DNA of 64,000 nucleotides from Lactobacillus sp. ESL0684. Lineage in GTDB: Bacteria > Bacillota > Bacilli > Lactobacillales > Lactobacillaceae. The position numbers were made by a program, and so were the translations under genes. Of this stretch, positions 1 through 64,000 are shown piece by piece; the first letter of the stretch is position 1, and every line of letters begins with the position of its first letter. The notes below the pieces were generated by a model. The model made no database searches, had not been told where the DNA came from, and saw nothing but the letters and a program-made list of their open reading frames with translations. The DNA lies in NCBI RefSeq assembly GCF_029392675.1, contig NZ_CP113941.1, forward strand, positions 918,001-982,000. The letters run 5' to 3'.

Positions 1-1
1 C

Positions 2-517
2 ATTTTAAGTTCTTTTACATCATTTATTTACTTTGTCATTTTACAAGGAGTAACCAGTTTGGGTTTATTTGGAATTTGCTATGGGTTTGATAGTAAGTTT
101 AAATTTCAAGTAAGCCAACAATGGGCACATTTAAGGGTGACTGGCGCTTTAAGAGTGAATAGCGCAGATCTTACTGCGATTGCTGGCTTTGTCATTTTAC
201 TAATCTTGACTCTGGCAAGTTTTTATTTAATTACGAGTTTTATTAATTTTCTTAGTCATGCAATTACGGCTTTTCTGCCGAGAAATTCATATCGGCTAGT
301 GCTTAATGTCACCAGGTTAGTCATATTAGTTGGGGTAATTTGGCTGTTAAGTAATATCTTTAATGCTTTTTCTAGTGTCTTTTTGCTTCAGGTTAATAAG
401 ATGACTACGATTACTTTTTGGCAGGAAGATTTGCGGATGGCAATTTGGGATTTAGCTATTGTGTTACTTAATTTGCTTTTAATTAACAGATTTGTTGAAG
501 CTAAACAGAACAACTAA
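2..517 (+). CDS. Integral membrane protein of unknown function, C-terminal part (5' end outside window)
   Basis: The reading frame is open from base 2, so the gene starts before the window; a TTG at 59 inside it has no good ribosome binding site and is unlikely to be the start. The visible 171 residues contain about four hydrophobic segments: one at the very start, one after the VNSADLTAIAG stretch, one around LVILVGVIWLL and one around IWDLAIVLLNLLL, ending in a short polar tail. I do not recognise the family. It ends in a strong terminator at 532-565. Confidence 0.6.
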   Translation: MLSSFTSFIYFVILQGVTSLGLFGICYGFDSKFKFQVSQQWAHLRVTGALRVNSADLTAIAGFVILLILTLASFYLITSFINFLSHAITAFLPRNSYRLVLNVTRLVILVGVIWLLSNIFNAFSSVFLLQVNKMTTITFWQEDLRMAIWDLAIVLLNLLLINRFVEAKQNN

Positions 518-531
518 GTTTCAGCTAAACT

Positions 532-565
532 AAAAGCCTTCAAGCTCAGACTTGAAGGCTTTTTT
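532..565 (+). terminator. Rho-independent terminator of the first membrane-protein gene
   Basis: A 13-bp stem (AAAAGCCTTCAAG with CTTGAAGGCTTTT), loop CTCAGA, followed by a T run. It lies between two convergent genes and could also stop transcription from the minus-strand gene at 580-771. Confidence 0.85.
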
Positions 566-579
566 ATGCAATAAATCAA

Positions 580-771
580 TTAATGGTTGGCCGCAAAGTA
601 ATCATAAAGTTGATTAATCTCTTCAGGAGTAAATTCTCCATCACCGGTTTTCATTGCGTGAATTTTTTCGACTGAAAGGTGGCTAGCAAAAGCTAGATCA
701 GTATCACTAGCATGATGCTTTACCTGATAGTCAATAATTGCATCGGATAATTCTTGTAATTGCTGCTTCAT
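580..771 (-). CDS. Small conserved Lactobacillaceae protein (LBP_cg2779-like)
   Basis: 63 residues, soluble, acidic, with a helical pattern that resembles a degenerate helix-turn-helix (LAFASHLSVEKIHAMKTGDGEFTPEEINQL). I recall similar short proteins in lactobacilli annotated LBP_cg2779 family; no biochemical function is known to me. The start ATG at 771 has an AGGAGAAT-type ribosome binding site just upstream on the minus strand. It stands alone between lepB and the convergent membrane gene. Confidence 0.65.
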   Translation of the reverse strand: MKQQLQELSDAIIDYQVKHHASDTDLAFASHLSVEKIHAMKTGDGEFTPEEINQLYDYFAANH

Positions 772-835
772 GTTAATTCTCCTTTACAATTTTATTTTAG
801 CGAAAAATTATTTAAATTCAAAGTAAAACAATTAA

Positions 836-1414
836 TTAAAATGTTTGAATCTTATTGAATGGCCAGTATCTTACTACTACTTTAGCAACTAGTTCCTTGC
901 GCTTAACTGGGCCAAAAATATGTGAATCCTTTGAGATGTCGCGATGATCACCCATTACCCAATAATAACCTTTAGGAACTTTATAGGTGAAGTTCGTTGT
1001 ATAGGTGTGACCTGCATCATTGGCCGCTTTTTGATATTTGTTGTTTAAATAAGGTTCTGAGAAGCGCTTGCCATTAACATACATTTTGTCATTTTTAGAG
1101 ACAATCTTATCACCAGGTAGACCAATGATTCGTTTAATATACAATGCGCCAGGAACGTCTTGGGCAGCTTTGGGGGCGAGTAAGACGACTACATCGTTAC
1201 GTTTAGGTTCAAAATGTCGCACAGAAATTAAACGGTCGTTATTTTCAAAAGTCGGTTGCATTGATGGTCCTGAAACATTGTCATTTGATAACACAAAATT
1301 AAACAATAAGTAAAAGATCCCTAAGATAACAGCCATCATCACAACAACATCTAGAAGAAATTTACCTAGACTTTCTTCTTCGTCGTTGTTTTTATTTGTT
1401 ACTTTTTTTGCCAT
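836..1414 (-). CDS. lepB: Signal peptidase I
   Basis: Membrane-bound serine protease that removes signal peptides from secreted preproteins at the outer face of the membrane. 192 residues: a charged cytoplasmic N-terminus, one membrane anchor (about 19-42), then the catalytic domain. The nucleophile is Ser51 in SGPSMQPT and the general base Lys94 in YIKRIIGLPGD; the box MGDHRDISKDSHIFGPV near the C-terminus is also present. Length and single-anchor topology fit the Gram-positive SipS type. ATG at 1414 follows an AAGGAGA site. It is monocistronic and divergent from the 1498 gene. Confidence 0.95.
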   Translation of the reverse strand: MAKKVTNKNNDEEESLGKFLLDVVVMMAVILGIFYLLFNFVLSNDNVSGPSMQPTFENNDRLISVRHFEPKRNDVVVLLAPKAAQDVPGALYIKRIIGLPGDKIVSKNDKMYVNGKRFSEPYLNNKYQKAANDAGHTYTTNFTYKVPKGYYWVMGDHRDISKDSHIFGPVKRKELVAKVVVRYWPFNKIQTF

Positions 1415-1497
1415 AAAAAAATCTCCTTTATCATGTTATCTCTATTATAACTGAAATATTGCCAATTGAATGGTAAAATTAATGCAGGTAGATATGT

Positions 1498-2244
1498 ATG
1501 ACAAATTTTTTAAACAAAATTAACCAACTAGATGCAATGCTTGAGCAAAAAGAGGTACATGCGCAAGTTCAAGAACTTAATAAGATAGTTGCTACTGTTA
1601 AGCAACGAGCAATTTTGCCGGCAGCTCCGCGACCCTTAGGTTTTTTACCAGATGAATTAGCTGGTTTAAGCGAGCAGGGAGCACCAGCAGATCAATTAAA
1701 GATAATTAACCAACTGTTAAACAGTTTGCGCCAATTCTTATCAATCAATTATGGGCTGTGGTCACTGCCCAATAAAATAACAGCTACAGCAATTAAACAG
1801 CAATTGAATGTGCATTCGGCTTTAGAAATTATGGCAGGCAATGCGTGTTGGACCAAAGCACTAAGTGAGGCAGGTGTAACGACAGTTGCGACTGATTCTT
1901 TAGAATGGTCTAAGACATCGTCGACTGGCAGTCAGCCATTTAGTAAGGTGATACAATTAAATGCGCCAAATGCAATTAAGCAGTTTAATCGAGTCGATTT
2001 GATTCTGTGCTCTTGGGCGCCTAATTTTAATCAAGCAGATTTGGCGGCTGTTCGTGCATGGGAAAGGTATAATCCATCCGCTCATTTGCTTTTTATTGGC
2101 GAAAAAAACGGCGTCACTAATTCAAAGCAATTTTGGCAGAAGCAAAACTTTAATTCAACGCAAGAATTAAAGCTGATCAATCAAACCTTTCTAAGCTACG
2201 ATTTTATTAATGAACAAATATTTGAGATAGAACATGAAATTTAA
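1498..2244 (+). CDS. SAM-methyltransferase-like protein with a weak motif I
   Basis: 248 residues. An N-terminal helical region (1-100) precedes a Rossmann-like segment in which LEIMAGNACWTKALSEAG (109-126) sits where the SAM-binding glycine loop E-x-G-x-G-x-G would be; only G114 remains, and ATDSLEW follows at the place of motif II. LILCSWAPNF may stand for motif IV. This looks like a class I methyltransferase fold whose SAM loop is altered; substrate unknown. Its end overlaps the next gene by 11 bp, so the two are probably translationally coupled. Confidence 0.55.
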   Translation: MTNFLNKINQLDAMLEQKEVHAQVQELNKIVATVKQRAILPAAPRPLGFLPDELAGLSEQGAPADQLKIINQLLNSLRQFLSINYGLWSLPNKITATAIKQQLNVHSALEIMAGNACWTKALSEAGVTTVATDSLEWSKTSSTGSQPFSKVIQLNAPNAIKQFNRVDLILCSWAPNFNQADLAAVRAWERYNPSAHLLFIGEKNGVTNSKQFWQKQNFNSTQELKLINQTFLSYDFINEQIFEIEHEI

Positions 2245-3214
2245 AAAAACAGGATTAATTATTATCATTTTTTTGTCTTTTTTAGGCATTGGCAGCATGC
2301 TGTCTAATATTCAATCGCGTGAAGCTGATCAATTGCTTGAAGCTTATGGTCTAAGCAATAATACAAGAACTATTAAAATCAATAATTCGCAAAGAGTTAG
2401 TGATTTAATCGATTATTTACAAAAGAAACATCCGCGAAGTGCAATCCAGGTTCATCTGGTTGAACAAGATAAGCAGTCAAATCAAACACTAGTTTGGGCT
2501 AATCATAATGTGGTTAGTTTACCAACTGAATCAGGGCGTTATTTTACACTCGATAACTTTAAAGGACAGGTTTCGTTTGCTGTTTTAGGGTTAAATTGCC
2601 CAATTGCAACTTTAAAAACACAGGGCAATCAATACGTTATCTTACACAAGCAATATTATTCAGTAATAGGCACTTTAAAGCACTATCGGCAAATGAAGCA
2701 AGATGGTTATTATTTAACAACAGGCTCAAATCAGCCAACTGGACAGTTTAAATTAAAAAACTATCAAATTATGATTGACAGTTCGCCTAAGGTTATCAAG
2801 CAAATTGCTAACCATTATCAAGTTAAGGCTAAAACACCAGTCTTTGTACGCAAACATCAAATTCACCAATTTTCAATTTTAAAAGAGTTAGTGGCGATTA
2901 TGCTCTTTAGTTTGGCTGCTGCTTGTTGTAATTTATTACTAGCACTACTTGATTGGCAATTAGTTAAAAAGACAAGTCTATCAGGAAAACTCTTACGTAA
3001 CTGGCTATTAAATCGTGGTATCAGAAATATGTTACTGGAATTATTGGTGACCTTGGCAGCAAACCTATTCCTTAATTGGCGAGCCTTTTATTCACGTCCG
3101 CTTGCTTTAGTTTGGCTACTTATGATTAGCTGGGTGTTTATTATTGCCATTTATGCCGTAAGTTTAGTTTATCTTTTAAGAAAGGACCAACATCGTGCGG
3201 GAATTACCAAGTAA
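2234..3214 (+). CDS. Membrane protein with FtsX/MacB-like 1+3 topology, orphan
   Basis: 326 residues. One N-terminal membrane helix (6-24), a roughly 190-residue extracellular domain (25-215), then three membrane helices (about 218-241, 266-281, 290-315), separated after the second by a basic amphipathic stretch (WQLVKKTSLSGKLLRNWLLN). This is the layout of FtsX/MacB-type (type VII) ABC transporter permeases, but no ATPase gene is adjacent and I see no signature motif, so the assignment is by topology only. It overlaps the upstream methyltransferase-like gene by 11 bp and the downstream RsmF-like gene by 20 bp. Confidence 0.5.
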   Translation: MKFKKTGLIIIIFLSFLGIGSMLSNIQSREADQLLEAYGLSNNTRTIKINNSQRVSDLIDYLQKKHPRSAIQVHLVEQDKQSNQTLVWANHNVVSLPTESGRYFTLDNFKGQVSFAVLGLNCPIATLKTQGNQYVILHKQYYSVIGTLKHYRQMKQDGYYLTTGSNQPTGQFKLKNYQIMIDSSPKVIKQIANHYQVKAKTPVFVRKHQIHQFSILKELVAIMLFSLAAACCNLLLALLDWQLVKKTSLSGKLLRNWLLNRGIRNMLLELLVTLAANLFLNWRAFYSRPLALVWLLMISWVFIIAIYAVSLVYLLRKDQHRAGITK

Positions 3215-4595
3215 GTTCGTTAGTAAATATCAAGCATTGCTGGGGAAAAACGACGCAGCAGCTTTATTTACTGCAATAGCAAGTCCCAGTAAAAAAGCCT
3301 TTCGGGTTAATCCTTTAAAAAGTACTGCAAAACAATTTACTGATTCGCAAGTGGTACCGGTACCAGGGATTACAGAAGCATACTATGGACAAGTTAGTGG
3401 TCAGGATCCTGAATGGATTAGCGGTCTAGTTTATTCACAAGAACCAGCGGCTATGTTTCCTGGTCAAATTGCTGATGTTAAAGCTGGAGAACGTGTGCTC
3501 GATCTGTGTGCTGCACCAGGTGGTAAGAGCTTATTCTTAGGCGAAAAATTACAAGATCAAGGATTATTGGTTGCTAATGAAATTTCAACAGCTAGAGCCA
3601 AAACCTTGCGGGAAAATATCGAGCGTTGGGGCTTAGTAAATGTATTAGTTACTAATGAGGGTCCGGCAAAATTAGCTAGCAAATTTACACACTTTTTTGA
3701 TAAAATAGTGGTTGATGCCCCGTGCAGTGGGGAAGGTATGTTTCGCAAGAATTCAGCAGCAATGGACTATTGGTCACCGGAATATGTCTTAACTTGTCAA
3801 AAACGGCAACAAGAGATTTTGACTGCAGCAGTAAAAATGCTTAGGCCGGGTGGTCAACTAATATATTCTACGTGCACTTTTTCGCCGGAAGAAGACGAAC
3901 AGGTTGTATCTTGGTTAGTTGAGCAATTTGATTTTAAGATTATGCCCCTTGAAATAGTTGCAGGTTCTCGGGCAGGTCGACCTGAGTGGGGTCAGCAATT
4001 ACCAGACTTAGCGGGTACGTTACGGTTTTGGCCACAAGATAATTTAGGGGAAGGACAATATGTGGCCAAACTCAGGGCACCTCTGGTCGACGTTACGCCA
4101 ACAACTGAAAATAAACCTAAAAAGCGCCAACACAAACATAAACCAACTGAATTGTCTAAAGGTGACAATAAGTTAGTAGCTGAGATACTTGAGCAATTCA
4201 ATTTGCCAGTATGTTTGACTAATTGGCAAAATTTATGTCAGGTTAGCAATGATCACGTTTTTCTGCCAGCATACAAAGGCCAAAATTTAGGTTTAAAGAT
4301 TTTAAAGAATGGTTTAGAATTAGGTGTTCTCAAGAAAAAGCGCTTCGAACCAGGCCAACAATTAGCCCAAGTGTTAAATGGGGTGCCTCAAGAGCGGGTA
4401 ATTGACTTGAATCAAGATGAGTATGCCAGCTATTTACATGGAGAAACAATAGCAAGTAAGAGTAAATTACGTGGCTTTGTTTTGATTAGTTATCATGGAT
4501 TAATTTTTAGTTTTGGCAAAATGACTGGTAATGGTATCTTAAAGAATTTTTATCCCAAAGGACTGCGAACGATTAAGAAAGGATATTTAAATTAA
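3195..4595 (+). CDS. rsmF: RsmF/RsmB-type RNA cytosine-C5 methyltransferase
   Basis: SAM-dependent enzyme that places m5C on RNA, most likely 16S rRNA. 466 residues with a Nol1/Nop2/Sun catalytic domain: SAM loop DLCAAPGGKS (103-112), motif IV APCSGEGMFRK with Cys177, and motif VI STCTFSPEEDEQ with the catalytic Cys227. The C-terminal half carries the extra RsmF-type RNA-binding domains. I chose the GTG at 3195 because AAAGGA lies about 10 bases upstream; it overlaps the previous gene by 20 bp. The HAD gene follows one base after the stop. The exact target nucleotide cannot be read from sequence. Confidence 0.85.
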   Translation: MRELPSKFVSKYQALLGKNDAAALFTAIASPSKKAFRVNPLKSTAKQFTDSQVVPVPGITEAYYGQVSGQDPEWISGLVYSQEPAAMFPGQIADVKAGERVLDLCAAPGGKSLFLGEKLQDQGLLVANEISTARAKTLRENIERWGLVNVLVTNEGPAKLASKFTHFFDKIVVDAPCSGEGMFRKNSAAMDYWSPEYVLTCQKRQQEILTAAVKMLRPGGQLIYSTCTFSPEEDEQVVSWLVEQFDFKIMPLEIVAGSRAGRPEWGQQLPDLAGTLRFWPQDNLGEGQYVAKLRAPLVDVTPTTENKPKKRQHKHKPTELSKGDNKLVAEILEQFNLPVCLTNWQNLCQVSNDHVFLPAYKGQNLGLKILKNGLELGVLKKKRFEPGQQLAQVLNGVPQERVIDLNQDEYASYLHGETIASKSKLRGFVLISYHGLIFSFGKMTGNGILKNFYPKGLRTIKKGYLN

Positions 4596-4596
4596 C

Positions 4597-5385
4597 ATGA
4601 TTAAACTAATTGCAACAGATATGGATGGCACGTGGCTAACTGATGAGAAAACCTATGATGAAGAACTCTTTTTGCGGGAGTTCAAGATTATGCAAGAGCG
4701 TGATATTAAGTTTGTCGTTGCCAGTGGTAACCAATATGAAAATTTAGTTACTCGGTTTCCCCAAGTAGTCGATCAGCTGTATTTTATAGCTGAAAATGGC
4801 GCATTAGTTGCCAAAGGTAAGCAAGTTATTCATGTTGATAATCTTTCTACTACTGATTGGCAGACTTTACTAGGCTTAACACATGAATATGATGAAAAAG
4901 CAACGGTTTCTGGCTTATTAGGGGCTTATATATTAGCAAAAGATGGTCCAGAATATGCCAAAGAATTGGCTAAATATTATGAAAAATTAACGGTTGTTTC
5001 TGACTTTGACCATTTGGACGATAAAATCTTTAAAGTTACTTTTGATGTAGCAGCAGACAAATTGCCAGATATGCTTGTGGAACTAAAACAAAAGCATCCT
5101 GAATTAGGGTTTGTGGCTGGTTCTGCCGAGTCAATTGATATGTCGACTAAAGGAATGAATAAAGCGGTTGGGTTGGAATATTTGAGTAAAAAGCTGGGTA
5201 TTAACCCTAAAGAGATGGTTGCTTTTGGTGATAGTGGCAATGATGTTGGGATGCTGAAATATGCTGGCAGGAGTTTTGCCACCAGTACGGCAATGGCTAG
5301 TGCTAAGCAGGCGGCTGATCAAATTATCGGTTCAAGCAATGATAGTGCTGTGCAAAAAGAAATTTGGAAATTATTAAAGGATTGA
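4597..5385 (+). CDS. Cof-type HAD-IIB family sugar-phosphate phosphatase
   Basis: Cytoplasmic Mg-dependent phosphatase, 262 residues, the usual length for the Cof/YidA group. Motif I is DMDGTW (8-13) with nucleophile Asp8 and acid Asp10, motif II VASGNQ, and motif III/IV GDSGNDVGML near the C-terminus; the large middle insert is the IIB cap that determines substrate. The TGN variant after the motif II serine/threonine position is common in this group. It starts one base after the RsmF-like stop codon and is probably cotranscribed with it. Substrate unknown. Confidence 0.85.
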   Translation: MIKLIATDMDGTWLTDEKTYDEELFLREFKIMQERDIKFVVASGNQYENLVTRFPQVVDQLYFIAENGALVAKGKQVIHVDNLSTTDWQTLLGLTHEYDEKATVSGLLGAYILAKDGPEYAKELAKYYEKLTVVSDFDHLDDKIFKVTFDVAADKLPDMLVELKQKHPELGFVAGSAESIDMSTKGMNKAVGLEYLSKKLGINPKEMVAFGDSGNDVGMLKYAGRSFATSTAMASAKQAADQIIGSSNDSAVQKEIWKLLKD

Positions 5386-5494
5386 TAGATTGTAAAGTAA
5401 AGAAGTCACTTGACTTTGTATAGAGTAAATTAGTTGAAAAGCTTCTTTTTTTGCAATCTTTGCCCAAGTCTGTAAGTAAAACTGGGTGGAGTAA

Positions 5495-6697
5495 ATGAAG
5501 CAATATAAAAATATCTATTATTTGATAAATATTCTGTACAATGCAGGTGTAACGGTGTGGAGCGGCACCATCTATTTGTTTATGCATAAGGTTGGCTATC
5601 CATATGGCGAAATCAATTTATTTTTAGCCATCTTTTGGATAATAACTTTTGTTGCAGAAATCCCATCAGGCTACATTGCAGATCATTTTGGCTATCTGCA
5701 CACCATTCAGTTTAGTGCGGTTATTAGAGCAGTAGGCTTATTGATCTTGATTATCCCGATTGCTAATATTCCTATATTAATAATAAGTGGCATTCTGACA
5801 GCCCTAGGTGATTCACTGCAGTCTGGAACTATGCAATCATGGATTGCCAATAAAGCAGCCGTAAATAATAAAAAGGCTGAACTAGGAGATATTTATTCAA
5901 ATTATAATATAGTATCAACTCCAGTAAGTATGGCCGTTGGTTTTGTCGGTGCAAACGTGTTAGGAAATCTTAATTTGGCCTATCCGCTAATTGTGGGAGC
6001 TTTGCTTTTGGCAATAACTGCTATTGTACTGATCTTTTTACTGAAGTTTGATAGTCGTGATATAGGTGTAGCTAAAGCAGAGTTAAAAAAGTTTAACTTG
6101 ATAAATGATGTTAAAAGTGTAATAAGTCAAGAATCGGGTACCTTTAAATTAATTTTATTGTTTTTGCCAATAGACTTTATTACCTATAGTCCATATACGC
6201 AGTGGCAATTATATTTTCAGCAGGGCAAAGAGGTCAAGACCGGTTTTATTTTAGTAGCAATCGATTTAGTTGGGATTTTAGGTTCGTTTATTTATAAAAG
6301 AATTAATCATAAAAAATTTAAGCAGCTCAATATCATTATATTTTCTGTTGTATTAGCAGCGATTACTATTTTGATTTCGGTATCATTGAAGCAGTTTTAT
6401 TATTTTTCAGTGGCATTTTTCTTGCTCCATATCACATTCTATAATGTGCGATTATTAGCGCAAAATACCCTTTTGCAAACAAATATTAAGACAGAAGCAA
6501 GTCGGGCTACCATTATTTCTGTTGATAATGCTCTTGAAGCCGCAGTTTATTTAGTTATTTTAGCTATCAATAGTTACATTTCAGATCATTTTAATATCGG
6601 CGCTGCTTGGGTTGTTTTAACTCTAATCGGCATTGTTCTATTTGCGATTGCTTTGATTGTCTATAGAAATAATCGCTTAAAAGAAAGGCATAAATGA
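5495..6697 (+). CDS. Major facilitator superfamily transporter
   Basis: 400 residues with about 11-12 hydrophobic helices and the typical MFS mid-protein loop (around 195-215). The segment EIPSGYIADHFGYLHTI (about 53-69) matches the cytoplasmic loop 2-3 motif (G-x-x-x-D-x-x-G-x-x), the best family signature here. The protein resembles uncharacterised MFS exporters of lactobacilli; the substrate cannot be predicted. ATG at 5495 is preceded by GGGTGGAG. An imperfect inverted repeat at 5389-5459 separates it from the HAD gene and may terminate that operon. Confidence 0.75.
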   Translation: MKQYKNIYYLINILYNAGVTVWSGTIYLFMHKVGYPYGEINLFLAIFWIITFVAEIPSGYIADHFGYLHTIQFSAVIRAVGLLILIIPIANIPILIISGILTALGDSLQSGTMQSWIANKAAVNNKKAELGDIYSNYNIVSTPVSMAVGFVGANVLGNLNLAYPLIVGALLLAITAIVLIFLLKFDSRDIGVAKAELKKFNLINDVKSVISQESGTFKLILLFLPIDFITYSPYTQWQLYFQQGKEVKTGFILVAIDLVGILGSFIYKRINHKKFKQLNIIIFSVVLAAITILISVSLKQFYYFSVAFFLLHITFYNVRLLAQNTLLQTNIKTEASRATIISVDNALEAAVYLVILAINSYISDHFNIGAAWVVLTLIGIVLFAIALIVYRNNRLKERHK

Positions 6698-6728
6698 TTA
6701 ACTTCTGCATTAAAAATGTAATTCACAT

Positions 6729-6764
6729 AAAAACCGCAAAGGAATAATTTCCCTTGCGGTTTTT
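6729..6764. terminator. Bidirectional terminator between the MFS gene and fni
   Basis: A 14-bp stem, AAAAACCGCAAAGG paired with CCCTTGCGGTTTTT, with an 8-base AT loop. A runs at one side and T runs at the other make it work for both convergent genes. Confidence 0.9.
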
Positions 6765-6777
6765 GGATGATTAGTCT

Positions 6778-7794
6778 TCATAATAATTGCTCAATTAAAC
6801 TTTTTAAAGGTAAGTCATAGTATTGCTTAAGTTCGGTCAAATGCTCAAGATCATGTTGGCCATAGATTGCCAGGAGATTGGCTAATTCTTCTTGCCAACC
6901 CTCAATCAGTTCTAACAAATATTGACTGCCGTGTTCCTGCATTGCTTGTAAGAATGTATTAGCAATTCCCACGTATTTTCCACCTAGGCAAAGTCCTTTA
7001 AAAATATCTAATGGGTTACGGATGCCACCGGAAACGATAAAGTCAGTCTCTTCGCGTGCTGCCATCATTGTGGCTATAACAGTCGGTAAGCCAATATCTG
7101 CTAAATAAGACACATCATGATTATTTCGAGCATTTTCAATTTGGGCAAAATTAGTACCACCACTACCAGCTAAATCAAACAAATTAAAGCCTGACTCCTT
7201 AAGTAGCCGAATGCTAGCCGCGTCTAGGCCAAAGCCAACTTCTTTAATAATAATTGGCACAGTTACCGTTTGTCTAATTTGTTTAAGATTGTCTAACCAG
7301 TAAAAATCACGGTCACCTTCAGGCATAGCAATTTCTTGAACAGTATTAAGATGAATTTGCAGTGCATCAGCAGCTAATTCGGTAACTATTTTTTGAGCAT
7401 CATGTGGTTTGGTTAATGCATTAACGTTAACGATTATTACGCCATCAGGATTGGCTTCACGAGCTACGTAAAAACTAGCCAATTGATCTGGTTCTTTAAC
7501 CAAGATACTCGCAGACCCAAGTGCCAAAGCGATTTTAGTTTTACCAGCGATTTGACCTAGAGTACGATTGATTGCTAGTGACTTAGGAGAACCACCCGTC
7601 ATTGCGTTGATAAAAAAGGGAGCATTAACTGATTTTCCAAACATTGATGTCTTAATAGTAGCTAAGGCAGCTTTGCTTTCTGGTAAGGCAGGACGCAGAA
7701 GATGCATTTGATCAAAGCTATTTTTTTGTTTTGCATCAAAAAACTTTTGTGCTAAAGCTAAATGCTCTTCTTTGCGGTTAGATCTAATTGACAT
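6778..7794 (-). CDS. fni: Type 2 isopentenyl-diphosphate delta-isomerase (FMN-dependent)
   Basis: Interconverts isopentenyl and dimethylallyl diphosphate, the last step of the mevalonate route to isoprenoid precursors. 338 residues, a TIM-barrel flavoprotein. Family motifs seen: NRKEEHLALA near the N-terminus, NAMTGGSPKSLAINR (FMN and substrate site), LGSAS, and LAGSGGTNFAQIE near the middle with GGIRNPLDIFKGLCLGG later (FMN phosphate site). Last gene of the mvk-mvaD-pmvK-fni operon, 10 bp after pmvK. Confidence 0.95.
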   Translation of the reverse strand: MSIRSNRKEEHLALAQKFFDAKQKNSFDQMHLLRPALPESKAALATIKTSMFGKSVNAPFFINAMTGGSPKSLAINRTLGQIAGKTKIALALGSASILVKEPDQLASFYVAREANPDGVIIVNVNALTKPHDAQKIVTELAADALQIHLNTVQEIAMPEGDRDFYWLDNLKQIRQTVTVPIIIKEVGFGLDAASIRLLKESGFNLFDLAGSGGTNFAQIENARNNHDVSYLADIGLPTVIATMMAAREETDFIVSGGIRNPLDIFKGLCLGGKYVGIANTFLQAMQEHGSQYLLELIEGWQEELANLLAIYGQHDLEHLTELKQYYDLPLKSLIEQLL

Positions 7795-7804
7795 AGTTAA
7801 TTCC

Positions 7805-8887
7805 TTAATGTACCAGTTTTACTTGATGTACATGAAAATTTAGTGGCAAGATTCCATTTTGACGCCAGGCAGCTTCTAGGGCATTCACATCAGTATCTGG
7901 ATCGGCAATTACAATTCCGCAATCACCATTACCAGCACCGGAAGTTTTGGCTGCACCACCAAATTCTTCGGCAATATTAATTAATTTGGATAAACGTGGG
8001 ATTTCAATGGCGATTTGCGTCATTTGTGCAAAATTTTGTAATAGTTGTCGATTAATCCGAATTTGTTGCTTGATTAAATTGATATTATTATGCTCAAAAC
8101 CAGCAATCATTTGCAAAACACACTCACGTGAAGCAGTTAAGAAATGCTGATATTGGGTACTTACATCAGCTTTATTAGCGTTAGTTGCATCAACTAAACG
8201 AGAAGTAGATGCGGGTTGATGACTCCAACCGATCTTTAAATTTAGTCCTTGTGGTGGGGTCAATAATTGGATTTTTAGGCCAGGCCAAGCTTCGCTCAAT
8301 ACTGCGGATAACGATTTATGTGCCAGTTCTTCAGCCAACCAATCTCTATCAAAAGTTTGGTAAGCTAACCAACCCCCATAAACGCTAGCGGCAATATCTC
8401 CAGCTGAACCATTTTGCTGAACTGAATAGTGAGCAATTGCTGAAAGTTTGTAAACTAATTCATTGCTAAAGGAGACGCCATAAAATCGTAAAATTGCTTT
8501 AACTGTTGCTACTGTAACGGCTGCACTCGATCCTAGACCGTACTTTTTACCATCAGGTGAATCCAAGTCAGAATTAATGTGCAAATCATAGACTTCCATG
8601 TTAATGTTCTGCTCTAAGCAGAAGCTTTCGGTATATGAAATGGCAGCTAGAATATATTCAAATGGATTATCACGATTATCGATGACCATCTTAGCGCCAC
8701 GTCTGACCCAATGGATCGAGTCTTGAGAGTATTGCTTAGAATGAATGGTTCCAGTAGTTGACTTGCTTTTAGTAATTGAAACCCGAATAAATTGATTAAC
8801 CGCAACTAAAATAGCGGGACAGTCTTGTTCTAAGACGGCATATTCACCAGCGATATATAATTTTCCGGGTGCTTGTTCTGTTATCAA
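7805..8887 (-). CDS. pmvK: Phosphomevalonate kinase
   Basis: GHMP-family kinase that converts mevalonate 5-phosphate to the diphosphate. 360 residues, normal for Gram-positive MvaK2. The ATP loop GLGSSAAV lies at 117-124, preceded by SPDGKKY, and the C-terminal GHMP motif KTSGAGNGDCGIV is near 315-327. ATG at 8887 opens MITEQAPGKLYIAGEYAVLE, the family-typical start. It lies 37 bp after mvaD and 10 bp before fni. Confidence 0.95.
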   Translation of the reverse strand: MITEQAPGKLYIAGEYAVLEQDCPAILVAVNQFIRVSITKSKSTTGTIHSKQYSQDSIHWVRRGAKMVIDNRDNPFEYILAAISYTESFCLEQNINMEVYDLHINSDLDSPDGKKYGLGSSAAVTVATVKAILRFYGVSFSNELVYKLSAIAHYSVQQNGSAGDIAASVYGGWLAYQTFDRDWLAEELAHKSLSAVLSEAWPGLKIQLLTPPQGLNLKIGWSHQPASTSRLVDATNANKADVSTQYQHFLTASRECVLQMIAGFEHNNINLIKQQIRINRQLLQNFAQMTQIAIEIPRLSKLINIAEEFGGAAKTSGAGNGDCGIVIADPDTDVNALEAAWRQNGILPLNFHVHQVKLVH

Positions 8888-8924
8888 AAGAATTTAATCT
8901 CCTAATCCAATTTAACGATATTGA

Positions 8925-9887
8925 TTAGTTGAGGCACGAAATACCAGTGCCAAAACTCGCATGTATTATCTTAACATTCTGGAATTCAGACATAAACCGG
9001 GATGTAATTTCTTTTACATTTCTTAATTGACAGAGCACTTTTACGTTAGGTCCAGCATCAATTGTGCAGTAACATTCAATGCCCGAATTACGCAATTGTT
9101 GAACTAGCTTAATTGCACGCAGAGTATTGGGTTCAAAATAGGTAAAACCAGGATTGGCAGATAGATTAATGGCGTGCATTTCCATTGCATTCAATTCTGC
9201 TTGTTGACCTAAGCTAGAAAAATCATTGGCTTTAATCGCGTTGATCATCGTATTTAGTTCTGCTTCATTACGAGCAAGCCACGGCTTAAAAAAAGGTGAC
9301 GTCTGAGCTTGCTGCATTCCGGCAGTTGATGGCAAGTCTTTAGGCAATTGGTTGAGTTCAATTGCTAGCAACTGTAAATCCATTTTCGGTTTTTCGGTTA
9401 GGGCATAAGCGTAAGACGACTCATCGGTTGTACCTTTTTGCCAAATCGCAAAACCACCAAAAATTGAGCGACTAGCAGATCCAGAGCCAAGCCGTGCAAG
9501 CCGTGATAGTTCTGTTTGACTGACTTTAATGTGGTAATGCTCACAAAAAGCTCCGGCCAATGCCGCGAATGCGGAACTAGAAGAGGCTAAACCAGCCGCA
9601 GTAGGAACGTGATTGGTGGATTTAACTATTAAATTTCCGCTAACGCCGAATTTTGCTTGTAATTTTTTTATGTAGGTAAAGACACGCTGAGCACTGTTAC
9701 CGGTTTGTTTGCTGCCGTTAAGATAGAACTCGTTGGTAGTAGAACTATTGGTAATCTGCGTATCAGTATAAAACTTATCTAAAGTCATTGATAAGCTAGA
9801 CATTAATGGTAATCGTAATTGGCTATCAGCTTTACCCCAATACTTGATGAGCGCGATATTAGTATGAGCACGAATCGTTTTAGTCAT
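8925..9887 (-). CDS. mvaD: Diphosphomevalonate decarboxylase
   Basis: ATP-dependent decarboxylation of mevalonate diphosphate to isopentenyl diphosphate. 320 residues. GHMP loop GLASSSSA at 99-106, substrate segment IALIKYWGKAD (11-21) and the catalytic-Asp segment TIDAGPNVKVL near residue 275. I chose the ATG at 9887 rather than the upstream in-frame codon at 9905: GAGGAA lies just ahead of it and it overlaps the mvk stop as TAATG, the usual coupling. The longer start would add six residues unrelated to the family. Confidence 0.95.
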   Translation of the reverse strand: MTKTIRAHTNIALIKYWGKADSQLRLPLMSSLSMTLDKFYTDTQITNSSTTNEFYLNGSKQTGNSAQRVFTYIKKLQAKFGVSGNLIVKSTNHVPTAAGLASSSSAFAALAGAFCEHYHIKVSQTELSRLARLGSGSASRSIFGGFAIWQKGTTDESSYAYALTEKPKMDLQLLAIELNQLPKDLPSTAGMQQAQTSPFFKPWLARNEAELNTMINAIKANDFSSLGQQAELNAMEMHAINLSANPGFTYFEPNTLRAIKLVQQLRNSGIECYCTIDAGPNVKVLCQLRNVKEITSRFMSEFQNVKIIHASFGTGISCLN

Positions 9888-10795
9888 TAAATTTCCTCGA
9901 TCCAATAATTGGTAATTAAGCCTTGACTCTTTAAGGCGATTGTTTGGGCAATTGCGGAATTTGGGCAGAGAGCAATCACGATGCCTCCAAGTCCACTGCC
10001 AGATAGTTTAAAGCCTAATGCTTGAGAATTTAGCGCAATGGTATTTAGATTGTCGATTTTTTTGGTTGATAAATTAAAAGAATGCAAAATAGCCTGAGCC
10101 TCATTAAAGACTTGCCCTAACTTAGTTTGGTCCTGTCTAAGCCAAGCGACTTTGGCAACATCTGTTAATTGTCCTAATAGCTTTATATTATCTTGAGCTG
10201 TTTGGGACTTGTTAGTCTGCTGACGTACTTGGGTTACTGCTTGTTTAGTATTCCCCAGTTCACCTGTATCCATAATTAACAATGTAGCCTTAAGTTTAGC
10301 TGGCAGGGAATGCGCTCCAGTTTGCGGATTAAAAAAGATTGGCAAATCAGAATTAACGGTAGCAGCGTCAATACCTGAGGCTTTGCCGTGATTAATCATT
10401 TCTGCTTGGTTGGTGATAGCCATCACGTCTGACTCAGTTAAATTAAGTGTCAAATATTCTCCTAGAGCTTTCGTAGTGGCTAAGGCTACTGTTGCACTGG
10501 AACCCAATCCCCGTTCAATCGGGATCTCTCCGGTATAAGTAATCTTGACTGGTGGTTCCTTGATAGCCTTTGCTAGCAGCGTTTTAACCACAAACTTTAG
10601 GCCATTATATTCATCTGGTGCAGCAAAAAATGGCCCCTGATATTTCCCAGTTGATAACCAAACTTGTTTGCTAGGTTCAACGGTGGCTGTAATTTGTAGT
10701 GAGGTGATTGGCAGCGCTAAGGCGTTATAGCCATAGACTACGGAATGCTCACCAATCAGAATGACTTTGCCATGTGCTGAATAACTACATTTCAT
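9887..10795 (-). CDS. mvk: Mevalonate kinase
   Basis: First kinase of the lower mevalonate pathway, phosphorylating mevalonate at C5. 302 residues. GKVILIGEHSVVYG (9-22) is the substrate-binding start, GLGSSAT (96-102) the ATP loop, and KLSGSGLGGIVIALCP the C-terminal GHMP motif. First gene of the minus-strand operon, divergent from rexB with a 73-bp shared upstream region. The upstream mevalonate genes (HMG-CoA synthase and reductase) are not in this window. Confidence 0.95.
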   Translation of the reverse strand: MKCSYSAHGKVILIGEHSVVYGYNALALPITSLQITATVEPSKQVWLSTGKYQGPFFAAPDEYNGLKFVVKTLLAKAIKEPPVKITYTGEIPIERGLGSSATVALATTKALGEYLTLNLTESDVMAITNQAEMINHGKASGIDAATVNSDLPIFFNPQTGAHSLPAKLKATLLIMDTGELGNTKQAVTQVRQQTNKSQTAQDNIKLLGQLTDVAKVAWLRQDQTKLGQVFNEAQAILHSFNLSTKKIDNLNTIALNSQALGFKLSGSGLGGIVIALCPNSAIAQTIALKSQGLITNYWIEEI

Positions 10796-10868
10796 TTTAT
10801 TTAAGATCCTTAATGTTAGAAAAAAACTACTACTCCTATGCTAAAATAATAGCTAAGGAGAAAAACAA

Positions 10869-13800
10869 ATGATCAAGATGCTCGTTGGCCGCCAAACGGA
10901 TGCCTTACAAGAAAAAATTCTGCAACTAGCAGTTGAAAACTATCAACGCCAGCCAGAACATGAAACTTTTATTATTGTTCCTAATCATATTAAGTTTACC
11001 ACAGAAGTTAACGCGATAAATAAGCTAGCAGTAAGTCAAAATCAAACTGAGCAGTCAGTTAAAAATTTGCAGGTTTTATCGTTTTCCAGATTAGCTTGGT
11101 ACTTTTTAAAGGATCACGCAATTCCTACTCAACTTGATGATGCCGCGGCGGCGATGCTAATCGCAAAAATTATTGAACAAAATCGCTCGCAGCTACATTT
11201 ATTTAAAAACGTTAGTGTCAATTCCGGATTAGTGAAACAACTATATAATACGATCTTGCAGGTACAATCTGGTAATCTCGACTTGGATGAGATTGAGAAT
11301 GATGATTTAGACTTAGAAACCAAAAATAAAATTGCGGATTTAAAAATTATTTATGACGCCTTTAACTTAGAAATTGCAGATAAATTTGCTACAAAAAATG
11401 AATTGCAATTACAGTTAAACGAATTCTTAGCTCAAAAAAAAGATCTTGCGCAAACTGATTTTTATTTTACTGATTTTTCTCACTTTTCCTTGCAAGAATG
11501 TTTAACGATTAAATTATTATTAATGCATGCTGGTAGTGTCACCTTAGCGTTTAAAACTAAGGTTGGCGAGCTTAATTCTCAAGCCGAACCTGGTAACTAT
11601 GACTATGTTATCCAAAAAACGATTAGTCAATTGACTCACTTTATGCAGGAACGCCAGCTTGACTATCAAGTTGAAAAAACACCGATTGCACCTAAACAGA
11701 GTGAACGTGAACTCTTAAATGCTTATTGGACGCAAAGTATCACTAAGCCTGAAACCTTGAAACAGGTGCAATTAGTTAGAGCAGATTCACGTTATGCTGA
11801 GGCTTATTTTGTAGCACATACGATTTATCAGCAGGTGGCTTTGAGTAATTATCGTTATCGTGATTTTTTGGTCTTGGCACCTAATCTACAGGAATATGAA
11901 ACGTACTTAACTCCAATATTACGGCAAAATGAAATTCCGTTTTTTAATGACTTACAACAAGAGATGAAGTATCATCCACTAGTAGTTTTGATTGAAAACA
12001 TCGCGCAGTTATTGACCAAACCTTTGCAGACCCAAAATTTACTAGCTATTATGAAAACTCGCTTACTAATCCCTGAGACATACCAAACTGAAGAAGAATA
12101 TGTGCATGATGTTGATGAACTGGAAAATTTTGTATTAGCTCACGGAATCAATCATGGGTTATGGAAACGTGACTTTACCGAATACGTTAAAGCAGAAGTA
12201 ACTACACTTGATAAAAATCCTAGTGAAGTTGCTAAGCTTGAGCAACTTAAACAATATTTTGTTAAGCAAATTTCGACTTTGTTGGCTGATTTGCAAAAGC
12301 AAACTGACAGTCAAAAGGCCATTACCATTTTCTTTAATTTTTTAACCCAAAACGGTGTCGCAAAGAGGCTAGAAAAATGGCGGGCTGATGCTCAAGAGCA
12401 GGGTGACTTGCAACAAGCCGCGCAACCTGAGCAAGTTTGGGACTTACTAATTAAATTATTGCAAGATTATTTGTTAATCAATCCAGACAATTTTGTTACG
12501 GAAAGTTTTTTCTATGTCTTGACTAATGGCTTTAAAGAAGCAACTTTTTCACAAATACCGTCGACTTTAGACGCTGTTAATCTTTCTGAGATGGGGATGA
12601 TCCAGACTAGCGGGTATAAGCAGGTATTCATTATTGGTGCTACTAGCAACAATTTACCAGCAATTCAAAATAATCCTGGCTTTTTAAATAAGGAAAATCT
12701 CGCCAAGTTAAGTGGAGCATTTAGTGAAGATGCTTATATAGAAGATCAGCAACAGCTAAACAACTTAGATCAAGATTATCAATTTGGTATTTCATTGGCA
12801 TTAGCGCAAGATCGTGTTTATTTGTCATATCCAGTTATTAATGCCGCTAATGAAGAACTTACACCATCGGTTTATTATGAACGGTTGGAGAATGTAGCGC
12901 CAGCAGAGTTTAAGCAGCATAGCTTGCCACAGAGTAAACAAGATCTAGCTGCATTTATTACTAATCCGCAAGCTAGCCTAGGTTATTTAACCTATTTTAA
13001 GCAAGAACATGCTACAGATGCTGATGCAGCAGCCTTGATTGACTTAACTGCACTGTATCAACCTCAAAGAACTGAAATGGTTCTAACAGCGAGTCAATTT
13101 GACAATCAGCCTACGGATATAGGTCCAGAGTTAGCTACTAAGTTATATGGTACAGACCTGAATGCTTCAGTATCACAACTGGAAACTTTTTATGAAAATT
13201 CTTATGAATACTTTTTGAATTATGGTTTACACCTACATAAGCGTTTTGAAAATGAATTTGATGTAATTCAAGCTGGAAATTATTTTCATGAAACTTTTGA
13301 TCGTTTAGTTAAGGAATTGGAACGGCAAAAACTTGATTTGGCAGATATTGGTGAGCTAGAGTTACAGCAGTTACTGGAATTAGTGCGGACAAAAATCAAA
13401 AACGAAGCCAAGTATCAACAATTAGCCCATGATCCATTTAATCAGTATTTATTTAAATGCTTGGACAGAACAACCAGTAATGTAGCAACTGGCTGGCGTA
13501 AGGCGCTTCAAAAAACGCCGCTTAGAGCCAACTATTCAGAGCTTAGCTTTGGTTTAGGAGAAAGGGTTACAGGACTTAGCTTTAATGTACCCAATGTTGT
13601 CGGTCAGCATCAAGTTAATTTGCGAGGCAAGATGGATCGCGTTGATTTAGCACCACTGGCTGATAAGAATGCTTTTTTAGCACAGGTAATTGATTATAAG
13701 TCATCGGCGAAAAAGTTTGATTTAGGATTATTTTACCAAGGAATTTCCTTGCAGATGATTTCCTATCTCGATGTTCTAGCACAAAATCAAGACTTTTTTG

Positions 13801-14339
13801 TGGGAGATAAGCCACTGTCTTTACTTGGAGCTTTTTACCAAACTGTAACTAGGAAAGTTGACCGCTTAAATAGTGATAATCTGATTACTCCTAGTCTTGA
13901 ACTTAAGCAGGACAAACTAGTAGGCAAAGAAAATCTGAAATATACTGGGATAATTAACAATGATCCAGAACTATTGCTGCAGGCTGAACCATTATTATCT
14001 CAAACGGGTAATTCTTCAGATTTATATAAGGGTATTGCCGCCAACAAGAATGGTAGTTTTAGACTACCTAAAGATACTGCTTTCTCGCGCGAAGAAATCG
14101 AACTCCTGCTTAAATATGATGAGGAGTTAATTAAGGCTGCAGCTAGCCAAATCTTAACGGGAAAAATTAAACTCAACCCTTATCAAGTAGGTGAAAATAA
14201 TAATGCATTAACATATTCGGATTATCGGGAAATTTTCTTTTTTGATAAAATGCTTGGTAATCAGTATCACCAAATTGATAGGCTAGACAAGAAAACGTTA
14301 CTTGCTAAGATCCGCGAAGAATTAGGGGAGAGTGACTAA
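10869..14339 (+). CDS. rexB: RexB (AddB) subunit of the ATP-dependent exonuclease/recombination complex
   Basis: Partner of RexA in the AddAB/RexAB complex that resects double-strand breaks and loads RecA at Chi. 1156 residues. The N-terminus [15 protein letters not shown] stands where AddB has a Walker A loop but lacks the GKT core, as known for the LAB RexB branch. The C-terminal RecB-type nuclease is present: [13 protein letters not shown], then GKMDRVDL and [10 protein letters not shown] at 10869 follows TAAGGAG. The four cysteines of the AddB iron-sulfur cluster are not evident. rexA starts immediately after. Confidence 0.92.
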
Positions 14340-14340
14340 A

Positions 14341-17300
14341 ATGCCTAAATATACTAAAAAGCAACAGCAGGCAATTGATGACCGTAATCTTGATATTCTA
14401 GTTTCAGCTTCAGCTGGTAGTGGTAAAACTTCGGTATTAACTAAGAGAGTACTAACAGAAGTGCTGGCTGGCACAGATATTGAACAACTATTAATTGTTA
14501 CTTTTACTAAGGCTGCTGCCCAAGAAATGAAGAGTCGGATTAAACAAGGCTTAGAGCAAAGTCTAGCTTTTGCCACTGGCCCTGAGCAAAAACGATATTT
14601 GCATAAACAATTAAATCAAGTTGATACGGCTAATATCTCAACAATTGATGCTTTTTGCTTAGATGTGATTCACCGGTTTTATTACGTGATTGATCTTGAT
14701 CCTAGTTTCAGCGTTTTGACTGACGAAACTCAGGCTGCTTTACTCAGAGAACGTGCTCTGCATGAAATTGAAGGCGAATATTTAGACGAAGCTGATCCAG
14801 ACTTTATTGCTTTTTATGATAATTTTGCCGGTGACCGTGATGATCAAACTGCTCAAGATTTATTGTTAGACTTATATAATGTGGCGCTAACTAAGCCGGA
14901 TTATCAGCAATGGTTAAAGCAGTTACCAAAACAATACCAGATAAGTGAAATAATACCGTCTAATTTATGGCAGCATAATATCAAGACACAAATAATTACC
15001 ATGGTTGAAAATCTAGCAACTAAGATTGAACAGATATTAGGTACTAGTCAATTGACAACTAAGGAGTTAAGTAAGGTCAATGAGAGTTTCAACTTATTTG
15101 CGACTAATTTAAAAAACTTCTATCAAGCTGTAAAGCAAGATGATGATTACGATAAACAGCGTAGTCTATTGCGTAGTTGTGTATTCACAGGTAGTTATAG
15201 AAAATCAGCAAAATGGGATGAAGATTTACAAGCCAGTTATCAAGAATGTCAAGCTTTAAAAAAAGAAGCCAAAAATGTGATTTTTAAGCTATTTTCATCA
15301 TTTTATGCTACAGATCAAAGTGATCAAGTAACTTTGCTAGCCAACGGTGAGCAGATTATGAGCGCAATTGTCCAAGCTGAACTTGCTTTAATTGATCGTT
15401 TCAATCAATTAAAGCGATCGGAAAATTTATTAGACTACAGCGATATGGAGCAACTAGCATATCAAATTTTGAGTAAGCAGACATCAGCATCCCAAATGGC
15501 CCGTGAATTTTATCAGCATAAATTTAAAGAAATTCTGGTCGATGAATATCAAGATATTAATCCCTTGCAGGAAAAACTATTACAGCTTATTAAACAAACT
15601 GGCCAGAATAATTTGTTTATGGTAGGGGATGTTAAACAATCAATTTACGGGTTTCGTCAAGCTGAACCAAGTTTGTTTTTGGAAAAATATCATGAGACTG
15701 CAAAAACAGAAAATCATGATCAGGAGCAGATTTTATTGGCAGATAATTTTCGGTCTACCAAACCAGTGATTAAACTAGTCAATCAAGTTTTCAGTCAGGT
15801 ATTAAGTAGTGATTTTGGTGGAATCGATTATGCAAAAGAGGGCAATTTGATCTTTGGTGCACGATATTATCCTGACAATTTGCCTAGTGCCAGTGAAATT
15901 CTTTATTCTGATAATAGTGACAAGCGTAGTGACGAAGACGGCGAAGAAACTGATCCGACTGAAATTACGATGGTAATTGAACGAATTAAGCAACTAAAGC
16001 GTGAGCACTTTCAAGTTTATGATACCAATGGTGAAAAGCCTGAGCTTCGCCCATTTAAATATAGCGATATTGCCATTTTAACTAGAAGCCGTAGTAATAA
16101 TTTAAAGATTATGCAGGCTTTTAATGAAAATGATATTCCGATCTTTGTGACTGATGCCAAAAATTATTTTCAGACGTTTGAGTTAACATTAATCATGAAT
16201 TACCTGAAAATTATTGATAATCCAGATCAGGATATTCCATTGGTAACAGTTTTGCGTTCGCCGATCTTTAATTTTAAAGAACCAGATTTTGCTAAGATTA
16301 GAATTCATAGTAAAAATACGAGTTTTTATAATGCCTTGACAGCTTACGTTGTCGTTAGCGATGAACTGAGCCAGCGAGTTAAGTCCCTCTTAAATCAATT
16401 GGAGCAGCTGAGACAATTTGCAACTAATCACCGAATTTCAGAATTAATTTGGAGTATTTATGAGCAAACTAACCTATTAGAAATCATGACTGCTTTGCCT
16501 AATGGTGAGCAGCGTCGGGTTAATCTTGAATCATTGTATGAACGAGCAACTTCTTACGAAAGTGCTGGTTTTAAAGGGCTATATTCATTTATCAACTTTA
16601 TTGAGCGGATGCGTCGCAGTCAGAAAGATTTAGCGCAGCCACTTTTAACCAAGGAAGCTGGAGATGCGGTTAGATTAATGACCGTTCATGGCTCGAAAGG
16701 GCTCGAGTTTCCGATTGTCTTTTATCTAGGATTACAACACAATTTTCAAAAAAACGATTTACAAGGAAACTATAATCTTGGACGTGATGCAGTTGGACTT
16801 ACTATCCGGTGTCCGCAATATCGAGCTGATTCGCTAGTTAAAGTTGCTGTTAATTTTGAGCAGCAAAAGCAGTTGCTGGAAGAAGAAGCGCGAATTTTAT
16901 ACGTTGGTTTTACCAGGGCCAAACAAAAATTAATTCTAGTAGCTGATATTAAAGACTATGCTAAAAAGGTTTCTGTTTGGCAAAATCAAGAAAGTTTGTC
17001 TTTGACTGATAAGTTGGCTGCCAAAAATCCACTTGATCTAGTTGGTTCAATTTTGTGGGACAAAGCTACTATAGATAATACCCAACTATCTGAGATAACT
17101 AACGGCTTAGATCGCAGTGAGTCGCTACTATTTATCAGATATGAAAATAAACAACAAGCTAGTCCAAATTCAGCAATAATTCCGCAGCCAATACCTAAGA
17201 CTAAATTACTGAATCAGACAACTAAAGCATTATATGATTTTTCCTATCCTTTTAAAGACGCGACTCAAACGACTGCCTATCAGGCTGTGTCTGAAATTAA

Positions 17301-17949
17301 GCGTGCTTTCAATGATCCAATTGAGACGGATCTTGCCAACGCGCACTATGTACCATCTAATAATCGTTATTTGCAGCCAATTGAAACTAAACCGAATTTT
17401 TTATATGCAACTAAATTTACGGGGGCTGAGATCGGCACGGCAACTCATCTAATTTTGCAATACTATGATTATCGTGGCGTTGGAGATGAGCAGCAACTTG
17501 CCAATGAAATTCAAACTTTAGTGGCTGAGCAGAAACTTAATCCGCAAATTGTGTCATCTTTGCAGCAAGACCAGATTAGCTGGTTTGTGCATAGCGATTT
17601 TGCTAAGCCATTTTGGCAGTTTCCTGATAAACTAAAACGAGAAGTTGACTTTGCCAGTTTACTGCCGGCTAATAGCTTATTTGCTAACTTTAGTGATCCA
17701 AGTGCCAAGATTTTAGTTCACGGAACAATTGATGGTTATTTTATCGGTGATAATGGTATTATCCTATTTGACTACAAGACCGATCACATCAATCAACAAA
17801 ACCTACCACAAGTAATTGAACAACTCAAACAAAAATATGCTGGTCAATTACGGTTATACGAACGTGCACTTAATTCTTTTGCGCAAGCAAAAGTCACCCA
17901 TAAATACTTGATTTTACTTGACGCCAAGAAAGTGGTAGAAGTTAAATAG
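14341..17949 (+). CDS. rexA: RexA (AddA) helicase-nuclease
   Basis: UvrD-family 3'-5' helicase fused to a RecB nuclease; motor of the RexAB break-repair complex. About 1202 residues. Walker A SASAGSGKT (22-30), Walker B DEYQDINPLQ (about 400), motif III VGDVKQSIYGFRQAEPSLF, motif V MTVHGSKGLEFPIVF, motif VI ILYVGFTRAKQKL, and a C-terminal nuclease with GTIDGYFIG and LFDYKTDHI. I chose ATG 14341 over an in-frame GTG at 14332 because GGGGAG (14325-14330) is 10 bases from the ATG but almost touches the GTG. It starts one base after rexB. Confidence 0.95.
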   Translation: MPKYTKKQQQAIDDRNLDILVSASAGSGKTSVLTKRVLTEVLAGTDIEQLLIVTFTKAAAQEMKSRIKQGLEQSLAFATGPEQKRYLHKQLNQVDTANISTIDAFCLDVIHRFYYVIDLDPSFSVLTDETQAALLRERALHEIEGEYLDEADPDFIAFYDNFAGDRDDQTAQDLLLDLYNVALTKPDYQQWLKQLPKQYQISEIIPSNLWQHNIKTQIITMVENLATKIEQILGTSQLTTKELSKVNESFNLFATNLKNFYQAVKQDDDYDKQRSLLRSCVFTGSYRKSAKWDEDLQASYQECQALKKEAKNVIFKLFSSFYATDQSDQVTLLANGEQIMSAIVQAELALIDRFNQLKRSENLLDYSDMEQLAYQILSKQTSASQMAREFYQHKFKEILVDEYQDINPLQEKLLQLIKQTGQNNLFMVGDVKQSIYGFRQAEPSLFLEKYHETAKTENHDQEQILLADNFRSTKPVIKLVNQVFSQVLSSDFGGIDYAKEGNLIFGARYYPDNLPSASEILYSDNSDKRSDEDGEETDPTEITMVIERIKQLKREHFQVYDTNGEKPELRPFKYSDIAILTRSRSNNLKIMQAFNENDIPIFVTDAKNYFQTFELTLIMNYLKIIDNPDQDIPLVTVLRSPIFNFKEPDFAKIRIHSKNTSFYNALTAYVVVSDELSQRVKSLLNQLEQLRQFATNHRISELIWSIYEQTNLLEIMTALPNGEQRRVNLESLYERATSYESAGFKGLYSFINFIERMRRSQKDLAQPLLTKEAGDAVRLMTVHGSKGLEFPIVFYLGLQHNFQKNDLQGNYNLGRDAVGLTIRCPQYRADSLVKVAVNFEQQKQLLEEEARILYVGFTRAKQKLILVADIKDYAKKVSVWQNQESLSLTDKLAAKNPLDLVGSILWDKATIDNTQLSEITNGLDRSESLLFIRYENKQQASPNSAIIPQPIPKTKLLNQTTKALYDFSYPFKDATQTTAYQAVSEIKRAFNDPIETDLANAHYVPSNNRYLQPIETKPNFLYATKFTGAEIGTATHLILQYYDYRGVGDEQQLANEIQTLVAEQKLNPQIVSSLQQDQISWFVHSDFAKPFWQFPDKLKREVDFASLLPANSLFANFSDPSAKILVHGTIDGYFIGDNGIILFDYKTDHINQQNLPQVIEQLKQKYAGQLRLYERALNSFAQAKVTHKYLILLDAKKVVEVK

Positions 17950-17972
17950 AAAATATAAAGGGAGGCAGAAAG

Positions 17973-20759
17973 ATGACCTCATTTACAAATGAAACTTTTG
18001 CTGTGGTTGATTTAGAAACTACTGGTACACAACGAGAAGCTGATAATCATATTATTCAATTTGGCTGTGCAATTGTTAAAAATCTCAAGGTAGTAAAGAC
18101 TTACTCTTTTATGATTAACCCTCATCGTGAAATTCCACTAGCAATTCAAAATTTAACTCATATTCACAATGAAGATGTTGCCATACAAAAAGACTTTTCC
18201 TATTATGGACCTAAAATTCGTAAAATTTTGCAGGGAACCATTTTTGTAGCTCATAATGTTAATTTTGATTTACCCTTTTTAAATTATGAATTAGTTGAGC
18301 ATGGTTTAGCGGAATTAACTAATCGGGCAATTGATACGGTTGAACTGGCCAAAATCGCTTTTCCGACTTTACCATCATACAAGTTAAGTGATCTAACTGC
18401 GCAGTTGCAGATTAAGCATCTGAATCCACATAAAGCAGACTCTGACGCATATGGCACTGCAATTTTGCTAATTAAGATTATCCATCGCTTATCAGAATTG
18501 CCTCAGGCGACTTTAAATACCCTTAGTTCGCTGTCACATGAACTGATTCGTGATACTTCTTGGATCTTTACTACCATTGCTGAAGATTCTCGTAAGCAAA
18601 AGCGCCCACTTGCTAAGCAACAGATGCAGGTACGTAATCTGGTTTTACAAAAGCAACGGTTATCTTTAGCAGCTGATAAACCAAGTGAAAATAGAACTTT
18701 TCCGGAAAGCGATCAGGATAAACGCAAACTGTTTGGCAATAAATTAAACTACCGTCAACCGCAAGTGGATTTAATTAATCGCATAAGACGTTTTGTAACA
18801 GATCCGACACAACGAGGTCTACTAGTTGAGGCACCTAATGGTACGGGTAAGACTTTTTCTTACCTGTTTGCTTATGCCTATAATTTGTATTCTAGTCGTA
18901 AGTTGGTGATTGCAACGCCAACTGAAGTTTTGCAAACACAAATTGTTACTCAAGAGATTCCCCAACTATTAGCCGTAACGGGGCTTGATTTAACAGCTGA
19001 AGTCGTTAAGTCAAGTAGTCACTATTTAGATTTAGACGGTTTTTATCAGAGTTTGTATCAAGGAAGTAGTAACAAATTAACTTTAATCTTACAAATGAGG
19101 ATTTTGGTTTGGCTAACTGAAACTAAGACGGGAGATTTAGACGAGTTACAATTAACTAATTATCGAGCTCCATTATTTAGTCAAATTGCTCATCCAGGGG
19201 ATGCACGTGTAGGTAGTAACTTTGCCAAGGTTGATTTTTGGAACTTAGCACGTGAGCGCCAAGAGCAAGCTGACATTTTAGTTACGAATCATGCCTACTT
19301 GGCAAATAACTACCATGATTCGATTTGGGGTCAAAATCCTTATCTGGTAATTGATGAGGCTCATCGCTTGCTGGATAATGTAATTACTTCTCGTAATGAT
19401 TCATTTCAATTTGAATCGCTATGGGGTGTGCTGAGTCATTTACGCAATTTACTATATTACGCTGATGATAGTGTCCTCAATCAATATGCAAGTGATCGAC
19501 AACTACAATTTTTATTAAAACAACTAGATCCTAAAATTTTAGCATTAATTGAGATAATTAATTCCTTACAAAAGATGCTGTATGCAAAAAGAGGTCAGGC
19601 AATTAACAAAAATCTTTTGGCTAATGGTCATCTGCTGTTAAGTTTTCAAGGTCCAGTTTTATTTGCTCAAAAGCAAAATTTTATAGCTAAACTTAGTGAG
19701 TTTCAACGAAAGTTAGAACAAGTTAGACAACAAACTAATCAGATTTTATTTAAATTATATCGAGAAAGTGATAATTCAAGTAATGATCGTGATGCGCTAC
19801 TAAGTGAAATTACTGACCAAATTGATCGCCTAGATTTTTATGCGGAAAAAGGTTATCAATTAGCTGACTTATTAAATAACGATTCTCAGCTTGAGAGTGA
19901 GGGCTTTATTGTTTCGTTAACTAATCCGCAAGACGCTTTAAGTGTTAATTTAAATTGGCTTGCATTGGATGCTTCAACAGAGTTAACTAATATTTATGAC
20001 CACTTTGACCATTTATTATTTGTAAGTGCAACCTTAACTAGCAATCATGACTTTAATTTTGAAATCAAGCAATTAGCATTAAGCGAGTTACATCCACAAA
20101 AGTATCTGGGTCACAGTACCTTTAATTTGCAGCAGCATTTAGAGGTTTTAGCAGTTAGTGATATGCCTGATTTTGCTAGCAGTGAGTATGATGAAGCTTT
20201 AGTCCAAATTTTAGAGCATGACTTAAGTAAAAAGAGTCGTGTTTTGGTTCTAATGACTAATTTATCGAAAATTAAGGATATTTTTAGCGCTATTTTGAAT
20301 AGTCCGGAATTGCGTGACTTTGAAATTTTAGCTCAGGGAATTTCAGGTTCAAATAATCGAATTGCCAAAAGATTTGCAATTGCCAATAAGGCAATTATTA
20401 TTGGAGCAGATAGTTTTTGGGAAGGCATTGATTTTCATCAATGTAGTATTGACTTGGTCATAGCTGCCAAATTACCGTTTGCTTCTCCTGATCAGCCTGA
20501 AGTAAAACTGCGGCAAAAACAGTTAGCAGATCGTGGATTGAACGTCTTCAAAGTAGATACGATGCCACGAGCACTAATTAGATTTAAGCAAGGAATTGGT
20601 CGGCTAATTCGCGGCGAAAAGGATCATGGCCAATTTTTGATTTTAGATTCACGAATTTGGCAACGTGATTATGGTAAGCAGTTTTTAAATGCCATTCCAG
20701 TTAGAACTCAAAAAATTAGTTTACAAAAATTAAAAGGTAAGTTAGACAATTATGATTAA
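17973..20759 (+). CDS. dinG: DinG-family helicase with N-terminal DnaQ-like exonuclease
   Basis: 928 residues, the Gram-positive two-domain form. The N-terminal DEDDh 3'-5' exonuclease (about 1-165) has VVDLETTG (Asp13, Glu15), HNVNFDLPFL and HKADSDAYGT. The superfamily 2 helicase part has Walker A EAPNGTGKT near residue 290, DEAH in VIDEAHRL near 465, and C-terminal motif FWEGIDFHQ and GIGRLIRGEKD. The iron-sulfur cysteines of E. coli DinG are absent, as usual in this subtype. It follows rexA by 23 bp (AGGGAGG site) and overlaps the next gene by 8 bp; the context supports a DNA repair role. Confidence 0.92.
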   Translation: MTSFTNETFAVVDLETTGTQREADNHIIQFGCAIVKNLKVVKTYSFMINPHREIPLAIQNLTHIHNEDVAIQKDFSYYGPKIRKILQGTIFVAHNVNFDLPFLNYELVEHGLAELTNRAIDTVELAKIAFPTLPSYKLSDLTAQLQIKHLNPHKADSDAYGTAILLIKIIHRLSELPQATLNTLSSLSHELIRDTSWIFTTIAEDSRKQKRPLAKQQMQVRNLVLQKQRLSLAADKPSENRTFPESDQDKRKLFGNKLNYRQPQVDLINRIRRFVTDPTQRGLLVEAPNGTGKTFSYLFAYAYNLYSSRKLVIATPTEVLQTQIVTQEIPQLLAVTGLDLTAEVVKSSSHYLDLDGFYQSLYQGSSNKLTLILQMRILVWLTETKTGDLDELQLTNYRAPLFSQIAHPGDARVGSNFAKVDFWNLARERQEQADILVTNHAYLANNYHDSIWGQNPYLVIDEAHRLLDNVITSRNDSFQFESLWGVLSHLRNLLYYADDSVLNQYASDRQLQFLLKQLDPKILALIEIINSLQKMLYAKRGQAINKNLLANGHLLLSFQGPVLFAQKQNFIAKLSEFQRKLEQVRQQTNQILFKLYRESDNSSNDRDALLSEITDQIDRLDFYAEKGYQLADLLNNDSQLESEGFIVSLTNPQDALSVNLNWLALDASTELTNIYDHFDHLLFVSATLTSNHDFNFEIKQLALSELHPQKYLGHSTFNLQQHLEVLAVSDMPDFASSEYDEALVQILEHDLSKKSRVLVLMTNLSKIKDIFSAILNSPELRDFEILAQGISGSNNRIAKRFAIANKAIIIGADSFWEGIDFHQCSIDLVIAAKLPFASPDQPEVKLRQKQLADRGLNVFKVDTMPRALIRFKQGIGRLIRGEKDHGQFLILDSRIWQRDYGKQFLNAIPVRTQKISLQKLKGKLDNYD

Positions 20760-21234
20760 AGATGATACAAGACAAACAATTAAATTCTGTGCTTGGTTGA
20801 TAGTATTTTTGGTGCTAGCCTATGTGGTAGCAGTACTAATTTTTTATAAAGCTGGGCAACCTGAAGCAAATAATAATCACGCAACTTCCCAAATTGCTCT
20901 TAAAAAAACCCCTATAAAAGAAGTCCATGACTATTATCATTTAGACAGGGGAGTTAATAGCTATGCCGTTAAGGGAATAGGGAAAAAGCATCAAACTTAT
21001 TATTTTGTTTATTTACCAGGTTCTAAAAAAGGCTATCTGCTTGCAGCTACTGAAGGGGTAAGTGAAACCAAAATCAAACGAGCTTATCAGGCAAAAAAGC
21101 CTGATAATCAGATTACTCAAATTAACTTAGGATGGTACAAGAACAGAGCAGTTTGGGAAGTTACCGCCAAAAGTAAAACTGGTAGCTATCGTTATCAATT
21201 ATATGAATTTAAAAATGGTAGTTTAATATCTTAA
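20752..21234 (+). CDS. TseB/YpmB-like membrane-anchored protein (DUF5590)
   Basis: 160 residues: one N-terminal membrane helix (about 9-32) and an extracellular domain with a PepSY-like repeat pattern (KAGQPEANNNHA linker, then KKGYLLAATEGVSETKIKRAYQAK and YQLYEFKNGSLI). In Bacillus the relative YpmB/TseB regulates cell-wall elongation enzymes and is encoded between dinG and asnS; the same dinG-ypmB-asnS order is seen here, which is the best support. It overlaps dinG by 8 bp. Confidence 0.8.
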   Translation: MIKDDTRQTIKFCAWLIVFLVLAYVVAVLIFYKAGQPEANNNHATSQIALKKTPIKEVHDYYHLDRGVNSYAVKGIGKKHQTYYFVYLPGSKKGYLLAATEGVSETKIKRAYQAKKPDNQITQINLGWYKNRAVWEVTAKSKTGSYRYQLYEFKNGSLIS

Positions 21235-21300
21235 GTCGCCAACTCGCTAAAATTTTGGTATCATTAACTTGATACAATAAGGAAAGTGGAATAAAAGTTT

Positions 21301-22599
21301 ATGACAGAATTAATTTCAATTAAAGATAGTGCTAAATATGTTGATCAAGAAGTCGAAATGCATGTTTGGTTAACAGATAAACGCTCAAGTGGAAAAATTG
21401 TCTTTTTGCAATTACGTGATGGGACGGCCTTTTTCCAAGGAGTAATGCGTAAAAATGATGTTAGTGAAGAGGTTTTTGCAGCAGCTAAGTCATTGCATCA
21501 AGAGGCTAGTTTTTATATTAAGGGGACAATTCACCAAGACGAGCGATCTCATTTTGGTTATGAGATTCAAATCACCGACTTGAAGATTATTACCAATAAT
21601 GAAGACTATCCGATTGGTAATAAAGAACACGGAGTTGATTTCTTATTAGATCATCGGCATTTGTGGCTACGTGGTAAGCGACCATTTGCCATTATGCGTA
21701 TCCGTAATGCTATTTATAAGGCTACGGTTGATTTCTTTGAAAACGAAGGCTTTATTAAGTTTGATGCTCCAATTTTCATGCATTCGGCACCAGAAGGAAC
21801 CACTGAATTATTCCATACTGAGTATTTTGGTGGTGACGCTTATTTGTCTCAATCTGGTCAATTATACGGTGAAGTTGGTGCAGAAGCATTTGGTAAAATT
21901 TTCACTTTTGGTCCAACCTTTAGAGCAGAAGAGTCTAAGACTAGACGTCATTTGACTGAATTTTGGATGATGGAGCCTGAAATGGCCTGGATGCACCAAG
22001 ATGAGTCATTAGACTTACAAGAAAGATTTCTTTCATATGTTGTTAAGCAAGTTATTGAAAATTGTGAATATGAACTAGGAATTTTGGGTCGTGACATTGA
22101 TAAGTTAGCTCCAGCAGCACAAGGAAATTACACCCGTTTATCCTATGATGATGCTGTTAAAATGTTGCAAGATGCTGGTCGTGACTTTAAATGGGGCGAT
22201 GATTTTGGGTCGCCTGATGAAGCTTATATTTCTGAACAATTTGATCGACCATTTTTCATTGTTAATTATCCAACTGCAATTAAGCCGTTTTACATGAAGA
22301 AGAACCCTGATAAACCAGAAGAATATTTATGTGCAGATGTTTTAGCACCTGAAGGTTATGGCGAAATTATGGGTGGCTCTGAGCGCGAAAGTGATTATGA
22401 CACTTTATGTGCTCAATTAGCAGAAGCTGGCTTAAATGAAAAAGATTATAGCTGGTATTTAGATTTACGTAAGTATGGTAGCGTACCACATTCAGGCTTT
22501 GGAATGGGCTTTGAACGTGTTATTGCTTGGATCTGTAAATTGGATCATGTAAGAGAAGCTATTCCATTTCCAAGAACAATTAATCGGATTGAGCCATAG
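21301..22599 (+). CDS. asnS: Asparagine-tRNA ligase
   Basis: Class II aminoacyl-tRNA synthetase charging tRNA-Asn. 432 residues, the standard length. N-terminal OB-fold anticodon-binding domain (1-110), then class II motif 2 in [26 protein letters not shown] and motif 3 in [16 protein letters not shown] near the C-terminus. No T-box-like leader is visible in the 66 bp upstream. A terminator follows at 22621-22654. Confidence 0.96.
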
Positions 22600-22620
22600 A
22601 TTTTAATCAAAGAATAAAAC

Positions 22621-22654
22621 AAAAGTTGAACTAAGAGATTAGTTCAACTTTTTT
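22621..22654 (+). terminator. Terminator after asnS
   Basis: Stem AAAAGTTGAACT paired with AGTTCAACTTTT around an 8-base loop, followed by T residues. The dnaD ribosome binding site begins right after it, so dnaD would be expressed by readthrough or from a promoter I do not see clearly. Confidence 0.85.
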
Positions 22655-22670
22655 AAAGGAGAAAATTAGA

Positions 22671-23312
22671 TTGCATTATAACGACTTTCGCACTTTAGGT
22701 TTTACTACCTTACAAAATGGGTTAATTGCGTATTATTCACAACTAAATATTAGTGATGCAGAATTAATTTTAATCATCCAATTAGAAGCATTTAGTCAAC
22801 GTGGAGACAATTTCCCAGCTGATGAGAAGTTAGCTGCCAATACTAATTTATCACCAGCAGAAGTGACCGGCTTGTTACAAAAATTAATTGACCAAAAATA
22901 CTTAACGATTGATCAAATTACTGATAGCCAGGGTCGCATTGGAAATCGGTATAACCTGAACCCGTTGTACTTGAAACTAGACGATTATTTAGCTAAAAAT
23001 GTTAATCGCCGCTCTGAACCTACTGCAGCAACAAATGAAGCTGCAGAGATTGACAATAGTCCACAAACTCAATTAGCAAGACAATTTGAAATTGAGTTTG
23101 GTCGCTATCTTAGCCCGTTAGAGCGCCAAGAGATTGCTTCTTGGTTAAATGAAGACCATTATCAACCAGAAATTATCAAGCTAGCGTTAAGAGAGGCAGT
23201 TTTAGCTCAAGCATATAGTCTAAAGTATGTTGATCGAGTTTTGCTCAACTGGCAAAGACATAATTTGAAAACCAGCGCAGAAGTCGAGAAGTTTTTACAA
23301 AGGAATCGCTAA
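22671..23312 (+). CDS. dnaD: DnaD-family replication initiation protein
   Basis: Primosomal protein that remodels DNA with DnaA/DnaB during initiation and restart. 213 residues: N-terminal winged-helix DDBH1 domain (about 1-105) and C-terminal DDBH2 domain (about 125-205) with FEIEFGRYLSPLERQEIASWL and the YVDRVLLNW segment. Start is a TTG at 22671, with AAAGGAG 9 bases upstream; no ATG with a comparable site is available. The stop overlaps the nth start (TAATG), the dnaD-nth order also found in Bacillus. Confidence 0.92.
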   Translation: MHYNDFRTLGFTTLQNGLIAYYSQLNISDAELILIIQLEAFSQRGDNFPADEKLAANTNLSPAEVTGLLQKLIDQKYLTIDQITDSQGRIGNRYNLNPLYLKLDDYLAKNVNRRSEPTAATNEAAEIDNSPQTQLARQFEIEFGRYLSPLERQEIASWLNEDHYQPEIIKLALREAVLAQAYSLKYVDRVLLNWQRHNLKTSAEVEKFLQRNR

Positions 23313-23944
23313 TGACTGAAGAAAAATTATTAAGCACAACTACAGCACGCAAAGTGTTGCGAACGATTAATCAGATGTATCCTGATGCGCAAAGTGAGTT
23401 AATTTGGGATAATAATTTTCATTTGCTCTGTGCGGTTCTGATGAGTGCACAGACAACCGATAAGATGGTCAATCGTGTCATGCCGAAATTTATTAAGGAT
23501 TATCCTAACCCTCAAAAGTTGGCTGAAGCGTCAATAGCAGAAATTGAAAATCACATTGCGCAAATCGGACTTTATCGTTCTAAAGCCAAGCACCTAAAAG
23601 CAACGGCGCAAATATTAGTCGATCAATATGATAGCCAGGTTCCAAAAGATAAACAAATTTTGGTGACTTTACCTGGAGTTGGAGTTAAGACTGCTAATGT
23701 GGTCTTAGCAGATGGTTTTGGTATACCAGCTATTGCAGTTGATACACATGTCTCACGAATTGCTAAACGATTTAAGATTGTACCGCAGGATGCTAAACCA
23801 TTTGAGATTGAACATCGATTAGAACAAATTCTGCCAGAGGACGAGTGGATTCATACCCATCACGCACTGATTTTATTTGGGAGATATTCAATGACTGCTC
23901 GAGATAAAAATGATCCTTACACTTATTTAAAAAGAGAAAATTAA
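23312..23944 (+). CDS. nth: Endonuclease III lacking the iron-sulfur cluster cysteines
   Basis: DNA glycosylase/AP lyase of base-excision repair for oxidised pyrimidines. 210 residues. The helix-hairpin-helix LPGVGVKTANV (120-130) carries catalytic Lys126 and the downstream catalytic Asp144 in AIAVDTHVSR. The C-terminal cluster loop, Cys-x6-Cys-x2-Cys-x5-Cys in E. coli, is replaced by FGRYSMTARDKNDPYTYLK (189-207) with no cysteine; the whole protein has only Cys40. It is cotranscribed with dnaD and shares the terminator at 23955-23994 with pbp1A. Confidence 0.93.
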   Translation: MTEEKLLSTTTARKVLRTINQMYPDAQSELIWDNNFHLLCAVLMSAQTTDKMVNRVMPKFIKDYPNPQKLAEASIAEIENHIAQIGLYRSKAKHLKATAQILVDQYDSQVPKDKQILVTLPGVGVKTANVVLADGFGIPAIAVDTHVSRIAKRFKIVPQDAKPFEIEHRLEQILPEDEWIHTHHALILFGRYSMTARDKNDPYTYLKREN

Positions 23945-23954
23945 TTTATGGGAA

Positions 23955-23994
23955 AACAAAAAAACGACAACTTTGATGTTGCCGTTTTTTTGTT
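23955..23994. terminator. Bidirectional terminator between nth and pbp1A
   Basis: A 17-bp stem with one mismatch (AACAAAAAAACGACAAC with GTTGCCGTTTTTTTGTT) and loop TTTGAT; T runs on both strands. Confidence 0.9.
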
Positions 23995-23998
23995 ATGT

Positions 23999-26368
23999 TT
24001 AATGATGATCATGAGTATTATTTTCGTTATTGGTATTATTAGATTCGGGTCGATTATTATTCTGATTAGTTGAATTTGAATTAGGACGTGAATTGTTACC
24101 AGAATTAGAATGCTGTTGATCAGAAGATTGGTTTTGATCGCGATGATCATCATTATCATTATGTTGGTCAGAATGGCGTTGATTATGACTTGCTTGTGAG
24201 TTTGAACCATCTTGTCCAGCATTATTACGATTATTAGCATAATTGGCTTGCGTGTTAGTCGTCGAGGTAGTGTTATTAGAATTAACTTCCTCATCGTCTT
24301 CGTCATAGCCAGTATCATCTACTATACCAGCCGGTGCATGACCACGAACAAATAATTGCCATTGACCAGTGTTAGAAACTTCAGGCGGATTAGAGTTCTT
24401 AACGATACGTGCCCTAATAACTGAGTCAGGTTTCTCCCAATCAGTATTTTCTTTGTTTTGCATTAAATATGTCATCATGCTTTTATAAATTAATTGCGCA
24501 GATTGCTGACCAATACCAGAGATGGTTCCATCCTTGAGATTATCATAACCAGTCCAAACCCCCATTGAGTAGCTTTGCGTGTAACCTACAAACCAAGAAT
24601 CCTTGGGTGTTGAAGCATATCCTGGATAACGAGCAAGATCTTGATCTGAATATTTAACTGAGCCAGTTTTGCCCGCTTGGTGCAGACCAGGTATTTTAGC
24701 ACTAGTTCCAGAGCCAGTCTTAATAACTCCTTTAAGCATGTCGGTAATCATATAGGCAGTCGACTTTTTCATTACTCGAACACCTGCTGAATCATAATTT
24801 CGGGTTAAGCCATCAGGTGTTTCAATTTTAGACACAAATTGTGGCTTATGATAAACTCCCATTGCTGCAAAAGCACTAAATGCACCAGCCATTTGAGTAC
24901 TAGAAGCATTGGCTCCAATTGCAACAGATAGACCAGAATGTTTAGGTACATCAATTCCTAGGTTACGAGCAAATTTAGATGCTTTTTTAATACCGACTTC
25001 TTGTAATGTCTTGACGGCTGGCACGTTACGGGATTGTTCTAATGCATGACGCATGGTCATTAGACCGTCATACTTGTTATCCCAGTCATAGAGTTGCACA
25101 TTAGTACCAGGATAGTGGTACTTACTATCATCTAAAGTCTTGGCAGTTGACCAATTCAGATATTGAATTGCTGGACCATAATCTAGCACTGGCTTGATCG
25201 AAGATCCTGTCGAACGACTAGTTTGTACGGCACGGTTAAGCCCTAACTGAACAGACGAGGGGAGTTTGCGTCCACCTAAAATTGCAATCACATGGCCATT
25301 ACTTGGATCGACAACAGTTGCCCCAATTTGCATTTTGTCACTGGTAAAAGGAACCTGTCCATTATTGGCTAAATCATGCAGTTTGTTTTGAGCAGCTTGG
25401 TTGATATTAACCGTAATTTTTAAATTGTCACGATATGGATCAAAGCCTTTTTCCTGAACTTCGGCAACCGTTTCTTTAATGTATGGATCATCAATTTTGC
25501 GTAAATCAGATTGCGCCTTTTGGCTATGATACTTTAGCCCTTTTTTAATACTTTGCTTTCTGGCTTGGTCATATTGCTTTTGAGTGATTTTTTTATTATC
25601 AAGCATGGCTTTTAAGACTATGTTACGCCGATATTTAGCGTATTTAGGATAAGTATATGGATTGTAGGCAGTGGGGCGATTCGGCATTCCTGCTAAGAGT
25701 GCTGTTTGAGCTAAGTCAAGCTGCCCGATTTTCTTACCATAATAGTAGTTTGCGGCAGTGCCAATACCGTAATTGCCATAATTCATATAGACCTTATTGA
25801 TATAAAATTCTAATATTTGGTCGTGAGAATATTCTCGCTGAACGCGCATGGCTAACCATGCTTCTTGAGCTTTACGCCGCAAAGTACGTTGGGAGTCTTT
25901 AGTTGAAAAAACGGTTAACTTGACCAATTGTTGAGTAATAGTTGATCCTCCGGCAGAAATATCCTTGTTCTTAGCATTAGTCAGCATCGAACTGACGATT
26001 CTAATAGGATCAACACCTAACTTATCTTGATAAAATCGCTTATCTTCAACAGAAACAATCGCATCTTTTAATAAGCGTAATTGCGGATCATCCTTAACAT
26101 AAATTCTTTTTTCAGAACCTAAAGATAATAAAAACTTGCCATCAGTCGTATAAAGTCCGGAAGAACCACCGCTTTCTAGCTGTGCCTGACTAATATTAGG
26201 CGCATCTTTAGCATAATAGGCAAAAAGACCTACTCCAGAAATTACTAATAATAAAACGGCTAGAAAAAACCATTTCAAAATTCTACGCCATAGTGGTTTA
26301 GGCTGCTTTTGACGGTATTCTTTACGTGATTGCCGTTGATTATTTGAATTATTATCATTACTTGTCAT
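23999..26368 (-). CDS. pbp1A: Class A penicillin-binding protein 1A
   Basis: Bifunctional peptidoglycan glycosyltransferase/transpeptidase at the outer membrane face. About 789 residues: cytoplasmic tail, membrane helix (about 28-50), GT51 domain with EDKRFYQDKLGVDP and GGSTITQQLVK, then the transpeptidase with SxxK in GSSIKPVLDYGP, the SRN box and KTGS in QAGKTGSVKYS. The last 95 or so residues are an extracellular Asn/Ser/Gln/His-rich low-complexity tail. I chose ATG 26368 (AGGAAA upstream) over the in-frame codon at 26407. It overlaps the 3' end of recU by 11 bp, the conserved recU-pbp1A pair. Confidence 0.93.
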   Translation of the reverse strand: MTSNDNNSNNQRQSRKEYRQKQPKPLWRRILKWFFLAVLLLVISGVGLFAYYAKDAPNISQAQLESGGSSGLYTTDGKFLLSLGSEKRIYVKDDPQLRLLKDAIVSVEDKRFYQDKLGVDPIRIVSSMLTNAKNKDISAGGSTITQQLVKLTVFSTKDSQRTLRRKAQEAWLAMRVQREYSHDQILEFYINKVYMNYGNYGIGTAANYYYGKKIGQLDLAQTALLAGMPNRPTAYNPYTYPKYAKYRRNIVLKAMLDNKKITQKQYDQARKQSIKKGLKYHSQKAQSDLRKIDDPYIKETVAEVQEKGFDPYRDNLKITVNINQAAQNKLHDLANNGQVPFTSDKMQIGATVVDPSNGHVIAILGGRKLPSSVQLGLNRAVQTSRSTGSSIKPVLDYGPAIQYLNWSTAKTLDDSKYHYPGTNVQLYDWDNKYDGLMTMRHALEQSRNVPAVKTLQEVGIKKASKFARNLGIDVPKHSGLSVAIGANASSTQMAGAFSAFAAMGVYHKPQFVSKIETPDGLTRNYDSAGVRVMKKSTAYMITDMLKGVIKTGSGTSAKIPGLHQAGKTGSVKYSDQDLARYPGYASTPKDSWFVGYTQSYSMGVWTGYDNLKDGTISGIGQQSAQLIYKSMMTYLMQNKENTDWEKPDSVIRARIVKNSNPPEVSNTGQWQLFVRGHAPAGIVDDTGYDEDDEEVNSNNTTSTTNTQANYANNRNNAGQDGSNSQASHNQRHSDQHNDNDDHRDQNQSSDQQHSNSGNNSRPNSNSTNQNNNRPESNNTNNENNTHDHH

Positions 26369-26987
26369 TGTTTGATTTCCTATCTGCAATAAAATGATCG
26401 ACCGCAATTAGGTACGGTAGCGTAGGCTGAAATCCTGTTTTAATTTCAACTGATTGTTGCACAACTTCTGCTAAAGTTACTGAACTCTTATTTTTAGTCC
26501 ACCAAGCCTTAATAATAAAATCGGCTGGTGTCACAAAATACCTCTTTAAGGAGGTAAAACCAATAATAGTAAAGCAAATTCCACGTTGTTTTAAACATTG
26601 ATCCAAATGAACAACTTGGTGTTCATGAAAATTTTTCAACGGAAAATTAGTTTTGTTTTTAGTTTCTTTGGCTTCAAAGTCCAAATAATAACCTTGATAA
26701 ACGCCATTATAATCTGTTGTAGACTCTTGACGAAAGTATGCTTCTTTAATTACTGCTCGTGAACGCTTAGGATAGTCGACTTTAACTATTTGGATTGGAG
26801 TCGGTTTTTTATGAACAATTGCGATTTCTTTTGTCCGATAATATTGATTGGACTCATTAATCATCTGTTCCAAAGTCATCCCGCGATCAGAAAAATTACT
26901 ATTTTTGCGGTGCTGACTTCTTAAGTTAGTTTTTGCTATCTTAGAATCATGAAAAGCTGCTGAAAAGCCGCTAGGATATTTGACCAT
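26358..26987 (-). CDS. recU: RecU Holliday junction resolvase
   Basis: Cleaves four-way junctions in recombination and chromosome segregation. About 209 residues from MVKYPSGFSAAFHD, the family-typical start. ATG 26987 is preceded by AGGAG at 7 bases; the open frame runs on upstream to 27062 but has no site there. The nuclease core is DYNGVYQGYYLDFEAKETK with the Asp and the E-x-K pair, followed by NFHEHQVVHL. Translationally coupled to pbp1A and divergent from the ypsA-like gene, an arrangement known from Bacillus. Confidence 0.92.
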   Translation of the reverse strand: MVKYPSGFSAAFHDSKIAKTNLRSQHRKNSNFSDRGMTLEQMINESNQYYRTKEIAIVHKKPTPIQIVKVDYPKRSRAVIKEAYFRQESTTDYNGVYQGYYLDFEAKETKNKTNFPLKNFHEHQVVHLDQCLKQRGICFTIIGFTSLKRYFVTPADFIIKAWWTKNKSSVTLAEVVQQSVEIKTGFQPTLPYLIAVDHFIADRKSNNDK

Positions 26988-27056
26988 TATCTTCACTCCT
27001 GCTAGCATTATAACAATAAAGAAAAAGTTTTTGAATAAGGAGCTAGCTGTTTTATT

Positions 27057-27626
27057 ATGCAACGACTGTGGGTCACGGGTTATCGTAATTACGAATTAAA
27101 TACTTTTGGTGACAAAGATCCCAAGATAGCAGTAATTAAAGCTGTATTAAAAAAGCAGATGGTTAATTTACTTGAATGTGGACAACTTGATTGGGTAATT
27201 ACCGGTGCTAATTTAGGTATCGAGCAATGGAGTTGCGAGGTTGCCTTGCAGTTGCGTAAGCAATATCCATTGAGAGTTTCAATTATTACTCCGTACGAAG
27301 ACTTTGCTAAACGTTGGAATGAAAGTAATCAGGCTAAGCTCTTACAACTGCAGCAGCAAGTTGATTTTTTTGCTAGCACTTCTAGTCAGCCTTATCAAAA
27401 TTCAGTTCAATTGCGGAATTATCAAAACTTTATGTTGCTTCATACTGATCGAGCCCTAATGATTTATGACCCAGAACAAGAAGGCAAGCCTAAATTTGAT
27501 TATAGTTTAATCAAAAAGTACCAGGAAACCAAGCAATATCCGCTTGAATTAATCGATTTTTATGATTTACAAGATGCTGCTGAAGAATATCAAGCTGAAC
27601 AATCAGAAAACAATTTTAATGAATAA
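27057..27626 (+). CDS. YpsA-like protein (DUF1273, SLOG superfamily)
   Basis: 189 residues with a Rossmann-like SLOG fold: LWVTGYRNYEL near the start, VITGANLGIEQWSCEVALQL (about 43-62) as the glycine-containing nucleotide-binding loop, and SIITPYEDFAKRWNE after it. In Bacillus YpsA is linked to cell division next to GpsB; here gpsB follows directly after 89 bp, giving the same order recU/ypsA/gpsB. Biochemical activity is unknown. AAGGAG sits about 14 bases before the ATG, a long spacing. Confidence 0.88.
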   Translation: MQRLWVTGYRNYELNTFGDKDPKIAVIKAVLKKQMVNLLECGQLDWVITGANLGIEQWSCEVALQLRKQYPLRVSIITPYEDFAKRWNESNQAKLLQLQQQVDFFASTSSQPYQNSVQLRNYQNFMLLHTDRALMIYDPEQEGKPKFDYSLIKKYQETKQYPLELIDFYDLQDAAEEYQAEQSENNFNE

Positions 27627-27715
27627 CTTAAAGTTTGTCTAAAGTTAACTTTTAGGTTTTAAGCAATTGCAGTTTTTGTTAAAATAGAGAGGAAAAATAA
27701 AGGAGTTGCAGCGTA

Positions 27716-28165
27716 ATGGCGGATTTAAATGATATTAGTTTATCAACACAAGATATTCTCAAAAAGCAATTTAAAACCAAAGTAAAGGGCATTGATCCAG
27801 ATGAAGTTGATGCTTTTTTGGATCAAATAATTGCTGATTATGATACTTTTGAACAGATTATTGAAGATCTTTATGGTCAAATTGGGAAACTACAAGGCGA
27901 ATTGATGACTGACCAAAGAAAGACTCAAGACTTGCAGCAAAAAAATCAGGATCAATCAAGTAGACAACGACTTAACCAGTCCGAAGATGTAAGGACGTAT
28001 ATTCCAACCAGTAGGAACAGTTCTTCAAACTTTGCCTCTGCTAATAGTAAGCAAGAGCCACAGACTGAAAGGTCAACTAATATGGCTATTATTCAGCGAA
28101 TTTCGACTCTTGAGCGCAAAGTCTATAATTTAGAACAATTAGTTTCAGGGTTACAAAAACAGTAA
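27716..28165 (+). CDS. gpsB: Cell division protein GpsB
   Basis: DivIVA-like coiled-coil adaptor that coordinates septal and lateral wall synthesis, often by binding class A penicillin-binding proteins. 149 residues: N-terminal DivIVA-like domain with LKKQFKTKVKGIDPDEVDAFLDQI (16-39), a coiled coil to about residue 75, a Gln/Ser/Asn-rich linker, and the C-terminal helix MAIIQRISTLERKVYNLEQLV. GGAGTTGC precedes the ATG. pbp1A, a likely partner, is 1.3 kb away. The promoter of the RNase P RNA lies within its last codons. Confidence 0.93.
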   Translation: MADLNDISLSTQDILKKQFKTKVKGIDPDEVDAFLDQIIADYDTFEQIIEDLYGQIGKLQGELMTDQRKTQDLQQKNQDQSSRQRLNQSEDVRTYIPTSRNSSSNFASANSKQEPQTERSTNMAIIQRISTLERKVYNLEQLVSGLQKQ

Positions 28166-28178
28166 ATTTTGCTATAAT
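28151..28178 (+). promoter_or_regulatory. Promoter of the RNase P RNA gene
   Basis: TTACAA (28151-28156), 16 bases, TATAAT (28173-28178); the predicted start is about 28185, the 5' end of the RNA. The -35 box lies inside the last codons of gpsB. Confidence 0.75.
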
Positions 28179-28185
28179 ATGTATC

Positions 28186-28571
28186 GGTGTTAATTTTGAG
28201 TAGTCGCTGTTTGGCAAATTTGCTGAACTGAGGAAAGTCCACGCACACACAAGCTGCGATGCTTGTAGTGATCGTATTTAGCCCAACAAGCTAAAGAATG
28301 TTAAATTACGGCGGAAAAAGTGCTAAGTCTATTCAACGATATGCACGATTATCCTGAAAAGTGCCACAGTGACGGAGCAGTGATGGAAACATTACTGGTG
28401 GAACGAGGTAAACCCTGCGAGTGTGCAACCCAAATTTGGTAGGGGCGTCTCAACCTAGGGAATTGAACTAAAGGTTGGATTACTTTTTAATTAAAAGTAA
28501 AGATAGATGGCTGCTGAAAGCGGCTTGGCCAAGGCTGCTGGAACAGAACGTGGCTTATAAAAATTTACACA
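28186..28571 (+). ncRNA. rnpB: RNase P RNA, class B (Bacillus type)
   Basis: Catalytic RNA of RNase P that matures tRNA 5' ends. Conserved blocks in order: GAGTAGTCGCTG at the 5' side, GAACTGAGGAAAGTCCACGC, GTGACGGAGC-type centre (AGTGACGGAGCAGTGATGG), GGTAAACCCTGCGAG, AACCCAAATTTGGTAGGGG, and near the 3' end GCTGGAACAGAACGTGGCTTA. The 5' GTGTTAATTTT can pair with the 3' AAAATTTACAC as helix P1, which sets the ends to within a few bases. The class B-specific arrangement fits a lactobacillus. No gene overlaps it. Confidence 0.95.
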
Positions 28572-28574
28572 GGC

Positions 28575-28609
28575 AGCGTTGAGCTTTTCAAAGGGCTCAA
28601 CGCTTTTTT
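28575..28609 (+). terminator. Terminator of rnpB
   Basis: Stem AGCGTTGAGC with GCTCAACGCT, loop TTTTCAAAGG, followed by a T run, directly downstream of the RNase P RNA. Confidence 0.9.
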
Positions 28610-28630
28610 AAAAATGAAAAGAGCTAAATT

Positions 28631-29755
28631 ATGAAGCAATATCAACTTTATACCACAATGGGTGCTGGATTTGAAAGCGTAGTTGCCAAGGAACTAAATA
28701 CTTTAGGTTATGAAACACGAACTGAAAACGGACGAGTGTTTTTTCAAGGCGGGCAAACAGATATCGTCAAAACTAACTTATGGCTTAGAACCGCCGATCG
28801 AGTTAAAATTTTACTCAAAGAGTTTAAAGCAACAGACTTTGATACACTATATAATGAAGTCTACGAACTCGATTGGGCTGCCTTGTTACCAGTAGATGCT
28901 AAGTTTCCAGTTCAAGGACGTTCCGTTAGATCAAAGCTTCACTCTGAACCTGGGATTCAATCAATTGTAAAAAAGGCGATTGTTAATAAGATGGCACAGC
29001 AATATCATCGTCGGGGTTTTTTGCCCGAAAGCGGTAATGAATATCCGCTTGATGTTCACTTGTACAAGGATACTGCTCGAATTTCCCTTGATACCACTGG
29101 TGCAAGTTTATTTAAGCGTGGCTATCGAATTGAACACGGTGGAGCGCCACTCAAAGAAAATTTTGCGGCTAGTTTGCTAAAATTAACCCCTTATGATGGT
29201 AGCCATCCTCTGATTGACCCAATGACAGGTTCTGGTACTTTAGCAATCGAAGCCGCGCTAATTGCTAAAAATATTGCACCTGGTACTTGGCGTAAATTTG
29301 CCTTTGATGGGTTTGACTGGTTTGATCCCAAATTACACGACGTAGCATTAGCAGAAGCCAAAAGTAAAGAAAAGGCGCTTGAATCACCAATTTTAGCTAG
29401 TGATATTGATCAGTCAATCTTAGAAATCGCCAAATTAAATGCTAATAATGCTGGTGTATTGCAGGATATTGATTTTAAACAAGTTGCTGTTAAAGACTTC
29501 ACGACTGATTTGAAAAACGGTGTAATTATTGCTAATCCTCCATATGGTAAACGCTTAAAGGATAAAGAAAGTGTAGCTGAGCTTTATCACCAAATGGGAA
29601 CAGTTTTTCAAAAGTATCCTGACTTTAGTCAATATTATTTAGTTGGAGATCCAGATTTTGAAAAAGAATTTGGCAAGCGTGCTACTAAAAAGCGTAAATT
29701 ATTTAATGGTAATTTGCGTGTTGACTTTTATCAGTATTGGGCTAATAAAAAATGA
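28631..29755 (+). CDS. THUMP-domain RlmL-like rRNA guanine-N2 methyltransferase (YpsC)
   Basis: 374 residues. N-terminal THUMP RNA-binding domain (about 1-155), then a class I methyltransferase with SAM loop DPMTGSGTLAIEAALIA (195-211), DIDQSILEIAKLNA and the N6/N2-methylase motif NPPYGKRL near residue 303. This is the YpsC/RlmL-N group, predicted to make m2G in 23S rRNA. It overlaps the phosphoesterase gene by 4 bp. The rnpB-ypsC adjacency is also that of Bacillus. Confidence 0.9.
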   Translation: MKQYQLYTTMGAGFESVVAKELNTLGYETRTENGRVFFQGGQTDIVKTNLWLRTADRVKILLKEFKATDFDTLYNEVYELDWAALLPVDAKFPVQGRSVRSKLHSEPGIQSIVKKAIVNKMAQQYHRRGFLPESGNEYPLDVHLYKDTARISLDTTGASLFKRGYRIEHGGAPLKENFAASLLKLTPYDGSHPLIDPMTGSGTLAIEAALIAKNIAPGTWRKFAFDGFDWFDPKLHDVALAEAKSKEKALESPILASDIDQSILEIAKLNANNAGVLQDIDFKQVAVKDFTTDLKNGVIIANPPYGKRLKDKESVAELYHQMGTVFQKYPDFSQYYLVGDPDFEKEFGKRATKKRKLFNGNLRVDFYQYWANKK

Positions 29756-30969
29756 TTACAAATAATTTAAAGTCAGAATTTTGGATTCTGACTGATACTC
29801 ATTTAATTGCGGATCAGCTCCATGATAATGGTGCTGCATTTAAGCGTATGCAGCAGACTAGTCAGGGCAAAGACTTAGTATATCAAGAAATTGCCTTAAC
29901 TGCTTTTTGTAAAATGGCACAAGAAAAAAAGCCAGCAGCCATTATCGTAACTGGTGATTTGACATTTAACGGTGAACTCATTTCGGCTCAAAAATTTCAG
30001 GAAATCTTTAGTAAATTAACGCAGACTAAAGTTTTAGTTTTACCTGGTAATCATGATATTTTTGATGGTTGGGCTCGCGGATTTAAAGGGGAAAAGCAAC
30101 TTTTTACTAAGCAGATCAGTCCTTATGATTGGCGAGAAATTTTTAAGCAATCTTACGCATGTGCTTTTAGTCAGGATCAAAATTCCTTGGCATACAGCGT
30201 TCAGCTTAATCCGCAATACTTGTTACTGATGCTTGACTCTAATATTTATGGTCAAAAAGATAGTGTTAAAGCACCAATCACAGAAGGTAGTATTAGCGAA
30301 GAGCAAATTATTTGGCTAAGAAAGCAGTTAGATTATGCACAAGAACATGATTTGCGACCATTATTATTCATGCATCACAATTTATACGTTCACAATCCTG
30401 CTGTTAATCAAGGTTTTGTGTTAAATAATGCAGCGCAACTTAGGCAGCTATGCGAAAAGTATCAAATTAAGATAGCATTTTCTGGTCATATTCATGCCCA
30501 AAATATTATTGGCCCGGTTGAAAAAACGCCGACTATTGAAGTTGTAACCTCAAGTTTTTGCTCTTACGATCAAGCATATGGTGTCGTAAAGCTCGATGAT
30601 CAAGGTTTACTGTATCAACGAAAAATCTTTGATATGACTCCATATTTGACTGAAGCTGAATTGCAAAATCAAACTGTAGCAAACTTTCATGAATATTTAA
30701 AAAATATTCAATTAAAAAATCTTGCTGGTAATTCCAGTGAACAAGGTCCATTATCTCCACTAGAAAGACAAATTAAACAAACTTTTTTGGAGATAAATTA
30801 TAATTATTTTACGGGTCATAACCATATTAGTTCAGCTGAGCTCAAAAAGTTGACTACTTCAACCGAATATCAAACTTTGATCCAACAAAAGCCGCAGCTG
30901 AATAAATATTTGAAATCATTATTTGATACTAGTGACCATAGTAATTTAATTGCTAAGATTATTTATTAA
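29752..30969 (+). CDS. Calcineurin-like metallophosphoesterase
   Basis: 405 residues, cytoplasmic, no signal peptide. Metal-binding motifs in order: ILTDTHL (Asp15, His17), VTGDLTFNG, LPGNHDIF, FMHHNL and FSGHIHAQN, a complete di-metal centre. The C-terminal 120 residues are family-specific with no recognised domain. Overlap ATGA with the methyltransferase gene suggests coupling. The substrate is unknown; cyclic nucleotides and phospho-modified RNA or protein are all possible for the fold. Confidence 0.82.
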   Translation: MITNNLKSEFWILTDTHLIADQLHDNGAAFKRMQQTSQGKDLVYQEIALTAFCKMAQEKKPAAIIVTGDLTFNGELISAQKFQEIFSKLTQTKVLVLPGNHDIFDGWARGFKGEKQLFTKQISPYDWREIFKQSYACAFSQDQNSLAYSVQLNPQYLLLMLDSNIYGQKDSVKAPITEGSISEEQIIWLRKQLDYAQEHDLRPLLFMHHNLYVHNPAVNQGFVLNNAAQLRQLCEKYQIKIAFSGHIHAQNIIGPVEKTPTIEVVTSSFCSYDQAYGVVKLDDQGLLYQRKIFDMTPYLTEAELQNQTVANFHEYLKNIQLKNLAGNSSEQGPLSPLERQIKQTFLEINYNYFTGHNHISSAELKKLTTSTEYQTLIQQKPQLNKYLKSLFDTSDHSNLIAKIIY

Positions 30970-30982
30970 AAGGGATACTAAA

Positions 30983-31321
30983 TTGAACAAAAAGCATTTT
31001 ATTATTTTGGGACGAGTAGGCCTGATTTACTTTAGCTGGTTACTCGTTATGCTATTTATTAGTCTGATTTTGGTTTATGAAGCAACTAGAATGACCTTTA
31101 TAATTGCTGCAATTTTAGGTCTGATTTTTATTTTGCTTTTGCTATACACCTATTTTACGTCATATTGGGATAATTCTTATTTTAAGCTTCCTTTTAAAAG
31201 CAAATCTACTATTACAAGTCAGCCAAAATTAATTCGTAGCTGGTTTGTATTAGAATTTTATCAATTTAAATTATCTGATTTAGAAAATTATTACTTATTG
31301 CGTTTTAATAAGCCGGAGTAG
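30983..31321 (+). CDS. Small membrane protein of unknown function
   Basis: About 112 residues from a TTG at 30983, chosen because AAAAGGGA ends 7 bases upstream; an in-frame ATG at 30950 lies within the preceding gene and has no site. Two adjacent membrane helices (about 8-32 and 36-58), then a polar cytoplasmic or external tail with many Lys and Tyr. I recognise no family. It directly follows the phosphoesterase gene and is closed by a terminator at 31336-31366. Confidence 0.6.
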   Translation: MNKKHFIILGRVGLIYFSWLLVMLFISLILVYEATRMTFIIAAILGLIFILLLLYTYFTSYWDNSYFKLPFKSKSTITSQPKLIRSWFVLEFYQFKLSDLENYYLLRFNKPE

Positions 31322-31335
31322 GCTCTGTGTATTAG

Positions 31336-31366
31336 ACGAATGGTTTCAACCATTCGTTTTTTATTT
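31336..31366 (+). terminator. Terminator after the small membrane protein gene
   Basis: Stem ACGAATGGT with ACCATTCGT, a short loop, and a T-rich tail TTTTTTATTTT. Confidence 0.85.
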
Positions 31367-31393
31367 TGATTGCGTTAATTCTTTGGCAAAGTT

Positions 31394-31402
31394 TGTTATA
31401 AT
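31394..31402 (+). promoter_or_regulatory. Extended -10 promoter of fhs
   Basis: TGTTATAAT (TGn plus consensus TATAAT); a weak TTAATT lies 16 bases upstream of the -10 box. A start near 31409 gives a leader of about 98 bases with no long hairpin. The leader contains GGTGGGACC (31422-31430), which resembles part of a T-box antiterminator but stands alone. Confidence 0.6.
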
Positions 31403-31506
31403 GGAACTAATCTATGACAAAGGTGGGACCTAAATTCTAAAATGAAGCGAAATTGGACCAAAAGCACAATTTAAAATTTTTGAATTTATAGAAAGAGGCA
31501 TGCGCA

Positions 31507-33183
31507 ATGAAAACTGATATTCAAATTGCACAAGAAGCACATACTTTACCAATTAATGAAATAGCCGAAAAAGTCGGTTTAACTAAAGAAGATCTTGAGC
31601 CGTATGGCAATGACAAAGCTAAAATTAATTGGCAAGCAATCAAAAGAGTGCGCAATAATGGTCACTTGGGTAAATTGATTTTAGTAACTTCAATTTCACC
31701 AACTCCTGCTGGTGAAGGGAAATCTACTATGACAATTGGGTTAGGTGATGCAATCAATAACCAATTACACCAAAAAACTATGGTTGCCTTGCGTGAGCCT
31801 TCGATGGGTCCTGTATTTGGGCTAAAAGGTGGTGCAACTGGCGGTGGTCAGGCGCAGATTATTCCGATGGAAGATATTAATTTACATTTTACTGGTGATA
31901 TGCACGCCTTAACTTCTGCCATTGATACTTTAGCTTCGCTGGTTGATAATTATATCTACCAAGATAATGAATTGGATATTGATCCAGAACGGATTATGTT
32001 AAAACGTGGTATAGATGTTAATGACCGTAGCTTGCGCCAAATTACTGTTGGACAAGGTTCCAAGTTTGACGGTGTCGAGCATCAATCAAGTTTTGCAATT
32101 ACTGTTGCTAATGAACTAATGGCTATTTTATGCTTGGCAACGGATATTAATGATCTCAAACGGCGAATTGGTGATATGCTAGTTGGCTACACTCGAAATA
32201 ATCAACCTGTTTATGTTAAAGAGTTAGGCTTTGAAGGTGCGATTGCTGCATTATTGTCTAATGCACTAAAGCCCAATTTAGTACAAACTATTGAACATAC
32301 GCCAACTTTAGTACATGGTGGGCCATTTGCTAATATTGCTCATGGTGCTAACTCAGTTATGGCTACTAATTTGGCTTTACATTTGAGTGACTATACTTTA
32401 ACTGAAGCTGGTTTTGGTAGTGATCTGGGTGGTCAAAAGTTCATGGATTTTGTTTCAGGAAAATTGGATAAGAAGCCAGATGCCAGTGTAGTAGTAGCAA
32501 CTGTGCGTGCTTTGAAATATCAAGCTGAGGGCTCAACAGAACATTTAAATGAAGAAAATCTCACTGCTTTACGTAGCGGGTTTGAAAATTTAAATCGGCA
32601 TATGAATAATATGCGTAATTACGGCGTACCAGTAATTGTTTTAATCAACCGATTTACGACCGATACACAAGAAGAACTTGACCTGTTACAAGATTTAATT
32701 AAAGAACAGGGAATTGATTCAAAAGTAGTTGATTATCATGAACAAGGTTCAGAGGGCGGCATTGAAGCAGCTCGAGCAGTTATTGAATTGGCCAACTCAA
32801 ATAGCGCTGACTTACAAACAACCTATCAAGCTAATGATTCAGTTAAGACAAAAATTGAAAAAGTTGCTAAACAAATTTATCATGCAACTGCTGTTGAATA
32901 TAGTGACCAAGCTGAAGCTGATATTAACGAATTAGAGAAGCTGGGTAAAGACCAGTTACCTGTCATTATTGCTAAGACACAATATTCTTTCACAGATAAT
33001 CAAAAGTTGTTAGGAGCTCCTAAAGACTTTACTCTGCATGTTAAAGGAGCAAGCCTGAAGAATGGTGCGGGGTTTATTGTAATTACTACCGGACATGTTT
33101 TAGATATGCCAGGTTTACCCAAGCATCCTGCAGCTTTGGATATTGATGTGGATAATGATGGCAAAATTAGTGGGTTATTTTAA
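31507..33183 (+). CDS. fhs: Formate-tetrahydrofolate ligase
   Basis: ATP-dependent formation of 10-formyl-tetrahydrofolate, feeding purine synthesis and initiator tRNA formylation. 558 residues, the standard length. The P-loop-like ATP site [18 protein letters not shown] lies at about 67-84, and family motifs [25 protein letters not shown] and [15 protein letters not shown] are intact. The ATG is preceded by AGAAAGAGG. It has its own promoter and sits upstream of lspA, 8 bp apart, so readthrough into lspA is likely. Confidence 0.96.
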
Positions 33184-33191
33184 AGTTACTT

Positions 33192-33659
33192 ATGCAATTT
33201 TTATATTTATTTATTTCGCTAATCATTATTATCGCTGATCAGGGACTTAAATCCCTAATTACTAGTCAATTTGCTGTAGGCGAAGTTCAGCAAATTATTC
33301 CTAATATCTTGTCATTTAATTATGTTCGGAATAACGGTGCGGCTTGGAATATTTTGACTGGACAGATGTGGTTATTTTACTTAATTAGTGCTGTAGCCAT
33401 CTTGGTCTGCTTATATTATTTATTCAATAAGAACTATCGCAGCAAGCTTTTTGACTGGGGACTTGCACTTGTTTTAGGTGGAATTATTGGTAACTTGATT
33501 GATCGAATTCATTTACAATATGTGATTGATATGCTTCAGCTTGATTTTATTAATTTTAACATTTTTAACATTGCCGATTCAGCAATTACTATTGGTATTA
33601 TTTTAGTATTTATTTACCTATTGTTTTTTGACGAGAGTGACAAAGTGAATGACAAATAA
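33192..33659 (+). CDS. lspA: Lipoprotein signal peptidase (signal peptidase II)
   Basis: Membrane aspartyl protease that cleaves prolipoprotein signal peptides after lipidation. 155 residues with four membrane helices. Conserved NNGAAWNIL (47-55), GNLIDRI (100-106), catalytic Asp113 in YVIDML and Asp129 in FNIADSAITIG. It overlaps rluD by 11 bp, the universal lspA-rluD pairing in Firmicutes. Confidence 0.95.
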   Translation: MQFLYLFISLIIIIADQGLKSLITSQFAVGEVQQIIPNILSFNYVRNNGAAWNILTGQMWLFYLISAVAILVCLYYLFNKNYRSKLFDWGLALVLGGIIGNLIDRIHLQYVIDMLQLDFINFNIFNIADSAITIGIILVFIYLLFFDESDKVNDK

Positions 33660-34557
33660 ATATAAGCTGGTAGTGAAACAAGAACAGGGCCGGTTAGATT
33701 CCTTTATTGCAACCCAAATAACCGATCTTTCACGAACTAGGATTAAAGAATTAATTAAGGAAAAGTTGGTCTTGGTCAATGATCAGGTAGCTAAAGCTGC
33801 TTACCAAATTCAAAACCAAGATGTGATTGATGTTACTATTCCTGCATTGAAGCCACTTGAGCTAGAGCCTGAGGCAATTACACTAGACATTATTTATGAG
33901 GATAAAGATGTTATTGTAGTTAATAAGCCACAAGGAATGGTTGTTCATCCTGCAGCTGGTCATCATCATCACACTCTAGTAAATGCACTTTTATATCATA
34001 CTAAAGAACTTGCGGCTAGTAATGAAGGCTTTAGACCTGGAATAGTTCATCGGATTGATAAGGACACTTCAGGATTATTGATGGTTGCCAAAAACACCCA
34101 TTCACGGCAAAGTTTAGAAAAGCAGTTGGCACATAAAACGAATAAGCGTCAATATTTAGCAATCGTGCATGGTAATTTTACTGAAAAGACCGGTCTGATC
34201 GATGCACCAATTGGTCGTAATCAGTTTAATCGTAAAAAAATGGCGGTTGTTGATCAGGGTAAGGCAGCACGCACCCATTTTACTGTATTAGAGCAATTTG
34301 CCAATTATAGCTTGATAGCTTGCAGGCTAGAAACAGGCAGAACTCACCAAATTCGGGTACACCTAGCTTACATTGGGCATCCAGTAGCTGGTGATCCATT
34401 ATATGGTCCTCATCATACCTTAAGTGGTCACGGACAATTTTTGCATGCGCAAGTTTTAGGATTTTACCAACCAAGTTCGGGTAAATGGTTAGAATTTAAG
34501 GCTGATCCGCCAGCAATTTTTAAGCAAAGATTGTCTGAATTAAGAAAAACAAAGTGA
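33649..34557 (+). CDS. rluD: RluD-family large-subunit rRNA pseudouridine synthase
   Basis: 302 residues. N-terminal S4 RNA-binding domain (about 13-62) and the RluA-type catalytic domain with HRIDKDTSGLL, catalytic Asp137. ETGRTHQIRVHLAYIGHPVAGDPLYG near the C-terminus is the second family signature. It modifies uridines in 23S rRNA, exact sites not deducible. Begins within lspA and ends 4 bp before carA. In Bacillus the homologous gene ylyB leads into the pyr operon. Confidence 0.93.
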   Translation: MTNKYKLVVKQEQGRLDSFIATQITDLSRTRIKELIKEKLVLVNDQVAKAAYQIQNQDVIDVTIPALKPLELEPEAITLDIIYEDKDVIVVNKPQGMVVHPAAGHHHHTLVNALLYHTKELAASNEGFRPGIVHRIDKDTSGLLMVAKNTHSRQSLEKQLAHKTNKRQYLAIVHGNFTEKTGLIDAPIGRNQFNRKKMAVVDQGKAARTHFTVLEQFANYSLIACRLETGRTHQIRVHLAYIGHPVAGDPLYGPHHTLSGHGQFLHAQVLGFYQPSSGKWLEFKADPPAIFKQRLSELRKTK

Positions 34558-34561
34558 CAAA

Positions 34562-35614
34562 ATGAAACGATATTTAATTCTTGAAGATGGTAGTTCATAT
34601 GCTGGTGAAGCAATTGGCGCATCAATTATTTCAACCGGAGAGTTAGCAATTCAAACAGGAAATTTTGGTTATCAAGAAGCTTTAACAGATCCGACTAATG
34701 CAGGTAAAATCTTGGTTTTTACTACACCGATGATTGGTGGTAATGGCATCAATGCAATTGATTATGAGAGCATCAATCCAAGTGTTAAAGGAATCATTGC
34801 TAATGATGTTGCTCTAAATATTTCTGATAGCGATAATTTTCAAGATTTAGATTCTTTTTTGCAAGAAAAAAAGATACCTGCAATTTATCATGTTGACACT
34901 CGGGCTTTAGTACACCGCTTGATTGCAAAAAACAGTCTTAAGGCTTCTATTATGGATACAGATGATGAGCATGCTTTTGATCAAATTAAGGCGCTGGTCC
35001 TTCCCAAAAATAAATCTGCTGCGGTTTCAACTAAGAATGCATATGCTGCACCAAATGTTGGTAAAACTGTAGCGGTTTTAGATTTGGGACTTAAGCATTC
35101 CTTATTACGCGAATTATCGCTAAGGCAAATTAATGTTACTGTATTACCTTGGAATGCCTCAGTAACCGATATTGAGAATCTGCGACCCGATGGAATTATT
35201 ATTTCCAATGGACCTGGCAAAGTGGCTGAGGTCAAAACTGAGTTGACACCAATACTAACCTATTTTTATCGTCAACTGCCTATTTGGGGAGTTGGGTTAG
35301 GCTTTCTGGTATTAAGTGATTTTTTAAATTTTGAGTTAGCCGATTTATCCGAAGAGTATAATGGTACTAATTATCCTGTGATAGAACTGCATTCTCGAAA
35401 AATTTGGCAGGTAGCAGTAAACATCAAACAACTTATCTCACTTGATAGTAGTAAGGTGCTTGAACAACAATATTTGGAACTACATAGCAACTTGGTAGCT
35501 GGATTTAGTGATCAGCAGAATAAAGTTATTGCTACTGCGTTCAATGCAGAAGGTGCGCCTGGAAGTCGTGATGCTATTGAAATTTTTGATGATTTTATAA
35601 AGATGATGGTGTAA
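34562..35614 (+). CDS. carA: CarA-like protein (carbamoyl-phosphate synthase small subunit) with an inactivated glutaminase site
   Basis: 350 residues, full length and frame-intact, alignable throughout to CarA/PyrAA. Normally this subunit hydrolyses glutamine to feed ammonia to CarB. Here the nucleophile motif G-x-C-L-G-H reads GVGLGF: the catalytic Cys is Gly245 and the oxyanion-side His is Phe248. The second triad motif Y-H-P-E-A reads AFNAEG, so His becomes Asn328; only Glu330 remains. The conserved FGHRGxNHP box is EEYNGTNYP. The N-terminal domain (GYQEALTDP, SNGPG) is well kept. It starts 4 bp after rluD and ends 3 bp before carB. Glutaminase activity is not expected; a scaffold or other role is inferred. 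Confidence 0.88.
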   Translation: MKRYLILEDGSSYAGEAIGASIISTGELAIQTGNFGYQEALTDPTNAGKILVFTTPMIGGNGINAIDYESINPSVKGIIANDVALNISDSDNFQDLDSFLQEKKIPAIYHVDTRALVHRLIAKNSLKASIMDTDDEHAFDQIKALVLPKNKSAAVSTKNAYAAPNVGKTVAVLDLGLKHSLLRELSLRQINVTVLPWNASVTDIENLRPDGIIISNGPGKVAEVKTELTPILTYFYRQLPIWGVGLGFLVLSDFLNFELADLSEEYNGTNYPVIELHSRKIWQVAVNIKQLISLDSSKVLEQQYLELHSNLVAGFSDQQNKVIATAFNAEGAPGSRDAIEIFDDFIKMMV

Positions 35615-35617
35615 ATT

Positions 35618-38600
35618 ATGCCTTTAGAAAAGGATTTAGATAAAGTCCTAATCATTGGATCAGGTCCTACTTTAATTGGTAGTGTTGCTGAAACTGATAT
35701 TCTAACTTTAGATGCGATAAATGCACTTTTAGAAGAGGATATTCAAGTCGTATTAGTAAATCCTAATCCAGCAACTATTTCGACAGACAAAAGAGCTGGA
35801 GTTACTGTTTACTTAGAACCAATGACATTAGCTTTCTTAAAAAGAATTATTCGAATGGAAGAACCAGACGCGATTCTTTCAGCTTATGGGTCAACTACCG
35901 CGCTCACGGCGACTAGACAGTTGCTTAATGATGGAATTTTGACGCAAATGCAGATCAGACTCTTATCATTAAATGAAGAGACTTTGCGGCTTACTTCTCA
36001 TCAAAAAATGGCTGATTTTCTTGAACAACAGCAACTCCCCGTCAGTCACTATCAAGATTTAGTTAGTCTTGATACCGAAAATTTAGTAATTGAATTGTCT
36101 AATAACGTTACATTTCCTGCGCTATTGGTAAAAGAAGATCCTTATTTAGCTAGTGAAAAAATTGTATTCAAGACTGTGGAGACTCTAGTTGATTATCTAA
36201 ATAGTGAACGCAAAAAAGGTGATTTTTCCTATCAAAATTATCGTTTGGTAGAAGATTTATCTGATTTTGGTGAAGTTATCGTTAATGTAATTCGTGATAA
36301 AAGCGGTAATGTTCTTTTTACCAATTTTGCTGATTCAATTGAAACTGTTGCAATTAATTCAGGTGATTCTGCATTAGTCATGCCTGCTTTAACCCTAAAT
36401 AATGACCAAATTCAATTACTAAAGCAGATCGCGCAAAAGATTGCTGCTAAATTGGACATAGTTGGTATTTTAAATATTCACTTTGCCGTTAAACATGACG
36501 GCACAAAATTTACAGCAAAAGTTTTGACTATCAAACCACGATTGACCCGCAGTGCTATTTGGGCTCAAAGAACCAGCCTATATAGTGTTGGCTATGTTGT
36601 GTGTAAGGTTGCATTAGGCTATCACTTGAACGAAATCCTTGATCCTGTATCTGGACTAAATGCAGCAGTTGAACCTATTCAAGATCAGGTAGCAATCAGG
36701 TTGCCGTATTGGTCACTTACGCAAGCAGGAATCAATCACTATCATTTAGGCAAAAAAATGCAGGCTAGTGGCGAAGCACTTGGGGTTGGCCAGAATTTTG
36801 AAGCGGCATTTTTAAAGGCATTAGCATCCACTAGTAATTTAAAACTAGTGGTTACAATTTTTGAAACAGAAGTAATTAAAGATAATCAGGAAATTATTAA
36901 CGATCTAGTGGAACCTGATGAATTACACCTAGTAAAACTGCTAGCCGCGATTGCAAGTGGGATAGAGTACCAAGAGTTGCAACAAGTGTTGCATCTACAC
37001 CCAGTTTATTTTCAAAAATTTCAGCGAATTAGTCGCATTTGGACTGCTTTAACTAAAGGTAAACTAAGTGAGCCATTATTAGTCGCAGCGAAAAGAAGTG
37101 GCTTCAGTAATGAACTAATCGCTAAGTTAAGTGGTTTAAATCCAGCGCTAATTCAAGCAGCTTGTCAAAATGCGCAAATAACTTCTGCCTATTTACAAAT
37201 TGATGGTTCAGCTGGTTTTTATTCTCCCAAAGTTCAAGCGTACTACAATGCTTTTGGTGTCCAAGACGAAGTTGACAGCCTCGCTGGGCAAAAAAAAGTA
37301 TTGGTAATCGGTATGTTGCCGTCGCAAGTTTCTGTCACTAGTGAATTCGATTACATGATTAGTCATGCACTAGTAACTTTACATAATAATGGTTATGTAA
37401 CCATTTTGCTTTCAAATAACGACGAATCTGTTGCCACTAGCTATCAAGCAGCAGATCGAGTTTATTTTGATCCAATTACTGTTGAACGGATTCTTGATAT
37501 TTGTCATAAAGAGAATATTAAGGAAGTTTTATTACAGTTTTCAGGAAAGAAAGTCAATGCTTTAAATAAACGGTTAACCGAAAGTGGCATAACCATTCTT
37601 GGTACTAAGGGAGAAAATCCAAAAGATAAGATAGATTATGTTTTATCATCATTAAATGGACCTTTAAAGCAAACATCAGTTTTGACTACAACTGATAGTA
37701 GTCAAGTCGACCTGTTCATTCAGCAACATGAATTTCCCATTTTAATTGGCGGTTTCAACAATCAAGGAGTAAAACAAAAATCAGCTGTAGTTTACGATTC
37801 ACCTGCATTGCAAAAATACTTGCAGGAGAATCATCTATCTAAAATTAGTTTATCGACTTTTATTGAAGGGCATAAATATGAAATAACTGCAATTTCAGAC
37901 GGAACTGACGTGACAATACCAGGAATTATTGAACATTTAGAACAAACTGGGACTCATGCCTCTGATTCAATTGCAGTATTTAAACCGCAAAATTTATCAG
38001 CACGTAATCAAGCCAAACTAATTCAATACACCATTAAATTAGTTCAGCAAATAAATTTGCGTGGAATTTTTACCTTACACTTTTTAATAGTTAAGCAAGA
38101 TATTTATTTGTTACAAATCAAACCTTATGCAGGACATAATATTGCCTTTTTATCGCAAGCGTTGGGACAGGATATTACTGACTGTGCAACTCAAGTCTTG
38201 ACGGGACAAAATTTGCCATCACTAGGATATCCCAGTGGTTTGTGGAATTCTAACAATTTTATCCATGTTAAGATGCCTGTATTCTCATATGTAAATTACA
38301 ATAGCGGCAACACCTTTGATTCTAAGATGAAATCCTCAGGGTCTGTGATGGGACGTGATACTAAATTAGCTAAGGCTTTATATAAGGGATATGAAGCTAG
38401 CGGGCTTACCATTCCTAGCTTTGGAACGATTTTTATCTCTGTGCGTGATAGTGATAAAAAACAAATGACCGGATTAGCACAACGCTTTTATCGGTTAGGT
38501 TTTAAAATCATTGCAACTGAGGGTACGGCTAATGCTTTTGCGGAAGCTGGAATGACAACTATGGTAGTTTCTAAAGTTCATGCGGATTCTAATAATTTAT

Positions 38601-38794
38601 TAGAAAAAATCCGGCAACATAGAATAAAGATGGTAATTAACGTTCCTAGCTTTTCGGATATTGCCAGTGGTGACGCTATAAAGATTAGAGATGAGGCATT
38701 AAACACTCATATTCCAGTTTTTTCTAGTATTGAGACTACAGAATTAATTTTAAATGTCTTAGAATCACTAGCTTTAACTACACAACCAATTTAA
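35618..38794 (+). CDS. carB: CarB-like protein (carbamoyl-phosphate synthase large subunit), predicted catalytically dead
   Basis: 1058 residues, the normal length, without stops or frameshifts, covering both ATP-grasp halves and the C-terminal allosteric domain (from about 930; FGTIFISV, IATEGTANAFAEAG). The ATP/metal ligands known in E. coli (Gln285, Glu299, Asn301; Gln829, Glu841, Asn843) are His288, Thr304, Lys306 and His821, Gln833, Lys835 here. The glycine-rich loops (RPSF-LGG and RPSYVLGG types) are also lost (FPALLVKEDPYLAS and FPILIGGFNNQGVK). Inter-domain and allosteric regions are better conserved than the active sites. Carbamoyl phosphate synthesis is unlikely; preservation of the frame implies another function or recent loss. 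Cotranscribed with lspA-rluD-carA. Confidence 0.88.
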   Translation: MPLEKDLDKVLIIGSGPTLIGSVAETDILTLDAINALLEEDIQVVLVNPNPATISTDKRAGVTVYLEPMTLAFLKRIIRMEEPDAILSAYGSTTALTATRQLLNDGILTQMQIRLLSLNEETLRLTSHQKMADFLEQQQLPVSHYQDLVSLDTENLVIELSNNVTFPALLVKEDPYLASEKIVFKTVETLVDYLNSERKKGDFSYQNYRLVEDLSDFGEVIVNVIRDKSGNVLFTNFADSIETVAINSGDSALVMPALTLNNDQIQLLKQIAQKIAAKLDIVGILNIHFAVKHDGTKFTAKVLTIKPRLTRSAIWAQRTSLYSVGYVVCKVALGYHLNEILDPVSGLNAAVEPIQDQVAIRLPYWSLTQAGINHYHLGKKMQASGEALGVGQNFEAAFLKALASTSNLKLVVTIFETEVIKDNQEIINDLVEPDELHLVKLLAAIASGIEYQELQQVLHLHPVYFQKFQRISRIWTALTKGKLSEPLLVAAKRSGFSNELIAKLSGLNPALIQAACQNAQITSAYLQIDGSAGFYSPKVQAYYNAFGVQDEVDSLAGQKKVLVIGMLPSQVSVTSEFDYMISHALVTLHNNGYVTILLSNNDESVATSYQAADRVYFDPITVERILDICHKENIKEVLLQFSGKKVNALNKRLTESGITILGTKGENPKDKIDYVLSSLNGPLKQTSVLTTTDSSQVDLFIQQHEFPILIGGFNNQGVKQKSAVVYDSPALQKYLQENHLSKISLSTFIEGHKYEITAISDGTDVTIPGIIEHLEQTGTHASDSIAVFKPQNLSARNQAKLIQYTIKLVQQINLRGIFTLHFLIVKQDIYLLQIKPYAGHNIAFLSQALGQDITDCATQVLTGQNLPSLGYPSGLWNSNNFIHVKMPVFSYVNYNSGNTFDSKMKSSGSVMGRDTKLAKALYKGYEASGLTIPSFGTIFISVRDSDKKQMTGLAQRFYRLGFKIIATEGTANAFAEAGMTTMVVSKVHADSNNLLEKIRQHRIKMVINVPSFSDIASGDAIKIRDEALNTHIPVFSSIETTELILNVLESLALTTQPI

Positions 38795-38808
38795 TTTTTT
38801 GCTTAAGC

Positions 38809-38840
38809 AAAAACCGAGGATATTCGTCCTCGGTTTTTTT
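38809..38840. terminator. Bidirectional terminator between carB and rqcH
   Basis: Stem AAAAACCGAGGA with TCCTCGGTTTTT, loop TATTCG, with T runs on both strands, between two convergent genes. Confidence 0.92.
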
Positions 38841-40527
38841 AGTTAATTCTTCTACTTAAAACCTGTTCTTGTTCAGGAGTTACATCAATTGAATTCTGTC
38901 CAGTATAAATAACAAACCCGGGCTTAGCACCGTTAGGCTTTTTGACTCGTTTATCTTTAACATAATCAACCGTTACATGAGCTGAATCTTTTGCTTTAGA
39001 AAAATAAGCTGCAATCTCAGCTGCTTCAATAACATCTTGATCACTTATTTCATTTGCTTGTACAATTACATGTGAACCAGGAATATTTTTGACATGAAAC
39101 CACCAATCTTGCTTATCAGCCTTTTTAAAAGTAAGCCAATCATTTTGATAATTGTTTTTACCAACTAAAACAGTTTTTCCAGAAGATAGTTGAAACTTAT
39201 TAAGATTGCGTTCGGTCATTTTTTTGGCACGCTTTTGCTTAGGCTGTTTGCGGATGTAGCCTTGATTAGTTAGCTCATCAGTAATTTGATCGATATCTTG
39301 TGGCTCTGCATTGTCAATTGCTGTTTGAATTGACTCAAAGTAATTTAAATTAGTTTGCGCAATCTGAATCTGCTCTTTAACATGCTTAATTGAATCACGT
39401 AACTTTTTGTAACGCTTAAAATACTTTTGACCATTTCTAGCAGGGGAGAGAGCGGCATCTAACTTGATTTCAAGTAAATGACTATTATCATAATAATTCG
39501 GCAATTCGATTTTGGTCATTCCCGGTTTCACTTTCGATAAATTAGCATTTAAAATTTCGCCTCTAATGCGATAACCCTCAGAATTTTCAGCTTGATCAAG
39601 TTGCTTTTGCAGTTTAGCAATTTTCTTAGTTAACTTTTTTTGTTCATTTTTGATAATCCGCTCAATTTGGCGTGCTTTTTGCCTGACCCAATCCTGGTTA
39701 GCTTGATATTGGTAAAATTCATCAAGTGCATGATTTAGATCAGTATCATAACTCTCTTTAACTAAATCCAAATGATAGGGTAAATACGGAAAGATTTTCC
39801 GTTTATTTTGGCGTGTTTTTAGAATAAAGGCACCACTTTTATCAAATTGCTCAATAAAAGTGCGAAATGATGAATATGAATTGTTATCTTCTAAATATCC
39901 GATTAACTCATTGCGATCATCACGATCAAGTCCACTAATTTGGCCAGCAAATTCTTCAAAATTGCTATTTAAAGTCTTTTGCTTAAATTCAGTCTCTGAA
40001 AGGTCAAAACCGTTAATTCCAGGAGTAAGGGGAGGCAGCTCATATTTTGCTTTAGGTAACAACAGGCGCGCCCGATTTTCGTCCGGATTAACTCGCTTTA
40101 ACAAGTCAATAATCTGCTTAGTTTGTTCATTATAGAGAATAACATTACTGTGACGTCCCATCAATTCAACAGATAAAATTAACTGGACTTGATCGCCAAG
40201 TTCGTTGTGGTTACTAAAACGAAAGTTCACAATGCGATCAACGCTTACTTGATCAATTGCTAACAGAATTGAGCCCTCTAAATACTTACGTAGCACCATT
40301 ACAAAAGTTGGAGCTTTGTCTGGATTAGTAATCGTTTGGTTAGTTAAATAAAACCTTGGATTTTGTGCATTAGCAGAGAGCAATAATTGATAATTTTTAC
40401 GTTCTTTTCTAAAAGTTAATACCAAATCTTGATTGAAAGGTTGGTAAATTTTTGCTAAACGACTGTTTACTAAAATTGGTCGTAAGTCTTTTAATAGGCT
40501 ATGAATAAATAAGCCATCAAATGCCAT
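38839..40527 (-). CDS. rqcH: RqcH/FbpA (NFACT family) ribosome quality control protein
   Basis: Binds stalled 50S-peptidyl-tRNA complexes and adds C-terminal alanine tails for degradation; older annotations call it fibronectin-binding protein. 562 residues: NFACT-N (about 1-175; MAFDGLFIHSLLKDL start is diagnostic), helix-hairpin-helix and coiled-coil middle (275-420, Lys/Gln-rich), and NFACT-R with DWWFHVKNIPGSHVIVQ (about 472-488). No signal peptide is present, in line with the ribosomal role. Confidence 0.93.
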   Translation of the reverse strand: MAFDGLFIHSLLKDLRPILVNSRLAKIYQPFNQDLVLTFRKERKNYQLLLSANAQNPRFYLTNQTITNPDKAPTFVMVLRKYLEGSILLAIDQVSVDRIVNFRFSNHNELGDQVQLILSVELMGRHSNVILYNEQTKQIIDLLKRVNPDENRARLLLPKAKYELPPLTPGINGFDLSETEFKQKTLNSNFEEFAGQISGLDRDDRNELIGYLEDNNSYSSFRTFIEQFDKSGAFILKTRQNKRKIFPYLPYHLDLVKESYDTDLNHALDEFYQYQANQDWVRQKARQIERIIKNEQKKLTKKIAKLQKQLDQAENSEGYRIRGEILNANLSKVKPGMTKIELPNYYDNSHLLEIKLDAALSPARNGQKYFKRYKKLRDSIKHVKEQIQIAQTNLNYFESIQTAIDNAEPQDIDQITDELTNQGYIRKQPKQKRAKKMTERNLNKFQLSSGKTVLVGKNNYQNDWLTFKKADKQDWWFHVKNIPGSHVIVQANEISDQDVIEAAEIAAYFSKAKDSAHVTVDYVKDKRVKKPNGAKPGFVIYTGQNSIDVTPEQEQVLSRRIN

Positions 40528-40794
40528 AATATCACCTCAAAGTATGACTTCTATTATAGCAATTATTCATGAAGATGTATATTAGTTACAAATCTTAAAA
40601 TAAGTTACTTATATAAATATATTAACATTTTTGATTTTAATGAAGAAATTATTGTAAAAAACTGGTATACTGTTGATATAGCTTAATGATCATCTATAAG
40701 TAATAACTATAAGATTAAATTAATAAGTGATTTAATGCGAAACGCTAATTCATAAATGTTTCACAAAATTGCTTTTGGGAGAAATTTTAAACAT

Positions 40795-41181
40795 ATGAAT
40801 ATTTTGGTTTTTAATACGATTGCAAACAATATCACAAGTGCCATTAAACAAAAGTGTGATCTGAACCTTTCACAAACTAGAATTTTGCTATATTTTGATC
40901 AACATCATAATCATGAACTAACAATTGGCAAGTTAGCTACTGAACTAGGAATTGCATTATCAACACTCAGTAGACAGCTGCATCAAAATCAAACAGAAAC
41001 TTTAATAGCTATTGGTCACTCTGATAGAGATTCGAGTAAGCTGATTAGTCTAAATAAGCAAGGTTTGCAAAAAGTTAATGAATTAAAACAAGCCTTGGTT
41101 GAAATTGAAAATTCTCTATTCAGTAAATTAAGTAATCCAGAAACAGCTATGTTAGATGAAGTACTTACCAAGCTATTATAA
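40795..41181 (+). CDS. MarR-type winged-helix transcriptional regulator
   Basis: About 128 residues. A dimerisation helix, then the winged helix with recognition segment LTIGKLATELGIALSTLSRQLHQ, a wing ending in DRDSSKLISLNKQG, and a C-terminal dimerisation helix; this is the MarR layout. I chose ATG 40795 because GGGAGAA lies 11 bases upstream; an in-frame ATG at 40756 lacks a site. An extended -10 (TGGTATACT, 40663-40671) lies about 120 bases upstream. No obvious target gene is adjacent other than degV downstream. Ligand and regulon unknown. Confidence 0.78.
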   Translation: MNILVFNTIANNITSAIKQKCDLNLSQTRILLYFDQHHNHELTIGKLATELGIALSTLSRQLHQNQTETLIAIGHSDRDSSKLISLNKQGLQKVNELKQALVEIENSLFSKLSNPETAMLDEVLTKLL

Positions 41182-41308
41182 ATAAAGCAAATCTATATCT
41201 CCATTCACGCTAGCTAGCGCTTTGCTCTTGGTAACTCGAAACACTAGCCGTTGTATGCTATAATTCTTGTATCATATCAAGATTTTAAATGTGGAAGGTA
41301 AATTATAG

Positions 41309-42187
41309 ATGAAGATTGCATTGGTTACGGATAGTACTAGTGGTATAACTGAGCAGGAAGCAGCGGAAAATCAAATTATTGTTGTTCCCATTCCAATTAT
41401 TATTGGTAGTAAAGAATATTTAGAAGGCGTAGATATTACTTCTGAACAATTATTTGAACTACAACGTCAAGGAGCAGAATTTCCCAAGACTTCTCAACCT
41501 AGCATGGGTGAAATGATTTCACTGTTTAATAGACTGCATAGTGAAGGCTATGAAGCAATTATTGCGATTACATTATCAAGTGGAATTTCTGGCTTTTACC
41601 AGAATTTAACTAATATTGCGAAAAATAATCCAGAATATAATTTACACCCGTTTGATTCTAAAATGACGGTTCGTTTGCAAGGAGATTTAGTTTTAGCGGC
41701 TGCCAAGATGATTAAAAATAATGTTAAATTAGATTGCATTCTAGCTAATTTAGCTAAAATCGATGATACAATCGACGAATTATTTGTTGTCAATGATTTA
41801 AACAATCTAAGTCATGGTGGTCGGCTAAGTAATGCAGGTGCTTTTATTGGCTCAATGCTTAATATTAAACCATTGTTAACTTTTGAAGATGGAAATATTG
41901 TAGCTTTTGACAAAATCAGGTCTATTAAACGTGCTCTCACTAAAATCGAATCGTTGACTTTGAAAAAGATTAACGACTTACCATATAAAGATCAGCTAAA
42001 ATTATTTGTTATTGACTCAAATGATGAAAGTCAAGCGCAAGAAGCTAAAAAGTTTCTGTTAAAGAATTTCCTAGGTAAAACAATTTCAGAAACTAAATTT
42101 AGTCCAGTAATTGCTACTCACTTGGGTGAAAAATCATTAGCAATTGGTTGGATGATTGATATTGATCAAATAGATTTAACTAAATAA
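41309..42187 (+). CDS. DegV family fatty-acid-binding protein (first copy)
   Basis: 292 residues. DegV/FakB proteins bind a fatty acid and present it to FakA for phosphorylation. N-terminal VTDSTSGI (7-14) holds the conserved Thr/Ser pair, EFPKTSQPSMGEM (about 51-63) and LSSGISGFYQN form the lipid head-group site, and LSHGGRLSNAGAFIGSMLNIKPLL is the family signature. An extended -10 (TGCTATAAT) lies upstream and GGAAGG precedes the ATG by about 11 bases. A second DegV gene lies at 62952-63815; the two probably differ in lipid preference. Confidence 0.9.
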   Translation: MKIALVTDSTSGITEQEAAENQIIVVPIPIIIGSKEYLEGVDITSEQLFELQRQGAEFPKTSQPSMGEMISLFNRLHSEGYEAIIAITLSSGISGFYQNLTNIAKNNPEYNLHPFDSKMTVRLQGDLVLAAAKMIKNNVKLDCILANLAKIDDTIDELFVVNDLNNLSHGGRLSNAGAFIGSMLNIKPLLTFEDGNIVAFDKIRSIKRALTKIESLTLKKINDLPYKDQLKLFVIDSNDESQAQEAKKFLLKNFLGKTISETKFSPVIATHLGEKSLAIGWMIDIDQIDLTK

Positions 42188-42213
42188 AAGCAGCATATCA
42201 GAGCTGCTTTTTT
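42186..42213 (+). terminator. Terminator after degV
   Basis: Stem AAAAGCAGC with GCTGCTTTT, 8-base loop, T run. The NUDIX gene starts 17 bases later, so it depends on readthrough. Confidence 0.85.
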
Positions 42214-42229
42214 CTGTGGGGGAATAACA

Positions 42230-42853
42230 ATGATTAAAAAAGATGAGTTAATTAATTGGGCAGTTGAATTGCAAAGCATTGCTCAAAATGGCTTAGAATA
42301 TGGTCATGATCGATTTGACTTAGAACGATATGAAAGAATTCGTGAGATTGCTAGTGAAATGATGACTGCTAAGTCTAATTTACCACTTGAGCAAGTAAAA
42401 AATTTATTTAGTAGTGAAGATGGCTATCAAACACCTAAATTAGGAACAAGAGCTGCAATTTTTAAAGACAAACAAATTTTATTAGTACGCGAAACTACAG
42501 ATGGTAAATGGTCACTACCAGGCGGCTGGTGTGAACCCAATGTTTCTGTGGAAGCTAATTGTCTTAAAGAGGTTGAAGAAGAAGCAGGCAGAAAAGTTGT
42601 TGTAAAACGAGTCATTGCTTTACGTAATCACACACATAAAACACGTCAGGAACGAATTATTAACGTCTGCAATGTCTTTTTTCTGTGCCAGGAAGTTAAA
42701 GGAAATTTCGTTAAGAACACAGAAACAGATGACTGTCAGTATTTTGCCTTTAACGATTTACCTGAATTATCTGAAGAAAGAAATAGTAAACAAGAACTTG
42801 CCATGTGTTTTGCAGCTAATGAAGATGCAAACTGGCAAACGACATTTGAATAA
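42230..42853 (+). CDS. NUDIX hydrolase with N-terminal helical domain
   Basis: 207 residues. The first 60 form a helical domain (WAVELQSIAQNGLEYGHDRFDLERYERIREIA) typical of the YjhB-like ADP-ribose/nucleotide-sugar pyrophosphatases. The Nudix box GGWCEPNVSVEANCLKEVEEEAG lies at about 97-119: the metal-binding E-x-x-E-E core is intact, while the first box Glu is Val and Arg is Lys, as is common in this subgroup. Substrate likely ADP-ribose or a related diphosphate. GGGGGAA is the ribosome binding site. Confidence 0.85.
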   Translation: MIKKDELINWAVELQSIAQNGLEYGHDRFDLERYERIREIASEMMTAKSNLPLEQVKNLFSSEDGYQTPKLGTRAAIFKDKQILLVRETTDGKWSLPGGWCEPNVSVEANCLKEVEEEAGRKVVVKRVIALRNHTHKTRQERIINVCNVFFLCQEVKGNFVKNTETDDCQYFAFNDLPELSEERNSKQELAMCFAANEDANWQTTFE

Positions 42854-42855
42854 AT

Positions 42856-42885
42856 AAAAAAATGCTTGTTACAAGCATTTTTTTA
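42856..42885. terminator. Bidirectional terminator between the NUDIX gene and xerS
   Basis: Stem AAAAATGCTTGT with ACAAGCATTTTT, 2-4 base loop, T run on both sides, at convergent gene ends; it overlaps the last codon of xerS. Confidence 0.85.
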
Positions 42886-43950
42886 TTCTCCTTTATTAGA
42901 AGATATTTCATTTAGAGCAGCTCGCTGCTTTCCTTGGTCAACATGAGTGTATAAATCTGTTGCGGAAGTGCCTTTTTGCCCCAACTGCTGAGCAACTAAT
43001 ACCTGGTCCTTAGTGACACTGTATAATTCAGAAGCTAGCGTGTGACGTAATTTATGGGGGGTTAGAGGATGCCCAAAGCTAGCGGAGTATTTATTGACCA
43101 TCTTTTCAATTGCATTAGTAGTGATGCGTTTTGTTTGATTATGCCAACGAGTTAGAAAAAAAGCATGTACATTTTTACTAGCAGAGTATCGCTTACGGCG
43201 TATTTTTTGATAACTGGTAAGATAGTCTAAAGTCCATTCAGCAATCGGTACACTGTCTCGTTGCCCTCCTTTACGAGTCACATCAAGGCTCGCTTGCTTA
43301 AAGTTCAAATCTGCTAAATTTACCCCAGCACATTCTGAAACTCTAATACCAGTTCCTAAAATTAAGGCAACAATGGCTAAATCTCGTTCCTTATTAATTT
43401 TAAAGGCGGGCAAAGCTTGTTTATTACAAACATGCTCGTATTTTTGCTCGATAAAATCTAAAAATTGATACTTTAATTCTCCAGTGTACATATGGGATTC
43501 CAAGACATGTGCCCGGTAATTCAACGTCTTAGTATTATTCAACGAGTCAATCTTTAGCATAACATTGCGTTCAAAGTATGGCTTTCCATGGTTATCGTCC
43601 GATGTAATAGTTAAATATTTGAAAAGGGAACGTAATGCATTAATCGAGCGGTTAATTGTAGTTGGAGAATTCAAGTGTCCCTGTTGGTTTTTAATATGAC
43701 CTAAATATTCAATATAGAGCATAATGTCATTGCGCCTTAAGTTGGCCAATGTAGTAGTGGTTACTTGACGATTATTTTTGGCTGGGGAAATTCCCTGATT
43801 GCGCAACCAATCAAAAAAGCGACGAATTTCGGTTAAGTATTGATAAGTAGTGGTTAAAGAATGAGTAGTGCCAAAATTATATTCTTTAACAAAGTCGGGT
43901 AACCGAGTTAATTCGGCTTCAATTAAGTTTAAATATCTTTTGGTTTCCAC
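42883..43950 (-). CDS. xerS: XerS-type tyrosine recombinase
   Basis: Single-subunit Xer recombinase first described in streptococci and lactococci, where it resolves chromosome dimers at dif_SL. 355 residues from a GTG at 43950, which AAGGAG precedes by 7 bases; this matches the 356 residues of streptococcal XerS. Matching blocks include GKPYFERNVM, NKERDLAIVALILGTGIRVSE, DVTRKGGQRDSV and LTPHKLRHTLASELY. Catalytic residues: Arg203, Lys227, His299, Arg302, Tyr334. The sixth position, His in LGH of most relatives, is Gln325 (LGQKGTSATDLYTH). Next to it lie a dif_SL-like palindrome (44110-44163) and a canonical dif (44508-44535). Confidence 0.88.
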   Translation of the reverse strand: METKRYLNLIEAELTRLPDFVKEYNFGTTHSLTTTYQYLTEIRRFFDWLRNQGISPAKNNRQVTTTTLANLRRNDIMLYIEYLGHIKNQQGHLNSPTTINRSINALRSLFKYLTITSDDNHGKPYFERNVMLKIDSLNNTKTLNYRAHVLESHMYTGELKYQFLDFIEQKYEHVCNKQALPAFKINKERDLAIVALILGTGIRVSECAGVNLADLNFKQASLDVTRKGGQRDSVPIAEWTLDYLTSYQKIRRKRYSASKNVHAFFLTRWHNQTKRITTNAIEKMVNKYSASFGHPLTPHKLRHTLASELYSVTKDQVLVAQQLGQKGTSATDLYTHVDQGKQRAALNEISSNKGE

Positions 43951-44109
43951 GATAAATCTCCTTAAATATAGCGATCCGATAACATGGGTCAAGAGGGTAG
44001 GTTGACAGATTAATTTTTAAATCGATCATTAAAATTAATAACTTAGAATAGGAATAAGCGTCGTTTTGAAGTTTGATTAATAAAAAAGTATTCACTAGGA
44101 AAGAATAAG

Positions 44110-44163
44110 TTTTTTTATCTGCTATCATTAAAATTATAGTTTTAATGATAGCAGATAAAAAAA
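44110..44163. repeat. Perfect 24-bp inverted repeat with dif_SL-like core; candidate XerS target
   Basis: Left arm 44110-44133 and right arm 44140-44163 are exact reverse complements over 24 bases (TTTTTTTATCTGCTATC plus ATTAAAA on the left), with the 6-base spacer TTATAG. The central 14-mer, read on the minus strand, is AAAACTATAATTTT, identical as far as I recall to the core of streptococcal/lactococcal dif_SL. It lies 160 bp upstream of xerS, close to where dif_SL lies in streptococci. It ends in A on the plus strand rather than T, so it is not a standard terminator. Confidence 0.72.
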
Positions 44164-44223
44164 GCTCATGCAAGTCACTTATTTTCATAAGTTCTGTAAA
44201 AATCTATTATTGTTCATTACTAT

Positions 44224-44239
44224 TAACTTACTAATTTTA
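44224..44239 (+). repeat. 16-bp direct repeat, copy 1 (copy 2 at 44382-44397)
   Basis: TAACTTACTAATTTTA occurs exactly at both positions, 158 bp apart, between the XerS-type palindrome and the dif site. Its role is unknown. Confidence 0.6.
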
Positions 44240-44507
44240 CCTTGTAATACCGTTTATTAATTTGCTAGCTTAAAACAAGCATTCATCACAGTAAGTAATG
44301 TTAACATTTCAAGATAAATTTAAATAATTATGATGCTTAAATAGTAAATATAAACGAACAATCTCTGAACTATGCGAGAGCTAACTTACTAATTTTAAAT
44401 ATAGCTAGCTCAACAAGCTTGGCATGATCTTAACGCTAAATTTAAAATTTAATGGTTTTAAACAACTGCGATCTCAATATGCTTTATTCTGAATATTTTT
44501 CAGAGTA

Positions 44508-44535
44508 ACTTTACATAATATATATTATACGAAGT
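44508..44535 (-). other. dif: Canonical dif site for XerC/XerD chromosome dimer resolution
   Basis: Read on the minus strand: ACTTCGTATAA (XerC half), TATATA (spacer), TTATGTAAAGT (XerD half), 28 bp. The Bacillus subtilis dif as I know it is ACTTCCTAGAA, TATATA, TTATGTAAACT: 25 of 28 positions agree, and the three differences fall at arm positions, two of which vary in the Firmicutes consensus. Spacer and XerD half are almost unchanged. It lies where gene orientation switches, as expected for the terminus. Confidence 0.9.
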
Positions 44536-45048
44536 TGCAACGATGATAATTAAAGCACATCCTATTTCAGGTGTTGCCATTATTTTACATATATTTTACT
44601 TGCTTGCTAATTGATCAATGATGTTACATACTAGTACTAGCTAAAACTGATAGATTCTCATCAAAAAATTTATTTTTTACTAAAATAAATTTTCAGGATG
44701 CAATTTTAAGCGTTTTCTGTTAAAATTTATATAGGTACATTTAATGGGTAGAAATAATTATTGATTAAAATGTAACCTGCTTTTATAGCAAGTGATTACC
44801 CGCTTTAAATTAAAATCAATTAATTTTTGGCATTTCATTTTAAGTACACTTTTTATAAGTGCATTTTATTTGAATTATTTCGAAATTAACATAGAATATT
44901 ATTTGGGGTATAAATTTAAAACATTTTATTTGATCTATTTCTTTTTGAGAATTAGTTGTTTTACTTATTATTTTTATTGTTTTATTCTACAATAATCTGT
45001 TATTATGGATATTATGGAATCATATTTTTGAAAGGGTTGATTTATTCC

Positions 45049-45408
45049 ATGAGTATAAATTTAGGAAAAGAAATTTGCCGTCGTCGACGGGAACAAAAGT
45101 TAACACAAGAAGATCTTGCAGAACTAAGCGATTTGTCAGTTAACTTTATCTCACGTCTTGAGCGGACTAAGAATCAAAATATTAGTATTCAGAAATTGGA
45201 TTCAATTGCTAGAGCTTTGAATACCACTACACCTGATATTATTATGAATGCTTACCGCTTTAAAGAAGTTAAGGCAGAAAATCATCAAGATAATACACCT
45301 GTGTTCATTAAAAAAGTTCTTAACGAACTAAGAAAAATGGAACCAGAAAAAGCTGAAAGAGTGTGCAAGGCTTTCATTATCTTAACTAAAGAAATTAATA
45401 AAGATTAA
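45049..45408 (+). CDS. XRE-family helix-turn-helix regulator
   Basis: 119 residues. HTH domain at about 5-60: GKEICRRRREQKLTQEDLAE, then LSVNFISRLERTKNQNISIQKLDSIARALN; the C-terminal part is helical and may mediate dimers. I chose ATG 45049, with AAAGGG about 12 bases upstream; the open frame extends to 44956 but that part is hydrophobic and low-complexity. It stands alone next to the dif region, with a terminator shared with ppaC. Such lone regulators at dif can be remnants of integrated elements, but no other phage gene is visible. Targets unknown. Confidence 0.8.
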   Translation: MSINLGKEICRRRREQKLTQEDLAELSDLSVNFISRLERTKNQNISIQKLDSIARALNTTTPDIIMNAYRFKEVKAENHQDNTPVFIKKVLNELRKMEPEKAERVCKAFIILTKEINKD

Positions 45409-45411
45409 TTT

Positions 45412-45462
45412 AAAACAAAAAAATAGCTAGTGGATTAATTCCCCTAGCTATTTTTTTGTTTT
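45412..45462. terminator. Bidirectional terminator between the XRE gene and ppaC
   Basis: A 19-bp perfect stem, AAAACAAAAAAATAGCTAG with CTAGCTATTTTTTTGTTTT, with a 13-base loop; T runs on both strands at convergent ends. Confidence 0.92.
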
Positions 45463-46390
45463 AATTAAAAGCTTCCGTTAAAGGCGGAACAACTTGCTTT
45501 TTACGTGAAACCACTCCAGGTAAACTAACTTCAGAATCAGTTATCTCACCAAAGGCACGCTCAAACAGCTGCACTGCTGCAGTTGAACCAGTTACCAAGG
45601 CTGTTGAATCAGAATCTAGCACATTAGTAATTAATAACATGAACAAATCGTAATTATTTGCTGCAGACTCTGCTTTCATGGCTTGTAAAAATTCTGCTTT
45701 ACGTTCCATGGCTTCTGGTAGATCAACTACGTTAATTTGAGCAACTCGAACATTTTTACCATTAAGGGTAAAACTTTTAGCATCCAAATTGATTAAATCT
45801 TGTTCCGACTTATCAGCAATATTGGTCCCAGCTTTTAATTCTTCTAAACCATATTTTTGATAATCAACTTCAGCAATCTTAGCCAGTGCTTCAACAGCTT
45901 GATGATCATCCTTGGTCGTAGTTGGCGACTTAAGCAATAAAGTGTCAGAAATAATAGCTGATAACATTATTCCAGCAATATTTTTAGGAATTTCTATCCC
46001 ATAATGTTGAAATAACTTCCAAACAATAGTACTAGTACAACCAACTGGTTGAGCCAGATAAAACAGTGGCAAGTTTGTTTTAAAATTCATGATTCGGTGA
46101 TGGTCAACCACGTGTGTTACAGATACTTGGTCAATATCTGACACACTTTGTTGCGGTTCATTATGATCAACCAGCATCACTTTTTCTACTTCATTAGCTG
46201 CAGTTTGAATTACACGCGGTGCTTCAAAACCAAAATATTTTAGTGCAAAGGTAGTTTCATCATTAGGCTTTCCTAGAGCAACTGCTTCCGTATTAAATCC
46301 CCGCTGATTTTGCAAATATGAATATGCAATTGCTGTACCAATTGCGTCAGTATCAGGACTTTGATGTCCAAAAACTAATTCTTTTTCCAT
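45461..46390 (-). CDS. ppaC: Manganese-dependent inorganic pyrophosphatase (family II)
   Basis: Hydrolyses pyrophosphate in the cytoplasm to drive biosynthesis. 309 residues, DHH phosphoesterase fold: [16 protein letters not shown] (His9, Asp13, Asp15), VDHNEPQQS, the DHH motif VDHHRIM, and the C-terminal RKK motif [10 protein letters not shown] that binds phosphate. ATG at 46390 follows GAGGAAG. Monocistronic. Confidence 0.95.
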
Positions 46391-46457
46391 TCGTAAACTT
46401 CCTCATTTCTTCTAAATAACTTAATCTTACTACCTTATTATAGTTTAATTATAAAAA

Positions 46458-47393
46458 TTATTCAGCTAAAAATTCTTTAAATGCCGTCAAGATATTATTA
46501 ATTCTTGGTACATCCTTCTTACCTTTACGATATATCATTGAAACATCAAAATGCTTAATGCCTTTCAAAGGAACGGGCGTCAAATTAATTTCATCTTTAT
46601 GGGCTTGATAATATGATTCACTTACAAATGTATCGTAATCAGTTTGTTCGGCTGTTGCGACTACTTGCTTAGTTGCTGAGAACACCAATGGTGCAAGCAA
46701 ACTCTGATTAGAATTATTTTTATCACAAAACTTATCTAACATTACCCGTGTTAAATAGAAATCTTCAGGATACGTTACCCATTTTCTATTTTTAAATCGA
46801 GAAATTGGGTATGACTCACCTGCCTCAAGACTATCACGATGAGTTAAAATCGTTAAATCATCTTCATAAAGCTGCAGGTGCTCATACTGATGTTGCAATT
46901 CACCATGACTTTTTTTAGTACTATCAGGGAAGTACATAATTGCTAAATCAATCTGATTATTATCAAGGTTATACCACAAATCTTTACGACTATAATAAAT
47001 CACACTAACCGTAATTTCAGGATTGGTTTGATTAAAGTTAACCAAAAATTGCTGCAAAAGATCAGAATTAATACCATCTAAAACACCAATGGTAATATTT
47101 CCTTTATCAGCTTGCGTAAATTCTTGAATATCACTTACGACTGAATTAATTGTTCCCAATAACTTAATTGCACCTGTCTGTAATTCTTTACCTGCTTCAG
47201 TCAGATAAAGCTTTTTTCCCATCTGACCAAACAAAGGTGTTCCAATTGAGCGTTCCAGCTTTTTAATTTGCTGTGTCAAAGCTGGCTGCGTGATGCCCAG
47301 AATTTGTGCAGCTTGCGTATAATTCATGGTATCAATTAGCTGTAAAAAATAATGTAGCGACTTCGTTGAAAGTATTGTATTTGGTTTAGGCAT
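46458..47393 (-). CDS. LysR-type transcriptional regulator
   Basis: 311 residues. N-terminal winged helix-turn-helix (about 10-70; MNYTQAAQILGITQPALTQQIKKLERSIGTPLF is the family signature) and a periplasmic-binding-type effector domain (about 95-300; ITIGVLDGINSDLLQQFLVNF starts it). ATG at 47393 follows GGAAAG. The 151 bp between it and parC hold no gene and likely its promoter. It is not next to a divergent target, so the regulon cannot be guessed. Confidence 0.85.
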   Translation of the reverse strand: MPKPNTILSTKSLHYFLQLIDTMNYTQAAQILGITQPALTQQIKKLERSIGTPLFGQMGKKLYLTEAGKELQTGAIKLLGTINSVVSDIQEFTQADKGNITIGVLDGINSDLLQQFLVNFNQTNPEITVSVIYYSRKDLWYNLDNNQIDLAIMYFPDSTKKSHGELQHQYEHLQLYEDDLTILTHRDSLEAGESYPISRFKNRKWVTYPEDFYLTRVMLDKFCDKNNSNQSLLAPLVFSATKQVVATAEQTDYDTFVSESYYQAHKDEINLTPVPLKGIKHFDVSMIYRKGKKDVPRINNILTAFKEFLAE

Positions 47394-47544
47394 AAGTCTT
47401 TCCTTCTATTTTAACAATAATATTACTTTATTTATATGTTTATTATTAAACAAAAAATAGCCTATGTCAAAATATAACTCAAATAATCAGTAAACTCCTT
47501 TTACAATAGGATTACATAACACTAACATGAAACTGTACTTTTCA

Positions 47545-49995
47545 CTATTCATTAGTAGGATTGCCTAGAAGCAAACACTTAGGAACCCCATCACTCATAG
47601 TATCAATAACAAACGATCCGTTAGAATATCGATCACTTATTGGATAAGTATTTGTATTTAATTTTATTTGTCGCTTACTACTTGTTGTTATTATTAAGGT
47701 ATGATCTTGCCCATAGGAAGTGAGCGCAGCAATTCTGTGTGGTTTATTTTTAAGCTCACGCAACACCAAAACTCCCCGCTTTGCTCGCGAAACTTTATTA
47801 ATCAGCTTAACTTTAAATTGTTTAAAGGAGCCACGCTGTGTAATTATACCAACTCTTAATAAATCTAGTTCTTCTGGTTTAGCTAACACATATGAAATAA
47901 CATAATCATCATCTTTAAGATTTACTGATTTAACGCCTACTGCTTTAGCACCAGAAGTAGGAATTTCGCATATGTCATAGCGAACAGCGTATGCATCATG
48001 TGTGAAAAGAACGATTTCATCATTCGTATCTGGCCTGATTAAATCAACACGAAGAACCGTACTATCAGTATGCTTCATCTTCATTGCCATCATTGCTCGT
48101 GAGCGATACGTTCTAGTTGGTTGTAAATTAGCTAATTGTAGTTGCTTGATATATCCGTCACTTGTAGCCAGTAAAAAGTTGCAGTTTTGATCAAGTTGTT
48201 TAAATGAAAAGACCCTAATAATCTGTTCATCACTACTTAAACCAATTTCTTGCGATAAATGCTGACCTGTTTCCTTCCATTTTGTTTCAATTAATTCGTG
48301 TACTGGTCTGAAGATAACATTTCCACGATTGGTAAATAGGTATAAGTTCATTAAGGTTGACAAAGTTTTTTCGTAGATAATCTCATCGCCATCTGGTAGC
48401 CCATTATCACTATCATCGCTTGATTGCCAAGAGCGCAGCGATGAACGCTTCAAATAACCATCTCGACTAATTAAAACACGAACTTGCTCGTCTGAAACTA
48501 ACGCTTTTTCATCTATTTGGATTTTAGCATTTTCCGATGAGATTTCTGTTTTACGCGGATTACCAAAAGCACGTTTAACTTCAGTTAATTCTTTAATTAA
48601 CTGCTTTTCTAAAATTTGTGGATCGGCTAGTAGCTGTTGAAACTGGGCTACCTTTTTATCCAAATCAGCCTGTTCGGCAATTAAGGCATCTACATCAGTA
48701 TTAGTTAATCGATATAATTGCAATGAAACAATTGCTTCTGCTTGTTTTGCTGTAAAACCAAATTTAACAGTTAAATTTTTCTTAGCATCAGTTTTATTTT
48801 TAGAAGCACGAATTAGGCTGATCACTTGATCCAAAATATCCATAGCATGAATTAGGCCTTGAATAATTTCTAACCGACTCTGAGCCTTATTTAAGTCAAA
48901 TTTAGTGCGTTTAACCACAACATCTTTTTCATGTTCCAAATATGAACTAAGAATATGTTTTAGCCCTACTTGAACTGGAGTCATATGATCAATTGCAACC
49001 ATATTGAAATTATAAGCAACTTGCAGTTCTGTATTCTTAAATAAGTAATTTAGAATGTTTTGGGCATCAGCATCCTTTTTTAGTTCAACTACAATTGATA
49101 GTCCATGTCTATCAGTTTCATCACGTACTTCAGCAATGCCGTCTATTTCTTTATTAAGACGAATCTCATCCATCTTTTTGACCATCAGAGCCTTATTGAC
49201 ATTAAATGGAATTTCAGTAATTACGATTTCTTGGCGATGACCGCGAATCTCTTGAATACTTGTCTTGGCCCTAACCTGAATTCTTCCACGTCCGGTTTCA
49301 TATGCTTCTCGTAAGCCTTTTTGTCCCATGACAATAGCCCCAGTCGGAAAATCTGGTCCTTTAACATACTGCATAAGATCACTTAAACTGGCATCCGGAT
49401 GCTTTAATAAGTAGATTGTTGCATCAATTACTTCAGATAAATTGTGAGGGGGAATTTCAGTTGCATAGCCAGCAGAAATCCCAGTTGAACCATTAACTAA
49501 CAAATTAGGAAATCTTGCTGGCAATACAGTAGGCTCATACTCGGTATCATCAAAGTTAAGTACCATTTTGACGGTATCTTTATCAATATCTTGCAACAAC
49601 ATATTAGAAATTTTGCTTAGTCGTGACTCCGTATACCGCATTGCAGCAGGTCCATCGCCATCCATTGAGCCGTTATTACCATGCATTTCAACTAATGTCT
49701 CACGCATTTTCCAATCTTGTGACAAGTGAACTAATGCACCGTAGATTGAACTATCTCCATGAGGATGATAGTTACCCATAATATTACCGACAGCTTTAGC
49801 CGCCTTTTTAAATGCCTTATCGTAAGTATTATTATCCTGATACATTGCGTAAAGAATTCTTCTTTGCACTGGTTTTAAGCCATCACGAATATCCGGCAGC
49901 GCTCTTTCTTGAATGATATATTTAGAGTATCGTCCAAAGCGTTCCCCCATTACTTGCTCAAGGGGCATTTCACGAATACGTTCTTGTGTCGCCAT
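47545..49995 (-). CDS. parC: DNA topoisomerase IV subunit A
   Basis: Breakage-reunion subunit that decatenates sister chromosomes. 816 residues. Catalytic Tyr121 in GPAAMRYTESRLS; quinolone-resistance region NYHPHGDSSIYGALVHLSQDWK (75-96), with the usual Ser82 but Gly86 where many Firmicutes have Glu or Asp. C-terminal beta-propeller blades from about residue 490. Its start lies 15 bp after parE. The location beside the predicted terminus fits its decatenation role but may be coincidence. Confidence 0.95.
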   Translation of the reverse strand: MATQERIREMPLEQVMGERFGRYSKYIIQERALPDIRDGLKPVQRRILYAMYQDNNTYDKAFKKAAKAVGNIMGNYHPHGDSSIYGALVHLSQDWKMRETLVEMHGNNGSMDGDGPAAMRYTESRLSKISNMLLQDIDKDTVKMVLNFDDTEYEPTVLPARFPNLLVNGSTGISAGYATEIPPHNLSEVIDATIYLLKHPDASLSDLMQYVKGPDFPTGAIVMGQKGLREAYETGRGRIQVRAKTSIQEIRGHRQEIVITEIPFNVNKALMVKKMDEIRLNKEIDGIAEVRDETDRHGLSIVVELKKDADAQNILNYLFKNTELQVAYNFNMVAIDHMTPVQVGLKHILSSYLEHEKDVVVKRTKFDLNKAQSRLEIIQGLIHAMDILDQVISLIRASKNKTDAKKNLTVKFGFTAKQAEAIVSLQLYRLTNTDVDALIAEQADLDKKVAQFQQLLADPQILEKQLIKELTEVKRAFGNPRKTEISSENAKIQIDEKALVSDEQVRVLISRDGYLKRSSLRSWQSSDDSDNGLPDGDEIIYEKTLSTLMNLYLFTNRGNVIFRPVHELIETKWKETGQHLSQEIGLSSDEQIIRVFSFKQLDQNCNFLLATSDGYIKQLQLANLQPTRTYRSRAMMAMKMKHTDSTVLRVDLIRPDTNDEIVLFTHDAYAVRYDICEIPTSGAKAVGVKSVNLKDDDYVISYVLAKPEELDLLRVGIITQRGSFKQFKVKLINKVSRAKRGVLVLRELKNKPHRIAALTSYGQDHTLIITTSSKRQIKLNTNTYPISDRYSNGSFVIDTMSDGVPKCLLLGNPTNE

Positions 49996-50010
49996 TAATT
50001 AAAAACCTCT

Positions 50011-51966
50011 TTATTCATTTTCTTCCAAAATTGAAGCATTTTCGCCCATCGTGAACTTAACATTTTCTTCAATCCATTTTCTTCTTGCTGTGGCTTTGTC
50101 GCCCATTAAAGTAGTAACGCGTCTCTCGGCCAGTGCAGCATCATCAATTTTCACCCGAATTAACATTCTTGATTCAGGATTCATAGTTGTCTGCCATAAC
50201 TGTTCAGCATTCATTTCACCTAGACCTTTGAAACGTTGCAAGGCATATCCGCGTCCCATTTCACGCTCATCCTTAGCTAGATCTTCATCAGTCCAAGAAT
50301 ACTTAACTTGAGCTTTTTTTCCGTGCCCTTTTTGTAAACGATAAAGTGGTGGTAAGGCAATATAAACTTTGCCCTCTTCAATCATTGGTCGCATATAACG
50401 ATAAAAGAAAGTTAATAACAGAATTTGAATATGCGCTCCATCATCATCGGCATCAGTCATGATAATGACCTTGTCATAATTGGAATCTTCAGCTTTAAAT
50501 TCAGTGCCAACACCTGCACCAATTGTATAAATCATGGTGTTGATTTCTTCGTTTTTAAAAATATCTTGTAATTTCGCCTTTTGAGTATTTAAGACTTTGC
50601 CACGTAACGGTAAAATTGCTTGAAATTTTCGGTCTCGTCCCTGTTTTGCAGATCCACCAGCTGAATCTCCTTCAACTAAGAATAGTTCATTCTTCTTAGG
50701 ATTGCGCGATTGTGCAGGTGTTAACTTCCCAGATAAAACCTCTTTTTTACGACGCTTTTTGCCATTACGACTTTCATTGCGGGCTTTCTTAGCGGCTTCA
50801 CGAGCATCGCGAGCGCGTTGAGCTTTTTTAACTAATTCCTGTGCAAGTTCACCATTTTCCATTAAGTAATAGGACATTTTTTCGTAAACTACTGCATCAA
50901 CAATTGACCTTGCTTGTGGAGTTCCAAGTTTACCTTTAGTTTGACCTTCAAACTCTAGCAGTTCTTCAGGAATCTTTACCGATAAGACTGCACTTAAACC
51001 TTCGCGATAATCAGAACCATCGATATTTTTATCCTTTTTACTAAGCAAACCTTGTTTTTTAGCATAATCATTAAAAGCCTTAGTAAAACCACTGCGGGCG
51101 CCAATCTCATGAGTACCACCATCAGATGTACGCACATTGTTAACAAAAGAAACGAGGCTTTCTGAATAACTATCGCTATATTGACCACTGAATTCAATTT
51201 CTATTTCATCTTGTTTACCCGTAAAATAGAAAATATCACTCAAAGTGTCTTTGCCTTCATTTAAGTAGGCAACAAATGATTTGATTCCATCATCATACTT
51301 AAATTCATCATGATGATTAGGCTCACGTTCATCAGTTAAAACAAAGTGAACCCCCTTTAATAAAAAAGCTGATTCGCGAATACGCTCTTTAATCGTCTCA
51401 TAATTAAATTTGATTGTTGAAAAGATAGTTTCATCAGGCTTAAAAGTAATTGTGGTTCCTGATTTATCTTTAGTTTTACCTAAACTCTTTAGGGTACCGA
51501 TTGGCTGCCCGCCATTTGCAAATTCTTCCTCATAAGCTTTACCAGAGCGAACTACTCGTACTTTTAAATAGCTGGATAAGGCATTAACTACAGACGAGCC
51601 AACTCCATGTAAACCACCTGAGGTTTTATAATTTTGCTCAGTAAATTTACCTCCAGCATGCAGGACTGTTAAAATGACTTCAATTGTTGGTTTACCAGAT
51701 TTATGCATTCCAGTTGGCATTCCGCGACCAAAGTCACGAACAGTCACACTATTATCCTGATGGATTGTTACATCAATTTCTTGCCCAAATCCAGCCATGG
51801 CCTCATCAACTGAATTATCGACAATTTCATAAACCAATTGATTTAAGCCATGAATATCTGTTGATCCGATATACATTCCAGGTCTTTTACGTACAGCTTC
51901 TAAGCCATGTAAAATTTGAATTGACGAATCGTCATAAAAATTTGTTTTTTTATTTGCTTTAACCAA
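50011..51966 (-). CDS. parE: DNA topoisomerase IV subunit B
   Basis: ATPase subunit of topoisomerase IV. 651 residues: GHKL ATPase with EIVDNSVDEAMAGF, DFGRGMPTG and GGLHGVGSSVVNALS (Bergerat fold), transducer domain, and the Toprim region with LVEGDSAGGSAKQGRDR, PLRGKVLN and IIMTDADDDGAHI. The EGDSAGG box distinguishes gyrB/parE-type subunits; pairing with parC and the length select ParE. Divergent from plsY with a 95-bp shared region, as in many Firmicutes. Confidence 0.95.
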   Translation of the reverse strand: MVKANKKTNFYDDSSIQILHGLEAVRKRPGMYIGSTDIHGLNQLVYEIVDNSVDEAMAGFGQEIDVTIHQDNSVTVRDFGRGMPTGMHKSGKPTIEVILTVLHAGGKFTEQNYKTSGGLHGVGSSVVNALSSYLKVRVVRSGKAYEEEFANGGQPIGTLKSLGKTKDKSGTTITFKPDETIFSTIKFNYETIKERIRESAFLLKGVHFVLTDEREPNHHDEFKYDDGIKSFVAYLNEGKDTLSDIFYFTGKQDEIEIEFSGQYSDSYSESLVSFVNNVRTSDGGTHEIGARSGFTKAFNDYAKKQGLLSKKDKNIDGSDYREGLSAVLSVKIPEELLEFEGQTKGKLGTPQARSIVDAVVYEKMSYYLMENGELAQELVKKAQRARDAREAAKKARNESRNGKKRRKKEVLSGKLTPAQSRNPKKNELFLVEGDSAGGSAKQGRDRKFQAILPLRGKVLNTQKAKLQDIFKNEEINTMIYTIGAGVGTEFKAEDSNYDKVIIMTDADDDGAHIQILLLTFFYRYMRPMIEEGKVYIALPPLYRLQKGHGKKAQVKYSWTDEDLAKDEREMGRGYALQRFKGLGEMNAEQLWQTTMNPESRMLIRVKIDDAALAERRVTTLMGDKATARRKWIEENVKFTMGENASILEENE

Positions 51967-52061
51967 ATAAACTCCTCCAGTGGTAAATCATTTATTTTAA
52001 TTACCCCAACTTAATCTTTTTTTGCTAAAATAGCTTTAGACACTTAGAGAGTAGGATATAA

Positions 52062-52694
52062 ATGATAAATTTGAAATTAATACTGGTATTTATTCTAGCA
52101 TACTTAATTGGGTCCTTCCCGACAGGAGTCATAATTGGGAAAATATTTTTTCACGAAGATATTCGTCAATACGGTTCTGGCAACATTGGTACCACAAACT
52201 CTTTTCGCGTTTTTGGACCACTAGCTGGTAGCGTTGTCCTAATTATTGATGTTTTAAAAGGCACACTTGCTACTAGTTTACCAAGAATATTGCACCTAAA
52301 AGCTCCTAAATATCTACTTCTAGTTTGTGGGGGCTTAGCTATTCTAGGACATACCTGCTCAGTCTTTCTTAAGTTTAAAGGAGGTAAAGCAGTGGCAACT
52401 AGTGCTGGAGTTTTCTTAGGGTACAATTTACAATTTTTCGGTGTATGTGCACTAATCTTTTTACCGTTAGTATTTATTACTTCTTACGTTAGTTTATCTA
52501 GCTTAATTGCGGTAATTTTGATCTTCATCGTAACATTTTTCTTCCATGACATTTTTCTTGAAATAGTCGTAGGAATTATTATGATTGTTTTGTTTACTCG
52601 GCATAAAGACAACATTAGTCGTTTACGAAATCATGAAGAAAATATTATTCCATTTGGCCTCTATTATTGGTATCGGAGACGCCACAATAAATAG
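52062..52694 (+). CDS. plsY: Glycerol-3-phosphate acyltransferase PlsY
   Basis: Membrane enzyme that transfers acyl groups from acyl-phosphate to glycerol-3-phosphate, the first step of phospholipid synthesis. 210 residues with five membrane helices. Motif 1 GSGNIGTTNSFRVFG (38-52), motif 2 KFKGGKAVATSAGVFLG (106-122), and motif 3 near the C-terminus ending in DNISRLRNHEE. Divergent from parE; the only plus-strand gene in the right part of the window apart from the XRE gene and the final partial one. Confidence 0.93.
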   Translation: MINLKLILVFILAYLIGSFPTGVIIGKIFFHEDIRQYGSGNIGTTNSFRVFGPLAGSVVLIIDVLKGTLATSLPRILHLKAPKYLLLVCGGLAILGHTCSVFLKFKGGKAVATSAGVFLGYNLQFFGVCALIFLPLVFITSYVSLSSLIAVILIFIVTFFFHDIFLEIVVGIIMIVLFTRHKDNISRLRNHEENIIPFGLYYWYRRRHNK

Positions 52695-52740
52695 TGCTAA
52701 CAAAACATTTGTTCCCAGCTAACAAATATTATACTCTATT

Positions 52741-52754
52741 CGAACGATAGTTCG
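52741..52754. promoter_or_regulatory. LexA (SOS) box consensus match in a convergent intergenic region
   Basis: CGAACGATAGTTCG fits the Gram-positive LexA operator CGAAC-N4-GTTCG exactly. It overlaps a possible minus-strand promoter (TTGCGA 52751-52756, 18 bases, TATAAT 52727-52732) and follows a plus-strand TATACT (52730-52735). There is no gene immediately downstream on either strand. Confidence 0.55.
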
Positions 52755-52773
52755 CAAGACTTTTTGAAAAAAC

Positions 52774-52803
52774 AAAAGAGACACTCAAAGTGTCTCTTTT
52801 TAT
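52774..52803. terminator. Bidirectional terminator between plsY and the epimerase-like gene
   Basis: Stem AAAAGAGACACT with AGTGTCTCTTTT, loop CAA, T-rich tail on both strands. Confidence 0.9.
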
Positions 52804-52809
52804 TTAATC

Positions 52810-53694
52810 TTAATCATGAAATGCCATGCTGAAACCCGCGGTAAAGTTACCGTTAGGTTCAAGGTGATTCATTCCATATTTAGTTGTTAATTCACCATCA
52901 GTATCAGCTCTATCCGCAATTCCCCACCAAGGCTCAATGCAGACAAAATCAGCTGTTTGAGGATATTGAGACCAAACTCCTACAAATGGAGCATCCCTTA
53001 ACCAAACATTAACATGAAAATTACTAGTTTCTGTTCTTAATGTAAACTTGTTGTCGTGGCCTTTTAATTCAAAAATAAGAGCATCATTTTTAAATAGATG
53101 ATCGCTTAAAGTAATCAAACTATCCGTTGGCGCCAGTGACCGCCTAGGCCAATCTAAATATGCTCCAGCAAGCGGTATCTGCACTCTAGAAACAGATGGT
53201 TGGCTGCTAAAATAATAATCCTGTTTGTTTAATGAATCATCGGTTGGTAAATTAAATCCAGGGTGTCCCCCAATCCCAAAAATCATTTCTTCATCAGTAG
53301 AATTATTAGTTACACTAAAATTCTCTTCTAGCAGATTATTGAGTAAATTATAATTAACTCGCAATTCAAACTTAAATGGATAAACTTTAAGAGTTGCAGC
53401 ATTCTCTTTTAATAAAAAAGTGATGCTTTCAGCAGTTTGTTGCTCAACTACAAATTGAGAATCACGAGCAAAGCCATGCTGGTTGAGATGATAAGTCTTA
53501 CCCTGATAAGTATACTGATTATCTTTTAGCTTACCAACAATTGGAAAAAGAATTGGAGCATGTCGACCCCAAACTTCAGGGTTAGCCTGCCAAATATATT
53601 CGTAACCGCTATGCTTACTTTTTACACTTTGTATTTCAGCCCCATGATCAGAAATAGTAACTTGTAAAATACTATTTTGAATAGTGTAATCCAT
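52810..53694 (-). CDS. Aldose 1-epimerase family protein (LacX/YeaD-like)
   Basis: 294 residues, galactose mutarotase fold. Segments YIWQANPEVWGRHAPILFPIVGKLKDNQYTY and LNQHGFARDSQF match the LacX-like group; the catalytic His is likely in NQHGFARD or GIGGHPGFNLP, and the catalytic Glu in CIEPWWGIADR. It likely acts on hexose or hexose-6-phosphate anomers, not necessarily galactose. It occupies the place after hslU where codY lies in Bacillus. Confidence 0.85.
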   Translation of the reverse strand: MDYTIQNSILQVTISDHGAEIQSVKSKHSGYEYIWQANPEVWGRHAPILFPIVGKLKDNQYTYQGKTYHLNQHGFARDSQFVVEQQTAESITFLLKENAATLKVYPFKFELRVNYNLLNNLLEENFSVTNNSTDEEMIFGIGGHPGFNLPTDDSLNKQDYYFSSQPSVSRVQIPLAGAYLDWPRRSLAPTDSLITLSDHLFKNDALIFELKGHDNKFTLRTETSNFHVNVWLRDAPFVGVWSQYPQTADFVCIEPWWGIADRADTDGELTTKYGMNHLEPNGNFTAGFSMAFHD

Positions 53695-53715
53695 GTTTAA
53701 TTCATCGCCTTTACA

Positions 53716-55125
53716 CTAAAGAATAAACTTGGCCAAGTCTTTGTTCATGATAATGTCATTGAGTTTGTCATCAACATAAGACTCGGTAATAGTAATTTCA
53801 CCCATCGTCATATCAGGACCTTCATATAAGACATCTTCAAGTAACTTTTCTAAAATAGTTGCTAAACGTCTAGCACCAATATTATCAGTTCCTTGATTGA
53901 CATCATATGCAATTTGAGCAATCTTATCAATTGCTTCTTGGGTAAAAATCAATTTGATTCCGTCTGCCTTTAATAGAGCAATGTATTGTTGTAAAAGTGA
54001 ATTTGCTGGATCTTTAAGAATTCTTACAAAGTCATCTTTAGTCAACGCATTAAGTTCAACTCTAATTGGGAAACGACCTTGTAATTCTGGAATTAAATCA
54101 CTTGGCTTAGTCTCGGCAAAAGCTCCAGCAGCAATGAAGAGAATATGATCAGTACTAACTGGACCATACTTGGTTTGTACAGTAGAGCCTTCAACAATTG
54201 GCAAAATGTCACGTTGAACACCCTCTCGTGAGACCTCACCAGAGTTCTTCTTATTACCTGAGGTAACTTTATCAATTTCATCAATAAAAATTATCCCATT
54301 GTTAGTTGTACGCTCAATCGCTTTTTGGTAAAGAGTATCATAATCAATTAGCTTACGGGACTCTTCTTGAATTAAGACTTCACGAGCATCGCGTACGCTA
54401 AGAGTTCGCTTTACTTTCTTCTTTGGTGTCAAGCTGCTTAGCATTGATCCCATGTCAATTCCCATTTGGCCCATCATATCACCCATTGGATTAACTTTAG
54501 GTGTTTGTTCGACCTCAATAGTGACTTCGCGCTCTTCTAATAAGCCTTTATCCAACTGTTCAGCTACCGTTAAACGCTCATTACGAATCTCATCAGTTAC
54601 TTCTTCCTGATTATCTGTTTGCTGATGTTCATCTTCTTGATTGCCACCCATTAGTGCAGACATCATATTTTGCATTTCTTGCATTTGATTTTGATGTTTT
54701 TCGTGTTTAATTCCAGGAACTAATAACCGAACTAAAATTTTGTTAGCTTCTTTGGTTGCTTGAGTGCGTACATGGTCGAATTGATCCTTTTCCTCCATTC
54801 TTACTGCTTCATTAACCAAGTCACGTACCATTGATTCAACATCACGGCCGACATAGCCAACCTCAGTGAACTTGGTTGCTTCTACTTTTACAAATGGTGC
54901 ATCCACAATCGCTGCTAAACGGCGGGCAATTTCTGTTTTACCAACACCAGTTGGCCCTGCCATTAGCATATTTTTAGGAGTTATATCCTCTTGCATCTTA
55001 GGCGATAGTTGCATTCGCCGATATCGATTATACAAAGCTACTGCCACTGCCTTTTTAGCTTCATCTTGTCCGATAATATATTCGTTTAACAAACTAACAA
55101 TTTGTTTAGGCGTTTTGTTATCCAT
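53716..55125 (-). CDS. hslU: HslU ATPase of the HslUV protease
   Basis: AAA+ unfoldase that feeds substrates to HslV. 469 residues. Walker A GPTGVGKT (57-64), [16 protein letters not shown] pore segment, the variable I domain (about 110-240) which is rich in Met, Gln and Glu here, Walker [12 protein letters not shown], sensor RFPIRVEL, and the C-terminal tail DLAKFIL that docks into HslV. It follows hslV by 19 bp in the trmFO-xerC-hslV-hslU operon. Confidence 0.95.
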
Positions 55126-55144
55126 AGACTTTTTCTCCTAATAC

Positions 55145-55669
55145 TTATAGTTCATCCGTCTTAATTTGATCATCTGTAAAGATATCAATTCCAGAAGCAA
55201 TTTCAACTGCTTCATGAGCAATTTCACTCGCACTCATTTCACCTGCATGTCTAGTTAAAGCAATCGCAGCTGCTTGAGCAAAATTACCTCCGGAACCAAT
55301 TGCCACTACATTTTCATCAGGTTCAAGCACTTCGCCATTTCCTGAGATCAATAATAAATCTTGCTCATTAAAAGCAATCAGCATAGCATCTAATTTTTGT
55401 AAAGTCGCATCTTTACGCCAAGCCTGTGCCATTTCAACGGCAGCTCTACGCAGATCTCCACTAAATGCTTCTAACTTATCTTCTAACATGTCTTGCAAGC
55501 TAACTGCATCAGCAACTCCGCCAGCAAACCCGATTACTACTCGGTCATGATAAATCCTTCTAATTTTTTTAGCAGTCGCCTTAGCAATTACTTTTTCGCC
55601 TAAGGTAACCTGTCCATCACCTGCTATTGCAGTATGGCCATTAAATTTTACTGAACAAATAGTTGTCAT
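55145..55669 (-). CDS. hslV: HslV peptidase subunit
   Basis: Threonine-type proteolytic subunit. 174 residues starting [11 protein letters not shown], giving an N-terminal Thr after Met removal, the catalytic nucleophile. Family segments GDGQVTLG, GFAGGVADA and IGSGGNFAQAAAIAL are intact. This differs from B. subtilis CodW, which uses an N-terminal Ser. Its start overlaps the xerC stop by one base. Confidence 0.95.
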   Translation of the reverse strand: MTTICSVKFNGHTAIAGDGQVTLGEKVIAKATAKKIRRIYHDRVVIGFAGGVADAVSLQDMLEDKLEAFSGDLRRAAVEMAQAWRKDATLQKLDAMLIAFNEQDLLLISGNGEVLEPDENVVAIGSGGNFAQAAAIALTRHAGEMSASEIAHEAVEIASGIDIFTDDQIKTDEL

Positions 55670-56595
55670 TACTTTGCCTCATCTTTCTTATTATTACGAG
55701 TAAAAAATCGCTCATAATTAGTTTGTAAATTTTGAGTAGTTACATGGGTATAGATCTGGGTAGTTGAAAGATTACTATGCCCTAGCAATTCCTGTACACT
55801 ACGCAAATCAGCCCCATTATTTAGCATTGCGGTTGCAAACGAGTGCCGCAATTCATGGGGATGAACTTTTCCACTAACCCCTGCTTTATTAAACACTTTT
55901 TGCATAATATATTCAATTCCACGTGTCGTTAATTGCTTACCTCGATTATTTAAAAAAACGTAGTCACAGTCTTGAAACTGATGTAATAACTTAGAACGCG
56001 CATAGTGTAAATAATTGGTCAATGCTTGCTTAGTTGCTTCATCAAAAGCGGTATAACGATCTTTATTTCCTTTACCATGAACCAAAACTAAATTTAATTC
56101 CAAATCAATTTGAGCTAATTTTAATTCACTAACCTCACTTACCCGCATGCCAGTTGTATAAAACAATTCAAACATCGCTAGGTTACGCATAGTAAGAGGA
56201 TCACTACCACTTAGTGTAGCGAATACTTGTTTAAGTTCAGGAGCATAGAAAAATTGTGGTAATTTTTTCTGCTTAGTATGAATGGTTAGTCCTTGAGTAG
56301 GATTAACCTTAATCAGTTTGCGCCTAGTTAAAAATCGATAAAACGACTTTAGACTTGATAACTTGCGTGCCTGAGTAGTTTGCGTTACCTGTTGCTCTGC
56401 GAGATTTTGTAAAAAAAGCTCAACATCCCGTTCAGTAATGGACTCCCAGGTTGTAAAACCGCCATTAGTCTGCAAAAATGACTTTGCCTCAAGCAAATCA
56501 GCTTGGTAAGACTCAATAGTCCTGGGGCTGTAATGCCGCTCATTTTGCAAGTAACTAACAAAACTGGATAATCCTTTATCTAGAGCATTATTCAT
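55669..56595 (-). CDS. xerC: XerC tyrosine recombinase
   Basis: Partner of XerD in dimer resolution at dif. 308 residues: SAM-like N-terminal core-binding domain (about 5-90) and catalytic domain with all six residues: Arg in [11 protein letters not shown], Lys in [20 protein letters not shown] (His, Arg), His in [16 protein letters not shown] and the Tyr nucleophile. Operon position between trmFO and hslV is that of codV/xerC in Bacillus, which separates it from XerD. A canonical dif lies 11 kb to the left. Overlaps trmFO by 8 bp. Confidence 0.93.
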
Positions 56596-57913
56596 TTTGG
56601 GTTAAGACTGCTTCATTGAACTGCGCTAAACTTGCTAGTGCTCGTTCACTAATCTTTTCATGGCGCTCACGTTTATTACGGATTTTTTTACCCTCAAGTC
56701 CTGGAATTAGGGCAAAACTTGCATTCATTGGCTGAAAATGCTTGCTACTAGTTGTTGTAACATAATTAGCCATTGAACCCAGAGCTGTATCTTTAGGAAA
56801 AGCAACTGTTAGTTCATTTTGTATGAGTCTAGCGGCATTAATACCAGCGACTAAACCACTTCCTGCACTTTCAACATAACCCTCTACTCCCGTCATTTGA
56901 CCAGCAAAAAATAATCCTGGTCGTTTCTTTGCTTCATAACTTGCAGTTAGCACATCAGGAGAAGCCATATAAGTATTACGATGCATTTTACCATAGCGAA
57001 CAAATCGAGCATGCTCTAATCCAGGAATCATCGAAAATACTCGTTTTTGTTCTGGATATCTAAGATGGGTCTGAAAACCAACAATATTGTACATTGATGC
57101 AGCTGCGTCATCTTGTCGTAGTTGCACCACCGCATATGGAATTTCACCTGTGTGAGGATTTTCCAAACCAACTGGTTTTAAAGGACCAAACAACATGGTC
57201 TTAGACCCACGTGCCGCCATAACTTCGATTGGCATACAACCTTCAAAAACATCTGCTTTTTCAAAGCCATGCATTTGTGCTGTTTCAGCATTTATTAATT
57301 CTCGTGTAAAAGCTTCATACTCAGCTTTAGTCATCGGACAATTAAGGTATGCAGCCTCTCCTCGATCATATCGCGACTTTTTGTAGACAATCTCAGTATT
57401 AATCGAGTCAGCTGCTACAATTGGGGCAGCCGCATCAAAGAAATGTAAACTGGTAGTCCCGGAAAATTGCTGAATTTGCTCTGCTAAACTATCACTAGTA
57501 AGTGGGCCAGTTGCGATAATAGTAATACCTGTTGGCGGTATTTGCGTGATTTCTTCATCATGAAAAGTTACGCTTGGTAATGAATGCAACTTTTCAGTTA
57601 CATATGCACTAAACTTATCACGATCCACTGCCAAAGCACCTCCAGCTGGTACTTGAGTTGCATCAGCTGCTGTCAAAATTAGTGAATCAAGCTGGCGCAT
57701 TTCTTCTTTTAGCAAGCCAACTGCATTGGAAAGTTGGTTTGAACGCATAGAGTTAGTGCAAACCAACTCTGCCAGATTTCCCGTTTTATGAGCAGGGGTC
57801 ATCTTATTTGGTCGCATTTCATATAGGTCAACTTTAATTCCACGTTTGCCTAGCTGCCAAGTGGCCTCACTTCCGGCTAGTCCACCGCCAATTACTGTTA
57901 CACTTTTAGGCAT
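56588..57913 (-). CDS. trmFO: TrmFO folate/FAD-dependent tRNA uracil-54 C5-methyltransferase
   Basis: Makes ribothymidine at tRNA position 54 using methylenetetrahydrofolate. 441 residues. FAD-binding [19 protein letters not shown] (6-24), then [26 protein letters not shown] with its conserved Cys, and [26 protein letters not shown] in the C-terminal half. Formerly gid. It follows topA by 89 bp and overlaps xerC by 8 bp. Confidence 0.95.
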
Positions 57914-58002
57914 AAAAATTATTCCTTTACTATAAAATTATTTTTAAAGATAAGAATATCACCAAACCGTGAAGATTTGATGATATTAACATAAATTTAA
58001 TT

Positions 58003-60108
58003 TTATTTTGCCATGGCTTCGTCCTTAGGTTCTTCTTTATAATCACCATTAGGACATTGAACGATTAAGCCTTTTTTGGTCTTTTTCTCAATTAAAAAGT
58101 GACCATCATTAGGGCACACTCTATTAATCGGCTTATCCCAAGAGACAAAGTCACATTCTGGATAACGGGAACAACCATAAAATTTCCGATTCCGTTTAGA
58201 CTTCTTTTCAACGACATCCCCCTTGCCACATTTAGGACAAGTAACGCCAACCTTTTTAACAATTGCCTTAGTATTTCTACAATCGGGAAAACGTGAACAG
58301 GCATAGAATTTGCCATAACGGCCCATTTTAATCACCATTGGCGCGCCACAGATATCACAATTGAATCCTGCGGGCTCGTCTTTAATTTGGACTTTTTTAA
58401 TATCAGCATCTGCCCGATCTAGTTCTTTTTTAAATGGATGATAATAATCATCAATTACTTTAACCCAATTTTTCTTACCTGCTTCCACACTATCAAGATC
58501 ATTTTCTAGTTGGGCAGTAAAGTCAACACTAACAATATCTGGGAAGAACTTTTCGATTAAATCATCAACTATTTCTCCTAATTCCGTAGGAACAATTGCC
58601 TTGCCTTCGAGCTTAACATAGTATCGACGCTGGATAGTATCAATAGTTGGTGCATAAGTTGATGGTCGGCCAACCCCATTTTCTTCCAACGAGCGAACTA
58701 AGCTAGCCTCAGTATAACGGGCTGGTGGTAAAGTGAAATGTTGCTTATTATCTGACTTGTCTAACTTAACTAAATCACCTTCAGTTAAATCAGGCAGCTC
58801 AACATTTTTTTCTTGCTGATTATCATAGACCTTAGTAAATCCAGGAAACTTCATCTGTGAACCAGTTGTTCTAAAGATAACTCCATTTTGTTGAATATCT
58901 GCTCTAACAGTATCATAAACAGCTGGAGTCATTTCACTAGCTAAAAAACGTGACCAAATCAACTTATAAAGCCGGTATTGTTCAGTAGTCAATACAGATT
59001 TAAGAGACTCAGGAGTTCGATAAACACTAGTAGGTCTGATAGCTTCATGGGCATCTTGAGCGTCTTGCTTATTTTTAAAGTGTCTCTGACCCTTAGCAGC
59101 GTATTCCTGACCATATTTCTCATTTAAAAACTTGGATGCTTCCGCCTGTGCAACAGGTGAAGTCCGTTTAGAGTCAGTTCTCATATAGGTAATAAGTCCG
59201 ACAGTTCCTTGTTTACCTAAACTAATTCCTTCATATAGCTGTTGAGCAATGCTCATTGTCCTACGAGTCCGATAGTTCAACCGTTTATTTGCTTCTTGTT
59301 GCAAAGTCGAGGTAGTAAAAGGTGCTGCTGGTTGCCGGCGGCGCTCACTTTTAACTACTTGGCTAACCTCAAAATATTGATCTTTAGTTATTTTGGCTAA
59401 TACAGCTTGGACAGCATCATTGTTAGGTAGTTCTTGCTTCTTGCCATCAACTCCCCAAAACTGTGACTTGAATTGTTTACGACCTTTTTTAAATTCCGCT
59501 TCTATCGTCCAATATTCTTGAGGTTTAAAGTCTTTAATTTCTTTTTCGCGATCAATAACCAGCTTTAAAGCAACCGATTGTACCCGACCAGCACTTAGGC
59601 CTTTTTTAACTTTATCCCACAAAATAGGTGATAAAGAATAACCAACAATTCTATCTAAAATTCGGCGTGCTTGTTGAGCATCAACCGTATCCATATCGAT
59701 TGCTCGGGGATGCTTAAAGCTATTCTTAACTGCATCTTTAGTAACTTCATTGAAAGTCACTCTATTTTTAGCAGTATCATCAAGATTCAAAGCATGAGCA
59801 ACATGCCAAGCAATGGCTTCACCTTCACGATCGGGGTCAGAAGCCAAATAAACTTCTTTAGCTTTTTTTGCTTCAGCTTTTAATTCTTTGATCGTATCAC
59901 CTTTACCTCGGATTGAAATATATTTCGGTTGATAATTGTTATCAAAATCTATTCCCATTTGCGATTTAGGTAAATCACGAATGTGACCCTTTGAAGCAAT
60001 TACTCGATAATTACGACCTAAATATTTTTCAATTGTCTTGGCTTTAGCAGGTGACTCAACAATCACCAAAATTTTTTTATTCTTTTTTGGCTTTGATTTT
60101 GTAGGCAT
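58003..60108 (-). CDS. topA: DNA topoisomerase I
   Basis: Relaxes negative supercoils. About 701 residues. Toprim domain with [17 protein letters not shown] and [13 protein letters not shown], catalytic Tyr in [10 protein letters not shown] (about residue 310), and at the C-terminus two zinc ribbons (CDICGAP...CSRFPDC and CPKCGKG...CSRYPEC) plus a third with only two clear cysteines (CPNDGHF...CPNGDY). I chose ATG 60108, preceded by AGGAGG at 6 bases, over the in-frame codon at 60123. Follows dprA by 79 bp. Confidence 0.95.
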
Positions 60109-60187
60109 CAAAAGCCTCCTCATTAAATACTATTTTAAAAACACTAGATTGAGAATAGAATATTTTACAGCCACTTGTCAAATCTTT

Positions 60188-61024
60188 CTACAATTGTATT
60201 CCAAAATCAGTGATTGGCGTGGCGCCCACCTCGATCAACTTGTTAGGTCCAACTGACAATTCACTAGTGATAGGACCAGGAACAGCATAAACATCGCGAT
60301 TTTCCTGTAAAGCTAGATTGGCAGTAATTAATGAACCTGACTTAGCTTTAGCTTCAGTAACAATTACGCCCTTAGCCAATCCCGCCAGAATCCGATTACG
60401 TTCTGGAAAACGAAATGGACGGGGTGGTGTATCAGGCAGATATTCACTTAAGATTAATCCTTCATGAGCAATTCGTTTTTGAACTCTTTGATTTTCCTGA
60501 GGATAGAAGTGATTAAGCCCATTACCAACAACCGCAATTGTCTGACCATGACTTTTAAGTGTTGCCTGATGTGCCATTACATCAACCCCTTTTGCTAGAC
60601 CACTAGCAATTACAATATTTTGCTTAACTAATTGTGGAATTAAACTATCTAAAACCGATTGGCTATAGTTAGTTGCTAACCTAGCTCCGACAACAGTAAA
60701 AGTTTCAGCTTTTAACAAAGCCACATTTCCTTGTGCAAATAAGATTAAAGGCGGCTGATAAATCTGACGTAATTTTTCGGGATAGCTATCATCAAAAAAA
60801 CTGATTACCTGACATTGCTGCTTAATTCGCTTAATTGTGTCATCTGCCTTTAAATCTCGATATGCGCTAATTGCTGCCGCTTTTAAACTGCTAGGCAAAT
60901 CCATCTTCTCAATCATTGGAACATTGACTTCATCTTCGCCTAATTGACTGGCGATTTGTAACATCTTAACATAGCCAATGCCCTTTTGTAATTTTAAACG
61001 CAAAAGGAAATTTGTTGTTTTCAT
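60188..61024 (-). CDS. dprA: DNA-processing protein DprA
   Basis: Binds incoming single-stranded DNA in natural transformation and loads RecA. 278 residues, Rossmann-like core: VVGARLATNYS, IASGLAKGVDVMAHQATL, VVGNGLNHFYPQEN, SEYLPDTPPRPFRFPERNRILAGL and EAKAKSGSLITANLALQENRDVYAVPG, all family hallmarks. The C-terminal winged helix of longer DprA proteins is absent. AGGAGG precedes the ATG. Whether competence is active in this strain cannot be told; dprA is widely kept. Confidence 0.94.
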   Translation of the reverse strand: MKTTNFLLRLKLQKGIGYVKMLQIASQLGEDEVNVPMIEKMDLPSSLKAAAISAYRDLKADDTIKRIKQQCQVISFFDDSYPEKLRQIYQPPLILFAQGNVALLKAETFTVVGARLATNYSQSVLDSLIPQLVKQNIVIASGLAKGVDVMAHQATLKSHGQTIAVVGNGLNHFYPQENQRVQKRIAHEGLILSEYLPDTPPRPFRFPERNRILAGLAKGVIVTEAKAKSGSLITANLALQENRDVYAVPGPITSELSVGPNKLIEVGATPITDFGIQL

Positions 61025-61070
61025 AAAAAAACCTCCTATTTACAATTACGTAAAAAGAAGGGATTCGATT

Positions 61071-61832
61071 TTAATCTTCAACAAAAAAATCACTTACAGG
61101 GGCAAAAGTTTTGCGGTGAATTGGAGTAGGTCCATACTTTTTAAGCGCAGCCAAATGTTTACTAGTGCCATACCCTGCATTATGGTCAAAATCATATTCA
61201 GGATAAATTTTGGCATAATCCGCCATTAACTTATCGCGGAAAACCTTCGCTACAATCGACGCTGCAGCAATCGAGTTTGACTTTGCATCACCCTTAATGA
61301 GTTCGACTTGAGGTATAGCAACTGGAACATTCATTGCATCAACTAACAAGCCATCAGGTTGACGATCAAGATTAGTAACTGCTTGTGCCATAGCTAATCT
61401 GTCTGCTTCATAAATATTAACTTCATCAATTACCTGGGCACGTTTTACTCCGATAGCAACGCTCACTGCTGTTTGTAAGATTTTAGGATAAAGCTCCAGG
61501 CGCTTGCTAGCACTTAATTTTTTGGAATCATTAACTTCAATTAAATCAAAATCAGCGTCAATTACCACTGCCGCAGTCACCACTGGGCCAGCCAAGGGAC
61601 CACGACCAACTTCGTCTACACCAGCAACTACTTGGCCTTTGGCCCAAAAAGTTTTTTCATACCGAAACCTACTTAAAAAAGCGGCCTTTTTTTGTTGCAA
61701 TTTTTCTTGGCGACGATAGTAACTCACTAGTAACTTTTGAACACCGCTTCTTGGATCATCAGCTAATGTTTGTAACTCAGTCTTACTAACTTGCTCAGTC
61801 ATTAACAACTGCTTAATTTCATTTATAGTCAT
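61071..61832 (-). CDS. rnhB: Ribonuclease HII
   Basis: Removes ribonucleotides from DNA. 253 residues with the Lactobacillales-type N-terminal extension (1-65, basic) ahead of the catalytic domain. [18 protein letters not shown] (73-90) holds the first metal ligands; [21 protein letters not shown] and [14 protein letters not shown] complete the site. The start overlaps the rbgA stop as ATGA. Confidence 0.95.
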
Positions 61833-62668
61833 AGGCGGTCAAGGGTGATTCTACCTGCTTTGCCCTTACGCAGTCTTTGAAGTAAATATAGAGAAAAACG
61901 TTCATAATCATCGCGCATTCCATACATTTCTGTCATTGCTAAAAGCAAGTCAGTATCATTGATATTTTTAACTACTTCAGTGGATGAACGAGCAAACTTA
62001 ACTAAATCGTTAAAATAGTACTTTCGCAAAAGTTGAACTAGGAACAGTGCCACATCATCTGCATGAAAAATACTATCTTTAATTGCTCCAAAAATAGCTA
62101 ATTTGTACCCAACATCTTGATCGTCAAATTTTGGCCAAAGAATCCCGGGAGTATCTAAGATCTGAATATTAGTATTAGTCTTCAACCATGATTGGCCTTT
62201 AGTTACACCTGGTTTATTACCAACAGCTGCTACATTATGTCCAACCAAACGATTGATAATAGTTGATTTACCACAATTCGGTACACCAACCAAAGCAATT
62301 CTAATTACTGGATTCGACGCACCACGAGCTTCTAACTTTTGAACTTTTTTAGCAGCTAGCTTTTTTATCATGTGTACAATTGCCTGTACATTAGTATTAT
62401 GCAGAGAATCCACTGCCATAACCAGTTTGTCCTTACCAGCTAATTTTTTCTGCCATTTTTTGGTCATAATCGGATCGGCCAAATCAGCTTTATTTAAAAT
62501 AATCAAATGCGGCTTGTCTGCGACTAATTGTTCAATCATTGGATTTCTAGACGATTGCGGAATACGAGCATCCAGCACCTCAACTAACACATCAATTAAC
62601 CCAAGTTTTTCCTCGAGCTGATTGCGCGCTTTATTCATATGTCCTGGATACCACTGAATTGTTGCCAT
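61829..62668 (-). CDS. rbgA: Ribosome biogenesis GTPase YlqF (RbgA)
   Basis: Assembly factor for the 50S subunit. 279 residues with the circularly permuted G motifs: G4 NKADL (59-63), G1 GVPNCGKST (128-136), G2 threonine in [11 protein letters not shown]3 DTPG, then the C-terminal ANTAR-like RNA-binding domain. The N-terminus [15 protein letters not shown] is diagnostic. First gene of a tight block with rnhB. Confidence 0.95.
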
Positions 62669-62714
62669 TTTTTTGCCTTCTTTAACACTAAAAAAGCCCT
62701 AAAAAGAGCTACTC

Positions 62715-62945
62715 CTAATATGCCATTTTATCTTGATAATTTTGATAAGCTCGGTCAAAAATACTCATACTGGATAAGTAACCAGCATTTAACTCTAAAT
62801 AATTGGACAGCTTATCATAATCTTGTTCCTGCTTAGGAAAAGTCTGATCATTTTGGGCATTATTTGCAAATTGTGCAATTTCATCATTAGAATCCGCATC
62901 CCGTTGTGTCATCAAAAACCGATAAAAACTTTCTCGATAAGCCAA
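62715..62945 (-). CDS. YozE-like SAM-fold protein (UPF0346)
   Basis: 76 residues, all helical. [45 protein letters not shown] matches the YozE family, whose members have a sterile-alpha-motif-like fold and no known activity. It lies 6 bp after degV and 46 bp before rbgA, so cotranscription with degV is likely. Confidence 0.9.
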
Positions 62946-62951
62946 ATTTAT

Positions 62952-63815
62952 TTACTCCGTATAATATAAAATTGCATAGGCACCCATTCCAGCATGTGTA
63001 GCAATAATTGGACTCGTTTCGCGCAATAAAACATCAATATTTTGATTGATTTCTCTAATCTTTTGTGCGAATTTTTTTAGTTCTTCAGGAGCACCACCAT
63101 CCGCTACATAGGAAATACCTACTTCTTTGATTTTTTCTTTATTTGCGGCAATATCTGCTAAAATTCGATTATTGAAATTTAACGAAAACTTCTTGCCTCG
63201 TCCTTTTTTAGCCACTTTAAGCTGTCCATCGGGCATTTGCAATTCAATTCTAATATTTAGCATCCCAGCAACTTTACCAGCAAGTGGGCCCAACCTACCA
63301 CCTTTGACTATGTTTTCTAAATTAACAATCATCATCTGTAAACGTTGGGTTTTCTGCATCTTTTGTAGATGTGTCAAAATTTGAGCTACAGATTTGCCAG
63401 CAGCAGCATCTTTTGCCGCAGCTAAAACTTGGAATCCTTCCATTCGATCCGTTAATTGTGAATCAACTAAATGGACCAATTCCTTTTTCTCACAAAGAGC
63501 TACTGCTTGCTTAGCAGCGTCAATTGTTCCACTTAAAGCTTTAGCTAAAAAGATTCCAATCACTTGACTACCGTCAGCAGTAAGTTCATTAATTGTGTCT
63601 ACTAATCGACCAATCGATGGCTGACTAGTTTTCGGTAGTTCATTAGCAGTTTTCATCTTCTGAACAAATTCCTGCCTAGTAATTTCAACTCCATCTAAAT
63701 AGGTCTCATTATCAATCGTTACCGATAAAGGCACCACTGTAATATTAAATTTTTTTATTTCCTCCGGTGTCAACTGCACGGAAGAATCGGTCATGATTTT
63801 TATCATCTCTGACAA
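62952..63815 (-). CDS. DegV family fatty-acid-binding protein (second copy)
   Basis: About 287 residues. IMTDSSVQL near the start, ELPKTSQPSIGRLVDTI and LAKALSGTIDAAKQA form the fatty-acid head-group site, and VKGGRLGPLAGKVAGMLNIRIEL is the family signature. Start uncertain: TTG 63815 has GAGGG 8 bases upstream, ATG 63806 and TTG 63830 are alternatives. It differs clearly from the copy at 41309-42187. The divergent gene at the window end shares its upstream region. Confidence 0.88.
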   Translation of the reverse strand: MSEMIKIMTDSSVQLTPEEIKKFNITVVPLSVTIDNETYLDGVEITRQEFVQKMKTANELPKTSQPSIGRLVDTINELTADGSQVIGIFLAKALSGTIDAAKQAVALCEKKELVHLVDSQLTDRMEGFQVLAAAKDAAAGKSVAQILTHLQKMQKTQRLQMMIVNLENIVKGGRLGPLAGKVAGMLNIRIELQMPDGQLKVAKKGRGKKFSLNFNNRILADIAANKEKIKEVGISYVADGGAPEELKKFAQKIREINQNIDVLLRETSPIIATHAGMGAYAILYYTE

Positions 63816-63925
63816 CGTGTTCGCCCTCAATTCTAAATTGCAATAACTTTATGCTAAAATATAAATTATATAGGTCATTATAGCAAAAAAAACTTAAAAA
63901 TAAGAAATTGATTGGATCTTTTAGG

Positions 63926-64000
63926 ATGAATTTACGGAAAATTTGGCAAGAACCACAAACTCAGTCAAAATACTACTACCTGCTAGACAATATTTTTAGT
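63926..64000 (+). CDS. Unidentified gene, first 25 codons (continues past the window)
   Basis: The frame from ATG 63926 (MNLRKIWQEPQTQSKYYYLL...) is open to the window end. It is divergent from degV with 110 bp between. TTAGG immediately before the ATG is a poor ribosome binding site, so the start is provisional. Too little is visible for identification. Confidence 0.4.
   Translation, partial: MNLRKIWQEPQTQSKYYYLLDNIFS

Follow-up and report, generated by a model that had tools for sequence, protein, structure and literature searches.

Two Xer recombination systems, XerS and XerC/XerD/dif, lie side by side at the chromosome terminus in Lactobacillus

The terminus of the Lactobacillus sp. ESL0684 chromosome carries two Xer systems next to each other: a xerS gene with a dif_SL-like palindromic site, and a canonical dif site in a genome that also has intact xerC and xerD genes. 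The analysis confirmed that both are real, adjacent and widespread in the genus. Chromosome dimer resolution is usually described as the business of one system per chromosome, with XerS as the streptococcal replacement. We consider it likely that the two are redundant dimer-resolution modules at one terminus, that this dual state is old and stable, and that single-system lineages arise by losing either module.

Results

The terminus locus of Lactobacillus sp. ESL0684

The window, i.e. the whole stretch of 64,000 nucleotides that was analysed (G000:C1:918001-982000), belongs to a genome of 1.89 Mb (1,889,244 bp) in a single contig. A profile search found four tyrosine recombinases of the PF00589 family in this genome: xerD, xerC, the xerS gene of Table 1 and a gene at 1144 kb, which reaches no Xer cut-off (best score 57 bits) and looks like a phage-type integrase. 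The xerS product matches NF003462 (tyrosine recombinase XerS) best among the NCBIfam models, with 466.9 bits over residues 1-351 (cut-off 267). The same protein attains 118 and 107 bits on the XerC and XerD models, far under their cut-offs. As the original prediction had assumed, it falls within the XerS clade in a quick tree of 94 rows, for which XerC and XerD of the same genome served as outgroup; XerS is split from XerC/XerD with 100% SH-aLRT support, and several long branches occur elsewhere in the tree.

The catalytic set of tyrosine recombinases is Arg-Lys-His-x-x-Arg-His/Trp-Tyr. In the alignment, the window XerS has the Arg, the Lys, the His-x-x-Arg motif and the Tyr, whereas the last His is replaced by Gln. 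LGQ instead of LGH is found in most of the aligned Lactobacillaceae XerS sequences, XerS-only lineages included; the His is kept in both streptococcal XerS sequences aligned (n = 2) and also in XerC and XerD. Since the aligned XerS-only lineages share the Gln, this residue is probably compatible with XerS function.

The second system is complete as well. Although xerC stays about 2 bits under the TIGR02224 cut-off, XerC is its best model, and xerD, located 11 kb outside the window, scores 379.2 bits on the XerD model (cut-off 329.6). The 27-letter dif pattern has one match in the whole genome at up to three mismatches. The start of xerS and the 30-bp XerS site are 171 bp apart, and a further 356 bp separate that site from dif. 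The cumulative GC skew, computed over stretches of 20-98 kb, has its maximum at 45370 in the 98-kb stretch, and the locus sits on the corresponding plateau (43060-46387). Profile scores, site scans and the skew plateau thus bear out the original prediction that a XerS-type gene, a dif_SL-like palindrome and a canonical dif occur together at the apparent terminus; xerC was also found where it had been placed, about 12 kb from the locus.

Table 1. Features of the terminus locus and of xerC (positions within the window)
Feature	Coordinates	Strand	Remarks
DegV-family gene	41309..42187	+	PF02645, 266.8 bits; syntenic landmark on one side of the locus
NUDIX gene	42230..42853	+	PF12535, PF00293; landmark; directly adjoins dif in G074, where xerS and the XerS site are absent
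xerS	42883..43950	-	355-aa single tyrosine recombinase; NF003462 and XerS clade
Full palindrome around the XerS site	44110..44163		54 nt, 27-nt arms, 26/27 paired
30-bp XerS site (dif_SL-like)	44122..44151	-	12-bp arms, 6-bp core CTATAA on the minus strand; conserved block
dif	44508..44535	-	28 bp, ACTTCGTATAATATATATTATGTAAAGT on the minus strand; unique in genome; conserved
DHH/DHHA2 gene	45461..46390	-	profile match and synteny; landmark on the other side of the locus
xerC	55669..56595	-	TIGR02224, 333.4 bits (cut-off 335.15); catalytic residues present

The palindromic XerS site

The palindrome upstream of xerS had been predicted to be perfect. It is a palindrome, but its arms (44110-44136 and 44137-44163) are 96% complementary with a single mismatch, and therefore the core is directional. 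It scores 24, whereas the best of 300 first-order Markov resamplings of the intergenic 1.1 kb reached 16. The core AAAACTATAATTTT has one exact copy in the 1.89-Mb genome and 12 further matches at one mismatch. In the 30 best-scoring xerS loci of the order, all from genus g23, which is judged to be streptococcal by its site, we read a streptococcal-type site, TCTTTCCGAAAAACTATAATTTTCTTGAAAA with small variants. It shares the core with the window site while the arms differ. The predicted dif_SL-like character of the core thus holds: in 28 of these 30 loci the site, which is located 74-78 bp upstream of xerS, has AAAACTATAATTTT as its core too, and the other two have CTGTAA where CTATAA is expected.

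We aligned the stretch from dif to xerS in 11 species, i.e. the window and ten others hand-picked from 80 loci. Apart from the start of xerS, the only conserved blocks are dif and the 30-bp site, with the consensus CT[AT]TCATTAAAAC[TA]ATAATTTTAATGA[AT]AG; no further block appears in this alignment between dif and the XerS site or before the xerS start, and in the other ten species conservation of the palindrome does not reach past the 30 bp. A 16-nt repeat at 44224 and 44382 was considered as an extra site and rejected, as it has no conserved counterpart in the same alignment.

The site is likewise conserved near xerS in relatives. When the window and the 30 best-scoring congeneric xerS loci were inspected, an inverted repeat of the XerS-site type was reported upstream of xerS in 20 of the 31. 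In a survey of 75 congeneric genomes, 60 of which are near-complete (completeness of 90% or more, contamination of 5% or less), the site pattern matched at up to three mismatches in 55 (44 of the near-complete ones), and the reversed pattern in 4 of 75. A relaxed scan added seven near-complete genomes with a match beside dif or xerS (G005, G012, G039, G044, G047, G061, G072). One site each was tallied from 54 of the 55 matching genomes, leaving out G027 with its unverified match. In 42 of the 54, the 10-bp arms form a perfect inverted repeat; the outermost pair is A-T in 20, T-A in 20, G-C in 5 and unmatched in 9, and the centre reads CTATAA in 39, CAATAA in 14 and CAAAAA in one. The symmetric arms would fit one protein binding both halves. 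The centre is asymmetric, and therefore the XerS site has a direction.

A fixed arrangement at the terminus of relatives

In the 52 genomes with both sites on one contig, the distance between dif and the XerS site, start to start, ranges from 359 to 1262 bp (median 550). All 47 genomes that have xerS on the same contig show dif, site and xerS in this order, and dif and xerS share a strand. The distance from the site to xerS varies from 60 to 11,841 bp and exceeds 3 kb in six of the 47, where dif and the site are still together. Since xerS can be as far as 12 kb off and the site is still next to dif, the site accompanies dif and not the gene. The core of the XerS site is oriented as dif is in 43 of the 52 genomes and flipped in nine. 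As close relatives differ in this respect, more than one flip of the core has probably occurred, and the way in which 6 bp can invert within a palindrome is a puzzle.

The skew supports the terminal location in most of the genomes inspected. Its maximum lies 18 bp to 2.3 kb from dif, and from the XerS site where scored, in G005, G010, G003 and G053; in the first three of these, dif and the local peak are separated by 18 bp to 1.2 kb, and xerS is 6-12 kb away. The XerS site of G047, G020 and G128 is likewise within 18 bp to 2.3 kb of a local maximum. Skew and site disagree in G427 (site 31 kb from the maximum of the stretch) and, within a 20-kb stretch, in G074 (dif 8.7 kb from it).

Each system is lost in some lineages that retain the other

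XerS exceeds its cut-off in 70 of the 75 congeneric genomes. G004, G026 and G073 were subtracted from the XerS count, since they hold copies of a paralogous clade only; orthologous XerS is present in 67 of 75, including G016, whose gene is spread over two frames. Two or more XerC/D-type matches (E<=1e-60) occur in 64 of 75. The joint occurrence that the original prediction proposed to survey in lactobacilli turned out to be the rule: 51 of the 60 near-complete genomes have both recombinase sets, five are without XerS, four are without the XerC/XerD pair and none is without both.

All five near-complete genomes without XerS (G004, G026, G045, G073, G074) have a dif match and two XerC/D matches, and no XerS site was found in the surroundings of dif in any of them. 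G074 has the DHH gene, an HTH gene, dif and the NUDIX and DegV genes in the order of the window, only xerS and its site being missing. In G073 and G026, dif is still found between the DHH and DegV genes. The G004 contig ends near dif, and the dif of G045 is a 3-mismatch match in a different neighbourhood that lacks the usual neighbours. The converse state is seen in nine genomes without the XerC/XerD pair, four near-complete (G009, G020, G043, G047) and five less complete (G040, G041, G048, G056, G057). All nine keep XerS and the XerS site. None has dif at up to three mismatches (0/9; 0/4 of the near-complete), and of the relaxed dif-like matches in six of the nine, none comes closer than 5 kb to the XerS site. 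One weak XerC/D-type match (205-248 bits) is left in four of them (G020, G040, G043, G056).

The sites follow their genes in the remaining genomes as well. Among the 55 near-complete genomes with XerS, 51 have the XerS site; no convincing one was found in four (G008, G029 and G068; degenerate in G003), and the matches in G027 are unverified. The strict dif pattern is found in 52 of the 75 genomes and in 45 of the 56 near-complete genomes with XerCD. Nine more (G001, G003, G005, G010, G011, G013, G029, G035, G072) have a dif candidate with a diverged outer arm, so that dif or such a candidate is present in 54 of the 56; G027 and G068 have unverified candidates only. L. gallinarum (L125) also has a dif diverged in its outer arm, matching in 20 of 25 letters, 631 bp from the XerS site. 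According to these scans, genes and their sites are present or absent together in the genus.

Some genomes stand apart. In the draft genome G016, which holds both dif and the XerS site, xerS is split over two reading frames (G016:C72:832-1880), which may reflect a recent loss or else an error in the sequence. With 59% completeness and none of the four parts, G046 was set aside. G062 (76% complete) has two XerC/D matches, no XerS and no strict match for either site; G070 (71% complete) lacks XerS, although dif, the XerS site and one strong XerC/D match are present. Nine Lactobacillus genomes (L338-L342, L344-L347) carry an extra XerS-family gene; eight of these genes form one separate clade and that of L347 a lone long branch. 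These nine paralogues, which are perhaps mobile, were left out of the XerS counts. In G004, a site-like match lies about 1.06 kb upstream of the paralogue.

FtsK with its gamma domain is encoded in 69 of the 75 genomes and in all 60 near-complete ones. On an FtsK tree of 68 rows the fewest changes that explain the distribution are three for XerCD and five for XerS, and a tree of 44 rows, chosen from the 68 and computed with a mixture model, agrees. In 200 bootstrap trees of the latter the 5-95% ranges are 3-3 (XerCD) and 5-5 (XerS), and its well-supported branches force at least three and at least four changes, respectively. We read these changes on the unrooted FtsK trees as losses, and as reciprocal ones: relatives without one system retain the other, as if each served as a backup. 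The XerCD-less lineages are on long FtsK branches (stem 1.56 for G047/G048, 1.64 for G057 and 1.07 for G041; median end branch 0.32), which may reflect generally fast evolution or a relaxed FtsK-XerD contact.

In dual-system species the median dN/dS is 0.03 for xerS, 0.12 for xerC, 0.019 for xerD and 0.049 for ftsK, based on nine non-independent pairs from ten genomes, where xerC was distinguished from xerD by how far each lies from the terminus, following the window genome. xerS, xerC and xerD are under purifying selection; both systems are being kept.

The dual state beyond the genus

At the level of the order, 395 Lactobacillales genomes were surveyed: XerS (E<=1e-60) is present in 140 and accompanied by XerC and XerD in 60. 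The XerC+XerD pair is absent (no or weak matches) in 81, and 80 of these have XerS; the sole exception, G341, matches neither system at the chosen thresholds. Since 70 of the 81 belong to the one genus g23, these genomes are not independent. With g23 removed, XerS is present in 10 of 11 genomes lacking the pair versus 60 of 314 (p ~1e-6, kinship ignored). This count treats as having the pair seven genomes with one strong XerC/D match only and no XerS, namely G076 (a complete single-contig genome), G435 and five draft genomes, of which four are less than 90% complete. When the seven are counted as lacking it, the association is weaker (10 of 18 versus 60 of 307, p ~0.001, g23 removed). Four genomes of g3 (Limosilactobacillus) have XerS together with its site; no dif-type match was found in them, and no more than a single weak one to XerC/D.

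We examined the surroundings of xerS in all 46 non-Lactobacillus genomes with XerS and XerC/D. Requiring at least 20 of 24 letters, we found a dif that precedes the xerS open frame by 0.46-1.8 kb in 13 of the 15 genomes scored in family f1, 11 of 16 of f9 and 0 of 12 of f3; G388 (f1) and G210 (f3) were left unscored, and the one genome of f2 is cut by a contig end. Some of the 46 have a palindrome of their own just upstream of xerS. DHH or DegV neighbours recur in the f1 genera g4, g5 and g15 (a partial match in g15). Together, these findings speak tentatively for a dif-xerS neighbourhood of long standing and against repeated insertion, with the reservation that the XerS tree has many long branches.

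Discussion

Our reading of redundant modules starts from their presence, terminal location, conservation, fixed geometry, purifying selection and reciprocal loss, all of them read from the sequences. XerC and XerD together would have dif as their substrate, and XerS, without a partner, the symmetric 30-bp site at a distance of 356 bp. Once two sister chromosomes have been joined in a dimer, FtsK at the septum would pump the terminus in, and a single crossover by either recombinase set would restore two monomers. Since either would suffice, lineages could occasionally drop one system, genes and site together, and retain the other. Going by the families involved, we infer that XerS recombines the 30-bp site, that FtsK activates both systems and that the two work within one cell; as the symmetric arms set the site apart from dif_SL, the action of XerS on it is putative. 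We regard it as likely and well supported that both systems resolve dimers in the same cell. Among the three options that the original prediction had offered, an intermediate, a working dual system and a XerS recruited for another job, the working dual system is best supported.

Recruitment of XerS for another job at the terminus, such as decatenation, anchoring or the exclusion of integrating elements, with XerCD alone resolving dimers in dual species, strikes us as unlikely. In its favour, XerCD/dif appears intact in those species. However, the lineages without XerCD would then be left without dimer resolution, and the XerS site tracks dif and the skew peak, not the gene. Because all nine XerCD-less congeners, which are without dif, keep XerS and its site, an unrelated job as the only one is improbable.

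Also improbable is an evolutionary intermediate in which XerS was recently transferred in and is replacing XerCD/dif, the view that Kono et al. 2011 proposed as a possibility for L. helveticus (PMC3025954, according to its accessible text). XerCD and dif are indeed absent in three separate lineages of the genus and in other XerS-bearing genomes of the order. But loss also runs the opposite way, with five changes for XerS, and all three recombinase genes are under purifying selection. Moreover, an arrangement common to most near-complete congeners, and found beside dif in other Lactobacillales genera, some with the same neighbours, does not look recent.

We regard it as very improbable that the XerS module is a mobile element inserting beside dif: the XerS-family paralogues may be mobile, as may the XerS genes of f3, where dif is nearby in 0 of 12, but the module itself is in synteny with its DegV, NUDIX and DHH neighbours, has no cargo and comprises two conserved blocks only. 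Hardly credible is the palindrome as a terminator or regulator-binding site of xerS without a role in recombination, in spite of its occurrence within the xerS upstream region in 20 of 31 loci, since it is still next to dif where 3-12 kb separate it from xerS (6/47), carries the dif_SL core, is absent near dif in the five genomes without XerS and, on both strands, has A and no T tract after the stem, for which reason it was rejected as a transcription terminator.

Returning to two redundant modules, we note that they raise a parity problem: one crossover resolves a dimer, and crossovers at both sites would rebuild it. How resolution sites 0.4-1.3 kb apart avoid undoing each other is a puzzle for which the sites are now defined for testing. 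It is conceivable, though we would not call it probable, that the dual state is ancestral in Lactobacillales, XerS and its site having stood next to dif already when the families diverged, and that the two systems have run in parallel ever since, with streptococci, Limosilactobacillus and three Lactobacillus lineages as later single-system descendants. If so, sites half a kilobase apart require a rule that blocks the second, dimer-remaking crossover. With both systems at one terminus across most of the genus, and natural single-loss lineages in both directions, a route for swapping a conserved system suggests itself: a second one is added beside the first, and then either is lost.

According to the accessible text of a 2017 review (PMC5357621), XerS/dif_SL is the single module of streptococci and lactococci, and dif_SL is a 31-bp site with unequal arms and an 11-bp centre; 'lactobacill' is absent from that text. 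The window system resembles it in recombinase family and clade, in protein length (about 355 aa), in the core AAAACTATAATTTT and in a site near the gene, 171 bp from xerS and at the terminus as marked by the skew plateau. In contrast, the window system stands beside an intact XerC/XerD/dif and replaces nothing, its XerS has Gln where the streptococcal one has the last His, and its site, compared with the dif_SL described there, has 30 bp, equal 12-bp arms, a 6-bp core and other outer letters. Because the geometry differs while the core letters match, we call the site dif_SL-like. With the XerCD/dif of Bacillus-type Firmicutes the locus shares xerC, xerD and a single dif on the skew plateau, but it adds a single-recombinase module 356 bp from dif. 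The XerL/dif system of Legionella, described in the accessible text of PMC9765430, likewise has a single recombinase and long uninterrupted inverted repeats; as differences, it is presented there as a single-recombinase system, its recombinase is another one, and its site and gene are more than 400 kb apart. At the terminus of L. delbrueckii ssp. bulgaricus, two putative dif copies in a 47.5-kb inverted repeat have been described (PMC5345009, accessible text). A precedent is L. helveticus DPC 4571, for which Kono et al. 2011 noted that xerC, xerD and xerS coexist, near the skew shift, and found neither dif nor a XerS site (PMC3025954, as far as its accessible text goes); no other report of a dual system was evident by title or abstract in a literature search reaching few subscription papers. 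A dif diverged as in L. gallinarum may explain why none was found in L. helveticus. The premise of the original prediction that XerS replaces XerCD had thus already been called into question by L. helveticus (PMC3025954, accessible text), and the present genome, where both sets are present, does not follow it either. What is new has to be seen against this coexistence noted in 2011 without a XerS site: the present genome shows the same coexistence, and in addition both dif and the XerS site.
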